Source of the DNA: a virus
Reading direction: 5' to 3' (one strand)
Length of the DNA stretch: 64,000 bases
Virus record (IMG/VR): IMGVR_UViG_3300050821_009430
Coordinates: 1 to 64,000 of that record
The notes under the pieces are model-generated. The model did not search any database. It was given only the letters and a program-made list of their open reading frames with translations, and was not told where the DNA came from. How positions within the stretch are numbered: position 1 is the stretch's first letter; every line of letters begins with the position of its first letter. Of this stretch, positions 1-64,000 are shown in pieces. A program made the position numbers and the translations under genes.

Positions 1-336
1 CTCCGGGTAAAGTACCGAAATAGGTGTGCCGGAAGGCCGCTGCTGAGCATTTTGCTGAAACTGTGCCCATTGCAGTGCAAAACGCCGTTTATCTACATCG
101 TTAGCGGGACGTTCAACCACATTCAGGCGCTCGCCGGGGGCTGCAATACGCACATAAGGGATATCATCAAAAATCTGACGGCCCTCCTCACGGGATTTGA
201 GGGCATTGTGCACCGGACGCATATAGAAAATAGCGTGAGTGTCTTTACCCTGTGCATATTCCACCGTCCCAACCGTGCGGTCGGCATTGTTCCAGTTAAT
301 CCCAGTATGCGGTTGCAGTTCACCCATGTCACTCAT
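1..336 (-). CDS. conserved phage protein, head module (partial, runs off left edge)
   Basis: An open frame of 112 codons starts with ATG at 336-334 (MSDMGELQPHTG) and is still open at base 1. GAGGAG lies just upstream and the start overlaps the preceding stop as ATGA. The stretch reading YVRIAAPGERLNVV followed by DKRRFALQWAQF resembles a conserved protein seen next to capsid genes in many prophages. Its function is not known to me; its position suggests a virion or head-to-tail role. The C-terminus lies outside the window. Confidence 0.7.
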   Translation of the reverse strand, partial: MSDMGELQPHTGINWNNADRTVGTVEYAQGKDTHAIFYMRPVHNALKSREEGRQIFDDIPYVRIAAPGERLNVVERPANDVDKRRFALQWAQFQQNAQQRPSGTPISVLYPE

Positions 337-1805
337 ACCCTAAACTCCTCTGATATTACTGCCGAAGGCACGTACTTACGGCTTGGTTTTCCAGCCCATG
401 CTGTCTTATCGGCCATTTTAATTCTGCGCTGATCCGCCAGTTCACGCAATGCAGATGTCATTCTCTCTAGAACTTCTTCCCAATCGTGGGGCTTCTTCTG
501 AGTGAATAACTGCATGGTAGGATACCACGGCGTAGTGTCGCGGTCCATGAGCCACCGCCAGCAAGCATCATAGCGGCTCAATAGCCATGTAGGCTTGCCC
601 AAACCCCCCGCTACATGGGCTACTGATGTATCTACCGTGATCACAAGATCAAGGCATTGGATCAGTGCCGCTGTATCGAAGAAATCATATAGATCGGCTG
701 TCCAGTCACCAATAGTCATGCCCGGCAAGCCACCTTTTATCTGTTCTTTGGCTGGCCCCAATTGTAACGAGACCCATGAAATGCCTTTAAGCTGAGCCAG
801 TGGGGCAAACTGCTGTAAAGACATAGAACGACGTGCATCAATAGAACTAGCCAACGGATCGGCATCACGGTTCATGCCTGCCCAACACACCCCCACCAAC
901 AAACCGTCAGGCAGCGCCTTTAGGCGATCCCGCCAAACCGAAGCGCGGTAATCATCGTATGGAAGGTACGGGCATTCAGCCGGTATAGTTTCCAAAGTAA
1001 TACCAAGCACGCGGGGCACCGAAAGCATCGCAATACATGATTTGATGCCAAGCGGCGGCTTCTCACCTAACGTGATAATGCCATCAACGCCATCAACGCC
1101 ACGCAACAGCCGCGTCAACGGGTGCACTACCTCCAAATAAACCTTGCCACCCCATTTGGCTTTGGCCTGCTTGGCAAAACGGCAGAATTGCAAAACATCC
1201 CCCATGCCCTGTTCGCCGTAGATCAACAGAATATCTTCTGGCCGTGTTGCTGCTTCGCCCGCCCATATCGGGTAACCAAAACCACGCGGTTTCATGACAG
1301 GGCCTTGCCACCGCCATTCAAATTCTTCAAAGCCTTCCTTGAGAAGGCCCAAGGTCAATAATGCCATCGCTTTGCCCAAATGAGCATTGCCGTAATCCGG
1401 TTTTATCTTAATAGCGGTGTTGTATGCTTCAAGCGCTTCTTCAACACGACGCATCCGCATCAAGGCATTTGCTTTATTGTTCGGTATTTCTGGTATCTTA
1501 TTACTTCTACGGAATGCCCGTTTGAAGTCATCAATCGCTTTATCAAATTGTTCTAAATCCAAATAGGCCGCGCCCCGGTTATTATAAGATTCGGCAGAAT
1601 CAGGCACCAAAGCGATGGCACGGTCGTAATTCAGCACCGCATCAAACGGGTGGCCCAAACCTTGTAACGCAGCCCCCCTGCTGTTCCATGCCGGGGCAAA
1701 ATCAGGTTGCTTGAGTAGAGTAGCATCGAGAAATAACATTGCCTCACGTAACTGGCCTTTGGCTTGAGTGGCCAAAGCTTTGGTAAAAGACTCCCTGAAA
1801 TCCAT
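333..1805 (-). CDS. TPR-repeat protein with GT-B-like glycosyltransferase domain
   Basis: This 490-residue protein has an N-terminal array of tetratricopeptide repeats (about residues 5-165; recurring patterns such as AYNTAIKIKPDYGNAHLGKA) and a C-terminal domain like the ADP-heptose:LPS heptosyltransferase/SPINDLY group. Segments LLIYGEQGMGDVLQF, VGVCWAGM and VITVDTSVAHVAGGLGKP are the nucleotide-sugar-binding signatures of that fold. It probably transfers a sugar to a protein or glycan; acceptor and donor cannot be read from sequence. The start at 1805 is chosen because GGAG lies about 9 bases upstream; an in-frame ATG at 1817 has a poor ribosome site. It is preceded by a terminator, so it may be expressed at a reduced level relative to the capsid genes. 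With the sugar genes at 14-22 kb it suggests glycosylation of virion or host surface. Confidence 0.8.
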   Translation of the reverse strand: MDFRESFTKALATQAKGQLREAMLFLDATLLKQPDFAPAWNSRGAALQGLGHPFDAVLNYDRAIALVPDSAESYNNRGAAYLDLEQFDKAIDDFKRAFRRSNKIPEIPNNKANALMRMRRVEEALEAYNTAIKIKPDYGNAHLGKAMALLTLGLLKEGFEEFEWRWQGPVMKPRGFGYPIWAGEAATRPEDILLIYGEQGMGDVLQFCRFAKQAKAKWGGKVYLEVVHPLTRLLRGVDGVDGIITLGEKPPLGIKSCIAMLSVPRVLGITLETIPAECPYLPYDDYRASVWRDRLKALPDGLLVGVCWAGMNRDADPLASSIDARRSMSLQQFAPLAQLKGISWVSLQLGPAKEQIKGGLPGMTIGDWTADLYDFFDTAALIQCLDLVITVDTSVAHVAGGLGKPTWLLSRYDACWRWLMDRDTTPWYPTMQLFTQKKPHDWEEVLERMTSALRELADQRRIKMADKTAWAGKPSRKYVPSAVISEEFRV

Positions 1806-1817
1806 TCTACACTCCAT

Positions 1818-1859
1818 AAAACAAATAAACCCAGCCGAGGGGTAACACCCCGGCTGGGT
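1818..1859 (-). terminator. rho-independent terminator
   Basis: Reading the minus strand, ACCCAGCC (1859-1852) pairs with GGCTGGGT (1836-1829), with a further CCCC/GGGG pairing inside. The hairpin is followed by a U-rich run (TTTATTTGTTTT). It lies between the 1872-2450 gene and the TPR-glycosyltransferase gene and would end or attenuate capsid-operon transcription. Confidence 0.8.
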
Positions 1860-1871
1860 AACGCAAGTGTA

Positions 1872-2450
1872 TTAGCCTGTGGCCCCAACAACCGGCCAAT
1901 TCAGGACAGCCGTATTCGGGCCAGCCGTAGAACCGGTCGCCTGTGAGATCACCATGCCATTGATATTGTAGGTAGTACCCGAACCACCCGCCGTAACCGT
2001 GACCTGACCGGCAACGGTTGCGCTCGAGTGGAGCTGGGTAGCCTTCGTAGTTGAAGCCGCACTATTGACGTTTTGTGCATTACCGGCACGCTGGACCCAG
2101 AAATACGCCCCGGTTTGAGTACCGCTAGGCGCACCAACAGCAACCGTACCCGTTGCACCACCCACCACACCCAAAAGATCACCTGTGGGTGCGGTGGCAA
2201 TAGTGGCACCCCCAACAGGGGCAACCGACCAGGAACCGGGCACTTCAGAAACAATAACCACCGCGCCCGCACCGATAGTTTGGCTGGCGGTACAATAGAC
2301 CCATGCCGAACCGTCAGTACCCCACGCTGTCTCACCCGTCAGAAAGGGTGGTGCGGGGTACTCTGGGTGGCTGGCGGTATCAAGGTAGTACACTGAGTTT
2401 ATATCGATACCCGACTGTGTCGTTGTCGAGTAAATGATAGGGTTAGCCAT
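1872..2450 (-). CDS. putative capsid decoration or head-associated protein
   Basis: The protein has 192 residues, is rich in Gly, Ala, Thr, Ser and Val and has almost no charged residues in its second half, a composition common in virion beta-sheet proteins. Motifs AYFWVQRAG and AVLNWPVVG near the C-terminal half recur in small proteins coded beside phage capsids. ATG at 2450 is preceded by GAGGAGG; a GTG one codon earlier is less well spaced. It is the second gene after the major capsid protein, with a terminator right behind it. Function is inferred from place and composition only. Confidence 0.65.
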   Translation of the reverse strand: MANPIIYSTTTQSGIDINSVYYLDTASHPEYPAPPFLTGETAWGTDGSAWVYCTASQTIGAGAVVIVSEVPGSWSVAPVGGATIATAPTGDLLGVVGGATGTVAVGAPSGTQTGAYFWVQRAGNAQNVNSAASTTKATQLHSSATVAGQVTVTAGGSGTTYNINGMVISQATGSTAGPNTAVLNWPVVGATG

Positions 2451-2570
2451 CACTGGCCTCCTCTAGTGGGGTTGAAGTTAATCCGTTCATCTCTTCCACC
2501 CCTCTGACATTGGTTTGCCTTGTGGTGGTCACGCCAACAAACCGGGGCATTGGTTTGCCACGGAAATTTC

Positions 2571-2927
2571 TTACGCAGTCAAGATAGTTGCCCAGAACTT
2601 CAGTTTATATTGCCAGATAATAACAGCCTTGTGTGTGGCAATGCTCAAGCTTCCGTTCAGGGTAGTATTCAAAGTGTGGCCAACCGGCACATACAACAGG
2701 CCGGTTGAAGCCGACGAGTTGAAGATGTAAAACGGCGAACCAATATGCGCCAATGGCAAGATGATGCCATCGGCCCCGGTTGCCGTCATCTCAACGCTAT
2801 GATTGTTGATAAGGGCAGCGGTGGCCTGGGTGGTACCCGCAGCAGCAAGAAGCTGCGGGTCGTTACCCAAAAGCGCAGCCAAAGGCCATGCTTCGCCTAC
2901 ACCCATCAAGTCTTGACTCTGTGGCAT
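2571..2927 (-). CDS. small conserved virion-like protein downstream of capsid
   Basis: A 118-residue protein with the pattern LLGNDPQLLAAAGTTQATA, then TATGADGIILPL and a hydrophobic C-terminal half. This pattern is familiar from small proteins that follow the major capsid gene in many prophages. GAGGAG stands 8 bases before the ATG. It may be a decoration or head-completion protein; the role is unproven. Confidence 0.65.
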   Translation of the reverse strand: MPQSQDLMGVGEAWPLAALLGNDPQLLAAAGTTQATAALINNHSVEMTATGADGIILPLAHIGSPFYIFNSSASTGLLYVPVGHTLNTTLNGSLSIATHKAVIIWQYKLKFWATILTA

Positions 2928-2950
2928 TGTGTTTCTCCTCTATGTCCAGA

Positions 2951-2984
2951 CGACGATGTGTATTTACCCGTAGTCACACCGTCG
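2951..2984. other. hairpin between capsid gene and next gene
   Basis: CGACGATGTG (2951-2960) pairs with CACACCGTCG (2975-2984) with one mismatch. It lies in the 93-base gap behind the major capsid gene. No U-run follows on either strand, so it may stabilise the capsid mRNA rather than terminate it. Confidence 0.4.
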
Positions 2985-3020
2985 TAATTGGCATCACGAA
3001 GCCAAAAAACCTCAACAAAA

Positions 3021-5281
3021 TCAAGAGGTTAACACGCCCTGCAGAAAGGCATTCGACAAAGACATGTTACCCGCCCAGCCGATAAGACGAACCATTGCGT
3101 CTTGATTGATGGAGAAGCGGTCTGGGTCAAGCGGTACCATGTTTCGGCGGGCATGCGGACGCCAGTGCAGATACTTCGTATTGAGGAAGTAGCCTGTAGT
3201 CGCAGGCGCACCGCCAACCGCACTAGTGGACGAGCTGACCTGGGGCGGCAGCGGGTCGGTGCTGAAGCCCTGGAAGCCGCCGTCCAGCACGACATCCGAG
3301 TTCAGGTACTTGAGCACCTGAAACCCGGCTTCGGCCATGTCACCCGGCACCGCTTCCGGCCCAATACGCTGAATGCTCTGAAGGGCCTGCAAATAGTAAC
3401 GATACATGATGTTATCCATGATAATCAAATCAGGATAATCACGCCCGCGCACCAATTGCACCCACAACGCATTCATTTGGCTGATGATGTTGGATGCCGA
3501 AAGGTTAACACCACCATTGGTGCTGGCAGACCACGCTTGGTTGCGCCAAAACTGCCACTGGGAACGATCGATGCCACCCACAACACCCGTAGTTGGCGAA
3601 CTGGCCACCAACAATTGCAGGCCACCAACCGAATTGGCGACCGTACCATCGCCGTACACGCCTTGGGAGAGACCGTTCATGACAAACTGTTACGCCTGGG
3701 GCACCTCTTCTTTGCCCAGGGGGCTGGTCATTTCTGCCAGCCTCTACACGTTCCCGTGTAGCTCGGAGCACATCTTCCCTTCCGGGGTTGGCCCATGCTC
3801 TCTACACACGCCCAGTGATCCTAAGATCACCTGCTTGGCTCGGTATTACCCTTCCGCACATACTTATTATACGTCTGCCGGGCATTGGGTTTCCACCGAA
3901 TTCGCCAACATTCTGACCACGTCCTTTTAACTACGTGGCAGCCCTCATGTCGAAGGTGTCTTCAGCATTCATAATTCTCGATTCGAGAAGATCAATTATG
4001 GCTTCTTCGCCGCTGTTCTGGAGTTCTTCCAGACCAGAAATCGAAACTGCCACAGCCGCCTGACGAATCGGGTACTCTGCCGCACTGAACACTTGACTCG
4101 GAGCGATGTTAAGCGTCTGATAACCTGAGTACCACTGATAGGTCTGGTTCAGTCAGTTCGCTATGTCGGCTCTTTATCCGACATGTCAACAGCTTCAAAC
4201 GTTCGCTGTTGCTCAGACTATCTCATCACAAGCAGGCCGACTGACAATCAACTTAGCTCTGGTAGGCCTCTTTCGTGCCGCCTCACTCAACTTGGCTCTA
4301 AAGGCTGGGTCCTTGAACCGCTTACGCCTCTCAGCAAGTTGTTTCTTGCGGTACTCCGGGTTTGCCCACATCGCCTTCGTAGCAGCACTAAGCTTCTCAC
4401 CGTTAGCTGCGGCATATTCTTTGTGCCGCTTCGTCTGGAGCTCCCTGTAAGCTGGATCTTGCCAATTGGCCCGCTTACTGGCCCCCATCCTAGCTTTTAC
4501 GCCCGGTTGCTTGCTTATGCTCCTCAGTTGCGCTATGCGCTTCACTCGGTATTCTGGGTCTTTCCACCGCTTACCCCAGTAAGCCTTCAGGTTCTTTGAG
4601 AACACAGAACCGTCAGGGAGCTTGCCTACGGTAGTCAGTAGATTAAACCCAAACTTAGGCTCACCTGCTTTGTAGAAGTCAATCCACCACTGTTCCCTAT
4701 GACGCCGATCACTTACTGCACAGACCTCAACCACCTTACCCGAGAAGGTTTCGGAACCATATTTATTCCAAGCCTTTTGCAGGTAGGAATTTATATGAAT
4801 CCCTTTACCCAACTCCCGCCAATGTGCCTTTAACCTTACACGGCTAACCTTGGCAGAACCAACATAAACACGGCCTGTCACAGAACACGTAATCACATAG
4901 ATATCAACAGTGGCAACCTTACTCATGCCGGGCGCTCGTGGGTGGGTTATTCTTTCGTCACCACCTAGTCGTTACACCTTCCGCAACCCTTTGACCACGC
5001 GTTTTTAAGAATTTGCGGGGTCATACATCTGCGGCTTGGCACGGTGTTGGCATCTCAGCGTTCACCGTAATTCACCCGGTTTAGCGCGGACCAACCAATT
5101 AATCCGCGTAATTTAACTCTTGGACGATAGTACGGCCACCCGAAAAAGTTTTCAGATTGCCACGCCGAGTCAGCCGCAACAGTGCCGCGTTATTACGCGA
5201 CATGTTATCGGCAAGTTCCCCGGTTCGATTCCGAAGCGTCGTAGTGACAATTTCGGACAGGTTGGGAAATGCGCTAGCCAT
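3021..5281 (-). CDS. major capsid protein, three exons split by two group I introns
   Basis: Joining 5281-5102 (60 codons), 4143-3933 (211 bases) and 3682-3021 (662 bases) gives one frame of 350 residues plus stop (1053 bases). Exon 1 starts MASAFPNLSEIVTTTLRN behind AGAGG and ends NYAD; exon 2 reads TYQWYSGYQTLNIAPSQVF and ends near DTFDMRAAT; exon 3 continues MNGLSQGVYGDGT and GGIDRSQWQFWRNQ. This is the order found in uninterrupted capsid proteins of this phage family, which are also about 350 residues. Without splicing, exon 1 stops at TAA (5101-5099) and exon 2 at TAG (3933-3931). The exon 1/2 junction is well supported; the exon 2/3 junction could shift by a residue or two. Scaffold and portal lie upstream. 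Bases 5282-5471 ahead of the gene form a 190-base leader with no evident ORF. Confidence 0.88.
3683..3932 (-). ncRNA. group I intron 2 in major capsid gene (no ORF)
   Basis: A 250-base insertion separates capsid exons 2 and 3. On the minus strand GAGAGCATGGGC (about 3802-3791) and AAGATGTGCTCC (3776-3765) form the R and S elements: GAGCA pairs with TGCTC as P7, with CCC-GGAA-GGG between them as a short P8. The 5' exon end GCCACGT can pair with ACGTGGT just inside the intron as P1. The proposed end is the G at 3683. Joining the exons restores the frame. The last exon base pairs with A rather than the usual G, so the exact 5' site is less sure than for intron 1. Confidence 0.8.
4144..5101 (-). 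ncRNA. group I intron 1 in major capsid gene, carrying an endonuclease ORF
   Basis: A 958-base insertion lies between capsid codons for NYAD and TYQW. Exon 1 ends CGCGGAT, which pairs with GTCCGCG about 11 bases into the intron, giving P1 with the expected U-G pair at the splice site. GTAACGACTAG (about 4975-4963) and AGATAGTCTGA (about 4221-4211) are the R and S elements (GACTA pairs with TAGTC, P7). The intron ends with G at 4144. The endonuclease ORF sits between R and S, that is, in the P8 loop. All this is typical of phage group I introns in essential genes. Confidence 0.88.
4213..4926 (-). CDS. GIY-YIG homing endonuclease inside capsid intron 1
   Basis: This 237-residue protein begins with the GIY-YIG domain: DIYVITCSVTGRVYVGSA holds the two short motifs (here YVI and YVG), followed by HINSYLQKAWNKYG and the catalytic-region Glu in REQWWIDFY. 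The second half is basic with repeated W/F-x-DPAYR or NPEYR segments (about residues 117-225), a DNA-binding layout known in phage homing enzymes. It should cut intronless capsid alleles and spread the intron. Its final codons (GAT GAG ATA GTC TGA) are also the S strand of the intron P7, so coding and ribozyme sequence overlap. No good ribosome site is seen. Confidence 0.85.
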   Translation of the reverse strand: MSKVATVDIYVITCSVTGRVYVGSAKVSRVRLKAHWRELGKGIHINSYLQKAWNKYGSETFSGKVVEVCAVSDRRHREQWWIDFYKAGEPKFGFNLLTTVGKLPDGSVFSKNLKAYWGKRWKDPEYRVKRIAQLRSISKQPGVKARMGASKRANWQDPAYRELQTKRHKEYAAANGEKLSAATKAMWANPEYRKKQLAERRKRFKDPAFRAKLSEAARKRPTRAKLIVSRPACDEIV

Positions 5282-5471
5282 TTTGGCCACCTCTTTCAGT
5301 TTCCCGTACACGTTAAAGTCTTTATGTAAGCTGCCCTACGGCGTGGTTCGAAGCGGCACCCTGTCCTTGGCCACTCTACTGACGCTCGTCCTACTCAGGC
5401 TTACACGGTTCATTTACGCTTGCGGTTTTATTTGCCTTGTGAGGCACCCCATACCGCTTTGGGTGTGTTCG

Positions 5472-6737
5472 TTAAGCTCGTTCCCTGACTTCCGCCAAAG
5501 ATTCTTCAAGCGATTCGCGCACCGACTTGCCGCGCTTCTGCTTTTGACCTGGCCGTGCAGCCGGAGTACCCGGCGCACTAATAGGAATACTTCCTGACGC
5601 CTTGCGCGCGGCTTCCAACTTGACCTTCTGCGCAGCTTTTTCGGCAGCAGCAGCTTCGGTCTTTTTGGCTTCCTCTGCCGTGCGGGTAGCTTCGGCCACC
5701 TTGGCGCGCACAGCCGGGTCGGCATACACCGCCATATCGTAGGCTTTGTCCAAATCGGCATTGCCATTAGGCAACGGCAGTACCACAGGCGGTTCGCCAT
5801 TCGGCCCCGGTGAAAGGAATTTTGCCATCAACACGCGAACATCCTCGTAAAATGGCTTATCCTTGGACCACATGCCAAGCATCTCGCTGGTCTTGGCCAT
5901 CGATTGCTGCTGAACGGTAGTTGAGAGCTGATTGATATGCTGGCCCACATTACCCAACACACTATCAAGGTATGCCTTGACGGCAGGGGGGATTTGCTCC
6001 TGCTGGCCCGGCTGCTGCTGATTGGGCTGTTGCTGCTGTTGTGGGTGCTGCACCATCTGCGCCAGCAATGCCACGGGGTCGATACCATAGCTTCTGGCCA
6101 GTGCAGGGAATGCTTCGGCAAGTTTTCCAGCCTTGATATTGGCCGCATCCCTGGTAAGTGCTTCCATCCATGAGAAGAGCTGCTTGACAGCAGCAGCAGG
6201 GGTGGTCTTGTTCTGCTGAATAGCCCCCAAATAGGGTTTAAGCGATTCGTCAATTTCAGCATAACCACGTTTCAACTGCTCAACGCCAGCCGCCATATCT
6301 GTTTCGCGCTTGGCAACAGCGGCCTGCACCGTAGGGGGTAGTTTGGCCCACTCAGCCTTAGCTTCCTTAGACCATGCTTCAGGAATTCCTGCTACCTGTT
6401 GAGCCGTGGGCTGCTTCTGCTGGCCTTCTTGTGCCTGTTGCCCTTCCTGCGTTTCAGTTTCGGCTTCGGCCCCCTCCTGCTCCTGCCGGGGCCGGCTCTT
6501 GTATTTCCCTTGATCGCGTGGTCCAGCTTTCTTGCTCTCAGTGCTGGCACTTTCAAGCTGTTTGCGAAGCTTGCTGCGCCCACTACCGGGGCCATCAGGC
6601 AATTGTTCGGTTTCTTGTGTTTCAGTTTCGGCACCAACTTCGCCACCAGCAGGCGGCAATGTCGTTTCCGCTGCTCCCGTATCGGCCCCAGTTTCGGTCT
6701 CAGGGGCAAAAACCGGCAAATACCTATCAACCAACAT
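5472..6737 (-). CDS. phage scaffolding protein
   Basis: The 421-residue acidic protein is rich in Gln, Glu and Ala. An N-terminal low-complexity region (ETETQ and EGQQ repeats, residues 10-115) is followed by PEAWSKEAKAEWAKLPPTVQ and AVAKRETDM, a signature of scaffold proteins coded just before the capsid. A helical middle and a charged C-terminal coiled coil (about 345-421) fit an internal scaffold that binds capsid protein. AAGGAG precedes ATG at 6737. The gene lies between portal-side genes and the capsid gene, the standard place. Confidence 0.85.
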   Translation of the reverse strand: MLVDRYLPVFAPETETGADTGAAETTLPPAGGEVGAETETQETEQLPDGPGSGRSKLRKQLESASTESKKAGPRDQGKYKSRPRQEQEGAEAETETQEGQQAQEGQQKQPTAQQVAGIPEAWSKEAKAEWAKLPPTVQAAVAKRETDMAAGVEQLKRGYAEIDESLKPYLGAIQQNKTTPAAAVKQLFSWMEALTRDAANIKAGKLAEAFPALARSYGIDPVALLAQMVQHPQQQQQPNQQQPGQQEQIPPAVKAYLDSVLGNVGQHINQLSTTVQQQSMAKTSEMLGMWSKDKPFYEDVRVLMAKFLSPGPNGEPPVVLPLPNGNADLDKAYDMAVYADPAVRAKVAEATRTAEEAKKTEAAAAEKAAQKVKLEAARKASGSIPISAPGTPAARPGQKQKRGKSVRESLEESLAEVRERA

Positions 6738-6807
6738 ACCTGACTCCTTCGCACAAAACGTGCTGCTCGCTACTTGTCTATATTGTCTTCGTTAGGCCAG
6801 TCAATCG

Positions 6808-7107
6808 TTATTTGTTCCTGACTTCGTACAATGCCCGCTTGATGTCTTCGCGGCGCTGCCCACGATCCAAAGGAACCGGCTTGCGGGGCCGCGTCAAAAC
6901 CGGATCGTTTCCAAATTCCACACACCCCGAAGCTTTGGTGTCCTTACGAAACTCAGATTTTGACGTGTGCATACGACCAGTAGCCATATGCAAGGTTTCA
7001 GACATAATATCTGAAATAACATAAGGAGCACCCCCTTTTGTGACAACAAGATCCTCATCTGAACCACGTTCAACGATCTTACCGTTACGGTGCACATAAA
7101 CTGGCAT
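6808..7107 (-). CDS. small conserved head-module protein
   Basis: A 99-residue protein with PYVISDIMSETLHMATGRMHTS followed by a variant of SKSEFRKDTKASGCVEFGND in the middle; this pattern is common in short genes between portal and scaffold in many phages. The N-terminus (MPVYVHRNGKIVER) looks like a small beta domain. Role unknown; likely virion assembly by context. Confidence 0.65.
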   Translation of the reverse strand: MPVYVHRNGKIVERGSDEDLVVTKGGAPYVISDIMSETLHMATGRMHTSKSEFRKDTKASGCVEFGNDPVLTRPRKPVPLDRGQRREDIKRALYEVRNK

Positions 7108-7118
7108 TTCAACAATCC

Positions 7119-7694
7119 TTACAAATTGGCGGTGGCGCTTGATCTATATAATTGTCCTCCCGTTGTTCTTGCGGGGTAGCTCTGCCCTGGTATTCCCTGC
7201 ACAAATCCTGTTGGTGACCAGTCAGGCGTAAGCAACGATCCGTGCCGCCCTTCACTGAACCGAAAGGTCGACCCTCCTATTGAAGCACCAAATAGGACGT
7301 TGGCAGCGATCAAAAGGATAACCACAAGCATTAAGCCGGCCAGAACGAACCTGATTATCCCGAGTGCTGGTGCTAAGAACGGTGCCCAACTCGCGGCGAT
7401 ATAACCCAAGATAGCGTCGATGACGTACCACACCAAAAGCGTGAGTATTACGCCGACGGCAAAGTAAAGAAAACCAAGCGGAGTAAGGTTCATGCCCCCC
7501 TCGCCGCCAGAGAAGACGGCTTTCACGGCAAAGAGGAACAGCACAACCAGAACGCCGCCAACAGCTATTTTGGCGATTTTCTTAAACCGCTCGTCGGTCG
7601 CGATGAAATCAATTGCAGCAAAGATCAAAGCACCAATAACACATAATTCAACCAAGATAATGAAAAAGTTGAACACTCCACTAAGATTAATCAT
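7119..7694 (-). CDS. multi-pass membrane protein in head module
   Basis: The protein has 191 residues with about four hydrophobic helices (roughly residues 7-28, 41-61, 73-96 and 104-134), a short charged loop after the first (DERFKK), and a soluble polar C-terminal tail of about 50 residues. A multi-pass membrane protein between portal and scaffold is unusual. It could be a holin-like, superinfection-exclusion or membrane-anchoring protein, but nothing in sequence decides. GGAGGA lies before the ATG at 7694. Confidence 0.65.
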   Translation of the reverse strand: MINLSGVFNFFIILVELCVIGALIFAAIDFIATDERFKKIAKIAVGGVLVVLFLFAVKAVFSGGEGGMNLTPLGFLYFAVGVILTLLVWYVIDAILGYIAASWAPFLAPALGIIRFVLAGLMLVVILLIAANVLFGASIGGSTFRFSEGRHGSLLTPDWSPTGFVQGIPGQSYPARTTGGQLYRSSATANL

Positions 7695-7705
7695 ATATTC
7701 CTCCT

Positions 7706-10348
7706 TTACGCAGCCGGGTTGGCCGCTGGTTTTGGTACTTCGGGTGGCTGCATGGCCTCTTGATGTAACTTCGCACCTTCAAAAGCCATGCGCATCTGTT
7801 CCATTTGTACTTCCATTTCTCGCATCTTCACTTCAAGCTGCTTGACCACAATGTCTGCCTGCGAATTCTGCTGTTCGGTAGCACTGTCAAGCTGTGCGCG
7901 TTGTATCTCAGCCTGATCCTGACGGGCCTCGGCCGTCGATTGCAATTGAGTTGATTGAATATCGGCCTGAGCCTTGGCGGTTTCAGTTTGTGCCTTGATC
8001 TTGCTTACTGCAATATCCGATTGGCCCTTGGCCGCAGCAACCTGTGCCTTGATCTGTTCCGGATTAGGTTGCTGTTGCTGCTGTGCTACTCGCTTCTTGG
8101 CTTCAACCACCATTTCATCGCATAACTGCTCTATTGCGGTCTCAAGATCACGGCCCACCCTAAAAGAACGTGCGCCAAATTGCAGAAGCTTACCCAATAG
8201 CGGGATGGCTTCAGGCACTTGAGCACCCAATTGGGCGGCTTCGCCAATATATTTCGTTACCGAAGCCACAAATTCAATGCGATCCTGCTTATCTTGGGCT
8301 GCATCTGGAAAAATAGTGCTGTCAACTTCAATATCTACCCTGAAACCACGCAATCTTTCATCACGCAACAGCCCAATAGCCTTGGAAATGCGCTGCATGG
8401 CCTGCATTTTGGCCAAAAGTTCAGGCGGCATAGGCGGTTGTGGGGGTAAAATTGTGCCATTGAGGGCCAGTGGCACCGAAGGTGGTGCCTGACCCGGCAC
8501 ACTAGGCTGCATTTGGCCCCTGAAGGGCACTACATTTGAGGGCTGTTGAGGTGCCCCCATTGACATAGGCCCAGCCGGTGGCCCGTTTTGGGGCATTGCC
8601 GGGGCAGGTAATGCAGGACGCGGTGGCACGGCCCCAGCGGCCTGCGGCGGTGCACTAGGGGCAGCACCGGGGGGTGCTTGGGCAGGTGTTGGCGGTGAAA
8701 GCTCGCTCAACGGTGGCATATCGTCGGGGCCGAGCCCCTCTTCGTAAAGTGCACCTGAAACTTCAATAAGGCTTTGTGGCGAAAAGTGCTGGCACATAAT
8801 ATCTGCCATTATTCTGACCGTATCGCGTGCAAGCCGAGCCACTTCATTCTGCCGTTGAGTAAGACGGGTACCTGTTGAATTTGATTTGATACGGACGCCA
8901 CCCAATGTCTCGCGAGCATCAGAGGTGCCACGCATGATGTCGTTTATTCCAGTGAGCCGGTCCATATCCTCAAGCAATTTGCTCTTGACCATGACCAGCT
9001 CGTTAATAAGCCCAACAATATCCTTTATTGGCATGAAACTGATATTGCCGGCCACGCCGCCTTCTTCGGCAAACGCCGCCCAATCGTCCACGGGGATCAG
9101 TTCGTTCTCAACCGATTCCTGGAACATACGCTGAATATCTTTAGCGGCAGCATTATAAACGCCAGTTATTTTGGCCGCCTTGGTGAGCATCGCAATACGT
9201 TGCGTCAGCTCGTCAATCTGAATGGCCTGATCTTCGTATTGAATATAATCAGGAACAGGGATCAGAGTATTATTGGTTGGATTGGCATAAATGGGTTTGG
9301 GGGTAGGGTAAAAATTATCAAGGTTGAGCGGATCGTCTTTACGGTCACAAAGATAGTCATAGCCCATGGCAACCCAATACACGGTTTGATCGTCACGGTT
9401 CCAAATCTCAAAGACTTCACCCTTATCCTGATCGGCTGCCTGCATCGTGGTGTTTTGCGTCCTGTCACCGCGCTTATCCTTCTCAAGCGCAATGGCTTTG
9501 CCAATCTTTTTTCCGAAGCGCTTAATCAATTGATCGCGTGACAAATAGACACGCTTGCCTACCGCCGTGACCTCCTTCCAAATTCTAGCCCTTACCGGAA
9601 AGGTAAAGAAATCATTCCAGGGGATATAATCAACCGGCGTCGACTCCCGCACTACCCGATCGTCCGTATCTTCAAGTTTTTGGGTCTCAAGTTCCTTTTC
9701 TGGGTCCTCTTCAGCTTCTTCACTACCATCTTCGTCATTCAGTTGGGGGCGCTTGCGTCCTTTGGGGGTAAGCAGTTCCCTATCGTCTGGCCCAGCATCG
9801 TCATCATCACTTGAACCATAATCCCTATCTGAACCTGATGGTATATTGCCCTGCGAGTCACGCATGTCGGTTTGCGATTCAACCGGCAATGAAATACCTT
9901 CGGCAATCTCAGGCTCATAACGAACCCAGATAACGCCCTGACCGGGCAGCAAATAATCGCTGACCGATTGGCTCATGGATTCATTGAAGCCACAGATTTC
10001 AATTTCATTACGAAGAGCACGTTCAAGAATAGATGCAGCGCCACGCGCCACCGGGTCCTTATCTTTGAACCTCCGTTCGGCAATAGGCATCGGCTCACGG
10101 CCGTAAAGGGCCGGTTTTAGGATCTCCACATTGGACCACAAGGAACCATAGCGCCGTGCCCCATCCTCATTACCCAGACGGGTTCGCTCGTCACGGTAGC
10201 GCTTAACAATCTGTTCGCCGCGCTTGTAATAGCGCTTCATTTCGGAATTATCTAAAACCGTGGCAATTTGATCCAGCCAATGCTTGGCTAAACGACGGCT
10301 TTCATCACCGCCCTCAGGCCCCGCCAGTTCGTCAAGAGGAATTGCCAT
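7706..10348 (-). CDS. portal protein
   Basis: The 880-residue protein begins MAIPLDELAGPEGG and continues with KRYYKRGEQIVKRYRDER and SLWSNVEILKPALYGREP, typical for large phage portals. Residues about 160-220 are acidic and low in complexity; residues about 560-640 are Pro/Ala-rich; the last 150 residues are a Gln/Ala coiled coil (QADIQSTQLQ-type repeats). These are common in long podovirus-like portals. It forms the dodecameric ring for DNA passage. It follows the terminase with 8 bases between. Confidence 0.88.
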   Translation of the reverse strand: MAIPLDELAGPEGGDESRRLAKHWLDQIATVLDNSEMKRYYKRGEQIVKRYRDERTRLGNEDGARRYGSLWSNVEILKPALYGREPMPIAERRFKDKDPVARGAASILERALRNEIEICGFNESMSQSVSDYLLPGQGVIWVRYEPEIAEGISLPVESQTDMRDSQGNIPSGSDRDYGSSDDDDAGPDDRELLTPKGRKRPQLNDEDGSEEAEEDPEKELETQKLEDTDDRVVRESTPVDYIPWNDFFTFPVRARIWKEVTAVGKRVYLSRDQLIKRFGKKIGKAIALEKDKRGDRTQNTTMQAADQDKGEVFEIWNRDDQTVYWVAMGYDYLCDRKDDPLNLDNFYPTPKPIYANPTNNTLIPVPDYIQYEDQAIQIDELTQRIAMLTKAAKITGVYNAAAKDIQRMFQESVENELIPVDDWAAFAEEGGVAGNISFMPIKDIVGLINELVMVKSKLLEDMDRLTGINDIMRGTSDARETLGGVRIKSNSTGTRLTQRQNEVARLARDTVRIMADIMCQHFSPQSLIEVSGALYEEGLGPDDMPPLSELSPPTPAQAPPGAAPSAPPQAAGAVPPRPALPAPAMPQNGPPAGPMSMGAPQQPSNVVPFRGQMQPSVPGQAPPSVPLALNGTILPPQPPMPPELLAKMQAMQRISKAIGLLRDERLRGFRVDIEVDSTIFPDAAQDKQDRIEFVASVTKYIGEAAQLGAQVPEAIPLLGKLLQFGARSFRVGRDLETAIEQLCDEMVVEAKKRVAQQQQQPNPEQIKAQVAAAKGQSDIAVSKIKAQTETAKAQADIQSTQLQSTAEARQDQAEIQRAQLDSATEQQNSQADIVVKQLEVKMREMEVQMEQMRMAFEGAKLHQEAMQPPEVPKPAANPAA

Positions 10349-10356
10349 CTAAACCC

Positions 10357-12027
10357 TCAGTGAATTCGCACCGAACCAATTGGATGCTTTTGCTCGTTGG
10401 CTTCAAACATATCAGTCAGCGTCACCGTACAATCCACTGGATTGGTTGAGAACACTTTGGGTTTCTCAGCAGCAGGCCCCGGCTTGCGACCTGAAATCAT
10501 TTTATCAAGCACCTGACCAATGAGACCCAAAGCGTCAACAATATCGTCATTGCGGCCTGCCGGGAACGTCATCAATTCTCTCTTGAACTCTGAGAACCAT
10601 GACAAATGAAACGGACAGTAGAGCCCGTCCATCGCCATGCGGCCCCTGATTGATTGAGCACGAATTGACTTATCGCCTTTCGTTGGAAATTTAGCACGAG
10701 CAATATAAAGCTTGCGCTCACGCAAACGCTTTTCAAGAAATGGGCCGACACCACTTTTTATCTGACCTGTTTCTTCGGCCCACCCAAGGGGCCGCCATTT
10801 CTCAACCAAATTACAAAACGCTTCGATCCACTTATCAGAAGATGCTTGCTGACGCCAGAGGTCGAGCAAGAATATCCTGCTTGCATGATCCACCCCCACT
10901 ACAAGGTGGACTGTGTAGTCACCTTTGCCATCGCTGACAGCGTAATCGCTGGCCCCGTAAATGTGTAGGGCATCGCGTGCCGGGGCTTTGTTATTAGGCC
11001 ACGGCTTTAGCCAGTCACCCTGGAAGAAATCGCCTGTATCCGGTGCGGGCCGCTGCTGATAAAGCGAGGACCAAGTACGTGGCTGGCGTTTGAATGTTTC
11101 AAAATGATCTTCAGGGAACCATTCAGGCCAAATACGTTCGCCCACTTTACGGCCTATGGGATCATCAGCCCGTTCACAAATTGCTGGCAGGCAAACTACA
11201 TACCAATCATTACCATCCCGGCATTTCACCCAACCAGATTCACCATTATAATCTTCTGGCAAAATCCGACCGGCTGGATCGTCCTCATGCCATCTAGTAA
11301 CGATACCAATTTCGAAAGCATTCGGCTTTTTGCGGGTCAGCAAGTCGTCGGTATATGCATCCCAAGTTTTATTTCTAACCAATTCAGAATCAGCTTGCTC
11401 ACGACCCTTAATCAGATCATCCCAAATAATACCATCAGCACGATTACCAGTAATACCTGTTAGAATACCGGCCGCCATCCATTCACTGCCATTAGTGAGT
11501 GACCATTCGTCCACTGCCGCAGATTCTTCAGATAAAGTTGAATCGAAAATACGCCTGAAATTGGTTTGTTGCACAATTGAACGAGCGCGCCTGCCAAACT
11601 TCTTAGGAAGCTCACTGCCATAACTGGCCACAATTATTGAGCGTTTTAGGAAGCGCCCAAGATAATGGGTTGGGAATACAACACTCGTATACGTGCTTTT
11701 AGCACTACCTGGGGGCATCAGCCCCATAAGGCGGGGGATTTGTCCATCTTCTACTTTTTGGAGACAATCAAGCCATAAAAGGTGGTGAGCACCAAAATGC
11801 TTAGGGGCCGGTACAAACTGTTCGCGTTCCTGGTCGTCCTCAATTGAGCCGTTCGTCGGGACCGTGGGGATTTCTATCGAGCTTGCGTAAGTCAGCAGGC
11901 TGTTCCTTGCCCTTAACCGTTTTTGCCGTTCGTCCTGCAATAGCTTCAACTCGTCTGAGAGCCTCTTCAACTCTCTCATTGAGTTCGGTGCTGCTGACTT
12001 CGGTGAGTTTGCCATTGGCATCAACAT
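10357..12027 (-). CDS. terL: terminase large subunit
   Basis: The ATP-driven packaging motor and nuclease. The ATPase domain has the Walker A variant LMPPGSAKST (about residue 105), known in this TerL branch, and Walker B ADGIIWDDLIKG (about 199-210). The C-terminal nuclease domain has ASDYAVSDGKGDYTVHLVVG (about 362-381) and a late Asp in NDDIVDALG. The listed start overlaps the upstream gene by 188 bases and has no ribosome site; the true start may be the Met at 11979 or later, without loss of a known domain. It is followed directly by the portal gene. Confidence 0.92.
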   Translation of the reverse strand: MLMPMANSPKSAAPNSMRELKRLSDELKLLQDERQKRLRARNSLLTYASSIEIPTVPTNGSIEDDQEREQFVPAPKHFGAHHLLWLDCLQKVEDGQIPRLMGLMPPGSAKSTYTSVVFPTHYLGRFLKRSIIVASYGSELPKKFGRRARSIVQQTNFRRIFDSTLSEESAAVDEWSLTNGSEWMAAGILTGITGNRADGIIWDDLIKGREQADSELVRNKTWDAYTDDLLTRKKPNAFEIGIVTRWHEDDPAGRILPEDYNGESGWVKCRDGNDWYVVCLPAICERADDPIGRKVGERIWPEWFPEDHFETFKRQPRTWSSLYQQRPAPDTGDFFQGDWLKPWPNNKAPARDALHIYGASDYAVSDGKGDYTVHLVVGVDHASRIFLLDLWRQQASSDKWIEAFCNLVEKWRPLGWAEETGQIKSGVGPFLEKRLRERKLYIARAKFPTKGDKSIRAQSIRGRMAMDGLYCPFHLSWFSEFKRELMTFPAGRNDDIVDALGLIGQVLDKMISGRKPGPAAEKPKVFSTNPVDCTVTLTDMFEANEQKHPIGSVRIH

Positions 12028-12463
12028 TCAGGTTAGTATTGGTCTGGTTTGGCTTGCCATAGGCCCGATTAAAGATAACCTCTGCCGCTGCAACCGCGAT
12101 ATTATCCGGCGCGTTTGGATCATTGACGATTTCAGCCATCCGCTTCATGGCCTGCGTAGCGTGCGTCCGCGCCATGTTTTGAATTTCACGGGCCTCACGA
12201 GCCACCGTCGTTCGTAATCTTATCCGTGGGCTTCTAAGCTTGGCTTTTTCCTTACTTTTTGACATTTTTCTTTTTCCTACAGCTCTAAGTTCTGCGTGCC
12301 TTTTCCAAGTCTTCCTTAACCCCGCAAAACGCCTGCTGTTGGCTTCCGGTGTTAAATTCTCGGCAAGAGCATAGCTGTTACCTTCCCCAAAAAATCCAGC
12401 CCCCTGAACCAAATGAAGCCGTACAGGGCCTTTATAGGGCATCGAAAGACGACGCTTAGCCAT
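11840..12463 (-). CDS. putative terminase small subunit
   Basis: A basic 207-residue protein directly ahead of and overlapping terL. The segment ATQAMKRMAEIVNDPNAPDN followed by IAVAAAEVIFNRAYGKP is typical of small proteins coded before large terminases and of a helical DNA-recognition domain. The N-terminal 80 residues are Arg/Lys-rich. The start at 12463 has only a weak ribosome site; an internal Met near residue 67 is possible. Role inferred from place and the helical segment. Confidence 0.65.
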   Translation of the reverse strand: MAKRRLSMPYKGPVRLHLVQGAGFFGEGNSYALAENLTPEANSRRFAGLRKTWKRHAELRAVGKRKMSKSKEKAKLRSPRIRLRTTVAREAREIQNMARTHATQAMKRMAEIVNDPNAPDNIAVAAAEVIFNRAYGKPNQTNTNLNVDANGKLTEVSSTELNERVEEALRRVEAIAGRTAKTVKGKEQPADLRKLDRNPHGPDERLN

Positions 12464-12474
12464 TGTAATTTTTC

Positions 12475-12774
12475 TTACGGACGATACACATTTGGTACTT
12501 TGTATTTGCCCTTGCCAAGTTGGTGAGCATCCGGGGCACCTGACAATCTCAAATGCCCTTTGTGGGCGTGTGGGGGGTGGCCATAGCCATGGGCACCTTT
12601 GACATGCCCCGGCTTGAACGGCTTCTGTAACGTCCCAAGCCCGTGTGCCATACCGGGCTTCTCAGGCACCGTTGGTGAAGCATAGCCACCAATTGCCGGC
12701 CCTTGGATTGGGTTCTTGCCCGCAATTTCACTCTCTGGAACAACAGGCGTTTGGCTGTAGAACTTCTTCGGCAT
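12475..12774 (-). CDS. His/Gly/Pro-rich small protein
   Basis: Ninety-nine residues, rich in Gly, Pro, His and Lys (GHVKGAHGYGHPPHAHKGH), with little predicted fold. Its start overlaps the stop of the upstream gene, which has a similar composition. Likely disordered; no function recognised. Confidence 0.6.
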   Translation of the reverse strand: MPKKFYSQTPVVPESEIAGKNPIQGPAIGGYASPTVPEKPGMAHGLGTLQKPFKPGHVKGAHGYGHPPHAHKGHLRLSGAPDAHQLGKGKYKVPNVYRP

Positions 12775-13445
12775 TAACGCTTGCCCACCTGATGAGCACC
12801 TTTGTGGCCAGAGACCCGGTGAAATCCACTCTTATGCGTCCCGGTAAAGCCGTGTGCACCATCGGTTTTGGGCATCTTGAAAGTATGTGCCGGCCCCATG
12901 CCATGCCCAATATGATGTTCTGCTATATCTTTCCTGCCCGCACCAATGCTCTTACCATGCGGTTGCTTATGATTTTCGTCAGTGTTGGTCTTACCGACAA
13001 GTTCGGTGCCACGCTTCTCACTGCCAACATTGGCCACCGGCTCTTCTGAATGATGTTCCTTGCCGCTGGCTTCACTGCCCCAATGTTCCCAAAGCTCACC
13101 CTGATAATCGTTGTGCCCATGAGGCTTATCAATAGGCGGTTCGCCAGTTGATTTGCCATGAGGCTGCTTCGCCTGAGCGCCCCCATCGTATTCGCCATAC
13201 GGTGGCTTACCCTCGCGCTTGAAGCCCGGATTACCGGGGAAGTGCCCGCTCCGGTCATACCCATCTTCTTTTTTTGGTTTTGACTGTTTGCTTTCTGAAA
13301 GACCAATAGCAATTGCTTGCTTGGGATTTTTGACCACGGGGCCTTTCTTTGAACCGGAATGAAGGTCACCTTCAGAGAATTTATGCATCTCAGTGTGCAT
13401 GACTTTTCTCTTCTCAGCTTTGGTCCGTGTCGGTCCGATTGGCAT
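12774..13445 (-). CDS. DUF6496-like phage protein with long His-rich tail
   Basis: The 223-residue protein has near its N-terminus the pattern VMHTEMHKFSEGDLHSGSKK and VVKNPKQAIAIGLSES, matching a short domain (DUF6496-type) common in phage and bacterial proteins. The remaining 160 residues are low-complexity and rich in Gly, His, Lys and Glu, with repeated KQPHGKS units. ATG at 13445 is preceded by AGGAGA. Function unknown. Confidence 0.65.
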   Translation of the reverse strand: MPIGPTRTKAEKRKVMHTEMHKFSEGDLHSGSKKGPVVKNPKQAIAIGLSESKQSKPKKEDGYDRSGHFPGNPGFKREGKPPYGEYDGGAQAKQPHGKSTGEPPIDKPHGHNDYQGELWEHWGSEASGKEHHSEEPVANVGSEKRGTELVGKTNTDENHKQPHGKSIGAGRKDIAEHHIGHGMGPAHTFKMPKTDGAHGFTGTHKSGFHRVSGHKGAHQVGKR

Positions 13446-13454
13446 CACATTCTC

Positions 13455-13838
13455 CTAGTTGGAAAGACCTTCAACAATTCGCAGCGTGGTAGTGCTGGTA
13501 CTGGTTATGGCCGCCACATACCAACCTGCTGCATTAGGCGTGGGATTTGGCACCGTCAAGGTTACCGAAGTATTTCCCGGCAACGAATAATTACTGGTGG
13601 TAGCGGCAGTATTTGAAGCACTGCCAATGTTATAGAAAAGTTCCTGTGACGATATATTGTAAAGAATAACACTGGGGCCGCATCCAGAAAGCTGAACATT
13701 CCCCGAAGACCCGCTAACTGACAAAGTATGTGCGGAACAAGGAGCCATCCCAGTAGGTGGCTGCTGTGCCCAAGAAACCTGGATACATGAAAGAGCAGCA
13801 ACTAGAAGGGCTAAAATAAGTCTGCCCGTCATATTCAT
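13455..13838 (-). CDS. exported small protein with signal peptide
   Basis: The 127-residue protein starts with a clear secretion signal: RLILALLVAALSCIQVSWAQ with likely cleavage after VSWA. The mature part is rich in Ser, Thr, Asn and Val, with two Cys. Its ATG overlaps the TGA of the cold-shock gene (ATGA), so the two are translationally coupled. A phage gene for a periplasmic or surface protein may act on entry exclusion or envelope; role unknown. Confidence 0.7.
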   Translation of the reverse strand: MNMTGRLILALLVAALSCIQVSWAQQPPTGMAPCSAHTLSVSGSSGNVQLSGCGPSVILYNISSQELFYNIGSASNTAATTSNYSLPGNTSVTLTVPNPTPNAAGWYVAAITSTSTTTLRIVEGLSN

Positions 13839-14080
13839 GATGTTGCCTTTTCGTCTTTTACTTTGACTTCCGTAGCGTAGAGGCCTTTTGGGCCTTTGAC
13901 AGCGGCAAAACTTACCTGAAGGCCATCGTTGAGCAGTACAATGCCTGACTTTCTTAATTCTTTTATGTGAACAAAAATATCCTGTTTTCCATCCGGCAAT
14001 GTGATAAAACCATAGCCTTTTTGCGGATCAAACCATTTCACACGGCCTTCTGAGGGAAGAACTTCACCTTCCATAGACAT
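13835..14080 (-). CDS. cold-shock domain protein (CspA family)
   Basis: Eighty-one residues forming a single cold-shock domain. RNP1 is KGYGFITL and RNP2 is DIFVHI; the RVKWFDPQKGYGFI stretch is diagnostic. These proteins bind single-stranded RNA or DNA and melt secondary structure. GAGGT stands before the ATG. A phage copy could aid translation of structured late mRNAs, such as the intron-bearing capsid transcript; that link is a guess. Confidence 0.9.
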   Translation of the reverse strand: MSMEGEVLPSEGRVKWFDPQKGYGFITLPDGKQDIFVHIKELRKSGIVLLNDGLQVSFAAVKGPKGLYATEVKVKDEKATS

Positions 14081-14167
14081 TGTTCAACCTCACCATCACG
14101 CTTTGTCGCTGAAATAAACAACACGATGGCTAGTTTATTCCGTGTGTTCTGTCAAGATGGACGAAGA
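14081..14167 (-). promoter_or_regulatory. possible promoter or hairpin ahead of cold-shock gene
   Basis: On the minus strand TTGACA lies near 14155 but no good -10 sits 16-18 bases on. AATAAAC and GTTTATT (within 14109-14137) form an inverted repeat. This is the only gap of note between 10 and 20 kb in the leftward operon, so an internal promoter or terminator is plausible but weak. Confidence 0.3.
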
Positions 14168-14890
14168 TCAATCAGCCAGCCGATCAAGTATTATGGCCCT
14201 ACGTCCCTGCTCCAATTCGTGAAGCTTATGGCCTGAGCTAATATAAGAATTTGATCGCATCAATTGTAAACGCTCATTCAGCCGTTCTGGTTCCAAAACT
14301 ACCGAGAAATTAAAGCTATCGTGAAACATGAAATGCTTGGACCACACCGCTGGACGTGCACATTCGAATGAAAACCGTGAGGCAAGCTTCTCAGGAGCCC
14401 ATTTGAAGCCATTTGCTTCCAACTTAGGCCGGTAAACGCGGCCTAGTACTTCGTCCTCCTTAGCTTTAACTGGAAAAACGTCACGATTCTTAGATAAAAA
14501 CTGCATAAGCTTGTTGGAACGCACACCAAGACCGTTTCCTACATTAAAACCATCGTCATGCCACCATGGAGCACCGATAAAATCATATTTCAGATACTCG
14601 TCCGACCACTGCCCCGCATCAATCACCCACCCATCCCATTCAATACTCAAAAACCAGGGAGTTTTTACGAACTTATGCTGTTCATGCCAAAAGAAAGTAC
14701 AGTGATCCAACAATGTAGACCATTTCGGCACCTTTACCCATTCAGTTTTCGGTATATTCAGGTCAATATCCGAAAAAATAAGTGTATCTTCAGGTTCAAT
14801 AAGTGCCAAAGTGTCAAGAACAGCTAGACGAGCCAATTCAGGGCACAGAACATCACGCAAAACCAGTGTCACGCCCGGCAGTTTTAGCAT
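14168..14890 (-). CDS. DUF5672-type glycosyltransferase-like protein
   Basis: The 240-residue protein carries FLSIEWDGWVIDAGQWSDEY, then YDFIGAPWW and VGNGLGVRSNKLM, the core pattern of DUF5672, a family annotated as glycosyltransferase-like and often found in phage and polysaccharide loci. ATG at 14890 shares a base with the stop of the upstream gene, so translation is probably coupled. It is the last of three adjacent sugar-transfer genes. Confidence 0.75.
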   Translation of the reverse strand: MLKLPGVTLVLRDVLCPELARLAVLDTLALIEPEDTLIFSDIDLNIPKTEWVKVPKWSTLLDHCTFFWHEQHKFVKTPWFLSIEWDGWVIDAGQWSDEYLKYDFIGAPWWHDDGFNVGNGLGVRSNKLMQFLSKNRDVFPVKAKEDEVLGRVYRPKLEANGFKWAPEKLASRFSFECARPAVWSKHFMFHDSFNFSVVLEPERLNERLQLMRSNSYISSGHKLHELEQGRRAIILDRLAD

Positions 14891-15756
14891 CAACCAGCAC
14901 GCCAAATTGAGAACATGTTCCTGTTTATTTTATTGTGAGAATGTTCTGAATTGAAAGCATCTTCAAACTCTCTACACGGCTGCATTGGGGGAAAATGAGT
15001 AGCAGGGTTTGTCAGTTCGGCCAGAAAAAACCCATCAGACGAACCAATAACACGCTGCCGGCCCGCATCGGCTAGAACGGCGGGCCACCGATGATCCCAA
15101 GAATCACCGCCGAGTGATTCTAAAAATACAATATCTGCTTCGGTGAAACGTGCCAAGTAAGGCGTTGGCAAAAGATGGCACACGGCATAATGCCCTGGAA
15201 CTGGAAGCTTCCTTAAAGTGTGGCCAGATTCAGGGGTATTAAGCATAGACTGGTCAGGATCACATTCACGCCAAACCCTATGCAATACAGAAAGTGCCAA
15301 ACTGACCAATTGGGGATTGGCTAAAACACCTTCAGGCAAAGCTTGTAGAAAAGGTTCATGCTCTACCCGCACATGCGGGGCCAGCACACACAAATCAGCC
15401 CTGTTACCGGCCATGGCAATCAGGTTAGGCAATGAGCCATCCCCCCAAAACGAGTCAGGTGGGGCCATTATCATCGTGGCTTTGGCTGAAAAACATTTCT
15501 TTGCTTCAGCAATCAGACAACGGTGCAATACATCAGAAACCCCACCGCTCAAATCAATGAAATTAATCTCAAGGCTGGCATGCAGTGACATAATCGATCT
15601 AATTTGTTCTTCATTTTCTCTCAATGTATAGATAGACCACAGCACCCCTGCCGCAACACTGGCATTAAGTGGCTGACGCAGCAAAGAACGCAATGTTATA
15701 TTGTTAAATAGCTTGCAGAAAGCATCCCCGTAAACAACAGAGAAAATTCTTATCAT
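14890..15756 (-). CDS. glycosyltransferase-like protein
   Basis: A 288-residue protein starting MIRIFSVVYGDAFCKLF, like the N-terminus of GT-A style enzymes, with a possible metal/acceptor segment MAPPDSFWGDGSLPNL. Length and flanking glycosyltransferases support a role in sugar transfer. I do not recognise a named family, and a DxD motif is not clear. Confidence 0.55.
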   Translation of the reverse strand: MIRIFSVVYGDAFCKLFNNITLRSLLRQPLNASVAAGVLWSIYTLRENEEQIRSIMSLHASLEINFIDLSGGVSDVLHRCLIAEAKKCFSAKATMIMAPPDSFWGDGSLPNLIAMAGNRADLCVLAPHVRVEHEPFLQALPEGVLANPQLVSLALSVLHRVWRECDPDQSMLNTPESGHTLRKLPVPGHYAVCHLLPTPYLARFTEADIVFLESLGGDSWDHRWPAVLADAGRQRVIGSSDGFFLAELTNPATHFPPMQPCREFEDAFNSEHSHNKINRNMFSIWRAG

Positions 15757-16896
15757 CTATAACCCCAGATCCTTCAAAACCTGAGCGCCCCGGTGTTCCC
15801 ACAAATGCTTCGCAGCAATAATCTTGCGGCTCTCTGCAATTGCAAATTCACGTTCCTGCATATTTTTCAACCAAAATTTGGCATGATCAACAAAGTTATC
15901 TGAAGTAAACTCACCAAAATGAACATTTGGCTCAAAATATTCGTTCATCAAGCCTATTTTCGGTTCACCGCTAACAACGTGGGTCATGATGAAACCGCCA
16001 ACAGCCATAGCCTCAAGCACCCTTGAGTGTGGGCCAAAACCATGAGAATTCGTGTGCAGGTTTATCTTGGACGAAGAATATACCCCATAAAGTTCTTTCT
16101 CGTCCTTCGTATGAGGGGCAGATACCTTAGCAAATTCAGGATATTTATTCCAATTATTACCTTGAAATAGACAATTATCTGAAACTGTCAAAACCATCGA
16201 TGCAAGAAGAAACCTGTCGGCCCGGCGTGGGTGGTCAATGATCCAGTAACCCACCGCCTCAACTATTCTACGCCACGCCTCCTCAACCTTATCAATTTCA
16301 TGATCTCTGCTTAAGGTCTCAATAAAAGCCGCCCGCAGCGGCTCCATAAATAGGTTACCCCGCAAGCTGCCACTCAGCGGCTTGTATATCTTATCCATTT
16401 CGTTATGACAAAAAATCCCAAATGACACAGGCCCGGGCCAACGAATATCAGGAAACTCAAATTGTTCTAACGGTGGTGGGATGTACCCACAAATTGAAAT
16501 ATCGATACTTGGTTGAGGAATAGCATAAGTCAAAAGTTCTTTATCAACCCCCGTCAAAAGTACACCATCCACCCATTTGGCTGGCAGCCCCAGAGCATCA
16601 GAATCGGCCATGGCATAGATCAGATCATTCTTACCCTTGCGCTCACCGTAATAGGGCGTAGTGCCAGGGCGGAAATCCTGTACCCAGGCAATGTGCAGAA
16701 CACCCGCCGGGAGCCAACCGGGGCGCGATCTGTTTATGTCAAAAACAATATCGTGTTGTCGTAAATTTCCAATTGTGTATTCCATAGGGGGCAGCAACGT
16801 GACTTGGTGCCCGGCCCCGGCAATAGCCCCGGACAAACGGCGCAGCATGCGCCAATCATAGGGATTGTCTTCGGCAGGGGTAAAAACAAAACGCAT
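15757..16896 (-). CDS. GT-B glycosyltransferase
   Basis: The 379-residue protein begins MRFVFTPAEDNPYDWRM and ends in a CgeB/Glyco_trans_1_2-like domain: INLHTNSHGFGPHSRVLEAM followed by AVGGFIMTHV, the donor-binding signature. The start at 16896 avoids overlap with the upstream gene and begins the first beta strand; an in-frame ATG at 16926 is possible. It likely transfers an activated sugar, perhaps made by the genes upstream. Confidence 0.78.
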   Translation of the reverse strand: MRFVFTPAEDNPYDWRMLRRLSGAIAGAGHQVTLLPPMEYTIGNLRQHDIVFDINRSRPGWLPAGVLHIAWVQDFRPGTTPYYGERKGKNDLIYAMADSDALGLPAKWVDGVLLTGVDKELLTYAIPQPSIDISICGYIPPPLEQFEFPDIRWPGPVSFGIFCHNEMDKIYKPLSGSLRGNLFMEPLRAAFIETLSRDHEIDKVEEAWRRIVEAVGYWIIDHPRRADRFLLASMVLTVSDNCLFQGNNWNKYPEFAKVSAPHTKDEKELYGVYSSSKINLHTNSHGFGPHSRVLEAMAVGGFIMTHVVSGEPKIGLMNEYFEPNVHFGEFTSDNFVDHAKFWLKNMQEREFAIAESRKIIAAKHLWEHRGAQVLKDLGL

Positions 16897-16900
16897 TGCA

Positions 16901-17263
16901 CTATAATCGATTCCTTGCGGTGGCATCAAAGCCTTTTACGGCATTGAATTGATCCGTGTGCACCGTAATTGACGTAGGGTCGCCCCGTAATGCCTCAAGC
17001 ACCGCCCAATCGTCTGTGCGTTGCAGCAGCGGCATATCAGGGTCGCCGGCCCCTTCTTCGTCTCTGTACCCCTCAAACATTTCTACAAAACCAAGCACAG
17101 TTTGAACATAAGCCGGGTCCATACCCAGCTTCTTTGCTTCCTCTGCATAGGCCCTGAGCGCAGCCGGTGCAGCCGGGTCACGCGCACCCAATACAAAATG
17201 TGGCCATTTCGGAACTGTTGCATCCCTGCGAACAACAAGATACTTGCTGGACAACTGAGCCAT
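16901..17263 (-). CDS. conserved small protein
   Basis: The 120-residue protein has KYLVVRRDATVPKWPHFVLG and ARDPAAPAALRAYAEEA, a pattern I know from small proteins of alphaproteobacterial phages. No catalytic motif is visible. It sits two bases after the next small gene in the leftward operon. Confidence 0.65.
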   Translation of the reverse strand: MAQLSSKYLVVRRDATVPKWPHFVLGARDPAAPAALRAYAEEAKKLGMDPAYVQTVLGFVEMFEGYRDEEGAGDPDMPLLQRTDDWAVLEALRGDPTSITVHTDQFNAVKGFDATARNRL

Positions 17264-17264
17264 T

Positions 17265-17579
17265 TTACTTTCCTTTTTTCAGTGCGGTTTTTGCTCGATT
17301 ATAAAACAGAGACTTTTTGTGCCGAAGAATATGTGAAGCATAGGCCCGTAGGTGTGCCTCTGACAGCACAATTTCAGATGATTGGCCACGCCGGGGCGCT
17401 GACATGCTCTTGACGGCCCGCACAAGTGACTGAGGGAACCACCAACTTTCGTTTGTTTCAAAAATCCAGCAGTGGAACTCTGACATGGTATCAATTGAAT
17501 CTGATACCCACATAAGATCGGCTTCCGCTTCACCAAGCGGCGTCAGCAATATTTTTTCAATGTGGACTATTTCAGGCAC
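17265..17579 (-). CDS. hypothetical small protein
   Basis: One hundred and four residues with a Trp-rich middle (CWIFETNESWWFP) and a basic C-terminus (RHKKSLFYNRAKTALKKGK). Not recognised. Gene spacing of one to five bases on both sides places it firmly in the operon. Confidence 0.6.
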   Translation of the reverse strand: MPEIVHIEKILLTPLGEAEADLMWVSDSIDTMSEFHCWIFETNESWWFPQSLVRAVKSMSAPRRGQSSEIVLSEAHLRAYASHILRHKKSLFYNRAKTALKKGK

Positions 17580-17584
17580 AGCAC

Positions 17585-18142
17585 TCAGCGATATTCTTTG
17601 GCATATTCAACAAGAACCGTACTGCCCTTGGCTTCGAATGCGTTCTGATACGCTGACACAATCATGCCTGCATCAATCAATCTTACAAGAGCCGTAGTTC
17701 GAAACATGCGCCTGAATGCTTCGGTGAAATCGGCGTCATGCTGGGATTGCGGATTGAAAGGGTGCGAACTGGGGGCAGCTACCCTGATAATGACCTTGGG
17801 CCAATAACCGCCACTAGAATACAACGGAATACGATCAAGATGATTAACAAGCTGATCGGCTGCCCGCAACATGAAGTTCCATCTTGGAATAATACAAACC
17901 GGAACATAACCGTTCAGGCTCATGCCAATACACATGCCCATTTGCATTTCTTCGGCCACTGGCATTTCAATACGCTTGTCAATAGGCACACCCGTCAAAG
18001 AACTACTTAGCGCCGTGCCCTCACAGCCAACACCCTGACCAAAGAACATCACTCGTTCCTGCTGACCAAGCCACGTCATGGCCCGGCTTAGCTCACCATT
18101 ATAGCTCACGGTTCTCCCGAATAAGCTTCCGTACAAACTCAT
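17585..18142 (-). CDS. E1-beta-like pyrimidine-binding half of a TPP enzyme
   Basis: The 185-residue protein matches the pyrimidine-binding domain of E1 beta/transketolase proteins. EMPVAEEMQMGMCIGMSLNG holds the Glu that activates the thiamine cofactor; FFGQGVGCEGTALSSS is the early segment. It lacks the C-terminal transketolase domain of full E1 beta (usual length about 330). The ATG at 18142 overlaps the stop of the alpha-like partner (ATGA), so the two subunits are made together. Reaction unknown; presumably a 2-keto or ketose substrate. Confidence 0.8.
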   Translation of the reverse strand: MSLYGSLFGRTVSYNGELSRAMTWLGQQERVMFFGQGVGCEGTALSSSLTGVPIDKRIEMPVAEEMQMGMCIGMSLNGYVPVCIIPRWNFMLRAADQLVNHLDRIPLYSSGGYWPKVIIRVAAPSSHPFNPQSQHDADFTEAFRRMFRTTALVRLIDAGMIVSAYQNAFEAKGSTVLVEYAKEYR

Positions 18143-18732
18143 TGCATGTGAACCCAACGGCCACTTCCGACATGCGGATAAGATAATTCATAATGGTATC
18201 TGCGAACGTTTATATCGTGATTGCCACCCCACACCGCTTTGGTATCGGTAGCTACCGACTTGCCATTGTCCTCGACAATAACGACCAAGGGCAAGTCATG
18301 GCCGCGTGCATAGCGAGTGCACTCGTGCACAATGCCTGACATCGCCGCCATATCGCCAATGAAGCAATAGACCTTGTCACCTTTACCGTCACGCTTAGCG
18401 GCCCAAGCCAGCCCCAGCGCCACCGGCACTATGCCCCCTACCATGGCTGAACAAATCACACGCTGTTGGGGAAAGCACAACGCAATGGAACGGCCTTCAA
18501 GAATGGCAGCTTTGAGTTCTTCAGGGGGCACACCCTTCAAGAGGCAATGCAGGTGGCTTCGCCAAGTCCCACCTACCCAATCGTTTTCTTTTATATTGTC
18601 AAATATGTCAATCAGGGTTTGCTCATTGCCCCCGCCCAAATGAACCGGGGCCTTGATCTTACCCGCATTGAATTTGGCAACAATATCTGCTTCAAACGCC
18701 TTCAGCGTTTCAACCGTGTGCCCGGTATCCAT
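18139..18732 (-). CDS. E1-alpha-like TPP-binding half of a TPP enzyme
   Basis: The 197-residue protein has the E1-alpha layout: TWRSHLHCLLKGVPPEELKA, SAMVGGIVPVALGLAWAAKR and the cofactor motif GDM...EDN (residues about 127-156). The motif is normally GDG; Met replaces Gly. It is much shorter than pyruvate dehydrogenase E1 alpha (about 320-360). With the beta-like gene it should form one TPP active site. No E2 or E3 partner is nearby, so a free decarboxylase or transketolase-like reaction in sugar synthesis is more likely than a dehydrogenase complex. Confidence 0.8.
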   Translation of the reverse strand: MDTGHTVETLKAFEADIVAKFNAGKIKAPVHLGGGNEQTLIDIFDNIKENDWVGGTWRSHLHCLLKGVPPEELKAAILEGRSIALCFPQQRVICSAMVGGIVPVALGLAWAAKRDGKGDKVYCFIGDMAAMSGIVHECTRYARGHDLPLVVIVEDNGKSVATDTKAVWGGNHDINVRRYHYELSYPHVGSGRWVHMQ

Positions 18733-19856
18733 TACAAAAATTCCATATGCGGGGGCTGCGGCTCGTTTGAAAAGGCCACGGTGCCTTTCATGAATTTATC
18801 CAGCCAAGAATTAGTGTTCGTCTGCAAACAATTAGGCCCGCAAGATTTCTGTGCATCAAATTCATCGGAGCCAAGATACCTGATCACTTCCCAGTAACGG
18901 TCACTGGCCCAAATGTCTTTGAACCGTGTGTCGCAGATATTCCCAATATGAAATTTTTTGTACTTTTCGTTAAAAAGGAACCCACAGGGGGCCACAAGAC
19001 CGCTACCGGATACCTGAAGAATAAACGGAGGGCCATAACAGCGCTGATAGTCACGTTTGCCCTCATTGACCAGCCTGCCCCACTTCACACTCACCCTGAA
19101 AGTATCGTCTGTATAGGTTTCAATCTCACGAAACTTATCTTCAAGTGCGGCATACTTAGAGTAATCAACGCCAAGCTGCCCCTCCACATCATCAGCACAA
19201 TGCTTGATGACCAAATAATCGGGCCTAAGGACATCACGACAAAGCTTGGCCAACGGTATGATTTCATCCTCGTCTTCAGGCATACAAACCATCTGGACAT
19301 TAATATTGACCGGCAAATTATCGCGGTGCTTGATTGCCATGGCATCCTTGATGTTCTGAATAACACGATCAAAGAACACCTTATTCAAACCCATGGTTTT
19401 GGCGTAGCCCTCACGGGTGCCTGCACCAAAATGAAAGCGCAAATAGCTGAGACACGGCAGCAACCGTTCCAACACCACCTTGTTCAGCACCACGCCATTG
19501 CTGGAAGCGCCAGTGGCAATGCCAAGCGCATGAGCATATTCCACAGCCTCAAGATAGTTCTTGTGCACCGTAGATTCGCCATCGCTGATAAATGAAATGC
19601 CCTTGACACCAATCTCGGCCGCATCTTCAAGAAAGTTGAACACCACTTCCTTGGTCTGATACTTGCGCTCGTTTTCCTGAAGCATGGCGTAGCAACACCG
19701 GCAGGAAGCCTGACATTCTCTCGTCATGGCATAATCAATGGTGATAGGAGCTATTTTTTCGCCGCGTTGCCATGCCAAAACTCTATCTTTATACCAGCCT
19801 ACTTTGGTGCCATCAATGATAAGCTGCTTGGTGAAATCCTGTGTCTGTTCGCTCAT
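18732..19856 (-). CDS. radical SAM protein with SPASM-like C-terminus
   Basis: The 374-residue enzyme has the 4Fe-4S cluster motif CQASCRCCYA (C-x3-C-x2-C, about residues 49-56), GISFISDGEST as the SAM-contact region, and a C-terminal Cys set (CGFLFN, CGPNCLQTN) like SPASM auxiliary-cluster domains. Such enzymes do radical chemistry on sugars or peptides. It sits between the TPP pair and the sugar isomerase genes, which points to modification of an activated sugar or carrier. Substrate unknown. Confidence 0.85.
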   Translation of the reverse strand: MSEQTQDFTKQLIIDGTKVGWYKDRVLAWQRGEKIAPITIDYAMTRECQASCRCCYAMLQENERKYQTKEVVFNFLEDAAEIGVKGISFISDGESTVHKNYLEAVEYAHALGIATGASSNGVVLNKVVLERLLPCLSYLRFHFGAGTREGYAKTMGLNKVFFDRVIQNIKDAMAIKHRDNLPVNINVQMVCMPEDEDEIIPLAKLCRDVLRPDYLVIKHCADDVEGQLGVDYSKYAALEDKFREIETYTDDTFRVSVKWGRLVNEGKRDYQRCYGPPFILQVSGSGLVAPCGFLFNEKYKKFHIGNICDTRFKDIWASDRYWEVIRYLGSDEFDAQKSCGPNCLQTNTNSWLDKFMKGTVAFSNEPQPPHMEFL

Positions 19857-20041
19857 ATGGCATCGTCTTTCTTCAATTTCTGCCGGGGCTTGTTCTGATC
19901 GCGCATCGTATCCATGAACACTTCGGCGCGCACACCAAGCATCTTTCTGGCTAAGCGCTCAACCTCAAGCAAGAACGACCCCTTGTCAATGCCGTGGAAA
20001 CCTTCGCCAAGAAACTTGATATTGATCGGGTAATCAGACAT
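19853..20041 (-). CDS. small protein coupled to radical SAM gene
   Basis: The 62-residue protein (MSDYPINIKFLGEGFHGIDK) has a helix with acidic and basic faces (FLLEVERLARKML). Its stop overlaps the start of the radical SAM gene (ATGA), and its own start has GGTGA upstream. Tight coupling suggests it is a partner or carrier for that enzyme, but there is no clear carrier motif. Confidence 0.55.
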   Translation of the reverse strand: MSDYPINIKFLGEGFHGIDKGSFLLEVERLARKMLGVRAEVFMDTMRDQNKPRQKLKKDDAI

Positions 20042-20042
20042 T

Positions 20043-20186
20043 TCAATCACCATAGATGCCATACCGAGGGCCACATTCAAGGCACACACCGCCTATAAAA
20101 TAAATTAGAAGAAATGGAAACCAGAACCCGCGCACACCGGCTATGACCATGCCAACCGCACAAATTATGGCAAAAGGCTTTCTCAT
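20043..20186 (-). CDS. small membrane protein (47 aa)
   Basis: The frame MRKPFAIICAVGMVIAGVRG continues with FWFPFLLIYFIGG and ends at TGA 20045-20043. It has two hydrophobic stretches. Its ATG overlaps the stop of the isomerase gene (ATGA) and its stop is one base from the next start, so it fills the gap exactly. No family recognised. Confidence 0.55.
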   Translation of the reverse strand: MRKPFAIICAVGMVIAGVRGFWFPFLLIYFIGGVCLECGPRYGIYGD

Positions 20187-20755
20187 GCCGCTATTTCTTT
20201 ACTTCGTTTTTCTTCCATGAGAGCATCACACACCGCATGTAAAAGAATACTGTGAGCCAGTTCAACGCAGCCGTAGCTTTCCGACGGCACATAAAAGCTT
20301 ATATCGCCAATGATGCGTAACTTGTTGTGTGGATGGAAGCCGGTAAAGGTCATGACAAACATCCGCTTCTCATGCCCGGCTTTTGCCGCCTGAATAATAT
20401 TTCGTGAAGCACCTGAACTTGAAATAGCAATTAAAATATCGTTCGGTCTGCCGTGACATTCAACCTGCTTGGCATAAGCTTCGTCATAGCCAAAATCATT
20501 GGCTAAGCAGGTCAATGCCGAGGGATCGGAAAGCACCATGGCCCGCAGCCCGGCATTTTTCACAAGGTCAATCACAACGTGACTGGCAATGGCCGAGGAA
20601 CCGCCATTGCCAATAACCAGTATCTTGCCGCCGTTACCGTCAACCCAGCGAAGCAGGCTGACAACTTCACCCAATCCTTTTTCCAATGTCAGTTCGCCCG
20701 TGACCAGTGTATTGCCCACCGCCACCATAAGCGACGCAATGTAATCTTTTATCAT
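20183..20755 (-). CDS. gmhA: SIS-domain sugar-phosphate isomerase, GmhA-like
   Basis: The 190-residue protein is a single SIS domain with KILVIGNGGSSAIASHVVID, SALTCLANDFGYDEAYAKQV and ILIAISSSGASRNIIQAAKA, the signature of phosphoheptose isomerase GmhA and close relatives. GmhA converts sedoheptulose-7-phosphate to D-glycero-D-manno-heptose-7-phosphate. Length fits the family. ATG at 20755 overlaps the HldE-like stop. Pairing with an HldE-like enzyme supports a heptose route; a different phosphosugar substrate cannot be excluded. Confidence 0.8.
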   Translation of the reverse strand: MIKDYIASLMVAVGNTLVTGELTLEKGLGEVVSLLRWVDGNGGKILVIGNGGSSAIASHVVIDLVKNAGLRAMVLSDPSALTCLANDFGYDEAYAKQVECHGRPNDILIAISSSGASRNIIQAAKAGHEKRMFVMTFTGFHPHNKLRIIGDISFYVPSESYGCVELAHSILLHAVCDALMEEKRSKEIAA

Positions 20756-22077
20756 TTGAGAAGCCATTCGATGTTTTTCAAAATGTCATCGCGGCCAACA
20801 TGCTGGCGGTGACCCAATATAGCGGTTTTGAGGCCACCCGCAACATTGCCTACAAAGGCCGCCAGTTCAAGCGGCAGCCCGGCCGCTACCAGGGGGGCAC
20901 TCACGGCTAAAAACGCATCACCGGCCCCCATAGTGTCAAAGCCGGTGCTTACAAACGCGGGTATGGCAACATCACCCACCAAGCAACCGTAGCGGCCCCG
21001 CGTGATGACTATATTTTCGGTTTGCAGCCTGTTGGCAATCCGCCGAACAATCTGCGGTAATGCAATATGACGGTCCCTGACCGTCAGCATGGCTTCCGGC
21101 TCGTCCACGCAAACATAATCGGCCCGGTGATAATTGAACACACTATTGAAACCGTAGTTCCCGGCATTGGCCTGGGCCGTCACGGCAAGGAACTTTGCGG
21201 TTTGCAACGCCTCACGCTCAAGCTGACCCAGCAAGCCATGACCAAAATCAAAAGCAATGCACAAGTCAGCCTGAACAATCAGTTCACCAAGTTTCTTTCT
21301 AAAGCTGACCCGTTCGTCGGCTTCAATTTCTATTTCCCTGCTTGAATAAACCTCAAACAGCTTGCGTGAGAAATCGGCATCGACAAAACGTGTTTTGGTG
21401 ATGGTGGCAAAACTGGTAATCACTTCGGCCCCGCGCCACTCACCGTGCTTGGCGGCGGCCCGCACCCCACCATTGAACTTTTCCGTGTTGGTGCCTACCA
21501 CCGCAAGGATAAATTCCTTTGACGGCTTGGCCAAAGGCTTCACGTAACGGTATTCGTCTATGACGGTTTCACCTATAAAGGCTATCTTGAGTTTATCCGC
21601 CCTTTCAAATGCCTGAAGAATATCTGGCAGGTATTTACGCACACCTTCAATATAGGCCAAGGCAGCATCGCTGAGTTTGACGGTACGCAATAGTTCGGTT
21701 GAGGACCACTTTTCGGCGGTAGTGATATGAAAGCTGCCGCCAATCAGCTCCACCGCCTCACGTTCAATGGCCAGATAAGGATTATCGGTATTGGCATAAT
21801 CGGGGCCTTTGACGTAAACCGCAGGCTTGATTTTATAGATAGAATCAACCGCCGTGCCGGTTTCACTGATAATCACTTCGTCCACACATTCCAGCGATAA
21901 TAATGCTTCGCGGCGCTGCTCGGCGGTGAAGTGCGGCCTACCGGGGCCTTTATTGACGTGGGCATCGCAGGTGATGCTGACCACCAGCCGGTCACCCAAG
22001 GAACGGGCTTCCGTCAAATGACGGATATGACCCAAATGCAATAAATCAAAACAGCCATGGGCTAGAACGGTATTCAT
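20752..22077 (-). CDS. bifunctional nucleotidylyltransferase/PfkB sugar kinase, HldE-like with swapped domains
   Basis: The 441-residue protein starts with a cytidylyltransferase-like domain (AHGCFDLLHLGHIRHL, the HxGH motif, residues about 6-21; VYVKGPDY) and ends with a ribokinase/PfkB domain (FNGGVRAAAK, NIVITRGRYG, GFDTMGAGDAF with the catalytic Asp). HldE of E. coli has kinase first and transferase second; here the order is reversed. It would phosphorylate a heptose-phosphate-like sugar and activate it with a nucleotide. ATG at 22077 overlaps the stop of a tiny membrane gene; a longer in-frame start at 22155 would add a hydrophobic leader and is unlikely. Confidence 0.83.
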   Translation of the reverse strand: MNTVLAHGCFDLLHLGHIRHLTEARSLGDRLVVSITCDAHVNKGPGRPHFTAEQRREALLSLECVDEVIISETGTAVDSIYKIKPAVYVKGPDYANTDNPYLAIEREAVELIGGSFHITTAEKWSSTELLRTVKLSDAALAYIEGVRKYLPDILQAFERADKLKIAFIGETVIDEYRYVKPLAKPSKEFILAVVGTNTEKFNGGVRAAAKHGEWRGAEVITSFATITKTRFVDADFSRKLFEVYSSREIEIEADERVSFRKKLGELIVQADLCIAFDFGHGLLGQLEREALQTAKFLAVTAQANAGNYGFNSVFNYHRADYVCVDEPEAMLTVRDRHIALPQIVRRIANRLQTENIVITRGRYGCLVGDVAIPAFVSTGFDTMGAGDAFLAVSAPLVAAGLPLELAAFVGNVAGGLKTAILGHRQHVGRDDILKNIEWLLK

Positions 22078-22205
22078 GGAAAGTACCAATACCAAGCATA
22101 TTCCAACAAAGGCCACCAAATCAAAATACCCAAAACGGTCACACTCATAAAACACAACAGCAGAAGCGCCACGATCAGGTTTTCAATAGTGAAGTAGTGG
22201 ATCAT
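22074..22205 (-). CDS. small membrane protein (43 aa)
   Basis: The frame MIHYFTIENLIVALLLLCFM is followed by a second hydrophobic stretch and ends WYWYFP. Its TGA overlaps the HldE-like ATG (ATGA). It is one membrane span or a hairpin. No family recognised; the overlap and composition support a real gene. Confidence 0.55.
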   Translation of the reverse strand: MIHYFTIENLIVALLLLCFMSVTVLGILIWWPLLEYAWYWYFP

Positions 22206-22214
22206 AAGAAATCT

Positions 22215-22397
22215 TTACCCCAGATCATCACCACAACACTGACAACGCATATCAGGCGAATTACCGCTGGAATACCAGATCACCCCGGCAGGGTGACCGC
22301 GTAACCGGCACCAAAGGATCTGCCACGTTTGTTCTTCACGATCCCATTCAACAGGAGCGAACAGGTAACGCCACCAGGACAGGTAAAACCAGCGCAT
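22215..22397 (-). CDS. small zinc-ribbon-like protein, first gene of leftward operon
   Basis: Sixty residues, Trp-rich at the N-terminus and ending RLRGHPAGVIWYSSGNSPDM then CQCCGDDLG. The conserved RGHP...GV.WY...PDM.C..CGDDLG pattern is known from small phage proteins and would bind zinc with Cys and His. No ribosome site is seen, and the ATG sits 5 bases after the promoter -10 box, so it could be read from a leaderless mRNA. Confidence 0.65.
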   Translation of the reverse strand: MRWFYLSWWRYLFAPVEWDREEQTWQILWCRLRGHPAGVIWYSSGNSPDMRCQCCGDDLG

Positions 22398-22402
22398 GCC
22401 TG

Positions 22403-22431
22403 ATTATACGTTCGTAGGGGTAAGAATACAA
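22403..22431 (-). promoter_or_regulatory. sigma70-type promoter of the leftward sugar/head operon
   Basis: On the minus strand TTGTAT (22431-22426) and a perfect TATAAT (22408-22403) are 17 bases apart. Transcription would start at about 22397-22396, at the first codon of the next gene. It is the best promoter sequence seen ahead of the long leftward block. Confidence 0.65.
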
Positions 22432-22442
22432 TGTTATCTAAA

Positions 22443-22457
22443 CGATAACAATTATCG
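22443..22457. promoter_or_regulatory. operator-like palindrome
   Basis: CGATAA-CAA-TTATCG is a perfect 15-base palindrome 12 bases upstream of the -35 box. The half site CGATAAT recurs at 22524-22530. It may be a regulator site for the leftward operon. Confidence 0.45.
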
Positions 22458-22755
22458 AATCTTACTCAGCGATTCGTGGGGACTTGATTTTATGCACGTA
22501 TGCAGGAATACTATTACTTCTTTCGATAATCATTTTAGAATCTTGGTGCGTAATTCGACGGGAACCGGCACAGCCACACAGGGGGAGGGGGACCTCTTTT
22601 CATCTTCATCGCACATCCATGCCCCAGCCCGGTATTGTGCTCTAGAGCCATGGTGGCCGTGCGGTAGCTCCTGATCCAGAGGAAGGATCAGGAGCTTGGA
22701 TGCTTTGACTACCCCATAAGAGTTAGGTTAGCGGCATTCGCGCCGCGCTGCCCAT
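22458..22755. other. non-coding region ending in a 12-bp hairpin
   Basis: No convincing gene is seen. Near its right end AGCTCCTGATCC (22666-22677) pairs perfectly with GGATCAGGAGCT (22685-22696) around the loop AGAGGAA. No U-run follows. The hairpin lies behind the leftward 22756-22992 gene and may act as its 3' end. The CCAGAGGAAGG loop segment recurs near 23929. Confidence 0.55.
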
Positions 22756-22992
22756 TTAACCCTGTTGCTGGTCGAACCGCTTTTCCATTTCCAAATCTCG
22801 CAATTCCGTTCCACTCTCGCCAATCTCGGAATAGAACACGTAATCAGCCGGTCCCTCATATTCGTCATACGCGGGGCAACCCCAAGTGCCCGGACCGTTC
22901 TCCGGATCGCCGTCGTCAAATTCAGCTTCATGTGCGGTGTACTTATACCCCAACGCCAACAGATGCTCGTGTAAAGCTAAGTTGAATGGCAT
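22756..22992 (-). CDS. small acidic protein
   Basis: The 78-residue protein (MPFNLALHEHLLALGYKY) has AAGGAG before its ATG. The middle is acidic (EFDDGDPENGPG) with aromatic residues (YEGPADYVFYSEIG). Not recognised. It is transcribed away from the rightward gene at 23251, in the switch region, where small regulators are common, but no DNA-binding motif is visible. Confidence 0.6.
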   Translation of the reverse strand: MPFNLALHEHLLALGYKYTAHEAEFDDGDPENGPGTWGCPAYDEYEGPADYVFYSEIGESGTELRDLEMEKRFDQQQG

Positions 22993-23121
22993 AGCTTTGC
23001 TCCTTTGATTTGAGTTCACTCTAGACAGATAGCAGAACACAAAGCATCTTTCGAGATAATAAGCTATAAAAGATAACATACCGCCATGCAGAAATAACAT
23101 GGGTTTTATCGTTTATAGCTA

Positions 23122-23150
23122 TTGAAATTATCACGGCTTTAAAGTACTTT
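23122..23150 (+). promoter_or_regulatory. possible rightward promoter
   Basis: TTGAAA (23122-23127) and TACTTT (23145-23150) are 17 bases apart, about 100 bases before the gene at 23251. The -10 is weak. Confidence 0.35.
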
Positions 23151-23250
23151 CGTTTTGTTAGCTGGCGCACACATACCCGTTACAAGCGCCCTTGAAACCC
23201 TCACAGTGGCAGCCCTGACAAGCTGCGGTAACGGGCAGAAGGAAGAAGCT

Positions 23251-23772
23251 ATGAGCAACGTGAAACATATCAGCTATTACACCAACGTCACGCAGCAGTG
23301 GTCAAAGCCCCTGGGGGCCAAACCCACTGAGGCGCAACTGTCACTGGCCCATGTGTTTGGGCGACCGGGCAAGCAAAGCTTGGCGGTGGCAATGGCGTTG
23401 CGTGACGGCGGCGTGACCGGCAGTCAGGTCAAACTGGCGTCAAGCCTGTTTGACGGCAAAGCTACCCCGCAGTTGAACCACATGCGTGACTTGATCAAGG
23501 CCCGCATGTTCAACCGTGAGGCGGTGCCGGGTGCCTACGCCATTACCCTGGGGCCAAAGGGTCAACAGTTTGTTGACCTGCATGGTGCCAAGGCGGTTGA
23601 AAAACTGGCTGACAAAGCGGCCGGTGACAAGCCCGTCAAGGCCGGCAAAAAGGCCAAGGTGAGCAAGCCGCGTAAGGCCAAGGCTGAAACCGTGACCATC
23701 ACTGAAACCGCGCCTGAGGCGGTTGTGGTGCCGGTCAGCGGTGAAGCCCCGGCTAAGCACGCTACCGCGTAA
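23251..23772 (+). CDS. helix-rich DNA-binding-like protein with Lys/Ala tail
   Basis: The 173-residue protein (MSNVKHISYYTNVTQQWSKP) has a folded first part with KQSLAVAMALRDGGVTGSQV and MRDLIKARMFNREAVPGAYA, which reads like a winged-helix unit, then a basic tail with KAGKKAKVSKPRKAKAETVT. The layout is shared with the proteins at 33331 and 51565. GGAAGAA precedes the ATG. It may coat or regulate phage DNA. A strong terminator follows. Confidence 0.65.
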   Translation: MSNVKHISYYTNVTQQWSKPLGAKPTEAQLSLAHVFGRPGKQSLAVAMALRDGGVTGSQVKLASSLFDGKATPQLNHMRDLIKARMFNREAVPGAYAITLGPKGQQFVDLHGAKAVEKLADKAAGDKPVKAGKKAKVSKPRKAKAETVTITETAPEAVVVPVSGEAPAKHATA

Positions 23773-23779
23773 CTGAGCT

Positions 23780-23812
23780 AGCCCCGCGCAAATGCGGGGC
23801 TACTTTCATTTG
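23780..23812 (+). terminator. rho-independent terminator
   Basis: AGCCCCGC (23780-23787) pairs perfectly with GCGGGGCT (23794-23801), loop GCAAAT, followed by the T-rich ACTTTCATTTG. It ends the gene at 23251. Confidence 0.85.
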
Positions 23813-23819
23813 CTTGTCC

Positions 23820-24130
23820 TGCATCTTCCTCTAGAGTCACCCACATCTAATCCCATCGTCGTTTTCCAGACGAACCAAGCCATAACCTCATCGGCTCATC
23901 GCCCGTGAAAACTCATCCAGTGATCTTCCAGAGGAAGGGTAAGGCCGTCGTCCAGAGCGGCCTAAATGGCTCATCTCACTGGTTCAGGAAGTAATGATTG
24001 GGTGTCTTCGGGAGGAGCTGAAGCCGTCGTCGCCGTTGGCCGCCAAGCGACGCGTCGGCGACGATAGCTCCTAAAGATCACCTTGTCAAGCCCCTAAACC
24101 TCATCCAGCATGATCCAGACAACCCCAATA
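23820..24130. other. non-coding region with four hairpins (candidate structured RNA)
   Basis: No gene is seen. CGTC..GACG occurs near 23860; CTTCC-AGA-GGAAG at 23925-23937; AGGCCG/CGGCCT at 23942-23963 with CCAGA in its loop; and a long stem with AGGAGCT/AGCTCCT (24013-24072) enclosing TCGTCGCCG/CGGCGACGA. Short CTCATC motifs separate them. It lies between convergent gene ends. It may be a bidirectional terminator or an RNA with a function; strand cannot be decided. Confidence 0.55.
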
Positions 24131-24141
24131 ATCAATAAACC

Positions 24142-24429
24142 TCATCGTCTAACCCTGTATACGGCTCCGCAGGAAGCATAAGCAGCAGCAAGCGTACGTC
24201 GCATGATCTCATCTGATTGGATCTTCCAACACACAGGGCAATAGGTGCGTCTGCATATCAATAGCCGTGGTTCCTTACCATTCCATCCACCACCCCTCTT
24301 AGGCGCTCTTACCAGCATTACCTGCCTATGCTGCCCGCAAAACCACTCCCCCACCATGGTGCGAAGTATCTCCTCAGAACCACGATAGAAAACTTCCACC
24401 TTTGCGCTTCGCACCATATAAAGCTTCAT
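24142..24429 (-). CDS. Cys-rich small protein
   Basis: The 95-residue protein (MKLYMVRSAKVEVFYRGSEE) contains WFCGQHRQVML and ICRRTYCPVCWK, a Cys/His set that could bind zinc. AAGG lies nine bases before ATG 24429. It overlaps the upstream gene by 56 bases, so the start may be the later Met at 24417. Family not recognised. Confidence 0.5.
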   Translation of the reverse strand: MKLYMVRSAKVEVFYRGSEEILRTMVGEWFCGQHRQVMLVRAPKRGGGWNGKEPRLLICRRTYCPVCWKIQSDEIMRRTLAAAYASCGAVYRVRR

Positions 24430-24649
24430 TCTGGGCCTTCATGGCAACGTCCTGTTCCTTGAAAACATAATTTGCATACTCAAATTGAGTCCCCTGTTTC
24501 TTCACCCATACCTTGCCACCCCTAAGTTCCATCGTACCTTTGGCTTGTCCTTCTATGAATTTAGGCAATCCTATTGACTTATTGAGTGGTTCCCACCACT
24601 CAACCTTGGCAGTTAATGCGCCCAATAAATTGCCTAGATCATCCATCAT
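24374..24649 (-). CDS. paralogous small protein A (PxFIEGxAKGTM family)
   Basis: The 91-residue protein has WWEPLNKSIGLPKFIEGQAK followed by GTMELRGGKVWVKKQG. The core (LPKFIEGQAKGTM) is repeated with changes in the two genes upstream. No known domain. The basic beta-rich second half might bind nucleic acid. Confidence 0.55.
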   Translation of the reverse strand: MMDDLGNLLGALTAKVEWWEPLNKSIGLPKFIEGQAKGTMELRGGKVWVKKQGTQFEYANYVFKEQDVAMKAQNEALYGAKRKGGSFLSWF

Positions 24650-24702
24650 CCTGATCTACCCCGCTCTTCGCCCTTACCCATCTTCCACCATAATCTGATT
24701 CT

Positions 24703-24960
24703 TCATATTATTGGTGTCTTCGTAGGATCATCTACAAAGTACCATTCAACCGGCTCAGGGCGGCCGCTGATCCCCGGCCTCCACTTTAATTTAACCTGAC
24801 GGCTAACATGATTTAATCCAACGTCCCGCATGGTTTTTCTAGCTAAACCCTCAATATATTGAGGAATGGTAATCCCTGCTTTTGGCACCAACGGTATCCA
24901 AAAAGTGCCATCCGGGCGTGCCTGTGGCCTATTGCCCGGTGTTAGGATTGGAGCGACCAT
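24703..24960 (-). CDS. paralogous small protein B
   Basis: The 85-residue protein has TFWIPLVPKAGITIPQYIEG then LARKTMRDVGLNHVSRQVKLK. ITIPQYIEGLARKTM matches the core of its neighbours. Its start overlaps the end of the gene upstream by 32 bases. Function unknown. Confidence 0.55.
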   Translation of the reverse strand: MVAPILTPGNRPQARPDGTFWIPLVPKAGITIPQYIEGLARKTMRDVGLNHVSRQVKLKWRPGISGRPEPVEWYFVDDPTKTPII

Positions 24961-25606
24961 GATACTTCTTCATTCCTGTTCTACCCTGCTTGAGCAATAT
25001 ACTGATCTCATCCTTGCTCATAGTAGGTATCTTGGCCAACAATTCCCGCTTCTTGGGGCACCTTGGCCTTGATTGTTTGTTTATCTTCCTCATAAGGGCA
25101 CAACAATTGGCCCTGGGCCTCTTGGTTTTAACGCCATCCGTCGTGATATAGCCAAGAATAATAGCCAAAGCGGCTATCCGTCCATATTCATAGGGCGTTT
25201 TTGTAATGATCTTTTTAATGACAACCTCTGGATGGCCCCTGGTTTCGGATGCAGCCATTTGCATCCTACCCTTGGCGCGCTCCTTGATGAACTCTGGAAG
25301 TGGAATTGTTCCACGGTCGCAAATCTCCCAATGCCACCTGATATGATGCTTCGTCTTGGTTGGCATCTGGGCCACTGCATCGCGCCATTTGGCGAACCAG
25401 TAATCTTTATCCCTCGTATCCCATTCGTGCTTGAGTGGAATGGCCATGCGTGGTGAGGCATTCTTGTTCAAACCTTTGAATGCCTGAATAGCTTCTTCCA
25501 GGGCATTTGCCGGTGTCAGGCAATGACGTTCACATGGTAAATTATCGTCTAGGGCCATGAATGATCTTGGCCCGCTAAAATCCCAATATCTAACGTCATA
25601 CCACAT
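24929..25606 (-). CDS. paralogous protein C with basic C-terminal extension
   Basis: The 225-residue protein has HIRWHWEICDRGTIPLPEFI and KERAKGRMQMAASET, the same core as the two shorter genes, followed by a basic region (KTKRPRANCCALMRKINKQS) and a C-terminal SKDEISILLKQGRTGMKKYHG. Met at 25558 (MALDDNLP) is an alternative start. No ribosome site decides. It is the first gene of this small leftward group, behind two hairpin terminators. Confidence 0.55.
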   Translation of the reverse strand: MWYDVRYWDFSGPRSFMALDDNLPCERHCLTPANALEEAIQAFKGLNKNASPRMAIPLKHEWDTRDKDYWFAKWRDAVAQMPTKTKHHIRWHWEICDRGTIPLPEFIKERAKGRMQMAASETRGHPEVVIKKIITKTPYEYGRIAALAIILGYITTDGVKTKRPRANCCALMRKINKQSRPRCPKKRELLAKIPTMSKDEISILLKQGRTGMKKYHGRSNPNTGQ

Positions 25607-25651
25607 GGGGCCAGCCTAGCACTGAATGAACGAAGTTTCAGCCAAAACAAA

Positions 25652-25680
25652 GGACCCGCAGCTTTAGGGGCCACGGGTCC
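25652..25680 (-). terminator. hairpin with U-rich tail, leftward
   Basis: GGACCCG (minus 25680-25674) pairs with CGGGTCC (25658-25652); the tail reads TTTGTTTTGG. It stands before the 25606 gene, suggesting that leftward transcription from further right is stopped here or attenuated. Confidence 0.65.
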
Positions 25681-25837
25681 AACTTGCAGAACAGAATTAC
25701 AAGGTAGTTTCCAAAGGTTTTCGGAATGGTTATGTTTTGGGTTTACTTCATGCCGTCGCTCTCCTGCGTAAGGGTTGATGTATGCTCAGGCAGTGCAGCA
25801 AATTTATGGGAGCGTTTCAAGCTTTTTATAAGAAAAC

Positions 25838-25866
25838 GGCCCCGAAAGCGTGGAGCTCTCGGGGCC
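25838..25866 (-). terminator. second leftward hairpin terminator
   Basis: GGCCCCGA (minus strand 25866-25859) pairs with TCGGGGCC (25845-25838); the tail is GTTTTCTTATAAAAAG. It is the second of two leftward terminators within 200 bases, a strong block between divergent modules. Confidence 0.7.
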
Positions 25867-26207
25867 TCTATAAGTGGCTGTGGTGCCGTCCACTAAGGGG
25901 TTGCCATGACACCCCTCCGACCATGTGCCCGGAAAGCCACCGTTGTTTTCATCTGTGGGTCTTCAAACCCAGCACAACGGCTGGGGCATAAACTGAGTAA
26001 GAAGTGGCGTTCCACAGGGTATCTGAAAGAAGCGTGCCCATGAGCGGGGCTCTGGGGGAGGACGGGGGAAGTTGCAACCACCCACAGGCACGGTCAGCAA
26101 CAAATCACAGGCTAAAAGAACTTTCAAGTAAAACTTACGATAACACTTCCTACATATTCGTAAATCTGCCTGTTATATTCGTTTGCAATTTGCTTCAATC
26201 AGTTTGT

Positions 26208-26257
26208 GTGACCGGCAATCGCGTGGTTTAGTTGCGGTTTTGGCCGGTCACGTTTTG
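26208..26257 (+). terminator. inverted repeat with T-tail
   Basis: GTGACCGGC (26208-26216) pairs with GCCGGTCAC (26243-26251), followed by GTTTTG. It looks like a rightward terminator or attenuator for a short leader transcript. Confidence 0.5.
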
Positions 26258-26390
26258 AAAGGGCGCTGATAACCCTTGCTGAGCCGCGCCAGTGAACTTG
26301 CGCGGCCTATGAACAATAACGGGCACACTTCAAACACCGCTAATCAATGGGCACCTAAAGCCCGCTGCACTTGATGGGAAGCTTATACAG

Positions 26391-26579
26391 ATGCGCGCCC
26401 CACAATACGGCCAAGGCAACAAACGGGTGAAGCCGCCCGCGTTGCCGCGTGAGAATGCACTATTGGGCCGTGTGCAATTACCCCAACGTGAAAAACGCAA
26501 GTCACGCGAGGATAACAGGGTTGTGCATTGGGGTTTCGGCCGTGATTTTGGCCGTCACCCGTGGGCCGAGCATCACTAA
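26391..26579 (+). CDS. possible small basic protein
   Basis: A 62-codon frame (MRAPQYGQGNKRVKPPALPR) rich in Arg and Lys. There is no good ribosome site and no family. It is the best coding candidate in the region but may be chance. Confidence 0.25.
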   Translation: MRAPQYGQGNKRVKPPALPRENALLGRVQLPQREKRKSREDNRVVHWGFGRDFGRHPWAEHH

Positions 26580-26763
26580 GCGGCAAGCGGCAGTAAAGAA
26601 ATAACCCGTACCCCTACCGGGCCGCCTGAAACAGGGCGAGCGGTTTAACGTGAGCCTTTAGGCTCATAGTTAGCTGCGTCACGGGGCTACAAGCCAATTG
26701 CATGCCTTTGCTGCCCTGGCGCTCACTGTTGTGCACTACGCATGATTTGCAAGGCCATAACGC

Positions 26764-26880
26764 AAGCTTGGCTGACTACAGCCCATACGTAAAATTCCCA
26801 AGGGTTCCACGCCTTGGGCCGGGCGTTCCCCGCGTCATACTTGGGTGTATCTTTTCTTGTATGCCAAGCTTTTGTTCTCC
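26764..26880 (+). other. long-range inverted repeat with nested hairpin
   Basis: AAGCTTGGC (26764-26772) pairs with GCCAAGCTT (26863-26871). Inside, CCCAAGG (26797-26803) pairs with CCTTGGG (26812-26818). TTGTTCTCC follows. The nested structure suggests a small structured RNA or attenuator ahead of the rightward operon. Confidence 0.45.
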
Positions 26881-27025
26881 TTGCTGAAAGCGCACCAATA
26901 ACTGTATGTATCGTTTACTTGACTTAAACTGAATAAGAAACCGCGTTTTGATCTCATGCCGCGCAACCTTTGCTATGGCAGCACCGCAAACAAGGCTTGA
27001 AACCAACAACACACACAATCTATTG

Positions 27026-27056
27026 GGCCGGGCGCTCGAAGTGCCCGGCCTGTTAG
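27026..27056 (+). terminator. hairpin ahead of first rightward gene
   Basis: GGCCGGGC (27026-27033) pairs perfectly with GCCCGGCC (27043-27050), followed by TGTTAG. It is 25 bases before the ribosome site of the 27085 gene, so it may be an attenuator or an mRNA 5' stabiliser. Confidence 0.55.
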
Positions 27057-27084
27057 TCAATTTTGACAAGAAGGAGATTTAGCT

Positions 27085-27627
27085 ATGTCAACCCGCGCAT
27101 TATACACCTTCAAAGGGGATGAAGGAAGCTTCAACGTCTACAAACATCATGACGGGTATCCATCCGGCGCAGCGCAAACGCTGAAGACAGCCATTGATTG
27201 GTTTGCGTGGCAGTTGCCACGCTTTGAAGCCGATGAATTTGCGGCGGCTTTCTGTGCCGCCGGGAAAATTGGCTGGGTTAGAACGGCTAAAGAAATAGCC
27301 GAATGGGCACGGGAACACGGCCCCACAAGTTCTACCCGTGCATGGGTTGGCGGTGGCGTCCGTTTGATGCCTGCCGGTGATCCTACGGCAGTCGCTCTCG
27401 CAAACTGTAGCGATATTGAATATCGTTACGAAATCACAGTTGGCACACCACTCCCCAAAGCCATTGAAGGTATTGCCCGCAAGAAGCCGGTTGCGCCGGA
27501 ACTGTTAATCAGAGCCTTCAAAGGAAATTGGTGGGATTCAAAAGCCGAAGAAAACGAAATCTTTAATGGCACATTCACTCGCTTCCATCTTTGGGCGCTT
27601 AAGAAAGACAAAGTTAGAGTAACTTGA
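27085..27627 (+). CDS. conserved phage protein
   Basis: The 180-residue protein (MSTRALYTFKGDEGSFNVYK) starts with HHDGYPSGAAQTLKTAIDWF, a pattern conserved in small phage and plasmid proteins of unknown role; it later reads YRYEITVG. AAGGAG precedes the ATG. It opens the rightward operon. Confidence 0.7.
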   Translation: MSTRALYTFKGDEGSFNVYKHHDGYPSGAAQTLKTAIDWFAWQLPRFEADEFAAAFCAAGKIGWVRTAKEIAEWAREHGPTSSTRAWVGGGVRLMPAGDPTAVALANCSDIEYRYEITVGTPLPKAIEGIARKKPVAPELLIRAFKGNWWDSKAEENEIFNGTFTRFHLWALKKDKVRVT

Positions 27628-27629
27628 TC

Positions 27630-27872
27630 ATGCCCGAAACCATTCATTTGCACTGGCTCTTTGCGGTTCCTGGGTGCACTGGAGGTGTAGCTGGTTTACG
27701 CGGGGTTACGCTCGGCACATCTATCTGTGGCAAATACAATTTACCGCGTAACGAACTGACGGCGTTTATAGACGATGCCACCTGTGAACGCTGTCTAGAG
27801 ATAGCAGATCAACCACCGAAGCCTCAACGGATGCCCCGTGAAAGGCTTCTCAAAAAAGGAACTTGGCTATGA
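27630..27872 (+). CDS. small Cys-containing protein
   Basis: The 80-residue protein has CERCLEIADQPPKPQRMPRE near its end and two further Cys (VPGCTGG, SICGKYN), a possible zinc site. Its stop overlaps the next start (ATGA). No family recognised. Confidence 0.6.
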   Translation: MPETIHLHWLFAVPGCTGGVAGLRGVTLGTSICGKYNLPRNELTAFIDDATCERCLEIADQPPKPQRMPRERLLKKGTWL

Positions 27873-28744
27873 AACTCTCAGAGAGAGCTATGCTCTCAAC
27901 ACTTCATCGAGGCATGTGGTCAGGATCAAAGCACGACCAGCAAGTCACCGAAGATACCGCCGAGGCGCATAAGGTCGATACCAAAGAAGCCGGGCGCTAC
28001 AGCAAGCAACTCATCTCACGTAAGTTCCTGTCCAAAGTTGCCAGCAAGATGACAGTAGCGCGTCAGACCCACCGCATTCTCACGTTGCCTTGGGATGACG
28101 AAGGGACGCGCATCCTGAGCGCCCAAGGCTACCTGCACTATACGCAAGTCATGCGAACCTGCCGTTTGGGTGTTGAAAGCGCTGCCGGTGAGTTCTTGAA
28201 GAACTATCCGGATCATATCCGGGTAGCCAAAACCCTGTTGGGCAATATGTTCAACAGTGAAGATTATCCTTCCGCTGAAGAACTTAAGAAAAAGTTTTAT
28301 CTCGACGTTGAGATAAAGCCAATTCCAGAAGCCGGTGACTTCCGCACCAAGCTTGCCAACAACACCGTAAAGGCCATAGCGGACGACATTGAGCGCCGCA
28401 CCAACGAGCGCATTGAAGCCGCAGTCAAGGATGTGTTCCAACGCATCGTTGACGTGACGGGCAAGATGGCTGAACGGCTTGGCAGCTACGAACCGTCACA
28501 GGGGGAAGGGAAAGCCAGCGGGTTGTTCCGCGATAGTCTTATCTATAATGTTAAAGAATTGGCTGACCTGTTGCCATCTCTCAATATTGTGGATGACCCA
28601 CGGTTGGATGGCTTAGCCAAGCAGTTGAATGCTGATCTTGTGCAGCACTCGCCTGAGATACTTCGAACTGACGCCAAGATCAGGAAGCAAACGGCTCTGA
28701 AAGCCGATAAAATATTCAAGAAGGTAAGCACTTATCTTGCTTAA
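27869..28744 (+). CDS. DUF3150-like phage protein of the MoxR/VWA cassette
   Basis: The 291-residue helical protein starts MKLSERAMLSTLHRGMWSGS and resembles DUF3150-type proteins that travel with MoxR ATPase and VWA genes. Helices are amphipathic and charged, with no enzyme motif. ATG overlaps the upstream stop; AAGGA is at the right distance. It may be a substrate or adaptor of the AAA machine. Confidence 0.65.
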   Translation: MKLSERAMLSTLHRGMWSGSKHDQQVTEDTAEAHKVDTKEAGRYSKQLISRKFLSKVASKMTVARQTHRILTLPWDDEGTRILSAQGYLHYTQVMRTCRLGVESAAGEFLKNYPDHIRVAKTLLGNMFNSEDYPSAEELKKKFYLDVEIKPIPEAGDFRTKLANNTVKAIADDIERRTNERIEAAVKDVFQRIVDVTGKMAERLGSYEPSQGEGKASGLFRDSLIYNVKELADLLPSLNIVDDPRLDGLAKQLNADLVQHSPEILRTDAKIRKQTALKADKIFKKVSTYLA

Positions 28745-28778
28745 GCAACCCCAACCCCGCACTAAAGGATATTTAGAT

Positions 28779-29180
28779 ATGGGCCTAGATATGTACCTAC
28801 GCGGTGAGAAGTTCTTTTGGACTGATTGGGAAAAGCCTGCGAACAACCGCATGGAAGATAGCTTCAAAGTCAGCTCTCTAGAACTTGAATTGGGCTACTG
28901 GCGCAAGCATCCAAATCTGCATGGTTATATTGTCCAAACCTTTGCGGGTGGCAAGGATGAATGCCAAAAGATAGAGTTGGATCAAAACCGGCTCCACCAA
29001 TTGGTGGTGGCTATACGGGAAAACCAACTGCCACTCACCGAAGGATTTTTCTTTGGTGTCAGTGAGAAGTCCAAAAAGCAGGATGCGGAAGATCTTGGGA
29101 TTCTTGCCAAGGCCATTGCTTGGCTTGGCACAGAAGAAAAAGGTGTCTCCCGAACTGTTTACTACCATGCTTCTTGGTAA
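28779..29180 (+). CDS. conserved phage protein (GYWRKHPNLHGYIV family)
   Basis: The 133-residue protein begins MGLDMYLRGEKFFW and has LELGYWRKHPNLHGYIVQTF and EGFFFGVSE, a pattern I know from many phage hypothetical proteins. AAAGGA precedes the ATG. Function unknown. Confidence 0.7.
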   Translation: MGLDMYLRGEKFFWTDWEKPANNRMEDSFKVSSLELELGYWRKHPNLHGYIVQTFAGGKDECQKIELDQNRLHQLVVAIRENQLPLTEGFFFGVSEKSKKQDAEDLGILAKAIAWLGTEEKGVSRTVYYHASW

Positions 29181-29211
29181 ATCACCACTCTAACCCAAAG
29201 GAAACTAAGCT

Positions 29212-30204
29212 ATGACTGAGACAATCAAAACAGCCCGTGATCTTTGCAAGTTCTATATGGGTCAGAATATTCCTGTCCTTGTTAGTGGGCCGCCCGGCGT
29301 CGGCAAGAGCGATATGTGGCTGCAAATTGCCCAAGAGACGAACCGTGGCTTCATCGATCTGCGCTTGGGTATGATGGACCCGACCGACCTTCTTGGCTTG
29401 CCAAGCGTTCACGAGGGCACCACGCGGTGGAACCGCCCGGCATGGTTCCCGGATGAGAAACGGGATGGCAAACAAGGCATCATCTTATTTGACGAGATTG
29501 CCGATATTGGCCGTGCCATGCAAAGCGCAGCCTATCAGTTGATCCTTAACGGCAGGGCTGGCCCGCATGTTCTTGGCGATGGATGGTACCGTTGCGCGGC
29601 AGGCAACCGACGCGAGGACCGTGCCGCCGCACAGGCCATGTCTACGGCATTGGCGAACCGTTTCGCCCACATTGACATTGTGTCGGATGTGGATGCTTTC
29701 ATTGAGTGGTGCAACAGGAACGATATTGACCCGCTAATCCCCGGTTTTATCCGGTTCAGGCCAAACCTGTTGCACAGCATGGAGGGGGCTGATCTCAGAG
29801 CCTTCCCTACCCCCCGTGCCTGGGCACGCGTCGCCAAATGTGTGCAAGCAGATGCCTCAATGCGCTTCCGTTTGGTGCAAGGCTTGGTAGGGGAAGGCCC
29901 TGCCGGCGAATTTGAGGTCTACATGCGTGGCCTTGACCTGCCATCGCTGGAAGACATCCTGGCCGATCCGAAGCGTTGCCCCATCCCCAAATCGCCCTCG
30001 AGTAAATATGCCCTAAGCTCCATGCTGGCGCGCTACGCCAAGCGTGACAACTTCGGCAAGATTGTCACCTACATTTCACGGCCTGATTTTGGCCGTGATT
30101 TTGAGACCGTGACAGCATTGGATGCCACCAAGCGGGATTCGTCACTGTGCGATACCAAAGCCTGGATTGAGTGGGCCAATAGAAACAATGATCTTCATCT
30201 GTGA
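29212..30204 (+). CDS. MoxR-type AAA+ ATPase
   Basis: The 330-residue protein has Walker A GPPGVGKSD (about residues 26-34), FIDLRLGMMDPTDLLGLP, Walker B IILFDEIAD (about 92-100), and MSTALANRFAHIDI with the Arg finger. This matches MoxR/CobS-like AAA+ proteins. Such ATPases work with a VWA-domain partner, here the gene at 30973, often to remodel proteins or insert metals. Rightward operon. Confidence 0.88.
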   Translation: MTETIKTARDLCKFYMGQNIPVLVSGPPGVGKSDMWLQIAQETNRGFIDLRLGMMDPTDLLGLPSVHEGTTRWNRPAWFPDEKRDGKQGIILFDEIADIGRAMQSAAYQLILNGRAGPHVLGDGWYRCAAGNRREDRAAAQAMSTALANRFAHIDIVSDVDAFIEWCNRNDIDPLIPGFIRFRPNLLHSMEGADLRAFPTPRAWARVAKCVQADASMRFRLVQGLVGEGPAGEFEVYMRGLDLPSLEDILADPKRCPIPKSPSSKYALSSMLARYAKRDNFGKIVTYISRPDFGRDFETVTALDATKRDSSLCDTKAWIEWANRNNDLHL

Positions 30205-30213
30205 GGTTCAGCC

Positions 30214-30414
30214 ATGCAATGCTCAGAATGTCGCTTTTTTAAGGGACCAACCCCCAGGACTGATCGCGGTGGTTACTGCCACCGCTTCCCACCACAAATA
30301 ATCTATGAAAGCTACAACAACGAAAATCACGGTCAAATCACTCAGCATTTCCCTTGGATGGAAAATACTGAATGGTGTGGCGAGTTCCGTTCAATGGTAG
30401 ACCCAAGGATATAA
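30214..30414 (+). CDS. four-Cys small protein
   Basis: Sixty-six residues with MQCSECRFFKGP, GGYCHRFPPQ and ENTEWCGEF. The C-x2-C...C-HR-FPP...WCGEF pattern is common in phage and environmental proteins and should bind zinc or an iron-sulphur cluster. Role unknown. Confidence 0.7.
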   Translation: MQCSECRFFKGPTPRTDRGGYCHRFPPQIIYESYNNENHGQITQHFPWMENTEWCGEFRSMVDPRI

Positions 30415-30415
30415 A

Positions 30416-30619
30416 ATGAGCGAGCCAAAGTATCCAGATATCAAAGTCAAGCTCGTGGGTAACAACGGCAACGCTTTTGCTGTTCTTGCCAACGTGGCCG
30501 GGGCCTTGAAGAAGGCCAAGGTGCCTACCGAGGAAGTGGCCAAGTTCTATCAGGAAGCCACGGGCGGCAATTACGATCACCTTTTAGCAACCTGCATGAA
30601 ATGGGTGGATGTATCATGA
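30416..30619 (+). CDS. small conserved phage protein
   Basis: The 67-residue protein (MSEPKYPDIKVKLVGNNGNA) has EATGGNYDHLLATCMKWVDV at the end, seen in other phage small proteins. AAGGA precedes the start. It overlaps the next start (ATGA). Confidence 0.65.
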   Translation: MSEPKYPDIKVKLVGNNGNAFAVLANVAGALKKAKVPTEEVAKFYQEATGGNYDHLLATCMKWVDVS

Positions 30620-30960
30620 AGCTTGTCACACAAACCGATCTTGAAGACCTTGCTCTGCTGCTGGAAGACCTTGTCAAGCGGTTGCCCAAGATGAAGCGTG
30701 AGGAACGCATTGACGTGGCCGCGCGTGTTCGCACCGCAGCCAAGCATCTTGAAGCCATAGATAAAATAGTCAAGGACGAAGTCAAGGAAGTGCGAAAAGG
30801 TAAGGAAGGCTACGTCAACGGCGAAACCTGGAAGGCCAAGCTCTCACTGGTGTCGGTCACACGTCTGGATCAGAAAGCCCTCAAGGAAGTCAAACCCAAT
30901 ATCTGGAATGAATTTGCCAAGGACAATGAGGATCAGCGCGTCTCATTTGAGCCACGATAA
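30616..30960 (+). CDS. helical protein of the MoxR/VWA cassette
   Basis: One hundred and fourteen residues (MKLVTQTDLEDLALLLEDLV), mostly helix, followed by EVRKGKEGYVNGETWKAKLS. Similar proteins occur in phage operons as hypothetical proteins. Start taken at the ATGA overlap. Function unknown. Confidence 0.65.
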   Translation: MKLVTQTDLEDLALLLEDLVKRLPKMKREERIDVAARVRTAAKHLEAIDKIVKDEVKEVRKGKEGYVNGETWKAKLSLVSVTRLDQKALKEVKPNIWNEFAKDNEDQRVSFEPR

Positions 30961-30972
30961 GGGAGAAGGACC

Positions 30973-32184
30973 ATGGTCAACAAAAAAGCATTTGATGCTG
31001 TTATACGAGCACGTACCATTTTAGTGGTAGGGCAACCTTTTTTCGGCACGCTCGCCCTGCATCTGAATGTAGTGGAGGTTACCAATCCGGCTCAGGTCAA
31101 TACCATGGCCGTGGACGGCGTGAACCTCTATTTCTATGCACCGTTTGTTCTTGGGCTGAGTGAAGAGGAAATTGTTGGTGTCATTGCCCACGAAACGATG
31201 CACTGCGCCTATAGCCACTTCTCGAGACGTGGGCACCGCGATGCCCGCAAGTTCAATATTGCCGGTGACTTTAGAATTAACGACGACCTGAGAAAAGTTC
31301 CATTTACATTGCCAATGAAGCCAATCAATCTCAAACAATTGATGGCCGGCGAACAGGGTCATTTGTACGATCCCCAATTTGCCAATATGAGCACCGAAGA
31401 GATCTATGAAAAGATACCTGACCCGCCGCAAGCCCCGCAAGGGGGCAGGGGGCTTGATGACGGCGGCTGTGGGGCCGTGCTTGATGCAGGCAGTGGCGCG
31501 GCTGATGGCCCTGACAAGGCCAGTGCTGAGCAAATAGCCCATGAATGGCAGGCTAACGTGCGTATGGCTGTCAGCGTGGCCCGTGCCGCCAATGCGGGCA
31601 GCACACCGGGCTACCTTGAGCGGCTAGTCACGCAATTGAAGCGCCCCAAGGTTTCATGGCGTGACCTGACCCGGCAGTTCATTGACCAGTCAATGACCAC
31701 TGATTACAGCTACCGCAAGCCTAACCGCCGTCACATTGCCAGCGGTTTGATCCTGCCCGGCAGCGTGCCCGATGCTTTGCACGAACTGGTCATGTTCGTT
31801 GACTGCTCAGGCAGTATCAGCGACGAAATGATGCACAGTTATGTCAGCGAAGTGGCCGGTGCATTGGACGACGGAACAGCCGATAAGCTGTGGGTTGTCT
31901 ACGCCGATGACGGGGTGCGGCATGTGGACGAGTACATGCCGGGTGACGTCGTGAAGTGCAAAACACTTGGGGCCGGTGGTACTAACTTCGATGACAGCTT
32001 CAAATGGCTTGTGAAGAATGCCCCCGATGCCGCCTGCGCTATTTACCTCACCGACATGGAAACTGGATCGTTCGGCCAGGACCCCGGTATCCCAACTATG
32101 TGGGGGTGCTATTCGACCGAAGAAAGACTAAAATCAATCAAGCCACCATTCGGAACTCTTATCTTGGTGGAAGGCCCTCACTAA
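30973..32184 (+). CDS. DUF2201-type metallopeptidase-like protein with VWA-like domain
   Basis: The 403-residue protein has VIAHETMHCAYSHFSRRG (HExxH zinc motif, about residues 73-77) and a C-terminal VWA-like domain with the metal-site motif VMFVDCSGSISDEMM (DxSxS). A Gly-rich linker lies between (about 155-185). It pairs with the MoxR ATPase. The ORF ends in a 26-base tail-to-tail overlap with the inserted endonuclease gene; the last residues (LVEGPH) may have been changed by that insertion. Confidence 0.85.
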   Translation: MVNKKAFDAVIRARTILVVGQPFFGTLALHLNVVEVTNPAQVNTMAVDGVNLYFYAPFVLGLSEEEIVGVIAHETMHCAYSHFSRRGHRDARKFNIAGDFRINDDLRKVPFTLPMKPINLKQLMAGEQGHLYDPQFANMSTEEIYEKIPDPPQAPQGGRGLDDGGCGAVLDAGSGAADGPDKASAEQIAHEWQANVRMAVSVARAANAGSTPGYLERLVTQLKRPKVSWRDLTRQFIDQSMTTDYSYRKPNRRHIASGLILPGSVPDALHELVMFVDCSGSISDEMMHSYVSEVAGALDDGTADKLWVVYADDGVRHVDEYMPGDVVKCKTLGAGGTNFDDSFKWLVKNAPDAACAIYLTDMETGSFGQDPGIPTMWGCYSTEERLKSIKPPFGTLILVEGPH

Positions 32185-32839
32185 CATGTATCCATGCAGT
32201 CCGTTTCCATATTGCATAAATTGCAGTAACAGATATTCCAAATTCCTGCGCTAACATAGGTCCACTCTTTTTACTCATATAAATATATCTAACCTGATTA
32301 AGCGTCAATTTAATATTTTGACGGGTTTTCTTATCTTTGTGGTAAGTATGATAACCTTGAACACATGCAGTGCCGTTCGGGCATTTACATTTACTGCCAA
32401 GTTTTAATTTTCTGGTTTCCCGCTTCCAAATTTGTTTAGTTCGAATATCATAAATCGTGTCATAACTTACCCCATATTGGGTGCTTAATTTTCTCATACA
32501 TGCGTTTTTGGCTATAAAAATTTCCTTCACTTTTTTAGTGGTCAAAATGTTTCCACCAGAAGATTCGCCGTGTACTTGAGAACCATTAACAATTCTATCT
32601 TTGCTATTCTGTTCATGAAGAATGCACTCAACATTCCAAGGGGCATAAGGGCCTTTGTCGCCCTTGCGGGCCATCACATATCGGCCCCGTCCCCGCCCAC
32701 GTTTCTTCATCCAATTATAGCCTAAATGATCCTCCCACCACTCAACCCATTCTTCAAAAGTAAATTTCCATACTATATTTCGTTCAAAAGCGGTTTGCCG
32801 TTGTTCTCTAAAACGTTGTTTTACTAAGTTAATACCCAT
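32159..32839 (-). CDS. HNH-type homing endonuclease, free-standing
   Basis: The 226-residue protein has VMARKGDKGPYAPWNVECIL and HEQNSKDR, as in phage HNH-like homing enzymes, preceded by WVEWWEDHLG. Two helix-turn-helix repeats follow (MRKLSTQYGVSYDTIYDI and MLAQEFGISVTAIYAIW). It is AT-rich and runs against the rightward operon, both signs of insertion. GGAAAG precedes ATG 32839. Confidence 0.8.
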   Translation of the reverse strand: MGINLVKQRFREQRQTAFERNIVWKFTFEEWVEWWEDHLGYNWMKKRGRGRGRYVMARKGDKGPYAPWNVECILHEQNSKDRIVNGSQVHGESSGGNILTTKKVKEIFIAKNACMRKLSTQYGVSYDTIYDIRTKQIWKRETRKLKLGSKCKCPNGTACVQGYHTYHKDKKTRQNIKLTLNQVRYIYMSKKSGPMLAQEFGISVTAIYAIWKRTAWIHVSEGLPPR

Positions 32840-32862
32840 CTTGCTTTCCTCACCGTAAATTA

Positions 32863-32877
32863 GTATAGTTACTATAC
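32863..32877. promoter_or_regulatory. palindromic operator between divergent genes
   Basis: GTATAGT-T-ACTATAC is a perfect palindrome 23 bases ahead of the endonuclease start and 23 bases ahead of the HTH gene start. It contains TATAGT and TATACT, which could be -10 boxes. A site for the HTH protein is a natural guess. Confidence 0.5.
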
Positions 32878-32900
32878 CTATAGGCCATAGGAGGCAATAC

Positions 32901-33104
32901 ATGAATTGGTTTGCATTGCAACGCCAACAATGGATTAAAGAAACGATAGAAATATTTGGATTCATTAATAGAGAGCACCTGGAACTAAAATTTGGGATAT
33001 CAACTCCCAAAGCTTCTAAAGACTTGCAAGAATATCAAAAGCTTTATCCTAAAACGATAATTTATAATAAAACATCTAAAAGATATGAAAAAGGGCCACA
33101 CTGA
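32901..33104 (+). CDS. small winged-helix regulator-like protein
   Basis: Sixty-seven residues with HLELKFGISTPKASKDLQEY and YNKTSKRYEKGP. This matches the N-terminal HTH of WYL/DeoR-like regulators (recognition helix with PKASKDLQ). AGGAGG gives a strong ribosome site. It is AT-rich like the endonuclease gene and divergent from it, so the two may have arrived together. Confidence 0.7.
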   Translation: MNWFALQRQQWIKETIEIFGFINREHLELKFGISTPKASKDLQEYQKLYPKTIIYNKTSKRYEKGPH

Positions 33105-33111
33105 GAATTTC

Positions 33112-33231
33112 ATGAGTAAAAACCAGCTTTTCATCATCATGAACTACAATCTGATCTTGATGCAAAACTACCGTGAAAAGCTGGTGGCCTGGAAGGTAGG
33201 AAAAGCCGAGGCCCTGCAATATGGGCTTTAA
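33112..33231 (+). CDS. possible small protein (39 aa)
   Basis: The frame MSKNQLFIIMNYNLILMQNY ends EALQYGL. It follows the HTH gene at once and matches the more GC-rich style of the main operon. The ribosome site is weak. It may be a leftover of the operon interrupted by the endonuclease insertion. Confidence 0.4.
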   Translation: MSKNQLFIIMNYNLILMQNYREKLVAWKVGKAEALQYGL

Positions 33232-33330
33232 TCCTAATCTTAAGAAACAAATTCCTTGACAGCCCTTTCTGCACCACTTATATCCAACCGAATTGGTGCT
33301 GACTGCGGCCAACCCCAGGTGATTGTTCTC

Positions 33331-33933
33331 ATGCAGCCCCACGAAGAACCGGCCCGGCCGCTTGACCTGTCAATACCAGAGGATGGTTCAATACCGGCTT
33401 TTCTGAAACGCCCATTTGAAAACGAAAGTGAGAACGGTGCCATGTGGAACAAGTTGTGGAGTGAACAGCGTAAGGTCTACGCCAGCGACGAAGCCAAGGC
33501 TGCTGCTGAGCCTGAAGCCGAAGCACCGGCCGCAAAGCCCAAACCTGTGAAGGCTGACAAACCGGCCAAAAAGGCAACGGCTAATGGTGCCAGCAAGCCC
33601 AAGGCTGAAGCCAAGGCCAAACCTGCGGCTAAGGCTGCGCCCGCTAAGGCCACTGCAAAGCCTGCCAAGGGCAAAGCCAAGGCTGAGCGTAAACAGGATC
33701 CGGCTAAACTGGACGCCTTTGGCTTCCGCAAAGAGAGCATCAAGTCCAAGGCAGCGGCCCTTTATGCCAAAGGCAAAGGTGCGACGCTGGCAGATGTTAA
33801 GGAAGCGCTTGGCAGCGTGCAATTCAACTTGCTTACGGAACTCAAGGAAAAGGGTTACGAGGTTGAAGAGTCGGAAGTCAAGAACACCAACGGCCGTATG
33901 GTGACCCGTTACAAGATAGTTTCCAAAGATTAA
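33331..33933 (+). CDS. histone-H1-like protein with C-terminal winged-helix-like domain
   Basis: The 200-residue protein begins PHEEPARPLDLSIPEDGSIP and AFLKRP, has a long Lys/Ala/Pro linker (about residues 70-135) like histone H1 tails, and ends in a helical domain (SIKSKAAALYAKGKGATLAD, NLLTELKEKGYEVEES). The end domain resembles that of the protein at 51565. Start uncertain: 33331 or 33442 (MWNKLWSEQ). It may bind phage DNA. Confidence 0.65.
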   Translation: MQPHEEPARPLDLSIPEDGSIPAFLKRPFENESENGAMWNKLWSEQRKVYASDEAKAAAEPEAEAPAAKPKPVKADKPAKKATANGASKPKAEAKAKPAAKAAPAKATAKPAKGKAKAERKQDPAKLDAFGFRKESIKSKAAALYAKGKGATLADVKEALGSVQFNLLTELKEKGYEVEESEVKNTNGRMVTRYKIVSKD

Positions 33934-33957
33934 GTAAGCGTTGCGTCCTGCGTATAG

Positions 33958-33992
33958 GGCCAAGGGCACCCCAGTCCTTGGCCTTTTTCAAT
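33958..33992 (+). terminator. rho-independent terminator
   Basis: GGCCAAGG (33958-33965) pairs perfectly with CCTTGGCC (33976-33983), followed by TTTTT. It ends the transcript of the H1-like gene. Confidence 0.9.
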
Positions 33993-34014
33993 CCAAACCA
34001 AAAGGAGAAATAAA

Positions 34015-34581
34015 ATGATAGACCTTGCAGCAATTCCCGCTGAACGTCTTGCTATGTTGGACAACGCAAAGCTTTACAACGGTTCGCATGACGGCGGGAC
34101 TGGTGGCCCAGATTGCAAGCATTGTGCCCGTGAATTGCTCTATGAGGTTGTTACTGGTAATCATGCAGATAAAGTGCCGCCCGGATGTTCGGTCATGATT
34201 GGCGTTCTGCCAACATTCAATGATGGCCCTTGGCTCAACGACGATCATCGCACGGAGGTGATGCGTCCCTACCTCAAGAAAATGCTAACCCTTGATCCAG
34301 CAAGGGATGCTGAACGAGTTTTCTATCTGCTCGATCACGTCTACCGAGCCGACCTCCCAACCATCTGCGACCTGTTTAAGGAGGATGAGGCTGCAAAAAA
34401 GTTGCGCGGGTTGGCACCAATCACCAATAACAAATCTGCGCTGCGTGCGCTGGATGCGATGCGTGCGCTGGGTGCGCTGCGTGCGCTGCGTGCGCTGGAT
34501 GCGCTGGGTAAAAAGCAAATCGCCGAAGCGTGGGCCAAGAACTGTACCGACGCCCTCGATCTTATCTGCTCTATTGAATGA
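34015..34581 (+). CDS. hypothetical protein with Leu-x-Ala tandem repeat
   Basis: The 188-residue protein (MIDLAAIPAERLAMLDNAKL) has CKHCARELLYE early and a repeat of three-residue units (L/M-R/D/G-A, about residues 143-165) coded by 9-base DNA repeats. AAGGAG precedes the ATG. The repeat forms an amphipathic helix. No family known. Confidence 0.65.
   Translation: MIDLAAIPAERLAMLDNAKLYNGSHDGGTGGPDCKHCARELLYEVVTGNHADKVPPGCSVMIGVLPTFNDGPWLNDDHRTEVMRPYLKKMLTLDPARDAERVFYLLDHVYRADLPTICDLFKEDEAAKKLRGLAPITNNKSALRALDAMRALGALRALRALDALGKKQIAEAWAKNCTDALDLICSIE
34441..34509 (+). repeat. 9-bp tandem repeat, about 7.5 copies, inside a gene
   Basis: Units of the form CTG(C/G)(G/A)TGCG repeat in frame from 34441 to 34509 with small changes. 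Each unit codes Leu-Arg-Ala, Leu-Asp-Ala or Leu-Gly-Ala. Such repeats can change in copy number by slippage. Confidence 0.85.
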
Positions 34582-34593
34582 TAGGATCAGATC

Positions 34594-34836
34594 ATGATGT
34601 CAAAACCGCTTAACTTTGAAACCGCGCAATCCAGAAACGACTGGATCATTGAGCATGCGGAATATTTCACTACGTGTCGGATGATAAACAGAAAATACAT
34701 CCGCAACGAACATAAAACTCTGGACGAAGCGCGGCGGCATGCCAAAACGATGCTGGCCGAGAACGGCACCAAGCCGGTTCTCATCTACGCGGTACAGGGT
34801 AATTCAGATACCTACATTGAAATGGTCAAGCCCTGA
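34594..34836 (+). CDS. hypothetical small protein
   Basis: Eighty residues (MMSKPLNFETAQSRNDWIIE), with a helix TLDEARRHAKTMLAENG and a last strand PVLIYAVQGNSDTYIEMVKP. AGGATC is upstream; the second ATG is equally possible. No family recognised. Confidence 0.6.
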   Translation: MMSKPLNFETAQSRNDWIIEHAEYFTTCRMINRKYIRNEHKTLDEARRHAKTMLAENGTKPVLIYAVQGNSDTYIEMVKP

Positions 34837-34868
34837 TCTCATCCACCCCCAACCAAAGGAACCCAATC

Positions 34869-35096
34869 ATGGCCTACAGAAACGATAAGCCAGAAGTTGT
34901 GACCAAGCTACAACTACAAGGACGAACTAACTCATCTCAACCTTGGGGTATCTATAATACCGTACCACTTGGTCACGAACCGGATGAAAACGAAGGCAAA
35001 GCCTTACGGCGTGCCAAGGCTGAGATTGCCCGGCTTAAGGCCAATTGGCATGATAATTACGATCAAACCATTGAGTTCCGGGTAATTGAGCTATAG
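34869..35096 (+). CDS. hypothetical small protein
   Basis: Seventy-five residues (MAYRNDKPEVVTKLQLQGRT), with a charged helix KALRRAKAEIARLKANWHDN and strand IEFRVIEL. AAGGAA stands before the ATG. No family recognised. Confidence 0.6.
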   Translation: MAYRNDKPEVVTKLQLQGRTNSSQPWGIYNTVPLGHEPDENEGKALRRAKAEIARLKANWHDNYDQTIEFRVIEL

Positions 35097-35435
35097 GCCG
35101 TTGCCCTTATAAGCCACGCTGATGCGGGTTTAGCTGAAAGGGCCACCCACGTAGCCCATGAGCCTGAAGCCTTACCAGCAGTCACCCCAAGCCAGTTATA
35201 CCATGCTTGGCGCTGCGTGCTTCATGGGGTACAGTCATAACCATCAAAGGAGGGCAATCTCCTGCCGCAGCCGCGCGGGGCAACGGGCGAGTGTAGGCCA
35301 CCGGGGTTTTGTCATAGCGGCCCCGGCCAAGCGAGCCACTACAAGTTATCCCTCTGGGCCTTCCTTTGACCGGCGTGGGTCATGACCAGCGAAGGGGTAA
35401 AAGCCCCGCAGTTTCTTTCACAAAAGGAATTAAGG
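35097..35435. other. 339-base gap without a supported gene
   Basis: A 75-codon frame from 35158 has no ribosome site and an unlikely composition. GGGGTAAAAGCCCC (about 35394) is a short hairpin. No tRNA fold was found. The region may hold a promoter for the next gene or a small RNA. Confidence 0.4.
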
Positions 35436-35918
35436 ATGATTGAGCATACCGATCCGTTCTATCAGAAAATTGCCAGCACCATTGAACTACACGGTAGACA
35501 GCTACTAGCCATAGGGGCGGGGGCCAAGGAACCGGCATTTGCCTATTCAATAGGAAATCATTTGAAGGGTTTCCCTGAATTGCTTATCATTGGCAACATG
35601 CAGCCTGAAATAGCCCAAAGCATTCTCAATAAATTATCAGATCAAGTAATTGCCGAGAATAAGGCATTCCTCAACGGTGCGCTGGTCAATATTGGGGGCA
35701 AGTTTGATTTGCAGGTGTGGGATACGACCATCATAGCCAAAGTGCAATACACCCTCCAAGCCACTGAGTTCTACCGGCATCAAGAATACGCCGTCCAGCA
35801 AATCATCCTGCCCGATCCAAAAGGGCATTACCCTACCGATAAGCGCTGCCACAAACGCTACCGCGTGCCGGTGCTGCGTAGCACTACAGCCATCATGCAA
35901 TCTCTAAAGATTCACTAG
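35436..35918 (+). CDS. DUF4262-type protein
   Basis: The 160-residue protein (MIEHTDPFYQKIASTIELHG) has AFAYSIGNHLKGFPELLIIG, VQYTLQATEFYRHQEYAVQQ and IILPDPKGHYPTDKRCH, the DUF4262 pattern. The family is widespread, of unknown function. AAGG lies just before ATG 35436. Confidence 0.75.
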   Translation: MIEHTDPFYQKIASTIELHGRQLLAIGAGAKEPAFAYSIGNHLKGFPELLIIGNMQPEIAQSILNKLSDQVIAENKAFLNGALVNIGGKFDLQVWDTTIIAKVQYTLQATEFYRHQEYAVQQIILPDPKGHYPTDKRCHKRYRVPVLRSTTAIMQSLKIH

Positions 35919-36340
35919 GACGTATAGCTTGAAAGCTCGGCTTGTGGTTGGGCGGATCTGCAAACCACAGCGCAAGCCGTGATCTACCGCGTTACTGTGG
36001 GGCCAACAAAGCGCAAACCCCGGTCCACTAATTTGTCCTTTGGGGGTATTGGCAGTGCTCCTGTTATGGCACTGAAAAGAAGCAGGACAGGCTTGGGCAG
36101 TTCAGGTGGCTCAAGTGAACCGGCGAAGCGGCTCCGTTGGGTATAGCTTCGTAGCTTGGTTCGGGGACTACCTTCCAGTATCCAGCTCTAAGGATACCTG
36201 GGGGTAGGCGTAGCTGTCGCTTCGCCTTGGTCCTTCGAACCGGCTCAGCTCTCACATTGGGTATAGAACATATAGTGGACATTAGAACTAGAAATTCTAA
36301 GGAATATTCCAGTAGAACTTCCAACTATAGGAACTATTCT
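35919..36340. other. 422-base non-coding region with long hairpins
   Basis: No gene is seen. GTGGTT/AACCAC enclosed by GGCTTG/CAAGCC (about 35939-35981) forms one hairpin. CTACCTTCCAGTATCC (36170-36185) pairs with GGATACCTGGGGGTAG (36193-36208) as a second long one. The size and structure suggest a small RNA or leader ahead of the 36341 gene. Confidence 0.5.
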
Positions 36341-36793
36341 ATGGCACGAACTGTCTCAAGTTCTCAGGAACCCAAGAAACTTCCGTACAAATTCTACGGA
36401 GAAGAACAAAATTCCAAGATCAAGCGTCAATATAAACTCAGTGAGCTAAGGAAGCTTCTTGAGAATAAAACCTGGGAACAGGTGATTGATGCCACCATTT
36501 ACGGCCGTGAATTCAGCGGTGTGTATTTTAGCGGGAGGATCGGCAAATTCATGAACCAAATGGCCTTGGCCGTTGTGGCCTTTGACCGCATCGTGGTCAT
36601 GAAGTTCCTGAATTCTAAAATAACACCCTTCACCTTTCACGCTTCTGCCATTCTCAACGGTTCCCACAATGGCGGCTTCCTGCTTTGCAAAGCCGATTTC
36701 ATGAGTAGGCACACGGGCGATATAAAGCTGACCGATTTGGTCGTTTTGGAGGAGAATGATGATAATGCAGCAACACTACCGAATAGATTGTGA
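36341..36793 (+). CDS. hypothetical protein
   Basis: The 150-residue protein (MARTVSSSQEPKKLPYKFYG) has YKLSELRKLLENKTWEQVID and a beta-rich second half. AGGA stands before the ATG. It is the first gene after a long non-coding stretch. No family recognised. Confidence 0.6.
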   Translation: MARTVSSSQEPKKLPYKFYGEEQNSKIKRQYKLSELRKLLENKTWEQVIDATIYGREFSGVYFSGRIGKFMNQMALAVVAFDRIVVMKFLNSKITPFTFHASAILNGSHNGGFLLCKADFMSRHTGDIKLTDLVVLEENDDNAATLPNRL

Positions 36794-36944
36794 ATGCAAA
36801 GGGACCGGCCGCATAAAACGATATATTGGTCACCCAGGTAGAATTGCAATTTTTGTTTGCTTTGCGTGCACGGATAATACCACCGATGACAACCCCAACC
36901 CTCAACAAACTGCTGGCGTCATTGCCGAGCTTGAGCAAAGCTGA
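36756..36944 (+). CDS. small zinc-finger-like protein
   Basis: Sixty-two residues with DCECKGTGRIKRYIG and FVCFACTDN, a DnaJ-like C-x-C...C-x2-C set. GGAGGAG is a strong ribosome site. It overlaps both neighbours. It may bind zinc; role unknown. Confidence 0.6.
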   Translation: MMIMQQHYRIDCECKGTGRIKRYIGHPGRIAIFVCFACTDNTTDDNPNPQQTAGVIAELEQS

Positions 36945-37374
36945 TTTAGCCACGGTATGTGCCGCTGCTGATAGCCTGCTAGGCTTAATAGGGGGCTTAC
37001 CGGCTACGTCAAATAACCCGGCCGCTACCCCCCTATTTGACGCGGTGACGCACGCGCTGGGGCTGCGCCTGGGCTTTGCGGCGTTTCAAGCTACAGCGAC
37101 GTATAAAACCTTTAGACGGGGTGAAGTTGCCGTAAACGATTTTGTTGATGCTGCCTTCCCCGAAGCTTGTGATAAGGTATCACGCAATGCCATCCTGATC
37201 TTTCTGGTTGAATGCCTCATGGATGACCTGAAAGCACGGCATGTTCCATTATCTATCGGGGCATTATGTAATAATCTGGAACGCGCCCCACAGGTGTTCC
37301 GTGATGCCTTCCCCGGCTATGTTGAGAACGGGTTGGCTCACCTCATCTTCAAGTCAATGACAAGGAGAGACTAA
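36886..37374 (+). CDS. helical protein upstream of helicase
   Basis: The 162-residue protein (MTTPTLNKLLASLPSLSKAD) is nearly all helix, with NDFVDAAFPEACDKVSRNAI and LIFLVECLMDDLK. No enzyme motif. Next to the helicase it may be a loader or helper, but I do not recognise the family. The start is chosen for the first natural Met without long overlap. Confidence 0.6.
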   Translation: MTTPTLNKLLASLPSLSKADLATVCAAADSLLGLIGGLPATSNNPAATPLFDAVTHALGLRLGFAAFQATATYKTFRRGEVAVNDFVDAAFPEACDKVSRNAILIFLVECLMDDLKARHVPLSIGALCNNLERAPQVFRDAFPGYVENGLAHLIFKSMTRRD

Positions 37375-37565
37375 TGTTTGGCCGGTGGCCCTTAATGCTG
37401 AAAAGCACTCACGAAGCGGTCAGACGAGAAAATTATACGCTTCGTGATGCCCTACGTGAAGCCAATAAAGAACTGCAAAAGCACCGGGCACTGATTGGTG
37501 GTTTGCGTAGCGGGGCAATCGATCTTGCACAAACCCTGACCAAGAAAACAGAAAAAGCACGCTGA
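37374..37565 (+). CDS. small coiled-coil protein
   Basis: Sixty-three residues, with a charged helix (EAVRRENYTLRDALREANKE) over most of its length. AAGGAG precedes the ATG, which shares a base with the upstream stop. Role unknown. Confidence 0.6.
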   Translation: MFGRWPLMLKSTHEAVRRENYTLRDALREANKELQKHRALIGGLRSGAIDLAQTLTKKTEKAR

Positions 37566-37567
37566 TT

Positions 37568-38980
37568 GTGCTGTTAGGTGCCCTCCAAGAGAATCTACTT
37601 ACAGTCCTTTCCTGGGATGATGAACGCGCGCCATTGGTCCGCAGTCTCATCGGGCCTGAACTGTACGGGGGGCATTACCGAACCATAGCCCTCAGAATCT
37701 ACGATTACATAGATAAGTACAAGAAGGCCCCCAAGGATCATCTGCCCGATATCCTGATGGATAAGCTTGAGGCAGAAAATGCCCGCGAAGCTGAATTATA
37801 TGAGAGTACTATCTCATCTATTTCAGTTGCGCGTGAAGGGCTTAATATCGAATATGTAATGTCTCAGTTGGAGACATTCATCAAGCGCCAGTCATTGCGT
37901 GGCGTGGCCATTGACTTGGCCAAGGCGCTGCAAAAGGACACCGAAGAATCGCTTGAAGAAGCAGCCACGCTGATTGCACGGGCCAATACCGGCACGCTGT
38001 CAGTGTTTGATCCAGGCATCAGGCTCAGCGACAAGAAAGCCATGAGCTTCCTTGATTTGCAGGAAGCTTCGTTCCCTACCGGAATACCTGAATTGGATAA
38101 GCGCGGCTTCGGCCCTACCCGCAAGGAACTTTGGCTGTTCATAGCGAATACAAAGTCCGGAAAAAGTTGGGGTTTAATGCAGTTAGGAAAGATGGCTGCT
38201 TTGCATCGTTTCAAAGTATGCCATATTTCATTGGAAATGTCACGCGAAAGATGTGCTCAACGCTACTACCAAAGCCTGTTTGCCATTTCAAAACGCAAGG
38301 AAACCTTCAGGAACACCAAGTTTCAGAAAGACAAGTTAGGCAGGATCACTGGTTATGATGATATACGGGTGCAGCCCTCATTGAGTTATGATGATCCTAA
38401 AGTTAGAAAGAAACTTGGCCGACGCATCGACCGCTGGTCTGATCGGCTACTTAAGAATGTCATCATCCGTGACTTTCCAATGGGCACCATGACCGTCAAT
38501 CATTTGCGTGCCTATTTAGATAATCTTGAACAGACCGAACACTTTGTACCGGATCTCCTTATTATTGACTACCCTGATTTAATGAAGCTGGACAAAGATA
38601 ATTACCGCCTGTCAATAGACCAAGCCTACAAGGATATCCGTGGCATAGCAGGCACACGTAACATAGCCGTGGCCGTGGTCAGTCAGTCACACCGGGCCGG
38701 GGCCAAGGCCAAACAATTAGGCGCTGAAAACGTGGCCGAAGCCTACTCAAAGATAGCACATGCCGATACCATCGTTACGTATAGTTCCACGCCACAAGAG
38801 AGAAAACTTGGGCTTGCCCGGTTATATGTGGCAGGTGGCCGTAACGACGAAGATAAAATTAGTGTGGTTATCTCACAACAATACGGCATGGGTGCTTTCG
38901 TCATAGATTCCTCATTGATGATTGGAAACTACTTTGAGAACATCCCCCAAGATGGCTTTAGCGAGGATGAGGATGAATAA
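37568..38980 (+). CDS. replicative DnaB-like helicase
   Basis: The 470-residue protein has a DnaB/gp4-like RecA fold: Walker A ANTKSGKSWG (about residues 198-207), CHISLEMSRERCAQRYY, Walker B LLIIDYPDLM (about 334-343), VVSQSHRAGA and the late KLGLARLYVAGGRNDED. The first 150 residues are a helical N-domain. It unwinds the fork and should work with the primase at 49983. The start codon is GTG at 37568. Confidence 0.88.
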   Translation: MLLGALQENLLTVLSWDDERAPLVRSLIGPELYGGHYRTIALRIYDYIDKYKKAPKDHLPDILMDKLEAENAREAELYESTISSISVAREGLNIEYVMSQLETFIKRQSLRGVAIDLAKALQKDTEESLEEAATLIARANTGTLSVFDPGIRLSDKKAMSFLDLQEASFPTGIPELDKRGFGPTRKELWLFIANTKSGKSWGLMQLGKMAALHRFKVCHISLEMSRERCAQRYYQSLFAISKRKETFRNTKFQKDKLGRITGYDDIRVQPSLSYDDPKVRKKLGRRIDRWSDRLLKNVIIRDFPMGTMTVNHLRAYLDNLEQTEHFVPDLLIIDYPDLMKLDKDNYRLSIDQAYKDIRGIAGTRNIAVAVVSQSHRAGAKAKQLGAENVAEAYSKIAHADTIVTYSSTPQERKLGLARLYVAGGRNDEDKISVVISQQYGMGAFVIDSSLMIGNYFENIPQDGFSEDEDE

Positions 38981-39236
38981 GAACCCAACAGATCCACCAA
39001 CCGGGGCTTTGTATATTGAAGACCATATGAAGGCTAGATGGGTGGTCTATCACGATTCAGGTCTAATTAGGAAAAAGCAAATATCCGACTTTGGAAGTTG
39101 GTGGTGCCCCGAAAAGGCTTGGAGAATAAATAGGCGTGATTATCTGCCCAAAATGGGCTATGCTTTCGAGAATTACTTCCACGCTTATGCCTATTCTTTA
39201 AAGTGCAAGAACAATGAACGCAATCATCCAACCTGA
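38973..39236 (+). CDS. hypothetical small protein
   Basis: Eighty-seven residues (MNKNPTDPPTGALYIEDHMK), with FGSWWCPEKAWRINRRDYLP. Overlaps the helicase end; GAGGATGAGG is a ribosome site. No family recognised. Confidence 0.6.
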   Translation: MNKNPTDPPTGALYIEDHMKARWVVYHDSGLIRKKQISDFGSWWCPEKAWRINRRDYLPKMGYAFENYFHAYAYSLKCKNNERNHPT

Positions 39237-39582
39237 AAGGGCACTCATTGCCGATGTTCTAAAAGAACTGCCGGTAGGTGCTGTACAAACATGGGGGCAA
39301 GTAGAGCTTCTCATTAAAAATTCAGATAATCCAATCTATCTATTTGTTATTGAAATTCAAGGCAATAACCCTATGCTGCAATTCAAACAGCCTAAGATAA
39401 CACTGAAGATGAGCGGCGAAACTCTTATGTACCACACTGGCGAAACTGTGGCCATCAAGAAGTTCTTTAATAGATTATTTCTGCCAACATTCTTTGTTTT
39501 TGATAATTATCTACATGCCTATGCACTTGAACAAAGGTTGGCACCAGCCGGGCATTTGGTGCAGAAGCAAAAATTCAAGTGA
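39214..39582 (+). CDS. hypothetical protein
   Basis: The 122-residue protein (MNAIIQPERALIADVLKELP) is beta-rich (PIYLFVIEIQGNNPMLQF, PKITLKMSGETLMYHTGE). Its end FVFDNYLHAYALEQRLAP recalls ENYFHAYAYSLKC of the gene before, so the two may share an origin. Its stop overlaps the next GTG start. Confidence 0.6.
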   Translation: MNAIIQPERALIADVLKELPVGAVQTWGQVELLIKNSDNPIYLFVIEIQGNNPMLQFKQPKITLKMSGETLMYHTGETVAIKKFFNRLFLPTFFVFDNYLHAYALEQRLAPAGHLVQKQKFK

Positions 39583-41138
39583 TCAATAAATATGCCATTA
39601 AGAAATTCCTTGCCAGAAAGCTGGATAATTTTGACTGGGTGAAACAATATAAGAAACAAGAGCTTTCAGCCGAATTGGATCAATTAAAGCCCAAGCCTGA
39701 TTTTGGTAGTATTACGCCTTGGCAACACCAAATGGTGTGTTTCCTGATTATGCTGATGCTCAAGCGTTTCATGCTCACACTTGACATGGGCGCTGGCAAA
39801 ACGGCTCTCGTTTTGATGTTACTCCTTTATAGGAAGCAACAGGGTGAGAAACCGAAGGCTATCGTTTTTGTACCTTATATAACCAGTGTGCTGACCTGGA
39901 TTGAGCAAGTTGAAGAGCACGCCCCGCAATTACGCTGCGTGGCTTTACTCGGTACAACCGAAAAAAATTTAGCAGCACTGAAAACCGATGGTGACCTGTT
40001 TGTGATCTGTTACCAAAGTGCCGTTGCCATGGTCACGGAAAAGGTTTTCAATAAAAAGAAAAACAAGAACCAATGGCAGTTGACGGCAGCCGAAGTACGG
40101 AAGTACTTCGATGGTTTTGACATGCTCGTATGTGATGAAGTGCACAATTGCCGGTCAGTTTCAAGCCTCACTTACCGCATGTGCCGGGCCATTTCAGCCC
40201 AGTGTGAATGGGCTTTTGGCCTTACCGGCACACCCTTTGGCAGTGACGTGGCAGCCCTGTGGCCCCAATATTACTTGATTGATTTTGGTGAAACGCTTGG
40301 CCCCACACTTGAGTTTTTCAAGGCTGTATTCTTCAAGCAGGGTTTCAACTATTGGGGGGGCTACGAATTCACATTCAAAAAGAAGTTATTACCTGACTTA
40401 AGAAGGATGTTGAAGAACCGATCAATTCATTATGCCATTGATGAATTGCACGATATGCCCCAGAAAATAGATACAATTAAGACCATGCCGCCACCGCCAG
40501 ATAGCGAAGGCTATTGCAAGGCAGCGCTTCAGCAAATCAACGAGGCCATCAAGGGCAAAGGCAAGACAGCCTACCACGTTGTAGAAAATAATTACCTCAA
40601 GCTCCGTCAATTATCATCCGGTTTCATGACTTTACGTGGCGAAGATAATGATAAAATACAGGTTAAGTTTGAAGAAAGCCCCAAACTTGAAGCATTGATT
40701 GACTTGATTGAGAGTATGCCCGAGGGGGCAAAGATGGTGGTGTTTCACCACTTTGTTTACACTAACCAGCTAATCAGCGATGAATTGAAGAAACTGAAGA
40801 TAGGCCATGCCCGTGTATGGGGCAAAGCCCGTGATCCTATTGGTCAGTTGCGGAAGTTCAAAGCCGACGCTAATTGTAGGGTACTGGTTATCAATGTGCG
40901 GTCCGGTTCAAGTTCACTGAACTTGCAGATCGCTAACTATGTGGTGTTCTTTGAGCAGCCAGATAACCCCATTGATAGGCAACAGGCTGAACGCCGCGTA
41001 TGGCGGCCGGGCCAACTCAAGCGTGTCTTTATTTATGATCTTTTGGTCAAAGCTACCAAAGATCATGCCCTTTATAACAGCAACAAAGCTGGGGAAGACC
41101 TACTCAAGTCAATAATTTCTGGTCACACCAAGTTGTAG
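39579..41138 (+). CDS. SNF2-type superfamily 2 helicase
   Basis: The 519-residue protein has motif I DMGAGKTAL (about residues 68-76), motif II CDEVHN, motif III GLTGTPFGS, motif V NVRSGSSSLNLQ and motif VI QQAERRVWRPGQ. These define SNF2-like translocases as found in many phages. It likely removes proteins from DNA or helps recombination. GTG start overlaps the upstream stop. Confidence 0.9.
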   Translation: MINKYAIKKFLARKLDNFDWVKQYKKQELSAELDQLKPKPDFGSITPWQHQMVCFLIMLMLKRFMLTLDMGAGKTALVLMLLLYRKQQGEKPKAIVFVPYITSVLTWIEQVEEHAPQLRCVALLGTTEKNLAALKTDGDLFVICYQSAVAMVTEKVFNKKKNKNQWQLTAAEVRKYFDGFDMLVCDEVHNCRSVSSLTYRMCRAISAQCEWAFGLTGTPFGSDVAALWPQYYLIDFGETLGPTLEFFKAVFFKQGFNYWGGYEFTFKKKLLPDLRRMLKNRSIHYAIDELHDMPQKIDTIKTMPPPPDSEGYCKAALQQINEAIKGKGKTAYHVVENNYLKLRQLSSGFMTLRGEDNDKIQVKFEESPKLEALIDLIESMPEGAKMVVFHHFVYTNQLISDELKKLKIGHARVWGKARDPIGQLRKFKADANCRVLVINVRSGSSSLNLQIANYVVFFEQPDNPIDRQQAERRVWRPGQLKRVFIYDLLVKATKDHALYNSNKAGEDLLKSIISGHTKL

Positions 41139-41148
41139 GATGGATTAG

Positions 41149-41664
41149 ATGATACCTTCCTTAATCAAACCAGCTACCAGAAATACCCCGTGGCCTGAAG
41201 AACAAACAGAAAAACTGAGGAACCTTGTACTTGATCCCAATATGACTGCTTCAAAGATAGCAATAGAGCTGGGCGATGGCCTTACGCGGCATGCGGTCAT
41301 AGGCAAAATTCACAGATTAGGCTTACAAAATAATATATGGGGAAAGGGGCAAAAAAACGGAAGGCCAAGAAAGACAAATCACAGGGGGCAATCTGCGCAA
41401 AGCAAACAGACGGCCCTTTATTTCACCAAGCGAAAACGCTTAAGAGTGCTTTTAGTTGAGCCGGCATCCTCACAATTTCCAAATGTTGAGCCTTCCGCCT
41501 TTGATAATGCAATCCCACAAGAACAACGCAAAACACTTATGCAGTTGAACGGTCACACTTGCCGGTGGCCTGTTGGTTACCCAGGCGAACCAAATTTTTT
41601 CTTTTGTGGGGCATTAACTGATACCACCTATTGTGATTATCACACTACCCGATCAATTAGATAA
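41149..41664 (+). CDS. gcrA: GcrA family cell-cycle regulator
   Basis: The 171-residue protein has the GcrA DNA-binding part (TPWPEEQTEKLRNLVLDP, ASKIAIELGDGLTRHAVIGK, IHRLGLQN) and the C-terminal Cys-rich part (HTCRWPVGYPGEPNFFFCGA, YCDYH). In Caulobacter GcrA binds sigma70 and acts at promoters with methylated GANTC. Length is near the host protein. It is the marker for an alphaproteobacterial host. GcrA-like genes are known in phiCbK-like phages. It heads the block of small genes. Confidence 0.9.
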   Translation: MIPSLIKPATRNTPWPEEQTEKLRNLVLDPNMTASKIAIELGDGLTRHAVIGKIHRLGLQNNIWGKGQKNGRPRKTNHRGQSAQSKQTALYFTKRKRLRVLLVEPASSQFPNVEPSAFDNAIPQEQRKTLMQLNGHTCRWPVGYPGEPNFFFCGALTDTTYCDYHTTRSIR

Positions 41665-41727
41665 TAAGCGAGTGTGGTTCTGAGTTTACTTTTGATTGAT
41701 CACTGCGGACGAAAATAGGAGAGTGTG

Positions 41728-42018
41728 ATGCTATACGGCGAAGCCTCAATGGTTATTCTGGCACACCTTCGCGCCTACCGGGATCACTTGGATTCCCTCA
41801 TAAAATATCTTGAGGAAATCAAGGTCTACCAGGAAAAGAATAGCATGGTCGTTACCAACCCGGCACCAAATGGTGCCGCGCCTGCCGCTCCTCTTGGGTC
41901 TTACATGATTGGGTCCATCGGGGGAGGACCGGTGCCGCCGGCCATCCCCGTTGTGCCGAAGCAGGCGAATGAAGTTAGGAGTTTTTGTGGTCTGCCGGAA
42001 ACTCCAAAGGCACTTTGA
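41728..42018 (+). CDS. hypothetical protein, Pro-rich C-terminus
   Basis: Ninety-six residues (MLYGEASMVILAHLRAYRDH) with a helical N-terminal half and a Pro/Gly/Ala-rich C-terminal half (GGGPVPPAIPVVP). AGGAGA precedes the ATG. Not recognised. Confidence 0.6.
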   Translation: MLYGEASMVILAHLRAYRDHLDSLIKYLEEIKVYQEKNSMVVTNPAPNGAAPAAPLGSYMIGSIGGGPVPPAIPVVPKQANEVRSFCGLPETPKAL

Positions 42019-42021
42019 GCC

Positions 42022-42240
42022 ATGCGCCGCTTTAAACCCACGCGCACGCGCAATGGTGGCTTCGGCCATTGCACTGCCAAATACTCGAAACACCCTGGAA
42101 TACAGCATGGCCGCGCTTTGGAAGGTCAGCGCGCGGCCAGAAAACGAGCGCCTATCAAGAATCCATGTGCGTCAGTGCCCGAGGCCATAGCTGCATATCG
42201 GCCGCCTGGGAAAACCGTCACGCTCACCAAGGCCAAGTAA
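42022..42240 (+). CDS. small basic protein
   Basis: Seventy-two residues, very rich in Arg and Lys (MRRFKPTRTRNGGFGHCTAK). Might bind nucleic acid. Three bases after the previous gene, one base before the next. Confidence 0.5.
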   Translation: MRRFKPTRTRNGGFGHCTAKYSKHPGIQHGRALEGQRAARKRAPIKNPCASVPEAIAAYRPPGKTVTLTKAK

Positions 42241-42241
42241 A

Positions 42242-42571
42242 ATGAAAGCGGTGCACAAAAAGCGGATCGACTTCGGCAACCCCGTCAGAAACCTTGTGGG
42301 GCAGCCGGCCTACGGTAAGTCCCCGGCACGCGACAAAATACTAGACGCGCTGCTTGATGCGATGGCGGCATTCGGAGGGACGTGCTGGGCACCCGTTGAA
42401 AAGGTCACGGACGGTAAAGCTGTGGAATGGACCTTGATGTTAAATCAGTGTCCAGGTGCATGCGGTCACGTCTGGAACTTGGTCATGAAAGACGATGCAA
42501 TTTGCCAGTGGTTGGTGAACGAGATCAACCAACGCCGTTTGCTTTCTCCCACAGACCAAACAAATAAGTAA
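42242..42571 (+). CDS. hypothetical protein
   Basis: The 109-residue protein (MKAVHKKRIDFGNPVRNLVG) has the helix SPARDKILDALLDAMAAFGG and three Cys. AAGG stands before the ATG. Not recognised. Confidence 0.55.
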   Translation: MKAVHKKRIDFGNPVRNLVGQPAYGKSPARDKILDALLDAMAAFGGTCWAPVEKVTDGKAVEWTLMLNQCPGACGHVWNLVMKDDAICQWLVNEINQRRLLSPTDQTNK

Positions 42572-42575
42572 TATT

Positions 42576-42734
42576 ATGAGTAGACGCAAAAAACTTCGGT
42601 GGTCACTCCGTGAAGACCGTATCCTTGGTGAGTGGTCAAATCGCGGATTTGCATCTTGTTGTGCGCACCTAAAACGCCGCAGTGCTTCGGCGGTTTACCA
42701 GCGGCTACGCAAACTAGGTCTTGTGAAAAGATGA
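42576..42734 (+). CDS. small SANT/GcrA-N-like HTH protein (52 aa)
   Basis: Fifty-two residues with LRWSLREDRILGEWSNRGFA and SASAVYQRLRKLGLVKR. The W-S-x-x-E-D...SA-x-AV..R..LGL pattern is that of a small Myb/SANT or GcrA-like helix-turn-helix. Its stop overlaps the next ATG. Probably DNA-binding. Confidence 0.6.
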   Translation: MSRRKKLRWSLREDRILGEWSNRGFASCCAHLKRRSASAVYQRLRKLGLVKR

Positions 42735-42943
42735 AAACAAAACTCACGGAAACCGGATTTGTTGCCGTCAACGTCCTCACTAAGCCGCAGCACATGATGG
42801 TGTGGTCTGTTGCTGGTCAGGCCAGCGCGGTACGAAAGACAATCGCTGCGGCGTGGCCCGAGCGTCCAAACTCGCCAGATGGGTGGAAGAATGCAAAACG
42901 CGATGGCGTTCGTATTCGCAAGGTAAAAATCACCGCGCTCTAA
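42731..42943 (+). CDS. hypothetical small protein
   Basis: Seventy residues (MKTKLTETGFVAVNVLTKPQ), starting at an ATGA overlap. Basic C-terminus (KRDGVRIRKVKITAL). Not recognised. Confidence 0.55.
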   Translation: MKTKLTETGFVAVNVLTKPQHMMVWSVAGQASAVRKTIAAAWPERPNSPDGWKNAKRDGVRIRKVKITAL

Positions 42944-43065
42944 AGACCTGACTGCGGCCATTTTGGCACTGTAACAATTCGTGATAATAGGCCATATTGA
43001 CCGCTAGGCCGAATTGGCCCATATAAGACTTGTCACGGGCGCTTGATGCCCAGATGGAGAAGCAG

Positions 43066-43239
43066 ATGACCCGCAAAGAACATTTCCACCTCTTAAGCAC
43101 CCTCCACGAATACCGGGAAGTGTGTGAGCGAATTGCGGATAACGAGGATCAGGTTATCACGCTCGGCATGTTCCGGCGCTTGAGTGCTGCGATCAAAATT
43201 ATCGAAAATCAGCCAAGCGAAATTGAGAGCGGGGAATGA
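43066..43239 (+). CDS. small helical protein
   Basis: Fifty-seven residues (MTRKEHFHLLSTLHEYREVC), helical and charged. GGAG lies before the ATG. Its stop overlaps the following HTH gene start, so the two are coupled. Confidence 0.55.
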   Translation: MTRKEHFHLLSTLHEYREVCERIADNEDQVITLGMFRRLSAAIKIIENQPSEIESGE

Positions 43240-43436
43240 CCGCCAACCAATACCGCGCAATGCTCAGCCGCCTTGGTCTCTCTCAGGCCGGGGCGGCACG
43301 CCTTCTTCAGATCGGCGAGCGCACCGCGCGGCGTTGGGCACAAGAGGGCGTGGAAGGAACGGCGGTTATTGTGCTTCGGCTGTTGGCCGCTAAGAAGATC
43401 ACTCAGGAAGATGTCGAATCCGTCCACGAACATTAG
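43236..43436 (+). CDS. small HTH (XRE-like) protein
   Basis: Sixty-six residues with LSRLGLSQAGAARLLQIGER and TARRWAQEG, a clear Cro/XRE helix-turn-helix. Such small proteins often regulate phage genes. ATG overlaps the upstream stop. Confidence 0.7.
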   Translation: MTANQYRAMLSRLGLSQAGAARLLQIGERTARRWAQEGVEGTAVIVLRLLAAKKITQEDVESVHEH

Positions 43437-43680
43437 TTCACTTGTCCACAGGGACCGGGCATGATTTTACAAATTCGCCAGAGGGTAAGGAGCCGACGCG
43501 CACCTGAGATTATGGCGGCAAACGGCGGATCCGGTTTAACCGGGGTCTTACCCCGCCACCTGTCTGCGGCGAGCCGCTTTGGTTTCGGCCAAGCGCGTCA
43601 GCGGTATTCATCGCAGCGGGATTTCGGCCCCACAAAATTGCTAAACTCATTCGCAGAGACCGCACAGGCAGGAGCCAATT
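43437..43680 (+). other. 244-base stretch without a clear gene
   Basis: Two frames compete. One from ATG 43461 overlaps the next gene. Another (about 43509-43684) has protein-like text ending PHKIAKLIRRDRTGRSQL and a stop overlapping the next ATG, but no start codon. A degraded or frameshifted small gene is possible. Confidence 0.4.
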
Positions 43681-43851
43681 ATGACCGTTGCCGCCGATGT
43701 CGATATGAGCGCCGAAAGGCTTTTCCAAATCAGTTGGGGCCTCGTTTACAAATGTGTCTGCGCTCCGGCTGCCTGGGATGCTGACAGGGTATCCGACGAG
43801 GCGACGCGCGCTACAGCCGTGGCAGCACGGATAAGATCGCCGAGGTTATGA
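43681..43851 (+). CDS. small protein (56 aa)
   Basis: Fifty-six residues (MTVAADVDMSAERLFQISWG), with CVCAPAAWDAD in the middle. AGGAG is well placed before ATG. Not recognised. Confidence 0.55.
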   Translation: MTVAADVDMSAERLFQISWGLVYKCVCAPAAWDADRVSDEATRATAVAARIRSPRL

Positions 43852-43882
43852 AGCTTCGGGCCGGCGCGCGAGAGGTTGCGTG

Positions 43883-44194
43883 ATGGCTGATCGAGCACAC
43901 CTAGAACGCCTGACCCGCGAACTTACCGATTCCGGCAAGCTGATCGAGGTTGGCTGGATCAGTATGCGTCTCGCCTGCGATCTAATTGATGCACCAGCAG
44001 ACCAACTCCACGAAATGTGGATGGCATTCTTTGCCGGCGCGCAGCACTTGTTCGGCAGCATCATGACCGTCCTTGATCCCGGCGAGGAACCGACCAACAA
44101 AGATTTGCAGCGCATGGACCTGATCGACAAAGAACTTAAGGCGTTCATCGCTGATTTTTCAATGCGACACATTCCAACGAAAGGCACAGCATGA
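43883..44194 (+). CDS. hypothetical protein
   Basis: The 103-residue protein (MADRAHLERLTRELTDSGKL) has IEVGWISMRLACDLIDAPAD then QLHEMWMAFFAGAQHLFGSI, helical, similar to small phage proteins of rhizobia. Its stop overlaps the next start. Confidence 0.65.
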   Translation: MADRAHLERLTRELTDSGKLIEVGWISMRLACDLIDAPADQLHEMWMAFFAGAQHLFGSIMTVLDPGEEPTNKDLQRMDLIDKELKAFIADFSMRHIPTKGTA

Positions 44195-44433
44195 CCGACC
44201 TTGAGCACTTGCTTACTGGCGCGATGCACGAAATTCGCGACCTGCGACGGCGCAATGAAATCCTTTCGGCCAAGGTCGAAATGATCGACCTCTTTGCCGT
44301 TGTGCTTCACACCGAGCCAAAATACCCCTCGATCGGCATGTCTGAGGACGTGGCTTGGAAACTCCAAAAGAAGCTCGATGAATTGCGGTTGGAGGAAGAA
44401 CGTCGGCCGCGAGCGGCAGAGATTGTGTGCTAG
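44191..44433 (+). CDS. small coiled-coil protein
   Basis: Eighty residues (MTDLEHLLTGAMHEIRDLRR), with RNEILSAKVEMIDLFAVVLH and a charged C-terminal helix. This pattern is common in hypothetical proteins of Bradyrhizobium-like genomes and phages. ATGA overlap with the previous gene. Confidence 0.65.
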   Translation: MTDLEHLLTGAMHEIRDLRRRNEILSAKVEMIDLFAVVLHTEPKYPSIGMSEDVAWKLQKKLDELRLEEERRPRAAEIVC

Positions 44434-44448
44434 TAACGGGAGAGCGCG

Positions 44449-44706
44449 ATGATCTGGACAGAGAACGACGCGAAGGCCCTGTGGTGTCCGATGACGCGAG
44501 TCGGCGATTTCAACTTAGGTGGCACCGCCAATCGCCCGGATGGCAGCGTCAATTGCTTGGCCTCGGGCTGCATGATGTGGCGCAAGTCCGGTCAGATCGG
44601 ACTCGGCCCCAACGGCGAGAAGCGCGACCGAGATATGGACGGCCGCACGCGCTGGCTGGACACCGGATATTGTGGGCTGGCGGGGAAGCCAGATCGCTCA
44701 AGCTAA
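44449..44706 (+). CDS. four-Cys small protein
   Basis: Eighty-five residues with ALWCPMTRVGDFNLGG, NCLASGCMMWRKSG and TGYCGLAGKP. The C...C-x3-C...C set with WCPM and GYCGLAG is known in phage proteins and should bind metal. GGGAGAG precedes the ATG. Confidence 0.7.
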   Translation: MIWTENDAKALWCPMTRVGDFNLGGTANRPDGSVNCLASGCMMWRKSGQIGLGPNGEKRDRDMDGRTRWLDTGYCGLAGKPDRSS

Positions 44707-44724
44707 TGAATGGGAAGCAAGGCA

Positions 44725-44973
44725 ATGCCGCTTGAACTTAACCAGGTAGCCACTCTCGCCCGCGCTCTTGAGCTCGGCGAAGGGCAAATATGGCGTCGCG
44801 ATGAAAAACGCTTCCGAGGGCGGCAACGGTATGTGCGCATACAGTTTGTTTGCATCGGCGGCAAGCGTGTCCGCGTGCAGGCTTGCAAACGTGATGGAAC
44901 GATCCCGGCCGGTTCACGATCAACGGAAGTTGCTGCAAGCCGTTTCGGCCGGCGCGGCGGGTTTGCGCGATAA
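44725..44973 (+). CDS. small basic protein
   Basis: Eighty-two residues (MPLELNQVATLARALELGEG), with a strand QRYVRIQFVCIGGKRVRVQA and a basic end. AAGG before ATG 44725; an upstream ATG at 44710 overlaps nothing and is also possible. Not recognised. Confidence 0.55.
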   Translation: MPLELNQVATLARALELGEGQIWRRDEKRFRGRQRYVRIQFVCIGGKRVRVQACKRDGTIPAGSRSTEVAASRFGRRGGFAR

Positions 44974-45000
44974 TGATGAATAACCGAACGAGGATTTGAA

Positions 45001-45294
45001 ATGAGGCCGCCAGTCATCGTCGAAATTGCCCGTGAGCGGGAACGTCAAATCAGCGGCGAAGGTTACAATTACGGCCACGACGATGCTCATCACACCGGCG
45101 ACATCGCCCGGCTGGCCTGCATGTACGCAAATCCGACGCGCGACCTTGTTTATGCGGCGATGGAAAAATATTGGGGCGACGTTTCTGATTGGCTAAAGCA
45201 CAAGACACGCAGGCGCGATCTAATCCGCGCGGCGGCTCTTATCGTCGCAGAAATCGAACGGTTGGATCGGTCGGAAGAAAAGAGCACGCGGTGA
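45001..45294 (+). CDS. conserved phage small protein
   Basis: Ninety-seven residues with IARERERQISGEGYNYGHDD, AHHTGDIARLACMYA and RRRDLIRAAALIVAEIERLD. This pattern is widespread in phage hypothetical proteins (ERQRQ...HDD...DLIRAAALIVAEIERLDR). Function unknown. Confidence 0.75.
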   Translation: MRPPVIVEIARERERQISGEGYNYGHDDAHHTGDIARLACMYANPTRDLVYAAMEKYWGDVSDWLKHKTRRRDLIRAAALIVAEIERLDRSEEKSTR

Positions 45295-45310
45295 CGGACG
45301 GTATGCTGAC

Positions 45311-45541
45311 ATGGCTCGATGCGAAGCAAAACTCTCGAAGGACTATCTTCGGTCGTGTCGTGACCGGCCAGAAATCGATGGTCAATGTCGGCGTGTTGCG
45401 ATGTGGTTGATCGACGGCAAGAAGGTCTGCGGAGAGCACGCATCGCTTATCTTGCTTGAGCACGCGAAGCGCGCGGGCGTTATTGAGCCTGTAGAGGTCG
45501 CCCCAGGGGAGCGGGAATACCGCCAAACTGTTGCGGAATAA
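45311..45541 (+). CDS. small Cys-containing protein
   Basis: Seventy-six residues (MARCEAKLSKDYLRSCRDRP), with GQCRRVAMWLIDGKKVCGEH. The four Cys and His suit a zinc site. A GTG frame at 45292 overlaps it and is weaker. Confidence 0.6.
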   Translation: MARCEAKLSKDYLRSCRDRPEIDGQCRRVAMWLIDGKKVCGEHASLILLEHAKRAGVIEPVEVAPGEREYRQTVAE

Positions 45542-45554
45542 GCGGGAGAAAATT

Positions 45555-45818
45555 ATGGCGAATGGAGCAAAGATCATTCAAGGGTTGAAGCAAGCCGTAG
45601 CTGGCAATTTTGTCCGCGTTACGGTCGAAGGCCAAACCTGGGTGCGGCTGCCAGATCGCGACGCGAGCGCCGACAACTATCCATCACAGTTTGCAATGGA
45701 GGGGGCTGTCGAGCTTGAGGTCTATAATGCTCTTGGTCGCGTGCAGACGCAGACCATAGGCAAGGTTATTCAGCGCGCCATCGACAAAGCTCTGAACGCT
45801 AAAGCTACTGCGCCATGA
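45555..45818 (+). CDS. hypothetical small protein
   Basis: Eighty-seven residues (MANGAKIIQGLKQAVAGNFV), beta-alpha mix, with AIDKALNAKATAP at the end. GGGAGA precedes ATG. Its stop overlaps the next start. Confidence 0.6.
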   Translation: MANGAKIIQGLKQAVAGNFVRVTVEGQTWVRLPDRDASADNYPSQFAMEGAVELEVYNALGRVQTQTIGKVIQRAIDKALNAKATAP

Positions 45819-46192
45819 CTGCGAAGGGAAATAAGGTGCTCAATTTTGTCTGGCCCGAGAAAAGCTATCAGTCGCTTGATCGCGGCATCCGCTTCGCAGT
45901 GCGCGTTTTACATGCGGCTGGGTTTGAGACGTGTCAGTCGTGCCAAGGAGGCAAAGGACACGCCTACGATCAACCTACTGTCGATCTGAGGGCCGAAGCC
46001 GACGACGCTCGTGGCTTTGGGGCACTCGCCGCGCTGCGAACTTATGGCCTGCCGATTGCAGAGGTCGCAATCGTTTGGCCCGTGCGCAATGGCTATCCCT
46101 ACGAAAAGCTGTGGCGCATCACATTCAATAAAACGATGGAAGATCGCGCAGACGAAAAGCCCATTTTCGTTTTTGGCTACATGGCGACTTAA
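45815..46192 (+). CDS. conserved phage protein
   Basis: The 125-residue protein has SLDRGIRFAVRVLHAAGFET, CQSCQGGKGHAYDQPTVDLR and EKLWRITFNKTMED, a known conserved phage pattern with a C-x2-C. Function unknown. ATGA overlap at the start. Confidence 0.7.
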   Translation: MTAKGNKVLNFVWPEKSYQSLDRGIRFAVRVLHAAGFETCQSCQGGKGHAYDQPTVDLRAEADDARGFGALAALRTYGLPIAEVAIVWPVRNGYPYEKLWRITFNKTMEDRADEKPIFVFGYMAT

Positions 46193-46226
46193 CGCGCTAA
46201 CGCGGCATAAGCTTGGAGAGATCGAC

Positions 46227-46697
46227 GTGCCTTGGTTTCCAGATAGCGAGAGCGGTGCCTTCGCCGACGTGGTCGAGGACCATGTTGCTATTGGAGATCA
46301 AGTCAAACGCTTCGGCGGAACGAGCAAATATAGGAGTGGCCGAGTGACTGGGTTTTGCCCCAACGGCGAGGTCCGCGTTGACGTTGGCGGAGGCCAAGGT
46401 CGTATTTGGCCACGAGATCAAACGAGAGTCTACTATGGCACCACGGAAAGCATTCCGGCACAGACCTCAGAGCCCACGCAGCCATCCCCGACGATAGAGG
46501 CCACTGAAATTGAAGTTGTATCGCACGTCACTTGGACGCCAGAGGGTGCCGCAAAAAGACCGCGATGGCGCAAGGTAGGTCGCGCCGGAGTCGTGGAGAA
46601 GTTTTTCTATTGGAACGATTCACCGACGACAGTCCGCGTCAATTTTCCGCACGACTTCGATATCTGCTTTATCTATGACCTAAAACTTGTACGTTGA
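46227..46697 (+). CDS. hypothetical protein with SH3-like segment
   Basis: The 156-residue protein starts at GTG (VPWFPDSESGAFADVVED) with GGAGAG upstream. IGDQVKRFGGTSKYRSGRVT followed by GEVRVDVGGGQGRIWP reads like a KOW/SH3-type beta barrel. Not recognised further. Confidence 0.55.
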   Translation: MPWFPDSESGAFADVVEDHVAIGDQVKRFGGTSKYRSGRVTGFCPNGEVRVDVGGGQGRIWPRDQTRVYYGTTESIPAQTSEPTQPSPTIEATEIEVVSHVTWTPEGAAKRPRWRKVGRAGVVEKFFYWNDSPTTVRVNFPHDFDICFIYDLKLVR

Positions 46698-46713
46698 TGG
46701 GGAGATAGCGCAA

Positions 46714-46929
46714 ATGACCTTAAAACTTACAAATACGCCTGCCGGTGTCGTGATCCGAGAGATATCGGCCAGCGGAGAATGCGCCTATCGCGTCACGCCG
46801 TTGGGTGAATGGCACTATTGCGGCGATCACAAAGGACCATGGCTCTGCATTTCTGCTGACAAGGTGCCCGCGCGCGTTCGGGATGCGTTAGCCAAATTTG
46901 ACACCGCGAACGGATTAGCGGTCGCTTAA
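46714..46929 (+). CDS. hypothetical small protein
   Basis: Seventy-one residues (MTLKLTNTPAGVVIREISAS), beta-rich, with YCGDHKGPWLCISADKVPAR. GGGGAGA lies before ATG. Not recognised. Confidence 0.6.
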   Translation: MTLKLTNTPAGVVIREISASGECAYRVTPLGEWHYCGDHKGPWLCISADKVPARVRDALAKFDTANGLAVA

Positions 46930-46957
46930 ATTCGATTACGCTAAACAGGAGTGACCG

Positions 46958-47251
46958 ATGTCAAACTGCGAACTCTGCGGCGAACCGATGCCGGAAGGCG
47001 AAGAAATGTTCAAATACCACGGCTACAGTGGGCCATGCCCAAAGCCGCCATTGGAAAAGGTCCGCGCCGGGGTTAGCGGCATTGTTCCTCAAGGACCGAC
47101 TTTCCACTGGAAAGATGGTTGGTTCTTTTGCCGAGGCGAAGGGTTGGCCGTTCATATCTGGAACACGGAGCACGGCGCCGAACTGATAATCCCGCGCGGC
47201 GAATGGGATTCAATAGTCGGCCATCTTTCCCATCCCGATACGCCGCGCTGA
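46958..47251 (+). CDS. zinc-ribbon-like small protein
   Basis: Ninety-seven residues with NCELCGEPMPEGEEMFKYHG and YSGPCPKPPL, a treble-clef-like start, then a beta-rich part ending GEWDSIVGHLSHPDTPR. AGGAG precedes the ATG. Function unknown. Confidence 0.65.
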   Translation: MSNCELCGEPMPEGEEMFKYHGYSGPCPKPPLEKVRAGVSGIVPQGPTFHWKDGWFFCRGEGLAVHIWNTEHGAELIIPRGEWDSIVGHLSHPDTPR

Positions 47252-47273
47252 GCATCCGAAAGCAAGGACTGCC

Positions 47274-47543
47274 ATGAACATCGTTCATCCGATCCACGAT
47301 ACCAATGTCACGAAGATCAGGCGCGCACTGGTAGCAGCCCTTCCCGTCGTCAAGGACGACATCAGGTCCATAATTGAGGGGCACTGTCATCCCGAGACAA
47401 CACGGCGCCCAGGATCGATCCAATCTATAACCGGACACTGGTTCAACGAGGATACGATCGATCAAGAGGTTCTTAAAGAGCTTAAGAAACTTCGCTCAAT
47501 TGAAGCCAAGATCGTCGCTGCGGTCGAGATACTGAATTTTTGA
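47274..47543 (+). CDS. helical small protein
   Basis: Eighty-nine residues (MNIVHPIHDTNVTKIRRALV), mostly helix, ending IEAKIVAAVEILNF. Not recognised. Confidence 0.6.
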   Translation: MNIVHPIHDTNVTKIRRALVAALPVVKDDIRSIIEGHCHPETTRRPGSIQSITGHWFNEDTIDQEVLKELKKLRSIEAKIVAAVEILNF

Positions 47544-47574
47544 TCGCAGTGAGCGTCAGTGAATGCGAGGGACG

Positions 47575-47799
47575 ATGAGCCAAAGATCAATGCTTGAATT
47601 TAACCACGACTATTGCCCGTCTGCCGGCGATGAGGCGGCTTTCGTTCACGCACTTGTTAGTTATTTACGCTCTGGTGACCCAGGACAGTTGCCGCGCGGC
47701 GTCACGTGGTTTGGCCGCCGCCATCATTCCGATGAATGCTCTCTTGGTGAACCGCCGCTCGGATGGGACAATTTAGGGAAGCGGGCGGCCACGTCATGA
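47575..47799 (+). CDS. hypothetical small protein
   Basis: Seventy-four residues (MSQRSMLEFNHDYCPSAGDE), with AAFVHALVSYLRSGDPGQLP. GAGGG stands before the ATG. Its stop overlaps the next start (ATGA). Confidence 0.6.
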   Translation: MSQRSMLEFNHDYCPSAGDEAAFVHALVSYLRSGDPGQLPRGVTWFGRRHHSDECSLGEPPLGWDNLGKRAATS

Positions 47800-47969
47800 G
47801 ACTACGCAAACTCCTTTGTTGGTGGAGAGGCTTTCATACCTGGAAGCACCGCCGTAATCATGCCAAGCGGGATTGCACCTGCTGCGGCCGAGAAGAATGG
47901 TTATTTAGCGGAGAGTGGGGCGGCAATCCCCAATGGAAACAAATGCGCCGTACTTGGGCAATTCGCTAG
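47796..47969 (+). CDS. small Cys/Trp/His-rich protein
   Basis: Fifty-seven residues (MRLRKLLCWWRGFHTWKHRR), with RDCTCCGREEWLFSGEWGGN. The C...H-x-W...C-x-C-C pattern recalls small zinc-binding phage proteins. Overlaps its upstream neighbour. Confidence 0.6.
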   Translation: MRLRKLLCWWRGFHTWKHRRNHAKRDCTCCGREEWLFSGEWGGNPQWKQMRRTWAIR

Positions 47970-47991
47970 CGTGTCGTCACGGAACAGACAA

Positions 47992-48147
47992 ATGACTGAG
48001 GATTGGCGAACATTCGAGTGCATGGAGTGCGGCGACATTGAGGATATCGACGTTTCGGAAATGACCGCTGTAACCATATACCCATGCAAATGCTGCGGCT
48101 ATCCTCTCGAATGTATTGACGGCGTAATCGAGTTTGCAGATCAGTAG
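47992..48147 (+). CDS. small zinc-ribbon protein (51 aa)
   Basis: Fifty-one residues with FECMECGDIEDIDVS and YPCKCCGYPLECIDG, giving two C-x2-C knuckles, a zinc ribbon. Might bind DNA, RNA or protein. Confidence 0.6.
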   Translation: MTEDWRTFECMECGDIEDIDVSEMTAVTIYPCKCCGYPLECIDGVIEFADQ

Positions 48148-48155
48148 TCACAAAA

Positions 48156-48341
48156 ATGAAACAGCAGCCGACATTCACCTATCAGATTTGGCAAGATGGC
48201 ATGATGGTTGCCAGCGCCACATCGACCGACAAGGCCACCGCCAAACGCGAAGGACTGCGCTATCTCCACCAGTACGCCCAGGACGGCTCCGCAACGATAC
48301 GCGGCCCCGATGTGGATATGACGGTCGAACATTCACGCTGA
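48156..48341 (+). CDS. hypothetical small protein
   Basis: Sixty-one residues (MKQQPTFTYQIWQDGMMVAS), beta hairpin then helix KATAKREGLRYLHQYAQDG. Like short phage proteins of unknown role. Confidence 0.6.
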   Translation: MKQQPTFTYQIWQDGMMVASATSTDKATAKREGLRYLHQYAQDGSATIRGPDVDMTVEHSR

Positions 48342-48351
48342 CATCACACAA

Positions 48352-48597
48352 ATGAACCTCACCGCGCTCAAAAATCAATGCGAACTCTCTGGTGGGTGCC
48401 GGTCGCCGCTGTATCAATGTGGCCGCTGTCCGTTCCGGGCGGGAGTCGCTTGGCGAGCGTCCGAGCTTGAGCGCGTGCTGCGGATGGGATTGCAGTTGGG
48501 AGAGAGCGGCGGCCACGGCTCAGGAAACAAGTGCCCCACATGCCACTTTGTCCGTGAGGCGCGTAAGGCTCTCGGTAATATCAAAGGAGAAAACTAA
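48352..48597 (+). CDS. Cys-rich small protein
   Basis: Eighty-one residues with QCELSGGCRSPLYQCGRCPF and NKCPTCHFVREARKALGN, five or more Cys in pairs. Likely binds zinc. Not recognised. Confidence 0.6.
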   Translation: MNLTALKNQCELSGGCRSPLYQCGRCPFRAGVAWRASELERVLRMGLQLGESGGHGSGNKCPTCHFVREARKALGNIKGEN

Positions 48598-48598
48598 A

Positions 48599-48820
48599 AT
48601 GGCTGAAATCGAACGCGGGGAGTTGCTGAACAGTCTAATGCCGTTTGCGCTCTACTATGAGAACAAGATCAAGAACACGATGGCTCAATTGCCTGGAAAC
48701 ACTCCGCTATTTGATGGCGCGTTCACTATTGATGATTTTCTCGGGCCCTGGATGATAATGCACAATGACGACCAGGGCGCTCCTGTCTTTGATGCAGTCG
48801 TTAAAGATCAAGCGCGGTGA
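48599..48820 (+). CDS. hypothetical small protein
   Basis: Seventy-three residues (MAEIERGELLNSLMPFALYY), with FTIDDFLGPWMIMHNDDQGA. AAAGGAG lies before the ATG. Not recognised. Confidence 0.6.
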   Translation: MAEIERGELLNSLMPFALYYENKIKNTMAQLPGNTPLFDGAFTIDDFLGPWMIMHNDDQGAPVFDAVVKDQAR

Positions 48821-48841
48821 CGATGACAAACCGAGGACAGA

Positions 48842-48940
48842 ATGGCTGACACTTTAGCTAGTTTGATTGGCGGCGCATGGCTGATCTTCATGATCGTGGC
48901 CGTTGTGATGGCGATCTGCCGGGGATGTGGGTCATGCTGA
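48842..48940 (+). CDS. small single-span membrane peptide (32 aa)
   Basis: Thirty-two residues: one hydrophobic helix (LIGGAWLIFMIVAVVMAICR) and three Cys near the end. GAGGACAG precedes the ATG. Its stop lies inside the start of the next membrane gene. Could act in membrane stress or lysis control; unproven. Confidence 0.5.
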   Translation: MADTLASLIGGAWLIFMIVAVVMAICRGCGSC

Positions 48941-49083
48941 GAGCCGAAGTCATCTGGCGCGCTAGACTGGCATGGGACGCCATAGCCGCGATCGGCTGCA
49001 TCCTGTCAGTCATAGCAGCCTTCGCAATCTTCGCGCCCTGTGCCGTCCTGTGGCTCGCTGTACCACCATGGAGAACGTCATGA
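48934..49083 (+). CDS. small membrane protein (49 aa)
   Basis: Forty-nine residues, with a basic start (MLRAEVIWRARLAWD) and a hydrophobic helix (AAIGCILSVIAAFAIFAP). Overlaps genes at both ends. Possibly holin-like; weak. Confidence 0.5.
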   Translation: MLRAEVIWRARLAWDAIAAIGCILSVIAAFAIFAPCAVLWLAVPPWRTS

Positions 49084-49328
49084 ACAGAGCTCAACTTATT
49101 GAATGGCTGCGTGGGTGCACCCATGGACGCCCAACGGCTTCCGGCTTTCCGAGCCAAGATGGTGCTCCGTTTCAGGAGGCGGCGCACATGCTTGATCGGG
49201 ATGGTGGGGCGCTGCAAATGGCGCTCGATGACCTTGAGCGCGTGGCCGGCGATGATGATGACTTCTCGGACACGATCCAGGTAATCAATTCGGCGCTCGG
49301 TTGTGAGCAGAAAGCGGACTCCAAATGA
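49080..49328 (+). CDS. acidic helical small protein
   Basis: Eighty-two residues (MNRAQLIEWLRGCTHGRPTA), acidic C-terminal half (LDDLERVAGDDDDFSDTIQV). GGAG lies before the ATG. ATGA overlaps at both ends. Confidence 0.6.
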   Translation: MNRAQLIEWLRGCTHGRPTASGFPSQDGAPFQEAAHMLDRDGGALQMALDDLERVAGDDDDFSDTIQVINSALGCEQKADSK

Positions 49329-49414
49329 TGAGATTTGTAATCGAAACATGGCCGATCTGGATGTGGATTGGTTTAAGCGGCCTCGCCATTCTCGCCACAA
49401 TTTCACGCATGTAA
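49325..49414 (+). CDS. very small membrane peptide (29 aa)
   Basis: Twenty-nine residues with one span (WMWIGLSGLAILATI). ATG overlaps the previous stop. Support is the overlap and the hydrophobic pattern only. Confidence 0.4.
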   Translation: MMRFVIETWPIWMWIGLSGLAILATISRM

Positions 49415-49435
49415 GTGATGAGTTTGGAGGTATTT

Positions 49436-49633
49436 ATGACAACAAAAATAACAATCGATAGTACCTCTTATGCTGGAGAGGATGATGAGTTTGTGTTGCT
49501 CATTAGCCTTTCCGGTTTTGCTGACAAGGGACAGGTCGTGCGGATGCAAGACCATATTCATCATTTTTTTCTTGAACGGTTTTCTGGCAAAGATATTGAG
49601 CGCGCTCCTGGACAACAAGTAGATTCAAAATGA
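49436..49633 (+). CDS. hypothetical small protein
   Basis: Sixty-five residues (MTTKITIDSTSYAGEDDEFV), beta then helix. GGAGGT is a strong ribosome site. It overlaps the next gene. Confidence 0.6.
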   Translation: MTTKITIDSTSYAGEDDEFVLLISLSGFADKGQVVRMQDHIHHFFLERFSGKDIERAPGQQVDSK

Positions 49634-49965
49634 AACTTGCCTGTGTGCTATTGGGCTTCGCTTGTCTCCGCGATCCAGCAATGGAAACACCATTCAATCC
49701 GCCGTCATGGCCTTGGCCCGGTGAATGGGCCGTCGAATATAATGGACAGACAAGTGCGCCTGCTCCGTTTGGAGAGGCCATCAAGATATTCATTCCAGCC
49801 TGCCAGCCCTTCAAGGTCGTCGGTTATGTATCAGGAGAGAACTGGTTTATGTTCCGTACCCAACGAGAAGCGGGCACTGATGATATTATGATTTTGACGC
49901 TTGGTGACCCAAACAAAGAATCTTTGGTGCCGCCCGTTAAACCATGTTCAGCACCAGTTTCGTGA
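49630..49965 (+). CDS. possibly exported small protein
   Basis: The 111-residue protein (MKLACVLLGFACLRDPAMET) has a short hydrophobic N-terminus that could be a weak signal. The remainder is beta-rich. Last gene before the primase; not recognised. Confidence 0.55.
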   Translation: MKLACVLLGFACLRDPAMETPFNPPSWPWPGEWAVEYNGQTSAPAPFGEAIKIFIPACQPFKVVGYVSGENWFMFRTQREAGTDDIMILTLGDPNKESLVPPVKPCSAPVS

Positions 49966-49982
49966 TAGATGAGTAGTAAACA

Positions 49983-50936
49983 ATGGATTGGCCTTCTTTC
50001 CTAACAACACACAATATCGATTATATAACTGCCGGGCCAAATACAAGGAAAGGAGAAATATCCATTAGATGCCCGTGGTGTGGTGATGACGACCCATCTG
50101 AACATTTATCAATTTCATTAAGCAAAGATGCTTTTGGATGTTGGAGAAACACTAAACATGCCGGTTACAAGCCCACTCGTTTGATAGCTGCTCTATTGGG
50201 GTGCTCTTTCAGTCATGCACAAAACATTGTGCAGCAATATAGTGCCCCCGACGCAGGTGCTTTTGATGATGCCATGGCAATGCTACAAGCCACGGCTAAG
50301 CCACCACAGCGGCCCAATGCTTTAGTAGGGGGGCTACCTAGTGCATTTAGGCAAATCAAGCCAGCGGGCCTTACAGGCCGCTTTTGGCACTACCTATTGC
50401 AGCGGGGCTTTGATGATGTTCTTGCATTAATTACCGAATACAAACTTTTGTGCTGCCAAACCGGCCGTTGGAAAGATAGGATAATACTACCGCTGTACCA
50501 GAAACAATCACTAATCGGGTGGACTGGGCGTGCCATTCAGCCCACCACCAAAGCCCCGCGCTACTTAAGCTCTTCAGAAGCAATTAAGCATACTATCTTC
50601 AATGAAGACCATTTAACTGATGGGGGCAAAACTCTTTACATAACCGAAGGGCCATTTGATGCTCTGAAAATAGATTTCTACGGCAAAAAATTTGGGTCAC
50701 AAGCCACTTGTCTTTTTGGTGTCAACCCTACAATTAGTCAGATAGCCATCTTACATACTATTCTGTCCAGTTTTGAGAAGGTTGTAATTCTATTTGATGC
50801 AGAAGCATTTGAAGCGGCTCTTTCATTACACGATTCACTCTCTGTAAAAAATGTAACTATTGGAAGCCTACCTACCGGGGTTAAAGATCCCGGTGAACTC
50901 TGCCCCCCTCAGGTAGAGCAATTCCTTAAAACTTAA
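49983..50936 (+). CDS. DNA primase (zinc finger plus TOPRIM)
   Basis: The 317-residue protein begins with a CHC2-like zinc finger (RCPWCGDDDPSEHLSISLSK, DAFGCWRN, with Cys and His ligands) and has a TOPRIM domain with ITEGPFDALK (motif 1, about residue 221) and VVILFDAEAF (motif 2). It is short, like phage primases. It primes for the DnaB-like helicase at 37568. Confidence 0.85.
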   Translation: MDWPSFLTTHNIDYITAGPNTRKGEISIRCPWCGDDDPSEHLSISLSKDAFGCWRNTKHAGYKPTRLIAALLGCSFSHAQNIVQQYSAPDAGAFDDAMAMLQATAKPPQRPNALVGGLPSAFRQIKPAGLTGRFWHYLLQRGFDDVLALITEYKLLCCQTGRWKDRIILPLYQKQSLIGWTGRAIQPTTKAPRYLSSSEAIKHTIFNEDHLTDGGKTLYITEGPFDALKIDFYGKKFGSQATCLFGVNPTISQIAILHTILSSFEKVVILFDAEAFEAALSLHDSLSVKNVTIGSLPTGVKDPGELCPPQVEQFLKT

Positions 50937-51009
50937 TTTTTCTTATTGTATCCTGACCTGACTGCATTGTAGCATTCTTGGGACTACTCGAATTTAAGGG
51001 TGGGGTGAC

Positions 51010-51552
51010 ATGCGGCATGAGCGCATAGCAACAGTGTGGGAGCCAGAGTGGGAAGGGGCAATCAAAAATTGGGCAACTTCCTTTATCAAAAAACAACAAT
51101 GGCGCTGCGATAAAATTTACGAATTTGAGGACCTTCTACAAGAAGCCTACGTTCTTTTTCTAAAGCTGGCAGCGCGTTACCCCAGAGTAGTTGAACCGGC
51201 CCATTTCATGGCCTTGTTCAAAACATCACTGAGTAATTTCATCCATGACAAATCAATTTACCTCCAACGAAAAAAAGAATGTCATGTCGACGTTGGAGTT
51301 GATATATCGGACTTTTGTATTAGTCATATCGGTGAGACTACCAATGCCGGGCTGACCATGCTCTTGCTTAACGAAGCACCGCAAGAACTGCGTTTGGCAT
51401 TGGCGTTAGTAACCGATGATCCAGCCTCTTTGGGGGCACCTATTAACCCCAGAAAACCCCGTGAGAACTTGAATATGAAGTTGAGACGTATTCTTGGTCT
51501 TGAGAACACTTTTGATTTCAAAGCAGCACTTATCGATCTGCTACTCAACTAA
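51010..51552 (+). CDS. sigma-factor-like protein (region 2)
   Basis: The 180-residue protein has EFEDLLQEAYVLFLKLAARY then FMALFKTSLSNFIHDKSI, the helix pattern of sigma70 region 2 (ECF-like). The C-terminal part (GAPINPRKPRENLNMKLRRI) does not show a clear region 4. It may guide host RNA polymerase to phage promoters or act as an anti- or co-factor. Similar truncated sigma-like proteins occur in phages. Confidence 0.7.
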   Translation: MRHERIATVWEPEWEGAIKNWATSFIKKQQWRCDKIYEFEDLLQEAYVLFLKLAARYPRVVEPAHFMALFKTSLSNFIHDKSIYLQRKKECHVDVGVDISDFCISHIGETTNAGLTMLLLNEAPQELRLALALVTDDPASLGAPINPRKPRENLNMKLRRILGLENTFDFKAALIDLLLN

Positions 51553-51564
51553 GGAGCATCCCGA

Positions 51565-52188
51565 ATGCCGAATGATATAGAAAACGAATTGATCGAAGCC
51601 ACTAAGTTCAGGACACCCCCAGGGGGCTATTCAGCGCGCCAAGATCATTTGGGTGGCTTAGCACGGGCTGCCAATAAACTCACCGACGATCAATTTGACG
51701 AGCTGACCGATGATGCAGCAAATTGGGTTTCTTCTGCAATCAAAGCATTAAATGGCAAAGCTGAGATACCAGAATTTGACGATTACAAAGCTGCTGAAGA
51801 AGCTGGAAGTGAGATTGAGGAAGAAGGGGCTGAGACTAAAACAGCACGATCAAAAACTCCTAAAAAGAAGGATGCCCAAGAAGTCATAGCCAAGCCTTCT
51901 AAACTCAAGCCTTCAGGCAAGAAACAAAAAGTATCTGAAACCCGTTATGACAACTTGACGGGAGAACGCAACCGCTATGGGATCATTGTAGGAACTAAAA
52001 CCCACGAAGCTATCTTACTCTATGAAGAAGGCATCACATCCGCCGGTATCAAAGAGAAGCTTGGTGGCAGATTCTACAACATCCTTAAAACACTTGAAGA
52101 AAAAGGCCACCGCGTAGAACGGTTGCCGGGTGGGGTTTTCAAGCTAACTCATGCTGAAGATATAGGGACTAAAAAGGGTAAGAAATGA
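51565..52188 (+). CDS. DNA-binding-like protein with acidic/basic linker and winged-helix-like end
   Basis: The 207-residue protein (MPNDIENELIEATKFRTPPG) has a helical first part, a charged linker (about residues 85-130), then THEAILLYEEGITSAGIKEK and LGGRFYNILKTLEEKGHRVE, a winged-helix-like unit shared with the protein at 33331. AAGGAG stands before the ATG. Probably binds DNA. Confidence 0.65.
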   Translation: MPNDIENELIEATKFRTPPGGYSARQDHLGGLARAANKLTDDQFDELTDDAANWVSSAIKALNGKAEIPEFDDYKAAEEAGSEIEEEGAETKTARSKTPKKKDAQEVIAKPSKLKPSGKKQKVSETRYDNLTGERNRYGIIVGTKTHEAILLYEEGITSAGIKEKLGGRFYNILKTLEEKGHRVERLPGGVFKLTHAEDIGTKKGKK

Positions 52189-52442
52189 ACCGGAATCCAA
52201 AGGAGCTTGCCAAACGAATATTGGAAATAGAAGCCGTTTATTCCAATGACATCCAATTCAGCTTAACTAATCTTGGGTTACGGCTAACATTTGGCGAAAC
52301 ATCGCTCATTCAGGATGAGCCACCAACTCATCGAATCGCGGTGTTCATCCCAGCCCCTATTATTGAACCGTTCATGACTGGGCTTAAAAACGTCATGGAA
52401 CAACACGCTCAGAATAATGCTCCGCCAGAAAAAACCAACTGA
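52185..52442 (+). CDS. DUF3467-like small protein
   Basis: Eighty-five residues with VYSNDIQFSLTNLGLRLTFG and PAPIIEPFMTGLKNVMEQHA, reminiscent of DUF3467. Stop and start overlap with neighbours (ATGA and TGATG). Role unknown. Confidence 0.55.
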   Translation: MNRNPKELAKRILEIEAVYSNDIQFSLTNLGLRLTFGETSLIQDEPPTHRIAVFIPAPIIEPFMTGLKNVMEQHAQNNAPPEKTN

Positions 52443-53353
52443 TGCTCTACCGTACCAAAAGTGGTACCAGGACGCTTTACCGTAGCCGCCCGCTATTGCT
52501 TACCCCGCAGCAAGCCTACACACGCCCCAGCCCCGGCAAAGCATGGTTTGCCACTACAACCAGCGTGTGGCGTGTTGATGAAATCATTAAGCGAAGTGTA
52601 CGTGACTGGCGCAGGCTGACTGGGGAAACTGGCCACACTGGCGAACGTGCTGAAACGATGCGAGCCGATCATGAGAGTGTGTATACCGGCACGCACAGCG
52701 TATTCGCTGCCCCATTGGTAGAATGGATTTTACTTCGATACGGCGGCGAACCGGGTGGGCATATACTTGATGCCTTTGCCGGTGGCCCACCACGGGCGTT
52801 AGTTTCAACCATTATGGGCTATCGGTATACTGGGTTTGAGATACGCCAGTCACAAATTGATGAAAATAAGAACACATTGAAGCAATTGGGCCTTACCGAG
52901 TGCAACTATATCCTTGCAGATGGCCGGTATCTTGCCGATGATATTGGTCCTTTCGATGTTGCACTAACATGCCCGCCTTATTACGATCTCGAAGTTTACA
53001 GTGATCTTGAGAATGATCTCAGTAATTTGGCTACCTATGGGCAGTTCAATTTTGGGATGTACTCTTGTGCATTAGCTCACGCCAAGGTGATGAAGCCTGG
53101 GGCTTTTGTTTGTATTGTTGTTGGAAATTTCAGAGATAAAAAAGGTGAATTAGTAGATTTCAGAGCACACACTGTTGAGAATTTCCAAGAAGTTGGATTT
53201 GTGTTTTGGCAAGATGTGATCTTGGTTAAAAACACTGGGAGTGCCACGATCAGATCCACTAACGCATGGCGTGGGAAAAAACTCGTCCCGATACATGAAC
53301 ATTTACTTGTCTTCAGACAACCAGAAAACAAAAAGGTTGAAGCAGATGAATAG
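52442..53353 (+). CDS. DNA methyltransferase (amino-MTase)
   Basis: The 303-residue enzyme has SAM motif I HILDAFAGGPPRALVSTIMG (about residues 106-125), YTGFEIRQSQID (motif II region) and catalytic motif IV VALTCPPYYDLE (CPPY, as in N4-cytosine or N6-adenine enzymes). Motif I comes before IV, unlike CcrM, in which IV comes first. Target site unknown. It sits just before the sliding clamp. Confidence 0.82.
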   Translation: MLYRTKSGTRTLYRSRPLLLTPQQAYTRPSPGKAWFATTTSVWRVDEIIKRSVRDWRRLTGETGHTGERAETMRADHESVYTGTHSVFAAPLVEWILLRYGGEPGGHILDAFAGGPPRALVSTIMGYRYTGFEIRQSQIDENKNTLKQLGLTECNYILADGRYLADDIGPFDVALTCPPYYDLEVYSDLENDLSNLATYGQFNFGMYSCALAHAKVMKPGAFVCIVVGNFRDKKGELVDFRAHTVENFQEVGFVFWQDVILVKNTGSATIRSTNAWRGKKLVPIHEHLLVFRQPENKKVEADE

Positions 53354-54389
53354 AGCTGAATTAACAGCAAAGCTGGAACTGGTCAGCTATGCCTTGGCCG
53401 ATCATAATTTGGTCCCTCTATTTCAGTGTTTCTGCTTTGATACAAAAACTGTCAATTGCTATAACGATACACTCGGGGTTATTGCCCCCTGTGAGATTAA
53501 TGATGCTTTTGCGGTCAATGGCACCACCTTGCTTGGGCTACTGAAAAACAGCCACAGTGAAGAAGTTGAGTTTTCAATCGAGGACAAACACGATATTGTC
53601 ATAAAAACCGGCAAGAGCCGTTTCAAATTGCCTTACTTTCCTAAGGAAGATTTCCTCTTCAAAAAGCCAGCCAACAAGTGGACTATCACACTGACTATAG
53701 ACGAAAACTTATTGAAGGGCTTGGAAGCCTGCCTATTGACTTCATCGCGTGATATGGCTCAACCAAAATTGCTTGGCGTTAGCCTTGGATCCTATTCTAA
53801 AAAGGTAGCTTTGTATTCCTGTGATGGGGACGCACTCACTCGTCATCTTACAAATACCAAAGCCGTAGAAAATTTATCTTATTTGATGCCCAATATGTTC
53901 TGCGAAGCCTTGGTTCGTATTTGCAAGGAATCCAAGATCGATGCCGGGCAACTGAATATTAATTCTGAATGGACCCACGCAGAACTAGATAACGGTTATC
54001 AAATCTACGGCCGTTTGATTGAAGTTGATGCCCCAGTAGATTACGAACAATTGATCACCAAAACCGTCAAAGGTGAGGTTAGCTTCCTGCCGTTGCCAAA
54101 AGGGTTGGATCATGCCCTATCACGCGCCCGCGTGATTGCTGATCCTGACAGTGCCAAAACCGTATTTGAGATAACAAGTGAGAAGCTTCGTCTAATAACC
54201 GAAACCCACATGGGCATTGTCAGAGATGTGATGCCTTACCCTAAACATGAGGATATTAGCGCCAATGCTTCGGCCGCCATGGTGCAACGGGCTATTGGGC
54301 TTTGTGACGAAATGGCCATTCTTGAACGCTGCACGGTATATAGACAGGGCACTACCCTGTTCATGGTTGTGAGCAATATGGGTGAATAA
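53346..54389 (+). CDS. sliding clamp (DNA polymerase III beta-like)
   Basis: The 347-residue protein starts ELTAKLELVSYALADHNLVP then DTKTVNCYNDTLGVIAPCEI, followed by SRFKLPYFPKEDFLF, as in DnaN-like clamps. Near the end is TETHMGIVRDVMPYPKHED. Three-domain length is right (about 350-370). It should tether the PolA-type polymerase and is loaded by the gene at 57872. Confidence 0.75.
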   Translation: MNRAELTAKLELVSYALADHNLVPLFQCFCFDTKTVNCYNDTLGVIAPCEINDAFAVNGTTLLGLLKNSHSEEVEFSIEDKHDIVIKTGKSRFKLPYFPKEDFLFKKPANKWTITLTIDENLLKGLEACLLTSSRDMAQPKLLGVSLGSYSKKVALYSCDGDALTRHLTNTKAVENLSYLMPNMFCEALVRICKESKIDAGQLNINSEWTHAELDNGYQIYGRLIEVDAPVDYEQLITKTVKGEVSFLPLPKGLDHALSRARVIADPDSAKTVFEITSEKLRLITETHMGIVRDVMPYPKHEDISANASAAMVQRAIGLCDEMAILERCTVYRQGTTLFMVVSNMGE

Positions 54390-54390
54390 A

Positions 54391-54822
54391 ATGGATAGTG
54401 AAATAGAGCGATTACGGACCCGCGTTGCAGAATTGGAATTTCATATTTCTGAGATGGTGAAAGAATTACAACGAGTTGCTGAATCTTGGCCCCTGCGGCT
54501 TCCCCCAACATATGCATTGGTTTTAAGCGTTTTTCTTAAGCACCCAAAAATGGTTTTGACCAAAGAATTCTTATGGCGAAATATTTACGCTGCCCGTATT
54601 GGCCACGAAGATGAATGGCCTGATCCAAAAATTATTGATGTTTTTATCTGTAAACTTCGGCCAATCATTAAACGCTATGATATCTATATAGAAACAATTT
54701 GGGGTAGGGGCTGGCGTATAGATGAAGTCAACCACACCAAATTAGTGGCATTGAGTAACGTGCCATTCGGCACGTCACCTGAAGCCTTTACTCAAGCTAA
54801 TGCAGCAGGATGCGCTCAATAG
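54391..54822 (+). CDS. CtrA-like DNA-binding domain fused to coiled coil
   Basis: The 143-residue protein has two parts. Residues 5-29 form a perfect heptad (I5, L8, V12, L15, I19, M22, L26, V29). Residues about 38-110 are an OmpR/PhoB winged helix with LTKEFLWRNIYAARIG, KIIDVFICKLR and YIETIWGRGWRID. The last two blocks are nearly the same as in host CtrA. The phospho-receiver domain is absent. It should be a constitutive dimer that binds CtrA sites. GGGTGA precedes ATG 54391. Confidence 0.85.
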   Translation: MDSEIERLRTRVAELEFHISEMVKELQRVAESWPLRLPPTYALVLSVFLKHPKMVLTKEFLWRNIYAARIGHEDEWPDPKIIDVFICKLRPIIKRYDIYIETIWGRGWRIDEVNHTKLVALSNVPFGTSPEAFTQANAAGCAQ

Positions 54823-55100
54823 ATCAAATCATAGCTGCCGTAGAAGCAGCCGCCCGTGTCCCTCAAGGCTCAACCCGCGATACATCATGCCGGGTCTATG
54901 AGATCAGCCTTGCACGTCATATTGCCTGTTACATTGCCAGAAAAGAAACACATCTATCGTTCAAAAGAATAGCCACAGCTTTTGGCACCGACGATCATAA
55001 GATTGGCCTTTATGCCTTCAATAAAATTTCGATAGCCCTGCTTAATAGGGACCCTCATGTAATTCGAGTAGTGAATGAAGCTTCAAGCCCGGTGGCTTGA
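54810..55100 (+). CDS. stand-alone DnaA domain IV-like protein
   Basis: The 96-residue protein has LARHIACYIARKETHLSFKR and IATAFGTDDHKIGLYAFNKI, the layout of DnaA domain IV (host: AFGGRDHTTVLHA). The Arg of LARHI and the DH pair that contact the DnaA box are kept; the Arg before DH is Asp and the Thr after is Lys. The AAA+ domain is absent. It may occupy or read DnaA boxes. It overlaps the CtrA-like gene. Confidence 0.8.
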   Translation: MRSIDQIIAAVEAAARVPQGSTRDTSCRVYEISLARHIACYIARKETHLSFKRIATAFGTDDHKIGLYAFNKISIALLNRDPHVIRVVNEASSPVA

Positions 55101-55102
55101 AG

Positions 55103-57808
55103 ATGTCATTCTTTTTTACCAAAAGTACCCCCCGTGCCAAAGCCACGGAGGCGGTCACTGGTAAGGGTTTTTTAGCGGGCACCCTACCTACCACAATAAG
55201 GCGGAATCCTGCCGTATGGGCACGTCTAGGCTGTGCTGGCTGTCCCCTCAATAAAGCTTCTGGCATAGTCACGCCGTTGATGGAACCAACCCTAAGCAAA
55301 GGGGGGCAAATCTATTTCCTTGCGGAAGCACCGGGGCGTGATGAAGATGAGAACACAGGCAGGCCTCTTACCGGGCCGTCAGGTTCATTATTGCGCGAAT
55401 GTATTCCTGAGGATTGGCAAGATGAATGTTCGTTTGATAATATAATAAACTGCCGACCGCCGGGCAATAGAACACCACAATGGCAAGAAATTGAATGTTG
55501 CCGCCCAAGACGTACGAAATACATAGAACAGGCAAAGCCCAAGCTGATTGTGGGATTAGGCGCGGTACCGTTACAGGCTATCCTTGGTTCATCTGATTTG
55601 CAGGGAATGCGTGGCAGGCTCTTTGCCGTTAAATTTGGTGAACATCATTGCTGGTTCCTCCCTACTTATCATCCATCATTTATTCTGAGAATAGCCAAGA
55701 ACAAAAGGAAGCCACTCAATTCAATGATGGGCCATTGTTTCAGGATGGACATCAGAAAAGCATTTGAACTGGTGGCCGATCTTGAATTGCCCCACATTGA
55801 TACTGAGGCAGAGATTAGATCAGGAATACAATGTTTTGACGGTTCCAAACAAAGCCACCATCAAGCTATTATTGATCTTTTATATGAAGCCCGTAAGGCA
55901 CCCCTCAAAGCGGTAGATATAGAAACCAAAGGGCTACGCCCGTACAAAACCGACGCAGCCATCATGACCTGTGCCCTCAGTTTTGAGGATACCAATTTTG
56001 CATTTGCCTTGGATCATCCACATTCTAAATGGCCCGCGCACATTAAAGAGAAAATACGAATATTGCTTGAAAGCATTCTAAAGGATGACACTGTAAAGAT
56101 AGCTCACAATGTCCCATTCGAACTCGAATGGTTTATCTGGTATTTTGGCAAACACATAATCAATCACCATGCGTGGCACTGCACGCAGATGCAGGCTCAT
56201 TTTCTCGATGAGCGTCGTGGCAAGTCACGAAGTTCAGATGAAAACGACCGCCGCGCCGCCTATCAGGCATTAGATTTCCTCTGCAAACAACATTTTGGCT
56301 TCACCTACAAATCGCTGTTCAAGCTAAATAAGAAGGATATGTCCAAATCTGATCTTGGCGAAACGTTACTCTATAATGGCGTCGATACCAAAATAACGCT
56401 GCGGTTACATCATTGGCAGATCAGACTGCTGAAGAAGTTTGGCCTCTATAAAGCCTACCTTGAGGCACGCCCACGCCAAACCTCAGTAGCCATGATGCAA
56501 TACCTCGGCGTTAATGTGGATCAGGCCGAGGTTAAGAAAGCCCAAAAGAAGCTTGGCCCTCAGATCAAAGTATTAGAGGCCAATATTGCCGAATTGAAAG
56601 TGGTGAAAGCCTTTGTACAGGATCACAAAGAGTTCAATCCACTCTCAAACGATCATGCTATCACAATTTTCAAGGATTACCTGAAAAGGCCCGAAGTTCA
56701 GATCAAACAGGAACGTCACGAAGCACATAATTTCAACAAATCATCCGATAGCAAAAAGCGTTTCGATAAAGGGCCTGAAATACGATACTCAGTTGATAAA
56801 GGTGTTCTTGCGCAGATTGACCACCCCCTAGCTGGAAAAATTATTGACCTCCGCAACCGCACCAAACTGAAAAGCACCTATGTAGATTGCCTAGAACTTG
56901 GCAAAGGAGAAATGATTTACCCGGATGGAGCAATTCATTGTAATTTCAATACAACTTTTGCAGAAACCGGACGCACAAGTTCCGATGATCCAAATATGCA
57001 GAATTATCCTCAACGCACTGATGCGTGGGTGCGCAATCAAATAGCTGCTAAGGATGGGCATCTTTTGCTGGCCTTTGACTACGGCCAATTGGAAGCCTGC
57101 ACAGCCGCGATGTGTTCCCAGGACAAAGTGTTGGTAAAAGCACTGTGGGAGGATTACGATATTCATATGGAATGGGCAATCAAAACAGCCCACCAGTACC
57201 CGGCCATTATAGGGGGCAAGAAGTGCATCCAAGATAAAGACGTAATGAAGAAGTTTAGGTCAAAGATAAAGAACAAATTAGTCTTTCCGGCAATATTTGG
57301 GGCACAGAATTCATCTATTGCTGGCTACCTTGATATGCCAGTTGAGGAAATTGATGTTTTGATGCGTGAATTTTGGAAAACGTTCTATGGCCTTGCTGAA
57401 TGGCAAGATAAATTGATGAAGAAATATTATGAAGATGGTTATGCTGAAAGTCCTACCGGACGTAGGCGTCACTACCCTATGACCCGCAATCAGGCAATTA
57501 ACGATCCAATTCAAAGCGTGGCATGCGATATAGTTTGTCGTTCAATGAATGATCTTTCAGAGTTAGCGACGGTTGAGAAAAAATGGTACTTACATCCAAT
57601 TTTGAACATTCATGATGATCTCTCATTTCAGGTACAAAACAACGATAGAATTATTGAAAAAGCCATTAAAGATATATATAGAATTATGCTAACTCCAAAC
57701 TATGACTTCATTAATGTACCGTTATCAGTTACTTGTTCTATAGGAAAGCACTGGTTTGGCATGGAAGAAATTGGAAAGTTTTGGTCTCACAAAGACATTA
57801 AGAAATAA
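55103..57808 (+). CDS. UDG-like/3'-5' exonuclease/PolA-type DNA polymerase fusion
   Basis: The 901-residue protein begins with a family 4/5 uracil-DNA-glycosylase-like domain (CAGCPL, AEAPGRDEDENTGRPLTGPS, NCRPPGNRTP, TYHPSFIL, residues about 40-210). A DnaQ-like exonuclease follows (AVDIETKG, about 270; AHNVPFELEW). The C-terminal PolA domain has DYGQLE (motif A), VFPAIFGAQ (O-helix region) and NIHDDLSF (motif C). The main replicative polymerase; an N-terminal UDG-like domain is known in a few phage polymerases such as SPO1. Confidence 0.9.
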   Translation: MSFFFTKSTPRAKATEAVTGKGFLAGTLPTTIRRNPAVWARLGCAGCPLNKASGIVTPLMEPTLSKGGQIYFLAEAPGRDEDENTGRPLTGPSGSLLRECIPEDWQDECSFDNIINCRPPGNRTPQWQEIECCRPRRTKYIEQAKPKLIVGLGAVPLQAILGSSDLQGMRGRLFAVKFGEHHCWFLPTYHPSFILRIAKNKRKPLNSMMGHCFRMDIRKAFELVADLELPHIDTEAEIRSGIQCFDGSKQSHHQAIIDLLYEARKAPLKAVDIETKGLRPYKTDAAIMTCALSFEDTNFAFALDHPHSKWPAHIKEKIRILLESILKDDTVKIAHNVPFELEWFIWYFGKHIINHHAWHCTQMQAHFLDERRGKSRSSDENDRRAAYQALDFLCKQHFGFTYKSLFKLNKKDMSKSDLGETLLYNGVDTKITLRLHHWQIRLLKKFGLYKAYLEARPRQTSVAMMQYLGVNVDQAEVKKAQKKLGPQIKVLEANIAELKVVKAFVQDHKEFNPLSNDHAITIFKDYLKRPEVQIKQERHEAHNFNKSSDSKKRFDKGPEIRYSVDKGVLAQIDHPLAGKIIDLRNRTKLKSTYVDCLELGKGEMIYPDGAIHCNFNTTFAETGRTSSDDPNMQNYPQRTDAWVRNQIAAKDGHLLLAFDYGQLEACTAAMCSQDKVLVKALWEDYDIHMEWAIKTAHQYPAIIGGKKCIQDKDVMKKFRSKIKNKLVFPAIFGAQNSSIAGYLDMPVEEIDVLMREFWKTFYGLAEWQDKLMKKYYEDGYAESPTGRRRHYPMTRNQAINDPIQSVACDIVCRSMNDLSELATVEKKWYLHPILNIHDDLSFQVQNNDRIIEKAIKDIYRIMLTPNYDFINVPLSVTCSIGKHWFGMEEIGKFWSHKDIKK

Positions 57809-57871
57809 TAAATGTACAGACGGCCCCCACCCATCTTAGCTCACTTATAGAGATAACAAAGATATATCTAA

Positions 57872-58822
57872 ATGACCAGTCTTCATACAAAGTATAGGCC
57901 AACTATCTTCGACGAAGTGGTAGGCCAAGATCATGTGGTCAAGGGCCTCAAGCGCGTAGTCAAAGACAGCCGTGCCAAAACTTTCTTGTTCACGGGGCCA
58001 TCAGGGACCGGAAAGACCACTCTTGCTAGAATATTAGCAAATTCCTTCGCCAAAAACGAAGCTACGGCAGCCAATATAGAAGAAATAGCTGCCGCCGATA
58101 CTACCGGCGTAGATGCCATGCGCGAAGTAATCAAACACACGTTGTACCGGGCTATTGGCACTTCACCAATCAAAGCTGTCATTTTGGACGAAGCACATCG
58201 TTTGTCAGGCGCGGCATGGGACGTCCTCCTTAAGCCAGTCGAGGAACCACCCACTCACGTTTACTGGATGATCTGTTCTACTAATCCGGGCAAAATACCG
58301 AAAACAATACTGACCCGATGCCTACGCTACGATCTGAAACCTGTTTCTGAGGAAGACCTGCTTGAGCTATTACTGCGCGTAGCTGAGGCTGAGAAACTTG
58401 AAACACCAGATGCAATATTGGAAGCCATTGTTGAGGAAGCTTCAGGCTCACCACGTCAGGCTTTAGTATTTTTGGAGGCCTGTTCCTATGCCGAAACAGC
58501 CGGTGAGGCGCGTATTGTTATGCGTAGCGCCGGGCAGTCTAAAGAAGTAAGTGACCTGTGCAAATTCTTGCTTGGGCAACGTGGCCGTACCTGGGCCGAA
58601 GCCATGAAATATGTAAAGGCACTTGAGGGAACCGATACTGAAAGCATCAGGATAATAATTGTAAATTATCTAAGTGCCGTTTTGACAAATACCAAAAGCA
58701 ACGATAAGGCTATTCCGCTTCTTGGGCTACTGGAATGTTTTTCTGCCCCCTATCAACCAATAGATAAACTTGCGCCACTCCTGCACTCGATAGGCATGGC
58801 ACTCAACCTGGATAAAGCATGA
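57872..58822 (+). CDS. sliding clamp loader ATPase (DnaX/RFC-like)
   Basis: The 316-residue AAA+ protein begins SLHTKYRPTIFDEVVGQDHV, has Walker A FTGPSGTGKTTLAR (about residues 40-53), Walker B AVILDEAHRLS (about 103-113) and sensor 1 MICSTNPGKIPKTI with SRC-like LTRCLRY. It loads the clamp at 53346. It overlaps the next gene. Confidence 0.9.
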   Translation: MTSLHTKYRPTIFDEVVGQDHVVKGLKRVVKDSRAKTFLFTGPSGTGKTTLARILANSFAKNEATAANIEEIAAADTTGVDAMREVIKHTLYRAIGTSPIKAVILDEAHRLSGAAWDVLLKPVEEPPTHVYWMICSTNPGKIPKTILTRCLRYDLKPVSEEDLLELLLRVAEAEKLETPDAILEAIVEEASGSPRQALVFLEACSYAETAGEARIVMRSAGQSKEVSDLCKFLLGQRGRTWAEAMKYVKALEGTDTESIRIIIVNYLSAVLTNTKSNDKAIPLLGLLECFSAPYQPIDKLAPLLHSIGMALNLDKA

Positions 58823-59307
58823 CCGTTGACATTGAAGAATTCAAGAATTATCTGAAAATAGACAAACATGGGCTCGATCAAGAACTCATGGAACAGCCTA
58901 TGCTATTTTTCAAAATCAGCGAAGCGTTTGCTCAAGCCACTGCTGAACGTGACATGCTCAAGGAGCAGCTTGCCAGTACAGACGCTAGACTCGATAGTGA
59001 CATGCGTCGTGTTTTTGACAAAGCGGGTGAAAAGTATACCGAAGCCATGGTCAAAAATGCCGTACAAACCGACAAAAAGCATGAAGCAGCGATCAAGAAG
59101 TTCTTTGACGCCAAAGAACAGGCTGACTTGTTTTTGGCACTGAAAGAAGCTTTCCAATCCAGGGCCTACATGCTTCGAGATCTTTGCTCTCTCTATACAG
59201 CCAACTATTTTGAAGAATCATCGGCCCGTGGCTCTGGGCAAACTAACCATGCGACGTATAGAATGGGCAGGGAACGCATTGCAACTGCACGGAGCAAACG
59301 TGAGTGA
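58819..59307 (+). CDS. conserved phage protein beside clamp loader
   Basis: The 162-residue helical protein has EEFKNYLKIDKHGLDQELME, LFFKISEAFAQATAERDMLK and SRAYMLRDLCSLYTANYFEE, found in many phages between clamp loader and SSB as a hypothetical protein. It may be a replication or recombination helper. Confidence 0.7.
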   Translation: MTVDIEEFKNYLKIDKHGLDQELMEQPMLFFKISEAFAQATAERDMLKEQLASTDARLDSDMRRVFDKAGEKYTEAMVKNAVQTDKKHEAAIKKFFDAKEQADLFLALKEAFQSRAYMLRDLCSLYTANYFEESSARGSGQTNHATYRMGRERIATARSKRE

Positions 59308-59461
59308 TGCCTTGTGGCAGTACATTTTACCGATTGCTGTCATAGCATTGATCCTTTGGCTCACATGCAAAGCAATTATTGGGTCCTACTTTAAAGCAAA
59401 GGACGGTTTCGTTAATCGGCTAGTTGACAAACTCAAAGGAGCCAACAGTGGCGAAAAGTGA
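59300..59461 (+). CDS. small membrane protein (53 aa)
   Basis: Starts at GTG 59300 (GGAG upstream) and reads SDALWQYILPIAVIALILWL then a basic helix (FKAKDGFVNRLVDKLKGAN). One span. Its gene overlaps both neighbours. It might link the phage replisome to the membrane; no family known. Confidence 0.55.
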   Translation: MSDALWQYILPIAVIALILWLTCKAIIGSYFKAKDGFVNRLVDKLKGANSGEK

Positions 59462-60503
59462 GAGTAAAAGATCGTTTCATTACGAACACCGTTCCAAGGA
59501 GGACGTAAAAGCCCGCGCCAATATGCGGGGCGGTGGCTATGACAGCTTTGTAAAGCCCGAATTCAAGCGCTACAAGGTGCGCGACGGAAAAAACTTGGTG
59601 CGCATCCTGCCAGCAACATGGGAAAAGCCCAAGCATTACGGTTACGATATTTGGGTGAATTACGGCATTGGTGCAGATAACCAATCGTACCTTTCTCTTT
59701 CAAAAATGAACGACGAAGCCGATCCGTTGGCCGAAGCCCGCAAGCAGGCTCAACGCGAAGGGGATGACGAAACCGCCAAGGCATTATCACCGCGCCAGCG
59801 GGTACTGGTTTGGGTCATTGATCGTAATGAAGAGGATGAAGGCCCACAACTGTGGGATATTCCTTTCAGTGTTGACAAGGATTTTATCAACCTCTGCCTT
59901 GATGAAGACACCAAGGAGGTCATCTATCCTGATGATCCTGATAATGGACATGATCTTCGGTTTTACAAGGAAGGCTCAGGGCTTGGCACCAAATACCCGG
60001 CGTCTCGCATGAAGCTTCTTGATGAATCGCCGCTTCATGAAGATCAAGGCACTCAGGATGAATGGCTTGAATTTGTGAAGGAAAACCCGGTGCCTGACTG
60101 CCTGCAATTCTACAGTGCCGATCAGATTGCCTCGGCCTTTGACGGGCAGGTTCGTACCAAAGATGACAATGACGAAAAGCCACGCAAAAAATTGCGTGAT
60201 GAAGATGACGAAGGTACAAAACCAAAGCGCCGTCCTGTTGCCGATGAGGATGATGACTCTGAAGAGAAACCAAAACGTCGGGCCACCAAAGATGACGATG
60301 AAGATGAACCGGATGAAAAACCACGTCGTGCCCGTACTCAACTGAAGGACGAGGATGAGCCGGACGAGGCGGATGAAAAACCGCGCAAAAAGGCAAAGCC
60401 TGCCAGAGATGAAGATGAAGAACAAGACGAAAAGCCACGCCAAAGTATCCGTGAACGGTTAGCTGCACGCCGTTCTAAAAGCACCGATGAGGATGACGAC
60501 TGA
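59448..60503 (+). CDS. single-stranded DNA-binding protein with long charged tail
   Basis: The 351-residue protein starts at GTG with AAGGAG upstream. The OB-like core (about residues 20-225) has YDSFVKPEFKRYKVRDGKNL and VRILPATWEKPKHYGYDIW, as in phage SSBs. The tail (about 235-351) has five to six repeats of acidic blocks and KPRR/KPKRR blocks and ends DEDDD, the usual acidic tip. The long alternating tail is unusual. Confidence 0.82.
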   Translation: MAKSESKRSFHYEHRSKEDVKARANMRGGGYDSFVKPEFKRYKVRDGKNLVRILPATWEKPKHYGYDIWVNYGIGADNQSYLSLSKMNDEADPLAEARKQAQREGDDETAKALSPRQRVLVWVIDRNEEDEGPQLWDIPFSVDKDFINLCLDEDTKEVIYPDDPDNGHDLRFYKEGSGLGTKYPASRMKLLDESPLHEDQGTQDEWLEFVKENPVPDCLQFYSADQIASAFDGQVRTKDDNDEKPRKKLRDEDDEGTKPKRRPVADEDDDSEEKPKRRATKDDDEDEPDEKPRRARTQLKDEDEPDEADEKPRKKAKPARDEDEEQDEKPRQSIRERLAARRSKSTDEDDD

Positions 60504-60708
60504 CCGCAGGGCTGAAATGCTGAAGCGCGGCGGCATAGACCCTGTTAGGGTTGATAACCGCCCGCTCAGTGCCATTATGAATGACGCTATACCTTATGAG
60601 AAATTCGAGCGGCAGTGGTGGCTCATTCAACGGTTGGGTTATAAAAGCCATCAATGCTTTTTGCAGGCTATATATGACCGAAAACACGTCAGAAGTAATT
60701 CCTGCTGA
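60493..60708 (+). CDS. conserved small phage protein
   Basis: Seventy-one residues with GGIDPVRVDNRPLSAIMNDA and ERQWWLIQRLGYKSHQCFLQ, a pattern known beside phage replication genes. Overlaps both neighbours. Confidence 0.6.
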   Translation: MTTDRRAEMLKRGGIDPVRVDNRPLSAIMNDAIPYEKFERQWWLIQRLGYKSHQCFLQAIYDRKHVRSNSC

Positions 60709-60940
60709 GCTATTTTCAATTCATCAGGCTTTACTAAAAGAAGGATGGGGGGTTTGGGCCACTCACCGTGACCTGAACAAAGAAATAGGCCAAGAAAAGT
60801 TCTCACGTATATCTATTGTAACCTTCACCCATCTGGCGGCCGTCACAGCGGTTGATGTTGGGATGGGTGAAAGTGATTTCTTGGCCACCTGCAAAGCCAA
60901 TTACCAGGAAGCGGTACGGCGTGCCCCACGATGGGGGTAA
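60674..60940 (+). CDS. hypothetical small protein
   Basis: Eighty-eight residues (MTENTSEVIPAELFSIHQAL), helical, with TFTHLAAVTAVDVGMGESDF. The ribosome site is weak. Not recognised; sits just before the SbcC-like gene. Confidence 0.55.
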   Translation: MTENTSEVIPAELFSIHQALLKEGWGVWATHRDLNKEIGQEKFSRISIVTFTHLAAVTAVDVGMGESDFLATCKANYQEAVRRAPRWG

Positions 60941-60946
60941 GTGTAA

Positions 60947-62785
60947 GTGTTTGACATCATCAAAATTGAACTGGAAGATTTCAGGTCGTTCAGGGGAAAA
61001 CACAGTTTCGAATTTCCAACCGAACCGGGGCTGTATGCCATAACCGGCGTTAATCTTGACAACCCCGAACTTGGTCCTAACGGTGTTGGCAAATCAACTC
61101 TTTTAGAAGCCATTTATTGGTGCAATTACGGGCGTACCACACGCGGTCTAAAAGCTACTGACGTGATCAATTGGGGTGCCAAAGGCTGTGCCGTGACCGT
61201 ACAGCAACTTATTGGGGGCCAGCACCTTACCGTCACCCGTACTCAAAGCCCCAACAGCCTCATGCTGAACGGGCAACCAGTGGATCAGACTGAGTTACAA
61301 GTAGCCCTACGTATTGGGCCTGAAGCTTTCACCTATGCCGTGATGGCCCCACAGTTTGGGCAAGCATTCTTTGATCTGACACCCAGTGACAAACTGACCC
61401 TATTTTCACAAATAATGGAACTTGATTTCTGGCTTGAAAAGAGCAAAAGAGCCTCTGAATTGGCCGAAGAAATACTTATTGAAAAATCAGCCGTTGAAAA
61501 GAATGCTGCGCGGCAAAATGGTCAGCTTGAAACAATTACAGATGACCTAAGGCAGTTAGCTGAAAAGGAAATTAAGTTCTCTGAGGATCAACGTAGCTTG
61601 ATGGCTTCCATGACTGGGCAAATAACAGAAATACAAACTTCTATAAAAGTTCAGGGGAAGGTCCTAAACGAAACCAAATTAGCAATTGATGGGCTTGAAA
61701 AAAGACGAGACAAACTCATTGCCAAAATAGATACGTTACTGAATGAGAAGGATAAGTTTGAGGCCAACCACTCAGAAATACGAACTCAAAAATCAGTCAT
61801 AGAAAACAGGTTAAGTGCTGTAACCGCTACCAGTAAGCGCCTTGAAGGTGTCGGCGCTGAATGCCCTACCTGTTTGCAGGAAGTAGATGCTGTTCACCTA
61901 ACAACAGAAAAACAAAAGTACAAAAAACAATATCAGTCAATTTCAAAAGAACTAGAAGACTGTATTGAAGCTTTTGAGGGGGCATCTACCAATAAGGATA
62001 ACATCGTCACTGCCATCAAATCAAACCAGAAAGATTTAGAAACCATAGAACAGAATTTAGAGGATTTTAGGATTGAGAGGAACAAGCTGTCATCTAAATC
62101 AGAACGGTGTGAAGCTGACTTGAGGCAGCTCCGCACCAACATTGCTAATGAACAGAAAAAACCCAATCCATATAGTATCTTGATTGAAGAAAAACAAGCA
62201 CAAAAAGCCCTACTAAAAAAGGCCATTAAACAAACCACCGAAGAGATAGATCAACTAGCCAAGGATAATCTAACCGTCAATTATTGGATAGGTGGTTTTA
62301 AGAAGATACGCTTGTTTGTTATTGAAGAAACCCTCAGACAATTGGAACTTGAGATCAATAACAATCTTGCCAGTCTGGGCTTGCTGACGTGGCGTGTAGA
62401 ATTGGACGTGGAACGTGAGAACAAATCAGGTGGCATTACCAAAGGGTTTACGGTAGCCATACAAGCCTCAGGCAATGAAAAGCCAGTCAAGTTTGAGGCA
62501 TGGTCGGGCGGTGAAACCCAACGGTTACGGCTGGCAGGTGACTTGGGCCTAGCCAACCTGATTATGGAAAACGCGGGGTTGCGAAGCACTATTGAGTTCT
62601 TCGACGAACCGTCACGGCATCTAAGCCAAGAAGGAATGCTTGATCTGGCCGAAACTCTACATCAACGGGCCATAGATTCAAAAAAACGTATATTCGTAGT
62701 AGAACACAACTTGACAGATTACCCCTATACGGCAACGCTGCCCATCGTGAAAAGTTCAGACGGTTCCTATTTTGAGAGGGTGTAA
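60947..62785 (+). CDS. SbcC/Rad50/gp46-like recombination ATPase
   Basis: The 612-residue SMC-like protein starts at GTG. It has Walker A GPNGVGKST (about residues 43-51), a long coiled coil with the zinc hook CPTC in the middle (about 306-309), the signature AWSGGETQRLRLAG (about 517-530) and Walker B IEFFDEPSRHLS. It should pair with a nuclease (SbcD/gp47-like) not seen here; the nuclease may be beyond the window. Confidence 0.9.
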   Translation: MFDIIKIELEDFRSFRGKHSFEFPTEPGLYAITGVNLDNPELGPNGVGKSTLLEAIYWCNYGRTTRGLKATDVINWGAKGCAVTVQQLIGGQHLTVTRTQSPNSLMLNGQPVDQTELQVALRIGPEAFTYAVMAPQFGQAFFDLTPSDKLTLFSQIMELDFWLEKSKRASELAEEILIEKSAVEKNAARQNGQLETITDDLRQLAEKEIKFSEDQRSLMASMTGQITEIQTSIKVQGKVLNETKLAIDGLEKRRDKLIAKIDTLLNEKDKFEANHSEIRTQKSVIENRLSAVTATSKRLEGVGAECPTCLQEVDAVHLTTEKQKYKKQYQSISKELEDCIEAFEGASTNKDNIVTAIKSNQKDLETIEQNLEDFRIERNKLSSKSERCEADLRQLRTNIANEQKKPNPYSILIEEKQAQKALLKKAIKQTTEEIDQLAKDNLTVNYWIGGFKKIRLFVIEETLRQLELEINNNLASLGLLTWRVELDVERENKSGGITKGFTVAIQASGNEKPVKFEAWSGGETQRLRLAGDLGLANLIMENAGLRSTIEFFDEPSRHLSQEGMLDLAETLHQRAIDSKKRIFVVEHNLTDYPYTATLPIVKSSDGSYFERV

Positions 62786-63808
62786 ATGTCTAAACGAGAG
62801 CGTGCAAAATTAACCGAATCCAAAAATGCCTATTTTGTTGAAGATAAAACAGACTACAGTTTCGTTTCAAGCGGATGTACATTATTGGATTGTGTACTTG
62901 GTGGCGGCTTCCCACTTGGCAGAATAGTTAACATTGTCGGGGATAAGTCGACGGCAAAAACCGCATTGGCCACTGAAGCCCTTATCAACTTCAGTCAAAT
63001 CTACCCTAACGGTGTAGCGGCCTACCGTGACACCGAGGCTGCCTTTGACCAGGGCTACGCCAAAGCCATGGGGCTTGATCTTGACAAAGTTGATTTTGGA
63101 GACAAAGACGAACCGCTGATTACGGTTGAACAATTTTCCCATGACTTCGATGCATTCTTGGAAGCCCGGCTGAAAACCGAGACACCCGGTATTTATGTGG
63201 TTGACAGTCTTGATGCCCTTTCAGATGACGCTGAAATGGAACGTGATATTGAGAAGGGAACTTTTGGCGCTGCCAAGGCTAAGCTGCTGAGCATATTCTT
63301 CAGGAAGACAGCACACCGCATTGAACAAAGCAGGGTACTTCTCCTTGTTATTTCGCAAGTACGGGATAACATTGGGGCCATGTTTGGTGAGAAGCATAAG
63401 CGCTCCGGTGGCCGTGCTTTGGATTTTTATGCCTCCCAGATTCTTTGGCTGGCTCATATTGAAACTCTCAGGCGAGAGATCAGCAAGGTCAAGCGGCCGT
63501 ATGGCGTAACCATCAAAGCCAAATGCAAAAAGAATAAAGTGAGCCTGCCATTTCGTGACTGTGACTTCCAATTTATTTTTGGATACGGAGTTGAAGACCT
63601 GGGGGCCAGTGTTGAATGGCTCAAGGAAATTGGGCGTTTGAAAGATGCAGGAATCAACCCCACTCAAGTCAAGGATTACCTTAAAGGCATTGATGAAATG
63701 GATGTGGCTGAGTACAATAAAGAACGTGAAACCGTATCAGCAGCCGTCAAGCAAGCTTGGCGTGAAATTGAGACCAGTTTCCTGCCCAAGAGAGCTAAAT
63801 ACCAATGA
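62786..63808 (+). CDS. RecA/UvsX-like recombinase
   Basis: The 340-residue protein has the RecA core: LLDCVLGGGFPLGRIVNIVG, Walker A GDKSTAKTA (about residues 53-60), YRDTEAAFDQGYA with the catalytic Glu, Walker B IYVVDSLDAL, VISQVRDNIGAMFGEKHKRS and GGRALDFYASQ. The Gly before Lys in Walker A is Ala, an odd change. It does strand exchange or annealing in phage replication. Confidence 0.85.
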   Translation: MSKRERAKLTESKNAYFVEDKTDYSFVSSGCTLLDCVLGGGFPLGRIVNIVGDKSTAKTALATEALINFSQIYPNGVAAYRDTEAAFDQGYAKAMGLDLDKVDFGDKDEPLITVEQFSHDFDAFLEARLKTETPGIYVVDSLDALSDDAEMERDIEKGTFGAAKAKLLSIFFRKTAHRIEQSRVLLLVISQVRDNIGAMFGEKHKRSGGRALDFYASQILWLAHIETLRREISKVKRPYGVTIKAKCKKNKVSLPFRDCDFQFIFGYGVEDLGASVEWLKEIGRLKDAGINPTQVKDYLKGIDEMDVAEYNKERETVSAAVKQAWREIETSFLPKRAKYQ

Positions 63809-64000
63809 AGATAATTGCATTCGATCTTGGCAAAAACTTCGCTTGGGCGTGGCGGGACAAAAAAGGCATTATTGCCAAAACGATAGAACTTCAGGGGATC
63901 AGATCACACAGATTAGGTGAATTGGCAAAGCTCTTACCTTCCATCTTTCATAAGCATCAATTTGACGTGGCAGTCTACGAAACACCATTTGCCCGTGGCC
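63805..64000 (+). CDS. RuvC-like Holliday-junction resolvase (partial)
   Basis: Starts MKIIAFDLGKNFAWAWRDKK at an ATGA overlap and later reads DVAVYETPFARG; the first Asp and the later Glu fit RuvC/RNase-H-fold resolvases. It runs off the right edge after 65 codons. Confidence 0.7.
   Translation, partial: MKIIAFDLGKNFAWAWRDKKGIIAKTIELQGIRSHRLGELAKLLPSIFHKHQFDVAVYETPFARG

Follow-up and report, generated by a model that had tools for sequence, protein, structure and literature searches.

The stretch of DNA analyzed here (the window) comprises bases 1–64000 of a 78,457-base IMG/VR virus record, and its source is a virus of bacteria. It contains a major capsid protein (MCP) gene that runs on the minus strand from an ATG at 5281, with a GAGG-type ribosome site upstream, to a TGA at 3023–3021. 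An earlier sequence-only reading had placed at 3021–5281 a capsid gene split by two group I introns into three exons that are separated by stops. The gene and its three-exon arrangement were confirmed, and the strand, which that reading had left unstated, is the minus strand. The joined exons matched phrog_9953, 'major head protein', with an E value of 2.6e-98 over residues 4–349 of 350 (the 350-residue join of the earlier reading was the one scored). The gene lies downstream of the terminase (12027–10357, minus strand), the portal (10348–7706, minus strand) and further head-region genes, and no second MCP copy was found in the 78-kb record.

Among cultured phages, the nearest relatives are Bradyrhizobium phage ppBjS10J-1 (52%), Stenotrophomonas phage BUCT555 and the Myxococcus phages Mx8 and Mx9, in all of which the MCP is encoded in one piece. 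Prophage-like relatives (37–59% identity), all of them single uninterrupted matches, were also found in bacterial genomes of Burkholderiales, Nitrosovibrio, Caulobacteraceae and Rhizobiales. These matches suggest proteobacterial hosts; they do not fix the host of the window itself. An AlphaFold model of an intron-less capsid homologue was too poor (pLDDT 44) to bear on an HK97 fold.

Several other genes of the window were noted. A 494-residue open reading frame (ORF) beside the capsid region (333–1817, minus strand) has, by eye, tetratricopeptide-like repeats and a glycosyltransferase-like C-terminus. A sugar-metabolism block at 17585–22155 (minus strand) encodes a cytidylyltransferase and a PfkB kinase (HldE-like), a SIS-domain isomerase (GmhA-like), a radical SAM/SPASM protein and a thiamin-enzyme pair split over two proteins, with possible glycosyltransferases down to 14168; it perhaps serves the synthesis of an ADP-heptose-type surface sugar. 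A single 903-residue protein encoded at 55097–57808 combines a uracil-DNA glycosylase domain, an exonuclease and a family A DNA polymerase.

Exon borders

A scan of viral contigs yielded 68 relatives, of which 48 have an uninterrupted MCP gene. The borders were defined by spliced alignment to a profile built from these intron-less relatives alone. Exon 1 (5281–5102) holds codons 1–60, exon 2 (4149–3954) holds codons 61–126, with codon 126 split after its first base, and exon 3 (3682–3021) holds the remainder of codon 126 through codon 345 and the stop TGA. The same three exons were obtained whether or not the splice rule, T before the intron and G at its end, was rewarded. Intron 1 therefore spans 5101–4150 (952 nt, inserted in phase 0 behind codon 60, with U as its first and G as its last base) and intron 2 spans 3953–3683 (271 nt, inserted in phase 1 within codon 126 and likewise ending in G), and the joined protein has 345 residues, compared with 340–345 in the intron-less relatives. 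Both corrected introns obey the group I rule of U before the intron and G at its end, and both junctions are gap-free against the intron-less genes at the DNA level.

One border of each intron differs from the earlier reading. For intron 1, given as 5101–4144, the 5' border stood and the true 3' end lies 6 nt earlier, at 4150; for intron 2, given as 3932–3683, the 3' border stood and the true start lies 21 nt earlier, at 3953, both as judged from the intron-less relatives. Because these two inner splice sites had been misplaced, the 350-residue product and the junction peptides NYAD/TYQW and AAT/MNG proposed for mass spectrometry were wrong; the corrected junctions are NYAD/NQTYQW and NAEDT/FMNG. 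At the first junction the displayed relatives read NYA[D/N]N[Q/E]T[F/Y]QW, and the earlier protein, NYADTYQW, lacks the two residues NQ or NE. At the second, the intron-less relatives typically read NAEDTFMNG, and the heptapeptide that the earlier join put between NAEDT and FMNG (NAEDTFDMRAATFMNG) occurs in none of the 48. A spliced alignment with the profile anchored on the earlier protein itself reproduced the earlier borders and was discarded as circular.

Ribozyme structure of the two introns

Covariance models were built specifically for this phage group because Rfam, searched at the gathering level, gave no match in the window. The introns of the group were sorted into three classes by their core motifs; intron 1 belongs to class A and intron 2 to class B, and the motif of class C introns is absent from the window. 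The class A model (R2) was built from 22 introns and contained no window sequence, and the class B model (R1) was built from 15 introns with window intron 2 in its training set. R2 matched intron 1 with 107.2 bits (E = 2.4e-36) at 4883–5119, with a further 24.4 bits for the 3' part at 4151–4291, and matched intron 2 with 54 bits (E = 1.1e-17); across the 78-kb record it gave no match beyond these two. The covariance-model search that the sequence-only reading had suggested as a check thus recovered both introns with a model built without the window. R1 found intron 2 only, at 235 bits, a score to be read with the presence of this intron in its training set. The general model RF00028 gave 17.1 bits for intron 1 and 15.1 bits for intron 2; both scores fall under the gathering cut-off of 50 bits and count against the group I reading. 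This cut-off is a convenience and not a defining feature of group I introns. In nine relatives it matched 28 introns, 14 of them over the cut-off (51–96 bits).

The helices are preserved by compensatory change. With helices P3–P9 and the P7 pseudoknot written in, standard pairs were found in 97.6% (class A) and 96.4% (class B) of cells, against 33–40% when the partners were slid. Both sides had changed in 33 of 40 pairs in class A and in 37 of 56 pairs in class B, with P3 and P7 among them, and the P7 variants GACUA/UAGUC, GCACA/UGUGC, GCAUA/UAUGC, GAGCA/UGCUC and GAUCA/UGAUC change in step. The complementary P7 strands reported earlier for both introns are present. In intron 1 the 5' strand (R element), GACUA, lies at 4970–4966 and the 3' strand (S element), UAGUC, at 4220–4216, and the helix covaries in the class A relatives. 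In intron 2 the strands are GAGCA (3800–3796) and UGCUC (3770–3766); relative to this P7, the intron at site 56 of the relative L062 carries a compensated G-C to U-A change. The P3 strands of intron 2, GUUGGC (3909–3904; columns 82–87 of alignment A1) and GCCAAC (3792–3787; columns 213–218), are 100% paired in that alignment, with both sides changed in five of the six pairs. A class B intron 77% identical to intron 2 occupies the identical site in L062.

P1 of intron 1, TACGCGGAU/GUCCGCG, comprises seven exon pairs, including the U-G pair at the splice site that had been recognized earlier, and three extension pairs. P1 of intron 2, ACACCU/GGG, has 3 + 3 pairs. The hairpin CCACGU|AGUUAAAAGGACGUGG, which the earlier border implied as the P1 of intron 2, was rejected since it is P2, conserved across class B; likewise, the hairpin with loop AGUUAAAAGG at the start of the intron as first drawn is the P2 helix kept in this class, which overlapped the exon because the border had been set 21 nt too far downstream. 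The mean P1 pairing score was 15.0, against 11.3 ± 0.4 with the exon ends re-dealt (500 draws, largest 12.6). Without the reward for the splice rule, the exon ended in T in 45 of 61 modelled introns and the intron ended in G in 45 of 61.

These features bear on the proposal that no RNA splicing takes place and that the three pieces are separate polypeptides that co-assemble, or that the ribosome hops over the gaps. An in-frame ATG at 3680 begins exon 3, and a 219-residue fragment could therefore be translated. Against this, the insertions are covarying group I ribozymes in which P1 pairs with the exon end, and the interrupted genes of relatives have exons as short as 22–27 nt and introns in all three codon phases. 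We consider this proposal scarcely credible; splicing is predicted from the gene structure and the ribozyme architecture.

Endonuclease genes

An endonuclease gene had been described in one of the two introns only; it lies in intron 1, and intron 2 has no internal gene. The ORF (4926–4213, minus strand) encodes a GIY-YIG homing endonuclease of 237 residues, which scored 66.6 bits against TIGR01453 (group I intron endonuclease; cut-off 56.05) and also matched PF01541. Its final codons overlap the P7 S strand of intron 1, and no clear ribosome site was found before it. The nearest solved relative is the catalytic domain of I-TevI (E = 1.9e-7), and an arginine opposite R27 is conserved. The glutamate of the motif REQWWI stands opposite residue 75 of I-TevI, which is alanine in the listed 1MK0 chain, a chain that we take to be the I-TevI E75A mutant. 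The window thus resembles the T4 td intron and I-TevI in the catalytic domain and in having the ORF within the ribozyme, and differs in the host gene; in addition, W-x-DPxxR-type repeats (by eye) in the C-terminal half replace the DNA-binding part of I-TevI. The activity and homing of the window enzyme are predicted from its sequence.

Elsewhere in the window, a 283-residue endonuclease-like ORF without a Pfam match (32159–33010, minus strand) overlaps the end of a VWA/metallopeptidase gene and might be a free-standing homing endonuclease.

Among the introns of related capsid genes, where a subset of ORFs was scanned and some assignments were made by eye, other GIY-YIG enzymes occur in L045, L046, L049, L051, L059 and L062, HNH or HNH-like enzymes in L048 (antisense), L053, L063 and L064, and LAGLIDADG-like enzymes in L063 and L061 (antisense). 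The last two are labelled 'HNH endonuclease' in PHROGs; for one of them Pfam LAGLIDADG_1 gave E = 0.004. The presence of an endonuclease gene varies at a single site: at codon 41, the intron of L062 (895 nt) contains one, whereas those of L048 (243 nt) and L060 (235 nt) do not.

Introns in related capsid genes

Including the window, 13 interrupted MCP genes were modelled with 61 introns, of which 60 are credible; these occupy 31 sites and fall into the three ribozyme classes. There are nine introns each in L059 and L060, six in L049 and L062, five in L046 and L063, four in L048, L051, L053 and L064, two in the window and one in L045 and L061. The count for L064 was made after an artefact had been dropped, and a 51-nt insertion in L060 was counted as a remnant and not as an intron. 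The 'site 167' intron of L064 and tiny leading exons (codons 1–4) were rejected as alignment artefacts. Four further single-intron loci (L147–L150) have their intron at codon 28, L149 and L150 displaying identical products. The introns of this phage group are mostly 180–330 nt in length. The gene of L059, with its nine introns, spans 3,881 bases, and removal of the introns would leave a clean product of 343 residues with start, ribosome site and stop intact; splicing would remove ∼73% of a nine-intron capsid gene.

Two identical sites hold introns of different types: at codon 292, class B and another type (L059, 3924–4193; L062, 3963–4718), and at codon 321, classes B and C across L046, L063 and L053.

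Two genes depart from the intact pattern. In L060 (2177–2350), the 51-nt insertion at codon 28 has a P1-like start and two in-frame stops, where the introns of relatives measure 755–1050 nt; it seems to be an internally deleted intron, with an assembly error also possible. In L064 (3067–3620), ∼37 MCP codons are missing after the codon-129 intron and a small ORF is found there. The capsid gene of L064 looks damaged, recombined or misassembled, and that of L060 damaged or misassembled. Such cases would fit a decaying pseudogene, whose insertions have lost the ability to splice and whose intact counterpart resides elsewhere. We regard this as highly unlikely, however, given the single capsid copy in the record, the intact frame, start, ribosome site and stop in both the window and L059, and the compensatory changes that preserve the ribozyme helices. 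Furthermore, dN/dS is about 0.04–0.08 in spliced relatives where dS was measurable, many comparisons being saturated; for the window gene, dS is itself near-saturated (1.87), and its dN/dS is tied to that value.

Distribution of the introns

At the sensitivity of the models used, the introns are confined to the capsid gene. All R2 matches in 12 intron-bearing records of up to 95 kb fell within it, and R2 gave no match in five records with intron-less capsid genes. Searches with R1 (15 records) and RF00028 and three more intron-bearing records again placed introns in the capsid gene alone. This result is bounded by the models, which unlike intron types could escape, class C being covered by RF00028 and the motif only, and several of the records are fragments.

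Within the gene, the 31 sites lie in codons 8–129 and 291–338; codons 130–290 hold none, and no gap of this size arose in 20,000 random draws. The sites favour conserved codons, the entropy up to three codons away being 0.27 bits, compared with 0.49 ± 0.06 for random sites (p = 0.00015). Group I introns are already known to prefer such codons (PMC2814812). On the protein tree, at least five state changes are needed to account for the intron bearers. The nearest neighbours of the window, L046 (95% identical) and L048, have no site in common with it or with each other; since synonymous sites are saturated in the comparisons with the window, its split from them is not recent. The nearest relative of an intron was at the same site in another phage for 21 of the 60, at another site in the same gene for eight and elsewhere for 31. 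These patterns suggest, from sequence comparison, that gain, loss and movement between sites have all occurred.

It could also be that the introns splice but owe their retention chiefly to a regulatory effect, the delay or tuning of capsid expression, rather than to homing as parasites. They are found only in a highly expressed late gene, and many carry no endonuclease gene, as this idea would have it. At least 48 relatives nevertheless have no introns, near relatives share no site and several unrelated endonuclease families occupy the introns, and a mainly regulatory role appears improbable.

Discussion

The reading preferred here, to which, homing included, we assign a probability of about 0.93, is that the MCP gene is interrupted by two self-splicing group I introns of classes A and B. 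It is supported by the intron-less homologues, the helix covariation, the match to a head-protein profile and the purifying selection in spliced relatives. Under this reading, the late capsid transcript would carry two autocatalytic introns of different classes that had been acquired separately. Each would fold into P1–P9 with a P3/P7 core, a guanosine would serve to cleave behind the U that pairs with G in P1, and the exons would be joined after the terminal G of the intron, giving a single frame for the MCP of 345 residues. In co-infecting relatives, the I-TevI-like GIY-YIG enzyme of intron 1 would cleave, at this codon, capsid genes that have no intron, upon which the intron would be copied in. 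Intron 2 may have lost an endonuclease that it once carried, or may have been moved by recombination. For the group as a whole, the likeliest course is that endonuclease genes carry introns into conserved codons of a gene common to all co-infecting relatives and later decay or are swapped; the introns would persist because they splice.

This phage group has a hot spot for introns in its capsid gene, with at least 31 sites and up to nine introns per gene, matched in no other gene searched. By analogy, it may also be a battleground, in which rival endonuclease families target this gene alone, an occupied site removes the target of competitors, and up to nine introns have stacked up because co-infecting phages compete by means of their endonucleases. 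Phage PhiPA3 provides a precedent, competition of this kind having been shown for one of its intron endonucleases (PMC11620839). We offer this battleground reading tentatively and with more doubt than conviction.

Introns in capsid genes have been described before. In mycobacteriophage LittleE (Cluster J), splicing of a capsid gene intron was shown by RT-PCR and N-terminal sequencing, and the intron was graded 'most likely' group I by its authors (PMC3706429). As in the window, the MCP gene has an intron with an endonuclease gene, an exon ending in U and an intron ending in G; unlike the window, it has one intron, the endonuclease is LAGLIDADG-like and on the opposite strand and the host is actinobacterial (PMC3706429). 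A zeta-group crAss-like phage (cMAG OLRF01000054) likewise has a split capsid gene, in five fragments, with domains typical of group I introns in three of the four gaps (PMC7886860). The present group differs in having up to nine introns, in the capsid gene alone, whereas zeta-group genomes have up to 14 introns over many genes, together with inteins (PMC7886860). The Jug phages, also metagenomic, have many small group I introns with HNH and GIY-YIG endonucleases, and metatranscriptomes supported the splicing of 37 of their 76 predicted introns; their genomes, however, are of 360–402 kb, and their introns are spread across terL, nrdD, polymerase and other genes (PMC12363816). Skipping of exons has been reported for the terminase gene of phage SIOphi (PMC11878797).

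Comparable hot spots are found outside the phages. The capsid gene of Faustovirus E12 has 12 introns, five of them group I, two with GIY-YIG ORFs; this is a giant virus of amoebae, however, with an unrelated capsid protein and with spliceosome-like introns mixed in, at a mean length of 1.3 kb (PMC6247863). The cox1 gene of Agaricus bisporus is likewise a single-gene reservoir of group I introns, 18 in number, but it is mitochondrial and 29.9 kb long with large introns, compared with 3.9 kb for the phage gene (PMC2987802). The earlier view that two introns in one capsid gene, one with and one without an endonuclease, are rare hence needs qualifying, capsid introns being documented in other phages and four to nine introns being present in genes of this group. 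The literature, of which coverage was incomplete, yielded neither a phage capsid gene with over four gaps nor a case of many introns confined to such a gene, and this gives no proof of priority. The window is a further case of a known type of capsid intron, and the phage group is an extreme single-gene variant of it.

Because hundreds of copies of the capsid protein are required, the splicing of nine introns from one transcript should be efficient. In metagenomic phages, such capsid genes will be overlooked or broken up by gene callers. The set of introns combines 31 sites with three ribozyme classes; one site has alleles that carry an endonuclease gene and alleles that lack it, and close neighbours have no site in common. 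It thus serves as a natural experiment on the spread of group I introns to new sites and on the reasons for the targeting of a single gene.

Follow-up and report, generated by a model that had tools for sequence, protein, structure and literature searches.

A phage gene cassette, shared with bacterial surface-polysaccharide clusters, that probably makes a nucleotide-activated, carbon-branched sugar

Few O-antigens and antibiotics are known to contain branched sugars. Two classes of ThDP enzyme, the YerE type and the alpha/beta E1 type, have been assigned to the addition of carbon branches on keto-sugars; YerE acts on CDP-4-keto sugars, and the alpha/beta E1 types, of which KbDH-alpha/beta has been tested in vitro, add pyruvate-derived two-carbon branches, as in aldgamycin, kosinostatin and paulomycin (Plm8/9) (PMC12247030, PMC4802897, PMC4753412). 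The ADP-heptose pathway (GmhA, HldE) employs the same classes of isomerase and kinase/nucleotidyltransferase as the cassette described here. Like this cassette, cyanophages S-SM2 and P-TIM68 and the pelagimyophages bring NDP-sugar genes into a phage genome, and 'radical SAM cassettes' of pelagimyophages have been reported without interpretation (PMC7029224).

The present cassette lies at 14168–22077 of the window, the whole stretch of 64,000 nucleotides analysed (positions 1 to 64,000 of virus record IMGVR_UViG_3300050821_009430, which was searched over its full 78,457 bases). Its genes all run in a single direction on the minus strand:

20752–22077, minus: bifunctional nucleotidyltransferase (N-terminal)/PfkB sugar kinase (C-terminal), hereafter NT-kinase; profile matches, motifs and an Azospirillum oryzae homologue
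20183–20767, minus: GmhA-like SIS-domain ketose/aldose phosphate isomerase; TIGR00441 match and motifs
19853–20089, minus: ORF78, short partner protein; homology to the C-terminal domain of a bacterial partner of about 360 aa
18732–19856, minus: radical SAM enzyme with CX3CX2C and four further invariant Cys; Pfam match, alignment and fold
18139–18732, minus: minimal E1-alpha (ThDP diphosphate-binding domain); profiles, GD...N motif and C-terminal HxG
17585–18142, minus: minimal E1-beta (pyrimidine-binding domain only); profiles and catalytic Glu
15757–16929, minus: glycosyltransferase, Glyco_trans_1_2 (PF13524); domain match; lies close to the cassette in some further phages as well
14890–15756, minus: ORF between two glycosyltransferase-like genes; no family match in the profile search
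14168–14905, minus: DUF5672 protein, possible glycosyltransferase; domain match

Profile searches recovered every enzyme class named in the initial annotation (HldE-like, GmhA-like, radical SAM/SPASM and a two-gene E1-type TPP enzyme). Of the three genes it had called glycosyltransferase-like, two have domain support (PF13524 and DUF5672) and the ORF at 14890–15756 matches no family. In phage L015 a DUF5672 copy that is 65% identical comes after the cassette glycosyltransferase. The small gene at 19853–20089, a cassette member, had been overlooked. The TPR protein at 333–1817, proposed earlier as a glycosyltransferase that may use the sugar, gives only a sub-threshold GT9 match and was rejected as a constant part of the cassette, its full-length relatives occurring only in phages L015 and L020 (2 of 15 other cassette phages). 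ORF104 and ORF120 were likewise set aside, because in L015 both are found on the opposite side of the radical SAM gene. Near-identical phage records were not found, and among the papers covered, literature searches returned none on the whole gene combination and nothing joining septacidin, heptose and radical SAM.

The cassette is common to dozens of other phages and to the surface-polysaccharide clusters of many bacterial phyla, Pelagibacter included. The radical SAM gene was the sole basis for choosing loci; its homologues (45–83% identity) gave a set of 143, made up of 63 viral contigs and 80 retrieved bacterial loci. In most of these the same partner genes adjoin the radical SAM gene and NDP-sugar genes are its neighbours. 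Neighbour counts rest on tblastn, because an ORF-based map miscalled high-GC genes. E1-alpha is present in 51 of the 80 loci from bacteria and in 38 of the 63 from viruses, while E1-type matches occur at about 1.25 per Mb in 15 bacterial genomes and would be expected by chance in about 2.6% of 21-kb stretches; the association of E1 with the radical SAM gene is therefore far beyond chance. The initial annotation had advised looking for the gene set in host surface loci, and it is there, on an A. oryzae plasmid and across the 80 bacterial loci. Nor are the TPP and radical SAM genes members of an unrelated pathway, and phages carry such pairs more often than had been supposed. Most phages have none of the SDR and aminotransferase genes seen in bacterial clusters, so that the end products in phages and bacteria may differ.

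The E1-beta ATG overlaps the E1-alpha stop, and the pair conserves GD127...N156, H187xG189, Glu69 and His140, leaving the ThDP motif and the catalytic Glu intact in subunits much smaller than those of full-length alpha/beta pairs. Beside the radical SAM gene this pair alternates with a ThDP enzyme of the YerE/acetolactate-synthase type. The E1 pair, which the window itself has, is found in 91 of 143 loci and homologues of the YerE, ErwE and JanthE carboligases hold its place in 20 of 143, with no locus containing both (Fisher p=9.7e-11) and at least five switches on the radical SAM tree; neither enzyme is within reach in five viral and five bacterial long loci. In 7 of 8 bacterial cases the YerE-type gene starts 11–26 bp after the radical SAM gene. 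Its best solved relative, ahead of acetolactate synthase, is 8rph (E 3.6e-112), the structure of JanthE, an aldehyde-ketone carboligase of the YerE kind (PMC12188165). By class, rather than by direct sequence comparison, the cassette E1 resembles AviB1/AviB2, Plm8/Plm9 (Pau11/Pau12) and KbDH-alpha/beta (alpha-KADH2), two-subunit E1-like ThDP enzymes that act in sugar pathways without an E2, but it differs from the AviB1/AviB2-type enzymes in its reduced subunits, its radical SAM and NT-kinase partners and its phage location. A fused form of the cassette-type E1 stands beside kinase and nucleotidyltransferase genes in S-SM2 and P-TIM68; no member of the cassette radical SAM family was found in their sugar regions and, unlike in the cassette, the E1 comes after a Zn-alcohol dehydrogenase gene.

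The probable product of the cassette, in our view, is a nucleotide-activated, carbon-branched sugar, a reading based on what was observed: the genes present, the conserved motifs in their active sites, linkage that recurs across loci and the way the two ThDP classes replace each other; the substrate, the order of the steps, the radical SAM protein as the source of the ketone and the final acceptor we infer. The SIS isomerase would turn a ketose phosphate into an aldose phosphate, C1 would be phosphorylated by the kinase half of the NT-kinase, and host phosphatases together with the nucleotidyltransferase half would yield an NDP-sugar. The radical SAM enzyme and its ORF78 partner may then oxidise or deoxygenate the NDP-sugar to a keto-sugar, after which the E1 pair would use ThDP to decarboxylate a 2-oxo acid, expected to be pyruvate, and couple the two-carbon unit to the keto-sugar carbonyl, and the adjacent glycosyltransferases would transfer the resulting branched sugar. 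The E1 pair could instead act first, in the manner of a transketolase, building an unusual ketose phosphate for activation by the isomerase and NT-kinase, with the radical SAM enzyme trimming what results. Transketolase has the fold and ThDP chemistry of E1, a ketose phosphate is what the SIS enzyme requires, the diphosphate- and pyrimidine-binding domains are divided between subunits as in split transketolases, and weak transketolase and DXS matches are present. Yet we regard this order as unlikely: the sequence is clearly E1-like rather than transketolase-like (E1-alpha profile, PDH E1 5e-26 versus transketolase 4e-8), and the YerE/acetolactate synthase class that replaces the pair decarboxylates 2-oxo acids and moves no ketol groups between sugars.

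The radical SAM protein matches SPASM in Pfam and has both CX3CX2C and auxiliary-cluster cysteines; C48, C52, C55, C273, C291, C339 and C343 are invariant in an alignment of 67 sequences. It carries one auxiliary-cluster Cys set, as does BtrN. Sequence search against solved structures gave no match. In the predicted model (pLDDT 94) the fold seems nearest to BlsE (Z 24.2) and DesII (Z 23.4), with the peptide maturases SkfB (Z 23.4) and SuiB (Z 22.7) scoring almost equally. DesII, BlsE and BtrN, which act on sugar, sugar-nucleoside and cyclitol substrates, resemble the cassette enzyme in fold but share only 12–19% identity with it, and we know of no dedicated IscU/Nfu-like partner for any of them. 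ORF78 matches nothing in Pfam or NCBIfam, lacks CxxC and bears the motif E...D-x-[NS]-K-[LI]-R; it is homologous to the C-terminal domain of an approximately 360-aa bacterial partner, whose gene usually lies ahead of the radical SAM gene, and is the short phage form of that partner. Residues 115–256 of the bacterial partner match an IscU-like scaffold fold (Z 12.4, rmsd 2.8, 123 aligned), the Nfu-like reading of its C-terminus being weaker (Z 8.8, 73 aligned). The conserved cluster-binding cysteines of the IscU/NifU scaffold are absent, however, with no invariant Cys among 29 partner sequences and CxxC in 0 of 127 C-terminal domains. The closeness of SkfB and SuiB and the small conserved protein usually upstream might suggest that the radical SAM enzyme and ORF78 are a peptide- or protein-modifying, RiPP-like pair merely co-located with sugar genes. 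This is quite unlikely, given that the bacterial partner is a protein of considerable length with an IscU-like domain rather than a short precursor, that BlsE and DesII rank equal or higher by fold, and that NDP-sugar genes adjoin in most loci.

The NT-kinase ORF is open to 22155, the start homologous to its relatives being the ATG at 22077. It keeps HxGH and GAGD motifs, but its nucleotidyltransferase precedes its kinase, opposite to E. coli HldE, and it scores below the cut-offs of rfaE_dom_II (103.7 bits versus 181.5) and rfaE_dom_I (60.2 versus 345); the HldE equivalog calls for kinase-then-nucleotidyltransferase order and a score above the curated cut-off, and the NT-kinase has neither. 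Its A. oryzae homologue (41% identity) has the identical domain order. The SIS isomerase, with GNGGS, SxSGxS, H63 and H177 kept, scores 107 bits against TIGR00441, below the GmhA equivalog cut-off of 209. GmhA-like and HldE-like sequences could simply supply ADP-heptose for host LPS among unrelated neighbours, but we judge this very improbable and reject it: 13 of 15 bacterial genomes encode, besides the NT-kinase, an HldE above the curated cut-off, so that the NT-kinase is a second copy and the product is not ordinary ADP-heptose. In addition, the pair is regularly accompanied by the ThDP and radical SAM genes, and the whole record contains neither an HldD-class SDR epimerase nor a GmhB-type phosphatase, as had been noted for the shorter region, although the host could supply both. 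Scarcely credible, and rejected, is a role for the E1 pair as a fragment of a 2-oxo acid dehydrogenase complex boosting host energy metabolism, for despite the E1-like sequence E2 (PF00198) is present in 0 of 21 phage records, so that no oxidative complex is formed, the phage E1-beta lacks a transketolase-C domain in a Pfam search, and the E1 sits among sugar genes where other loci have a different ThDP carboligase instead.

The earlier proposal of a cassette for an unusual activated sugar holds insofar as this is one cassette whose product is not ordinary ADP-heptose, and it is refined here to a likely carbon-branched sugar. More tentatively, and with somewhat less confidence than in the branched product itself, we suggest a new way of making C-branched sugars: a radical SAM enzyme, together with a dedicated IscU/Nfu-like partner lacking cluster cysteines, would make the keto-sugar and either class of ThDP carboligase would add the branch. 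Such a route would span many bacterial phyla and be cut to a six-gene kit moving between phages. The ThDP class exchange amounts to a testable prediction for a radical SAM family without assigned function in the libraries searched. The occurrence of the gene set across many phyla and in phages suggests that branched sugars are far commoner than known. That phages bring such a kit with them suggests a use of sugar branching in surface recognition or virion protection, and phages may decorate themselves or their hosts with sugars so far undescribed.

The window, part of a virus record of 78,457 bases, carries genes for a major head protein, a portal, a terminase, a DnaB-like helicase, a DNA polymerase and an SbcC-like nuclease, and its source is therefore a tailed phage. 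Translations of the record's other 14 kb, read by eye, look like tail and lysis genes. Several junctions within the cassette are operon-like stop/start overlaps.

Genes of the cassette in order of transcription
22077-20752, minus strand: NT-kinase (HldE-like nucleotidyltransferase/PfkB kinase), first
20767-20183, minus strand: SIS isomerase (GmhA-like), second
20089-19853, minus strand: ORF78, preceding the radical SAM gene
19856-18732, minus strand: radical SAM enzyme, after ORF78
18732-18139, minus strand: E1-alpha, after radical SAM
18142-17585, minus strand: E1-beta, after E1-alpha
between E1-beta and the glycosyltransferase, minus strand: two small ORFs
16929-15757, minus strand: glycosyltransferase
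15756-14890, minus strand: ORF without a family
14905-14168, minus strand: DUF5672 protein, last

A cold-shock (CSD) protein gene lies immediately downstream (13835-14080). At 333-1817, a TPR protein with a sub-threshold C-terminal match to GT9, the heptosyltransferase family, has relatives in the phages of loci L015 and L020 (66% and 50%) and, encoded close to the head gene, may be a glycosyltransferase that acts on proteins.

The cassette genes belong together. With loci chosen by radical SAM alignment alone, scans yielded 63 viral contigs and 131 bacterial loci, the best 80 of which were fetched; the bacteria include Alphaproteobacteria (Pelagibacter among them), Elusimicrobia, Omnitrophota, Planctomycetes, Myxococcota, Marinimicrobia and others. 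By tblastn, the NT-kinase is found at 54/80 bacterial and 46/63 viral loci, E1-alpha at 51/80 and 38/63, and the SIS isomerase at 28/80 and 38/63. The density of E1-type matches across 15 of the bacterial genomes is about 1.25 per Mb, which corresponds to a chance of about 2.6% per 21-kb stretch. The initial annotation had proposed looking for the same gene set in host surface loci, and Azospirillum oryzae has it on a plasmid, clustered with SDR and glycosyltransferase genes and two genes for DegT aminotransferases. Aminotransferases and SDRs are common in bacterial loci and nearly absent from viral ones.

The strongest functional clue here comes from the ThDP step, where in other loci a YerE-like type takes the place of the E1 pair. 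The E1 subunits are short, yet their ThDP motif, catalytic Glu and active-site His residues are all retained; the best profile match of E1-alpha is PDH E1-alpha, and none of 21 phage records holds an E2 gene. Many phages without the pair carry a ThDP enzyme of about 600 residues (TPP_enzyme_N/M/C) near the radical SAM gene, often directly 3' of it. Among 143 loci, E1 occurs in 91, the other type in 20 and both in none (Fisher p 9.7e-11; 1.2e-5 in viral long loci, 7e-4 in bacterial long loci; shared ancestry ignored throughout), and the ThDP-type label requires at least five changes on the radical SAM tree. The best solved relative of the replacing enzyme, 8rph, is JanthE, a YerE-like enzyme (PMC12188165). 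According to a review, both YerE-like and alpha/beta 2-oxo acid dehydrogenase types build branched sugars from keto-sugars and 2-oxo acid-derived units (PMC12247030), with Plm8/Plm9, AviB1/B2 and YerE as examples (PMC4802897, PMC4753412). The E1 pair is probably a carboligase acting on a keto-sugar.

Elsewhere, too, a redox or radical enzyme adjoins E1, which is consistent with a keto acceptor being required. Cyanophages S-SM2 and P-TIM68 have a Zn-alcohol dehydrogenase gene before a fused E1, in a region from which this radical SAM gene is absent, and in phage loci L004 and L008 a B12-binding radical SAM gene is followed by E1 and a GHMP kinase, with DegT and SDR genes also in L004. This pairing of an E1-pair relative with a B12-binding radical SAM gene is seen at L004 (331-6040) and also at L002, L003 and L005-L008, and makes up a second radical SAM/ThDP sugar cassette; at L004 a GHMP kinase gene comes next, along with genes for DegT aminotransferase and SDR proteins. 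In a 735-kb huge phage (LR756501; L014, 8379-10585) the split genes for E1-beta and E1-alpha flank a distant radical SAM relative. Three S-SM2 genes (L012; 21989-22300, 23630-23959, 23919-24296) are likely misannotated, to go by their sequences: those labelled 'phosphoheptose isomerase' resemble short HAD hydrolases (DxDxT), and one 'nucleotidyltransferase' resembles a cupin.

Three radical SAM Cys and four further Cys are invariant in 67 radical SAM sequences, and the latter four fit a single auxiliary cluster. For the predicted structure (pLDDT 94.3, pTM 0.92) the closest folds are those of BlsE (Z 24.2; 301 residues aligned at 3.6 A) and DesII (Z 23.4; 336 aligned at 4.0 A; Foldseek top match, E 7e-13), with SkfB (Z 23.4) and SuiB (Z 22.7) just behind. 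The substrate of DesII is a TDP-amino-sugar, and BtrN catalyses the oxidation of a cyclitol. BlsE is a cytosylglucuronic acid decarboxylase (PMC3715490). Since the phage radical SAM enzyme is the sole redox-capable enzyme seen in the cassette of most phages, we tentatively suggest that it could supply the ketone. At L102, L103, L104, L153 and L156, two radical SAM genes of this superfamily (one about 60%, the other about 28% identical) flank an E1-like gene.

For ORF78, a gene absent from the initial annotation, iterated profile searching gave 127 relatives, a family encoded upstream of the radical SAM gene on the same strand in 111 of the 143 loci and within 300 bp in 96. In bacteria the homologue is the C-terminal domain of a protein of about 360 residues with no Pfam or NCBIfam match. 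In the A. oryzae model (pLDDT 89.7, pTM 0.61), residues 115-256 form an IscU-like domain (Z 12.4), and the C-terminal domain has a weaker likeness to Nfu-type domains (Z 8.8). The family alignment has no invariant Cys, and CxxC occurs in 0/127 C-terminal domains; the partner appears to be an Fe-S scaffold fold that has become an adaptor.

On a radical SAM tree of 67 proteins, the window belongs to a clade that comprises 22 viral rows and one MAG contig (support 100/100), and other viral rows fall among bacteria; the gene has therefore crossed between phage and bacterial genomes on more than one occasion. The L015 phage has a radical SAM protein 83% identical to the window's and no detectable relative of its terminase, whereas the L020 phage has a terminase 71% identical; the cassette thus moves between phage lineages. 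A Rhizobiales MAG contig (L030), sister to viral L124, holds a phage-type cassette inside a bacterial bin; the contig probably derives from a phage or prophage and hints that the hosts are Alphaproteobacteria.

The NT-kinase and isomerase score far below the HldE and GmhA cut-offs, and 13 of 15 genomes of bacteria with the cluster have a separate canonical HldE. A different sugar is therefore expected, in line with the initial suggestion that the product may be new. Phage-borne sugar-nucleotide genes and ThDP-branched sugars are already known kinds; their combination here turned up in no paper of the literature searched, and the cassette very likely constitutes a dedicated sugar pathway.
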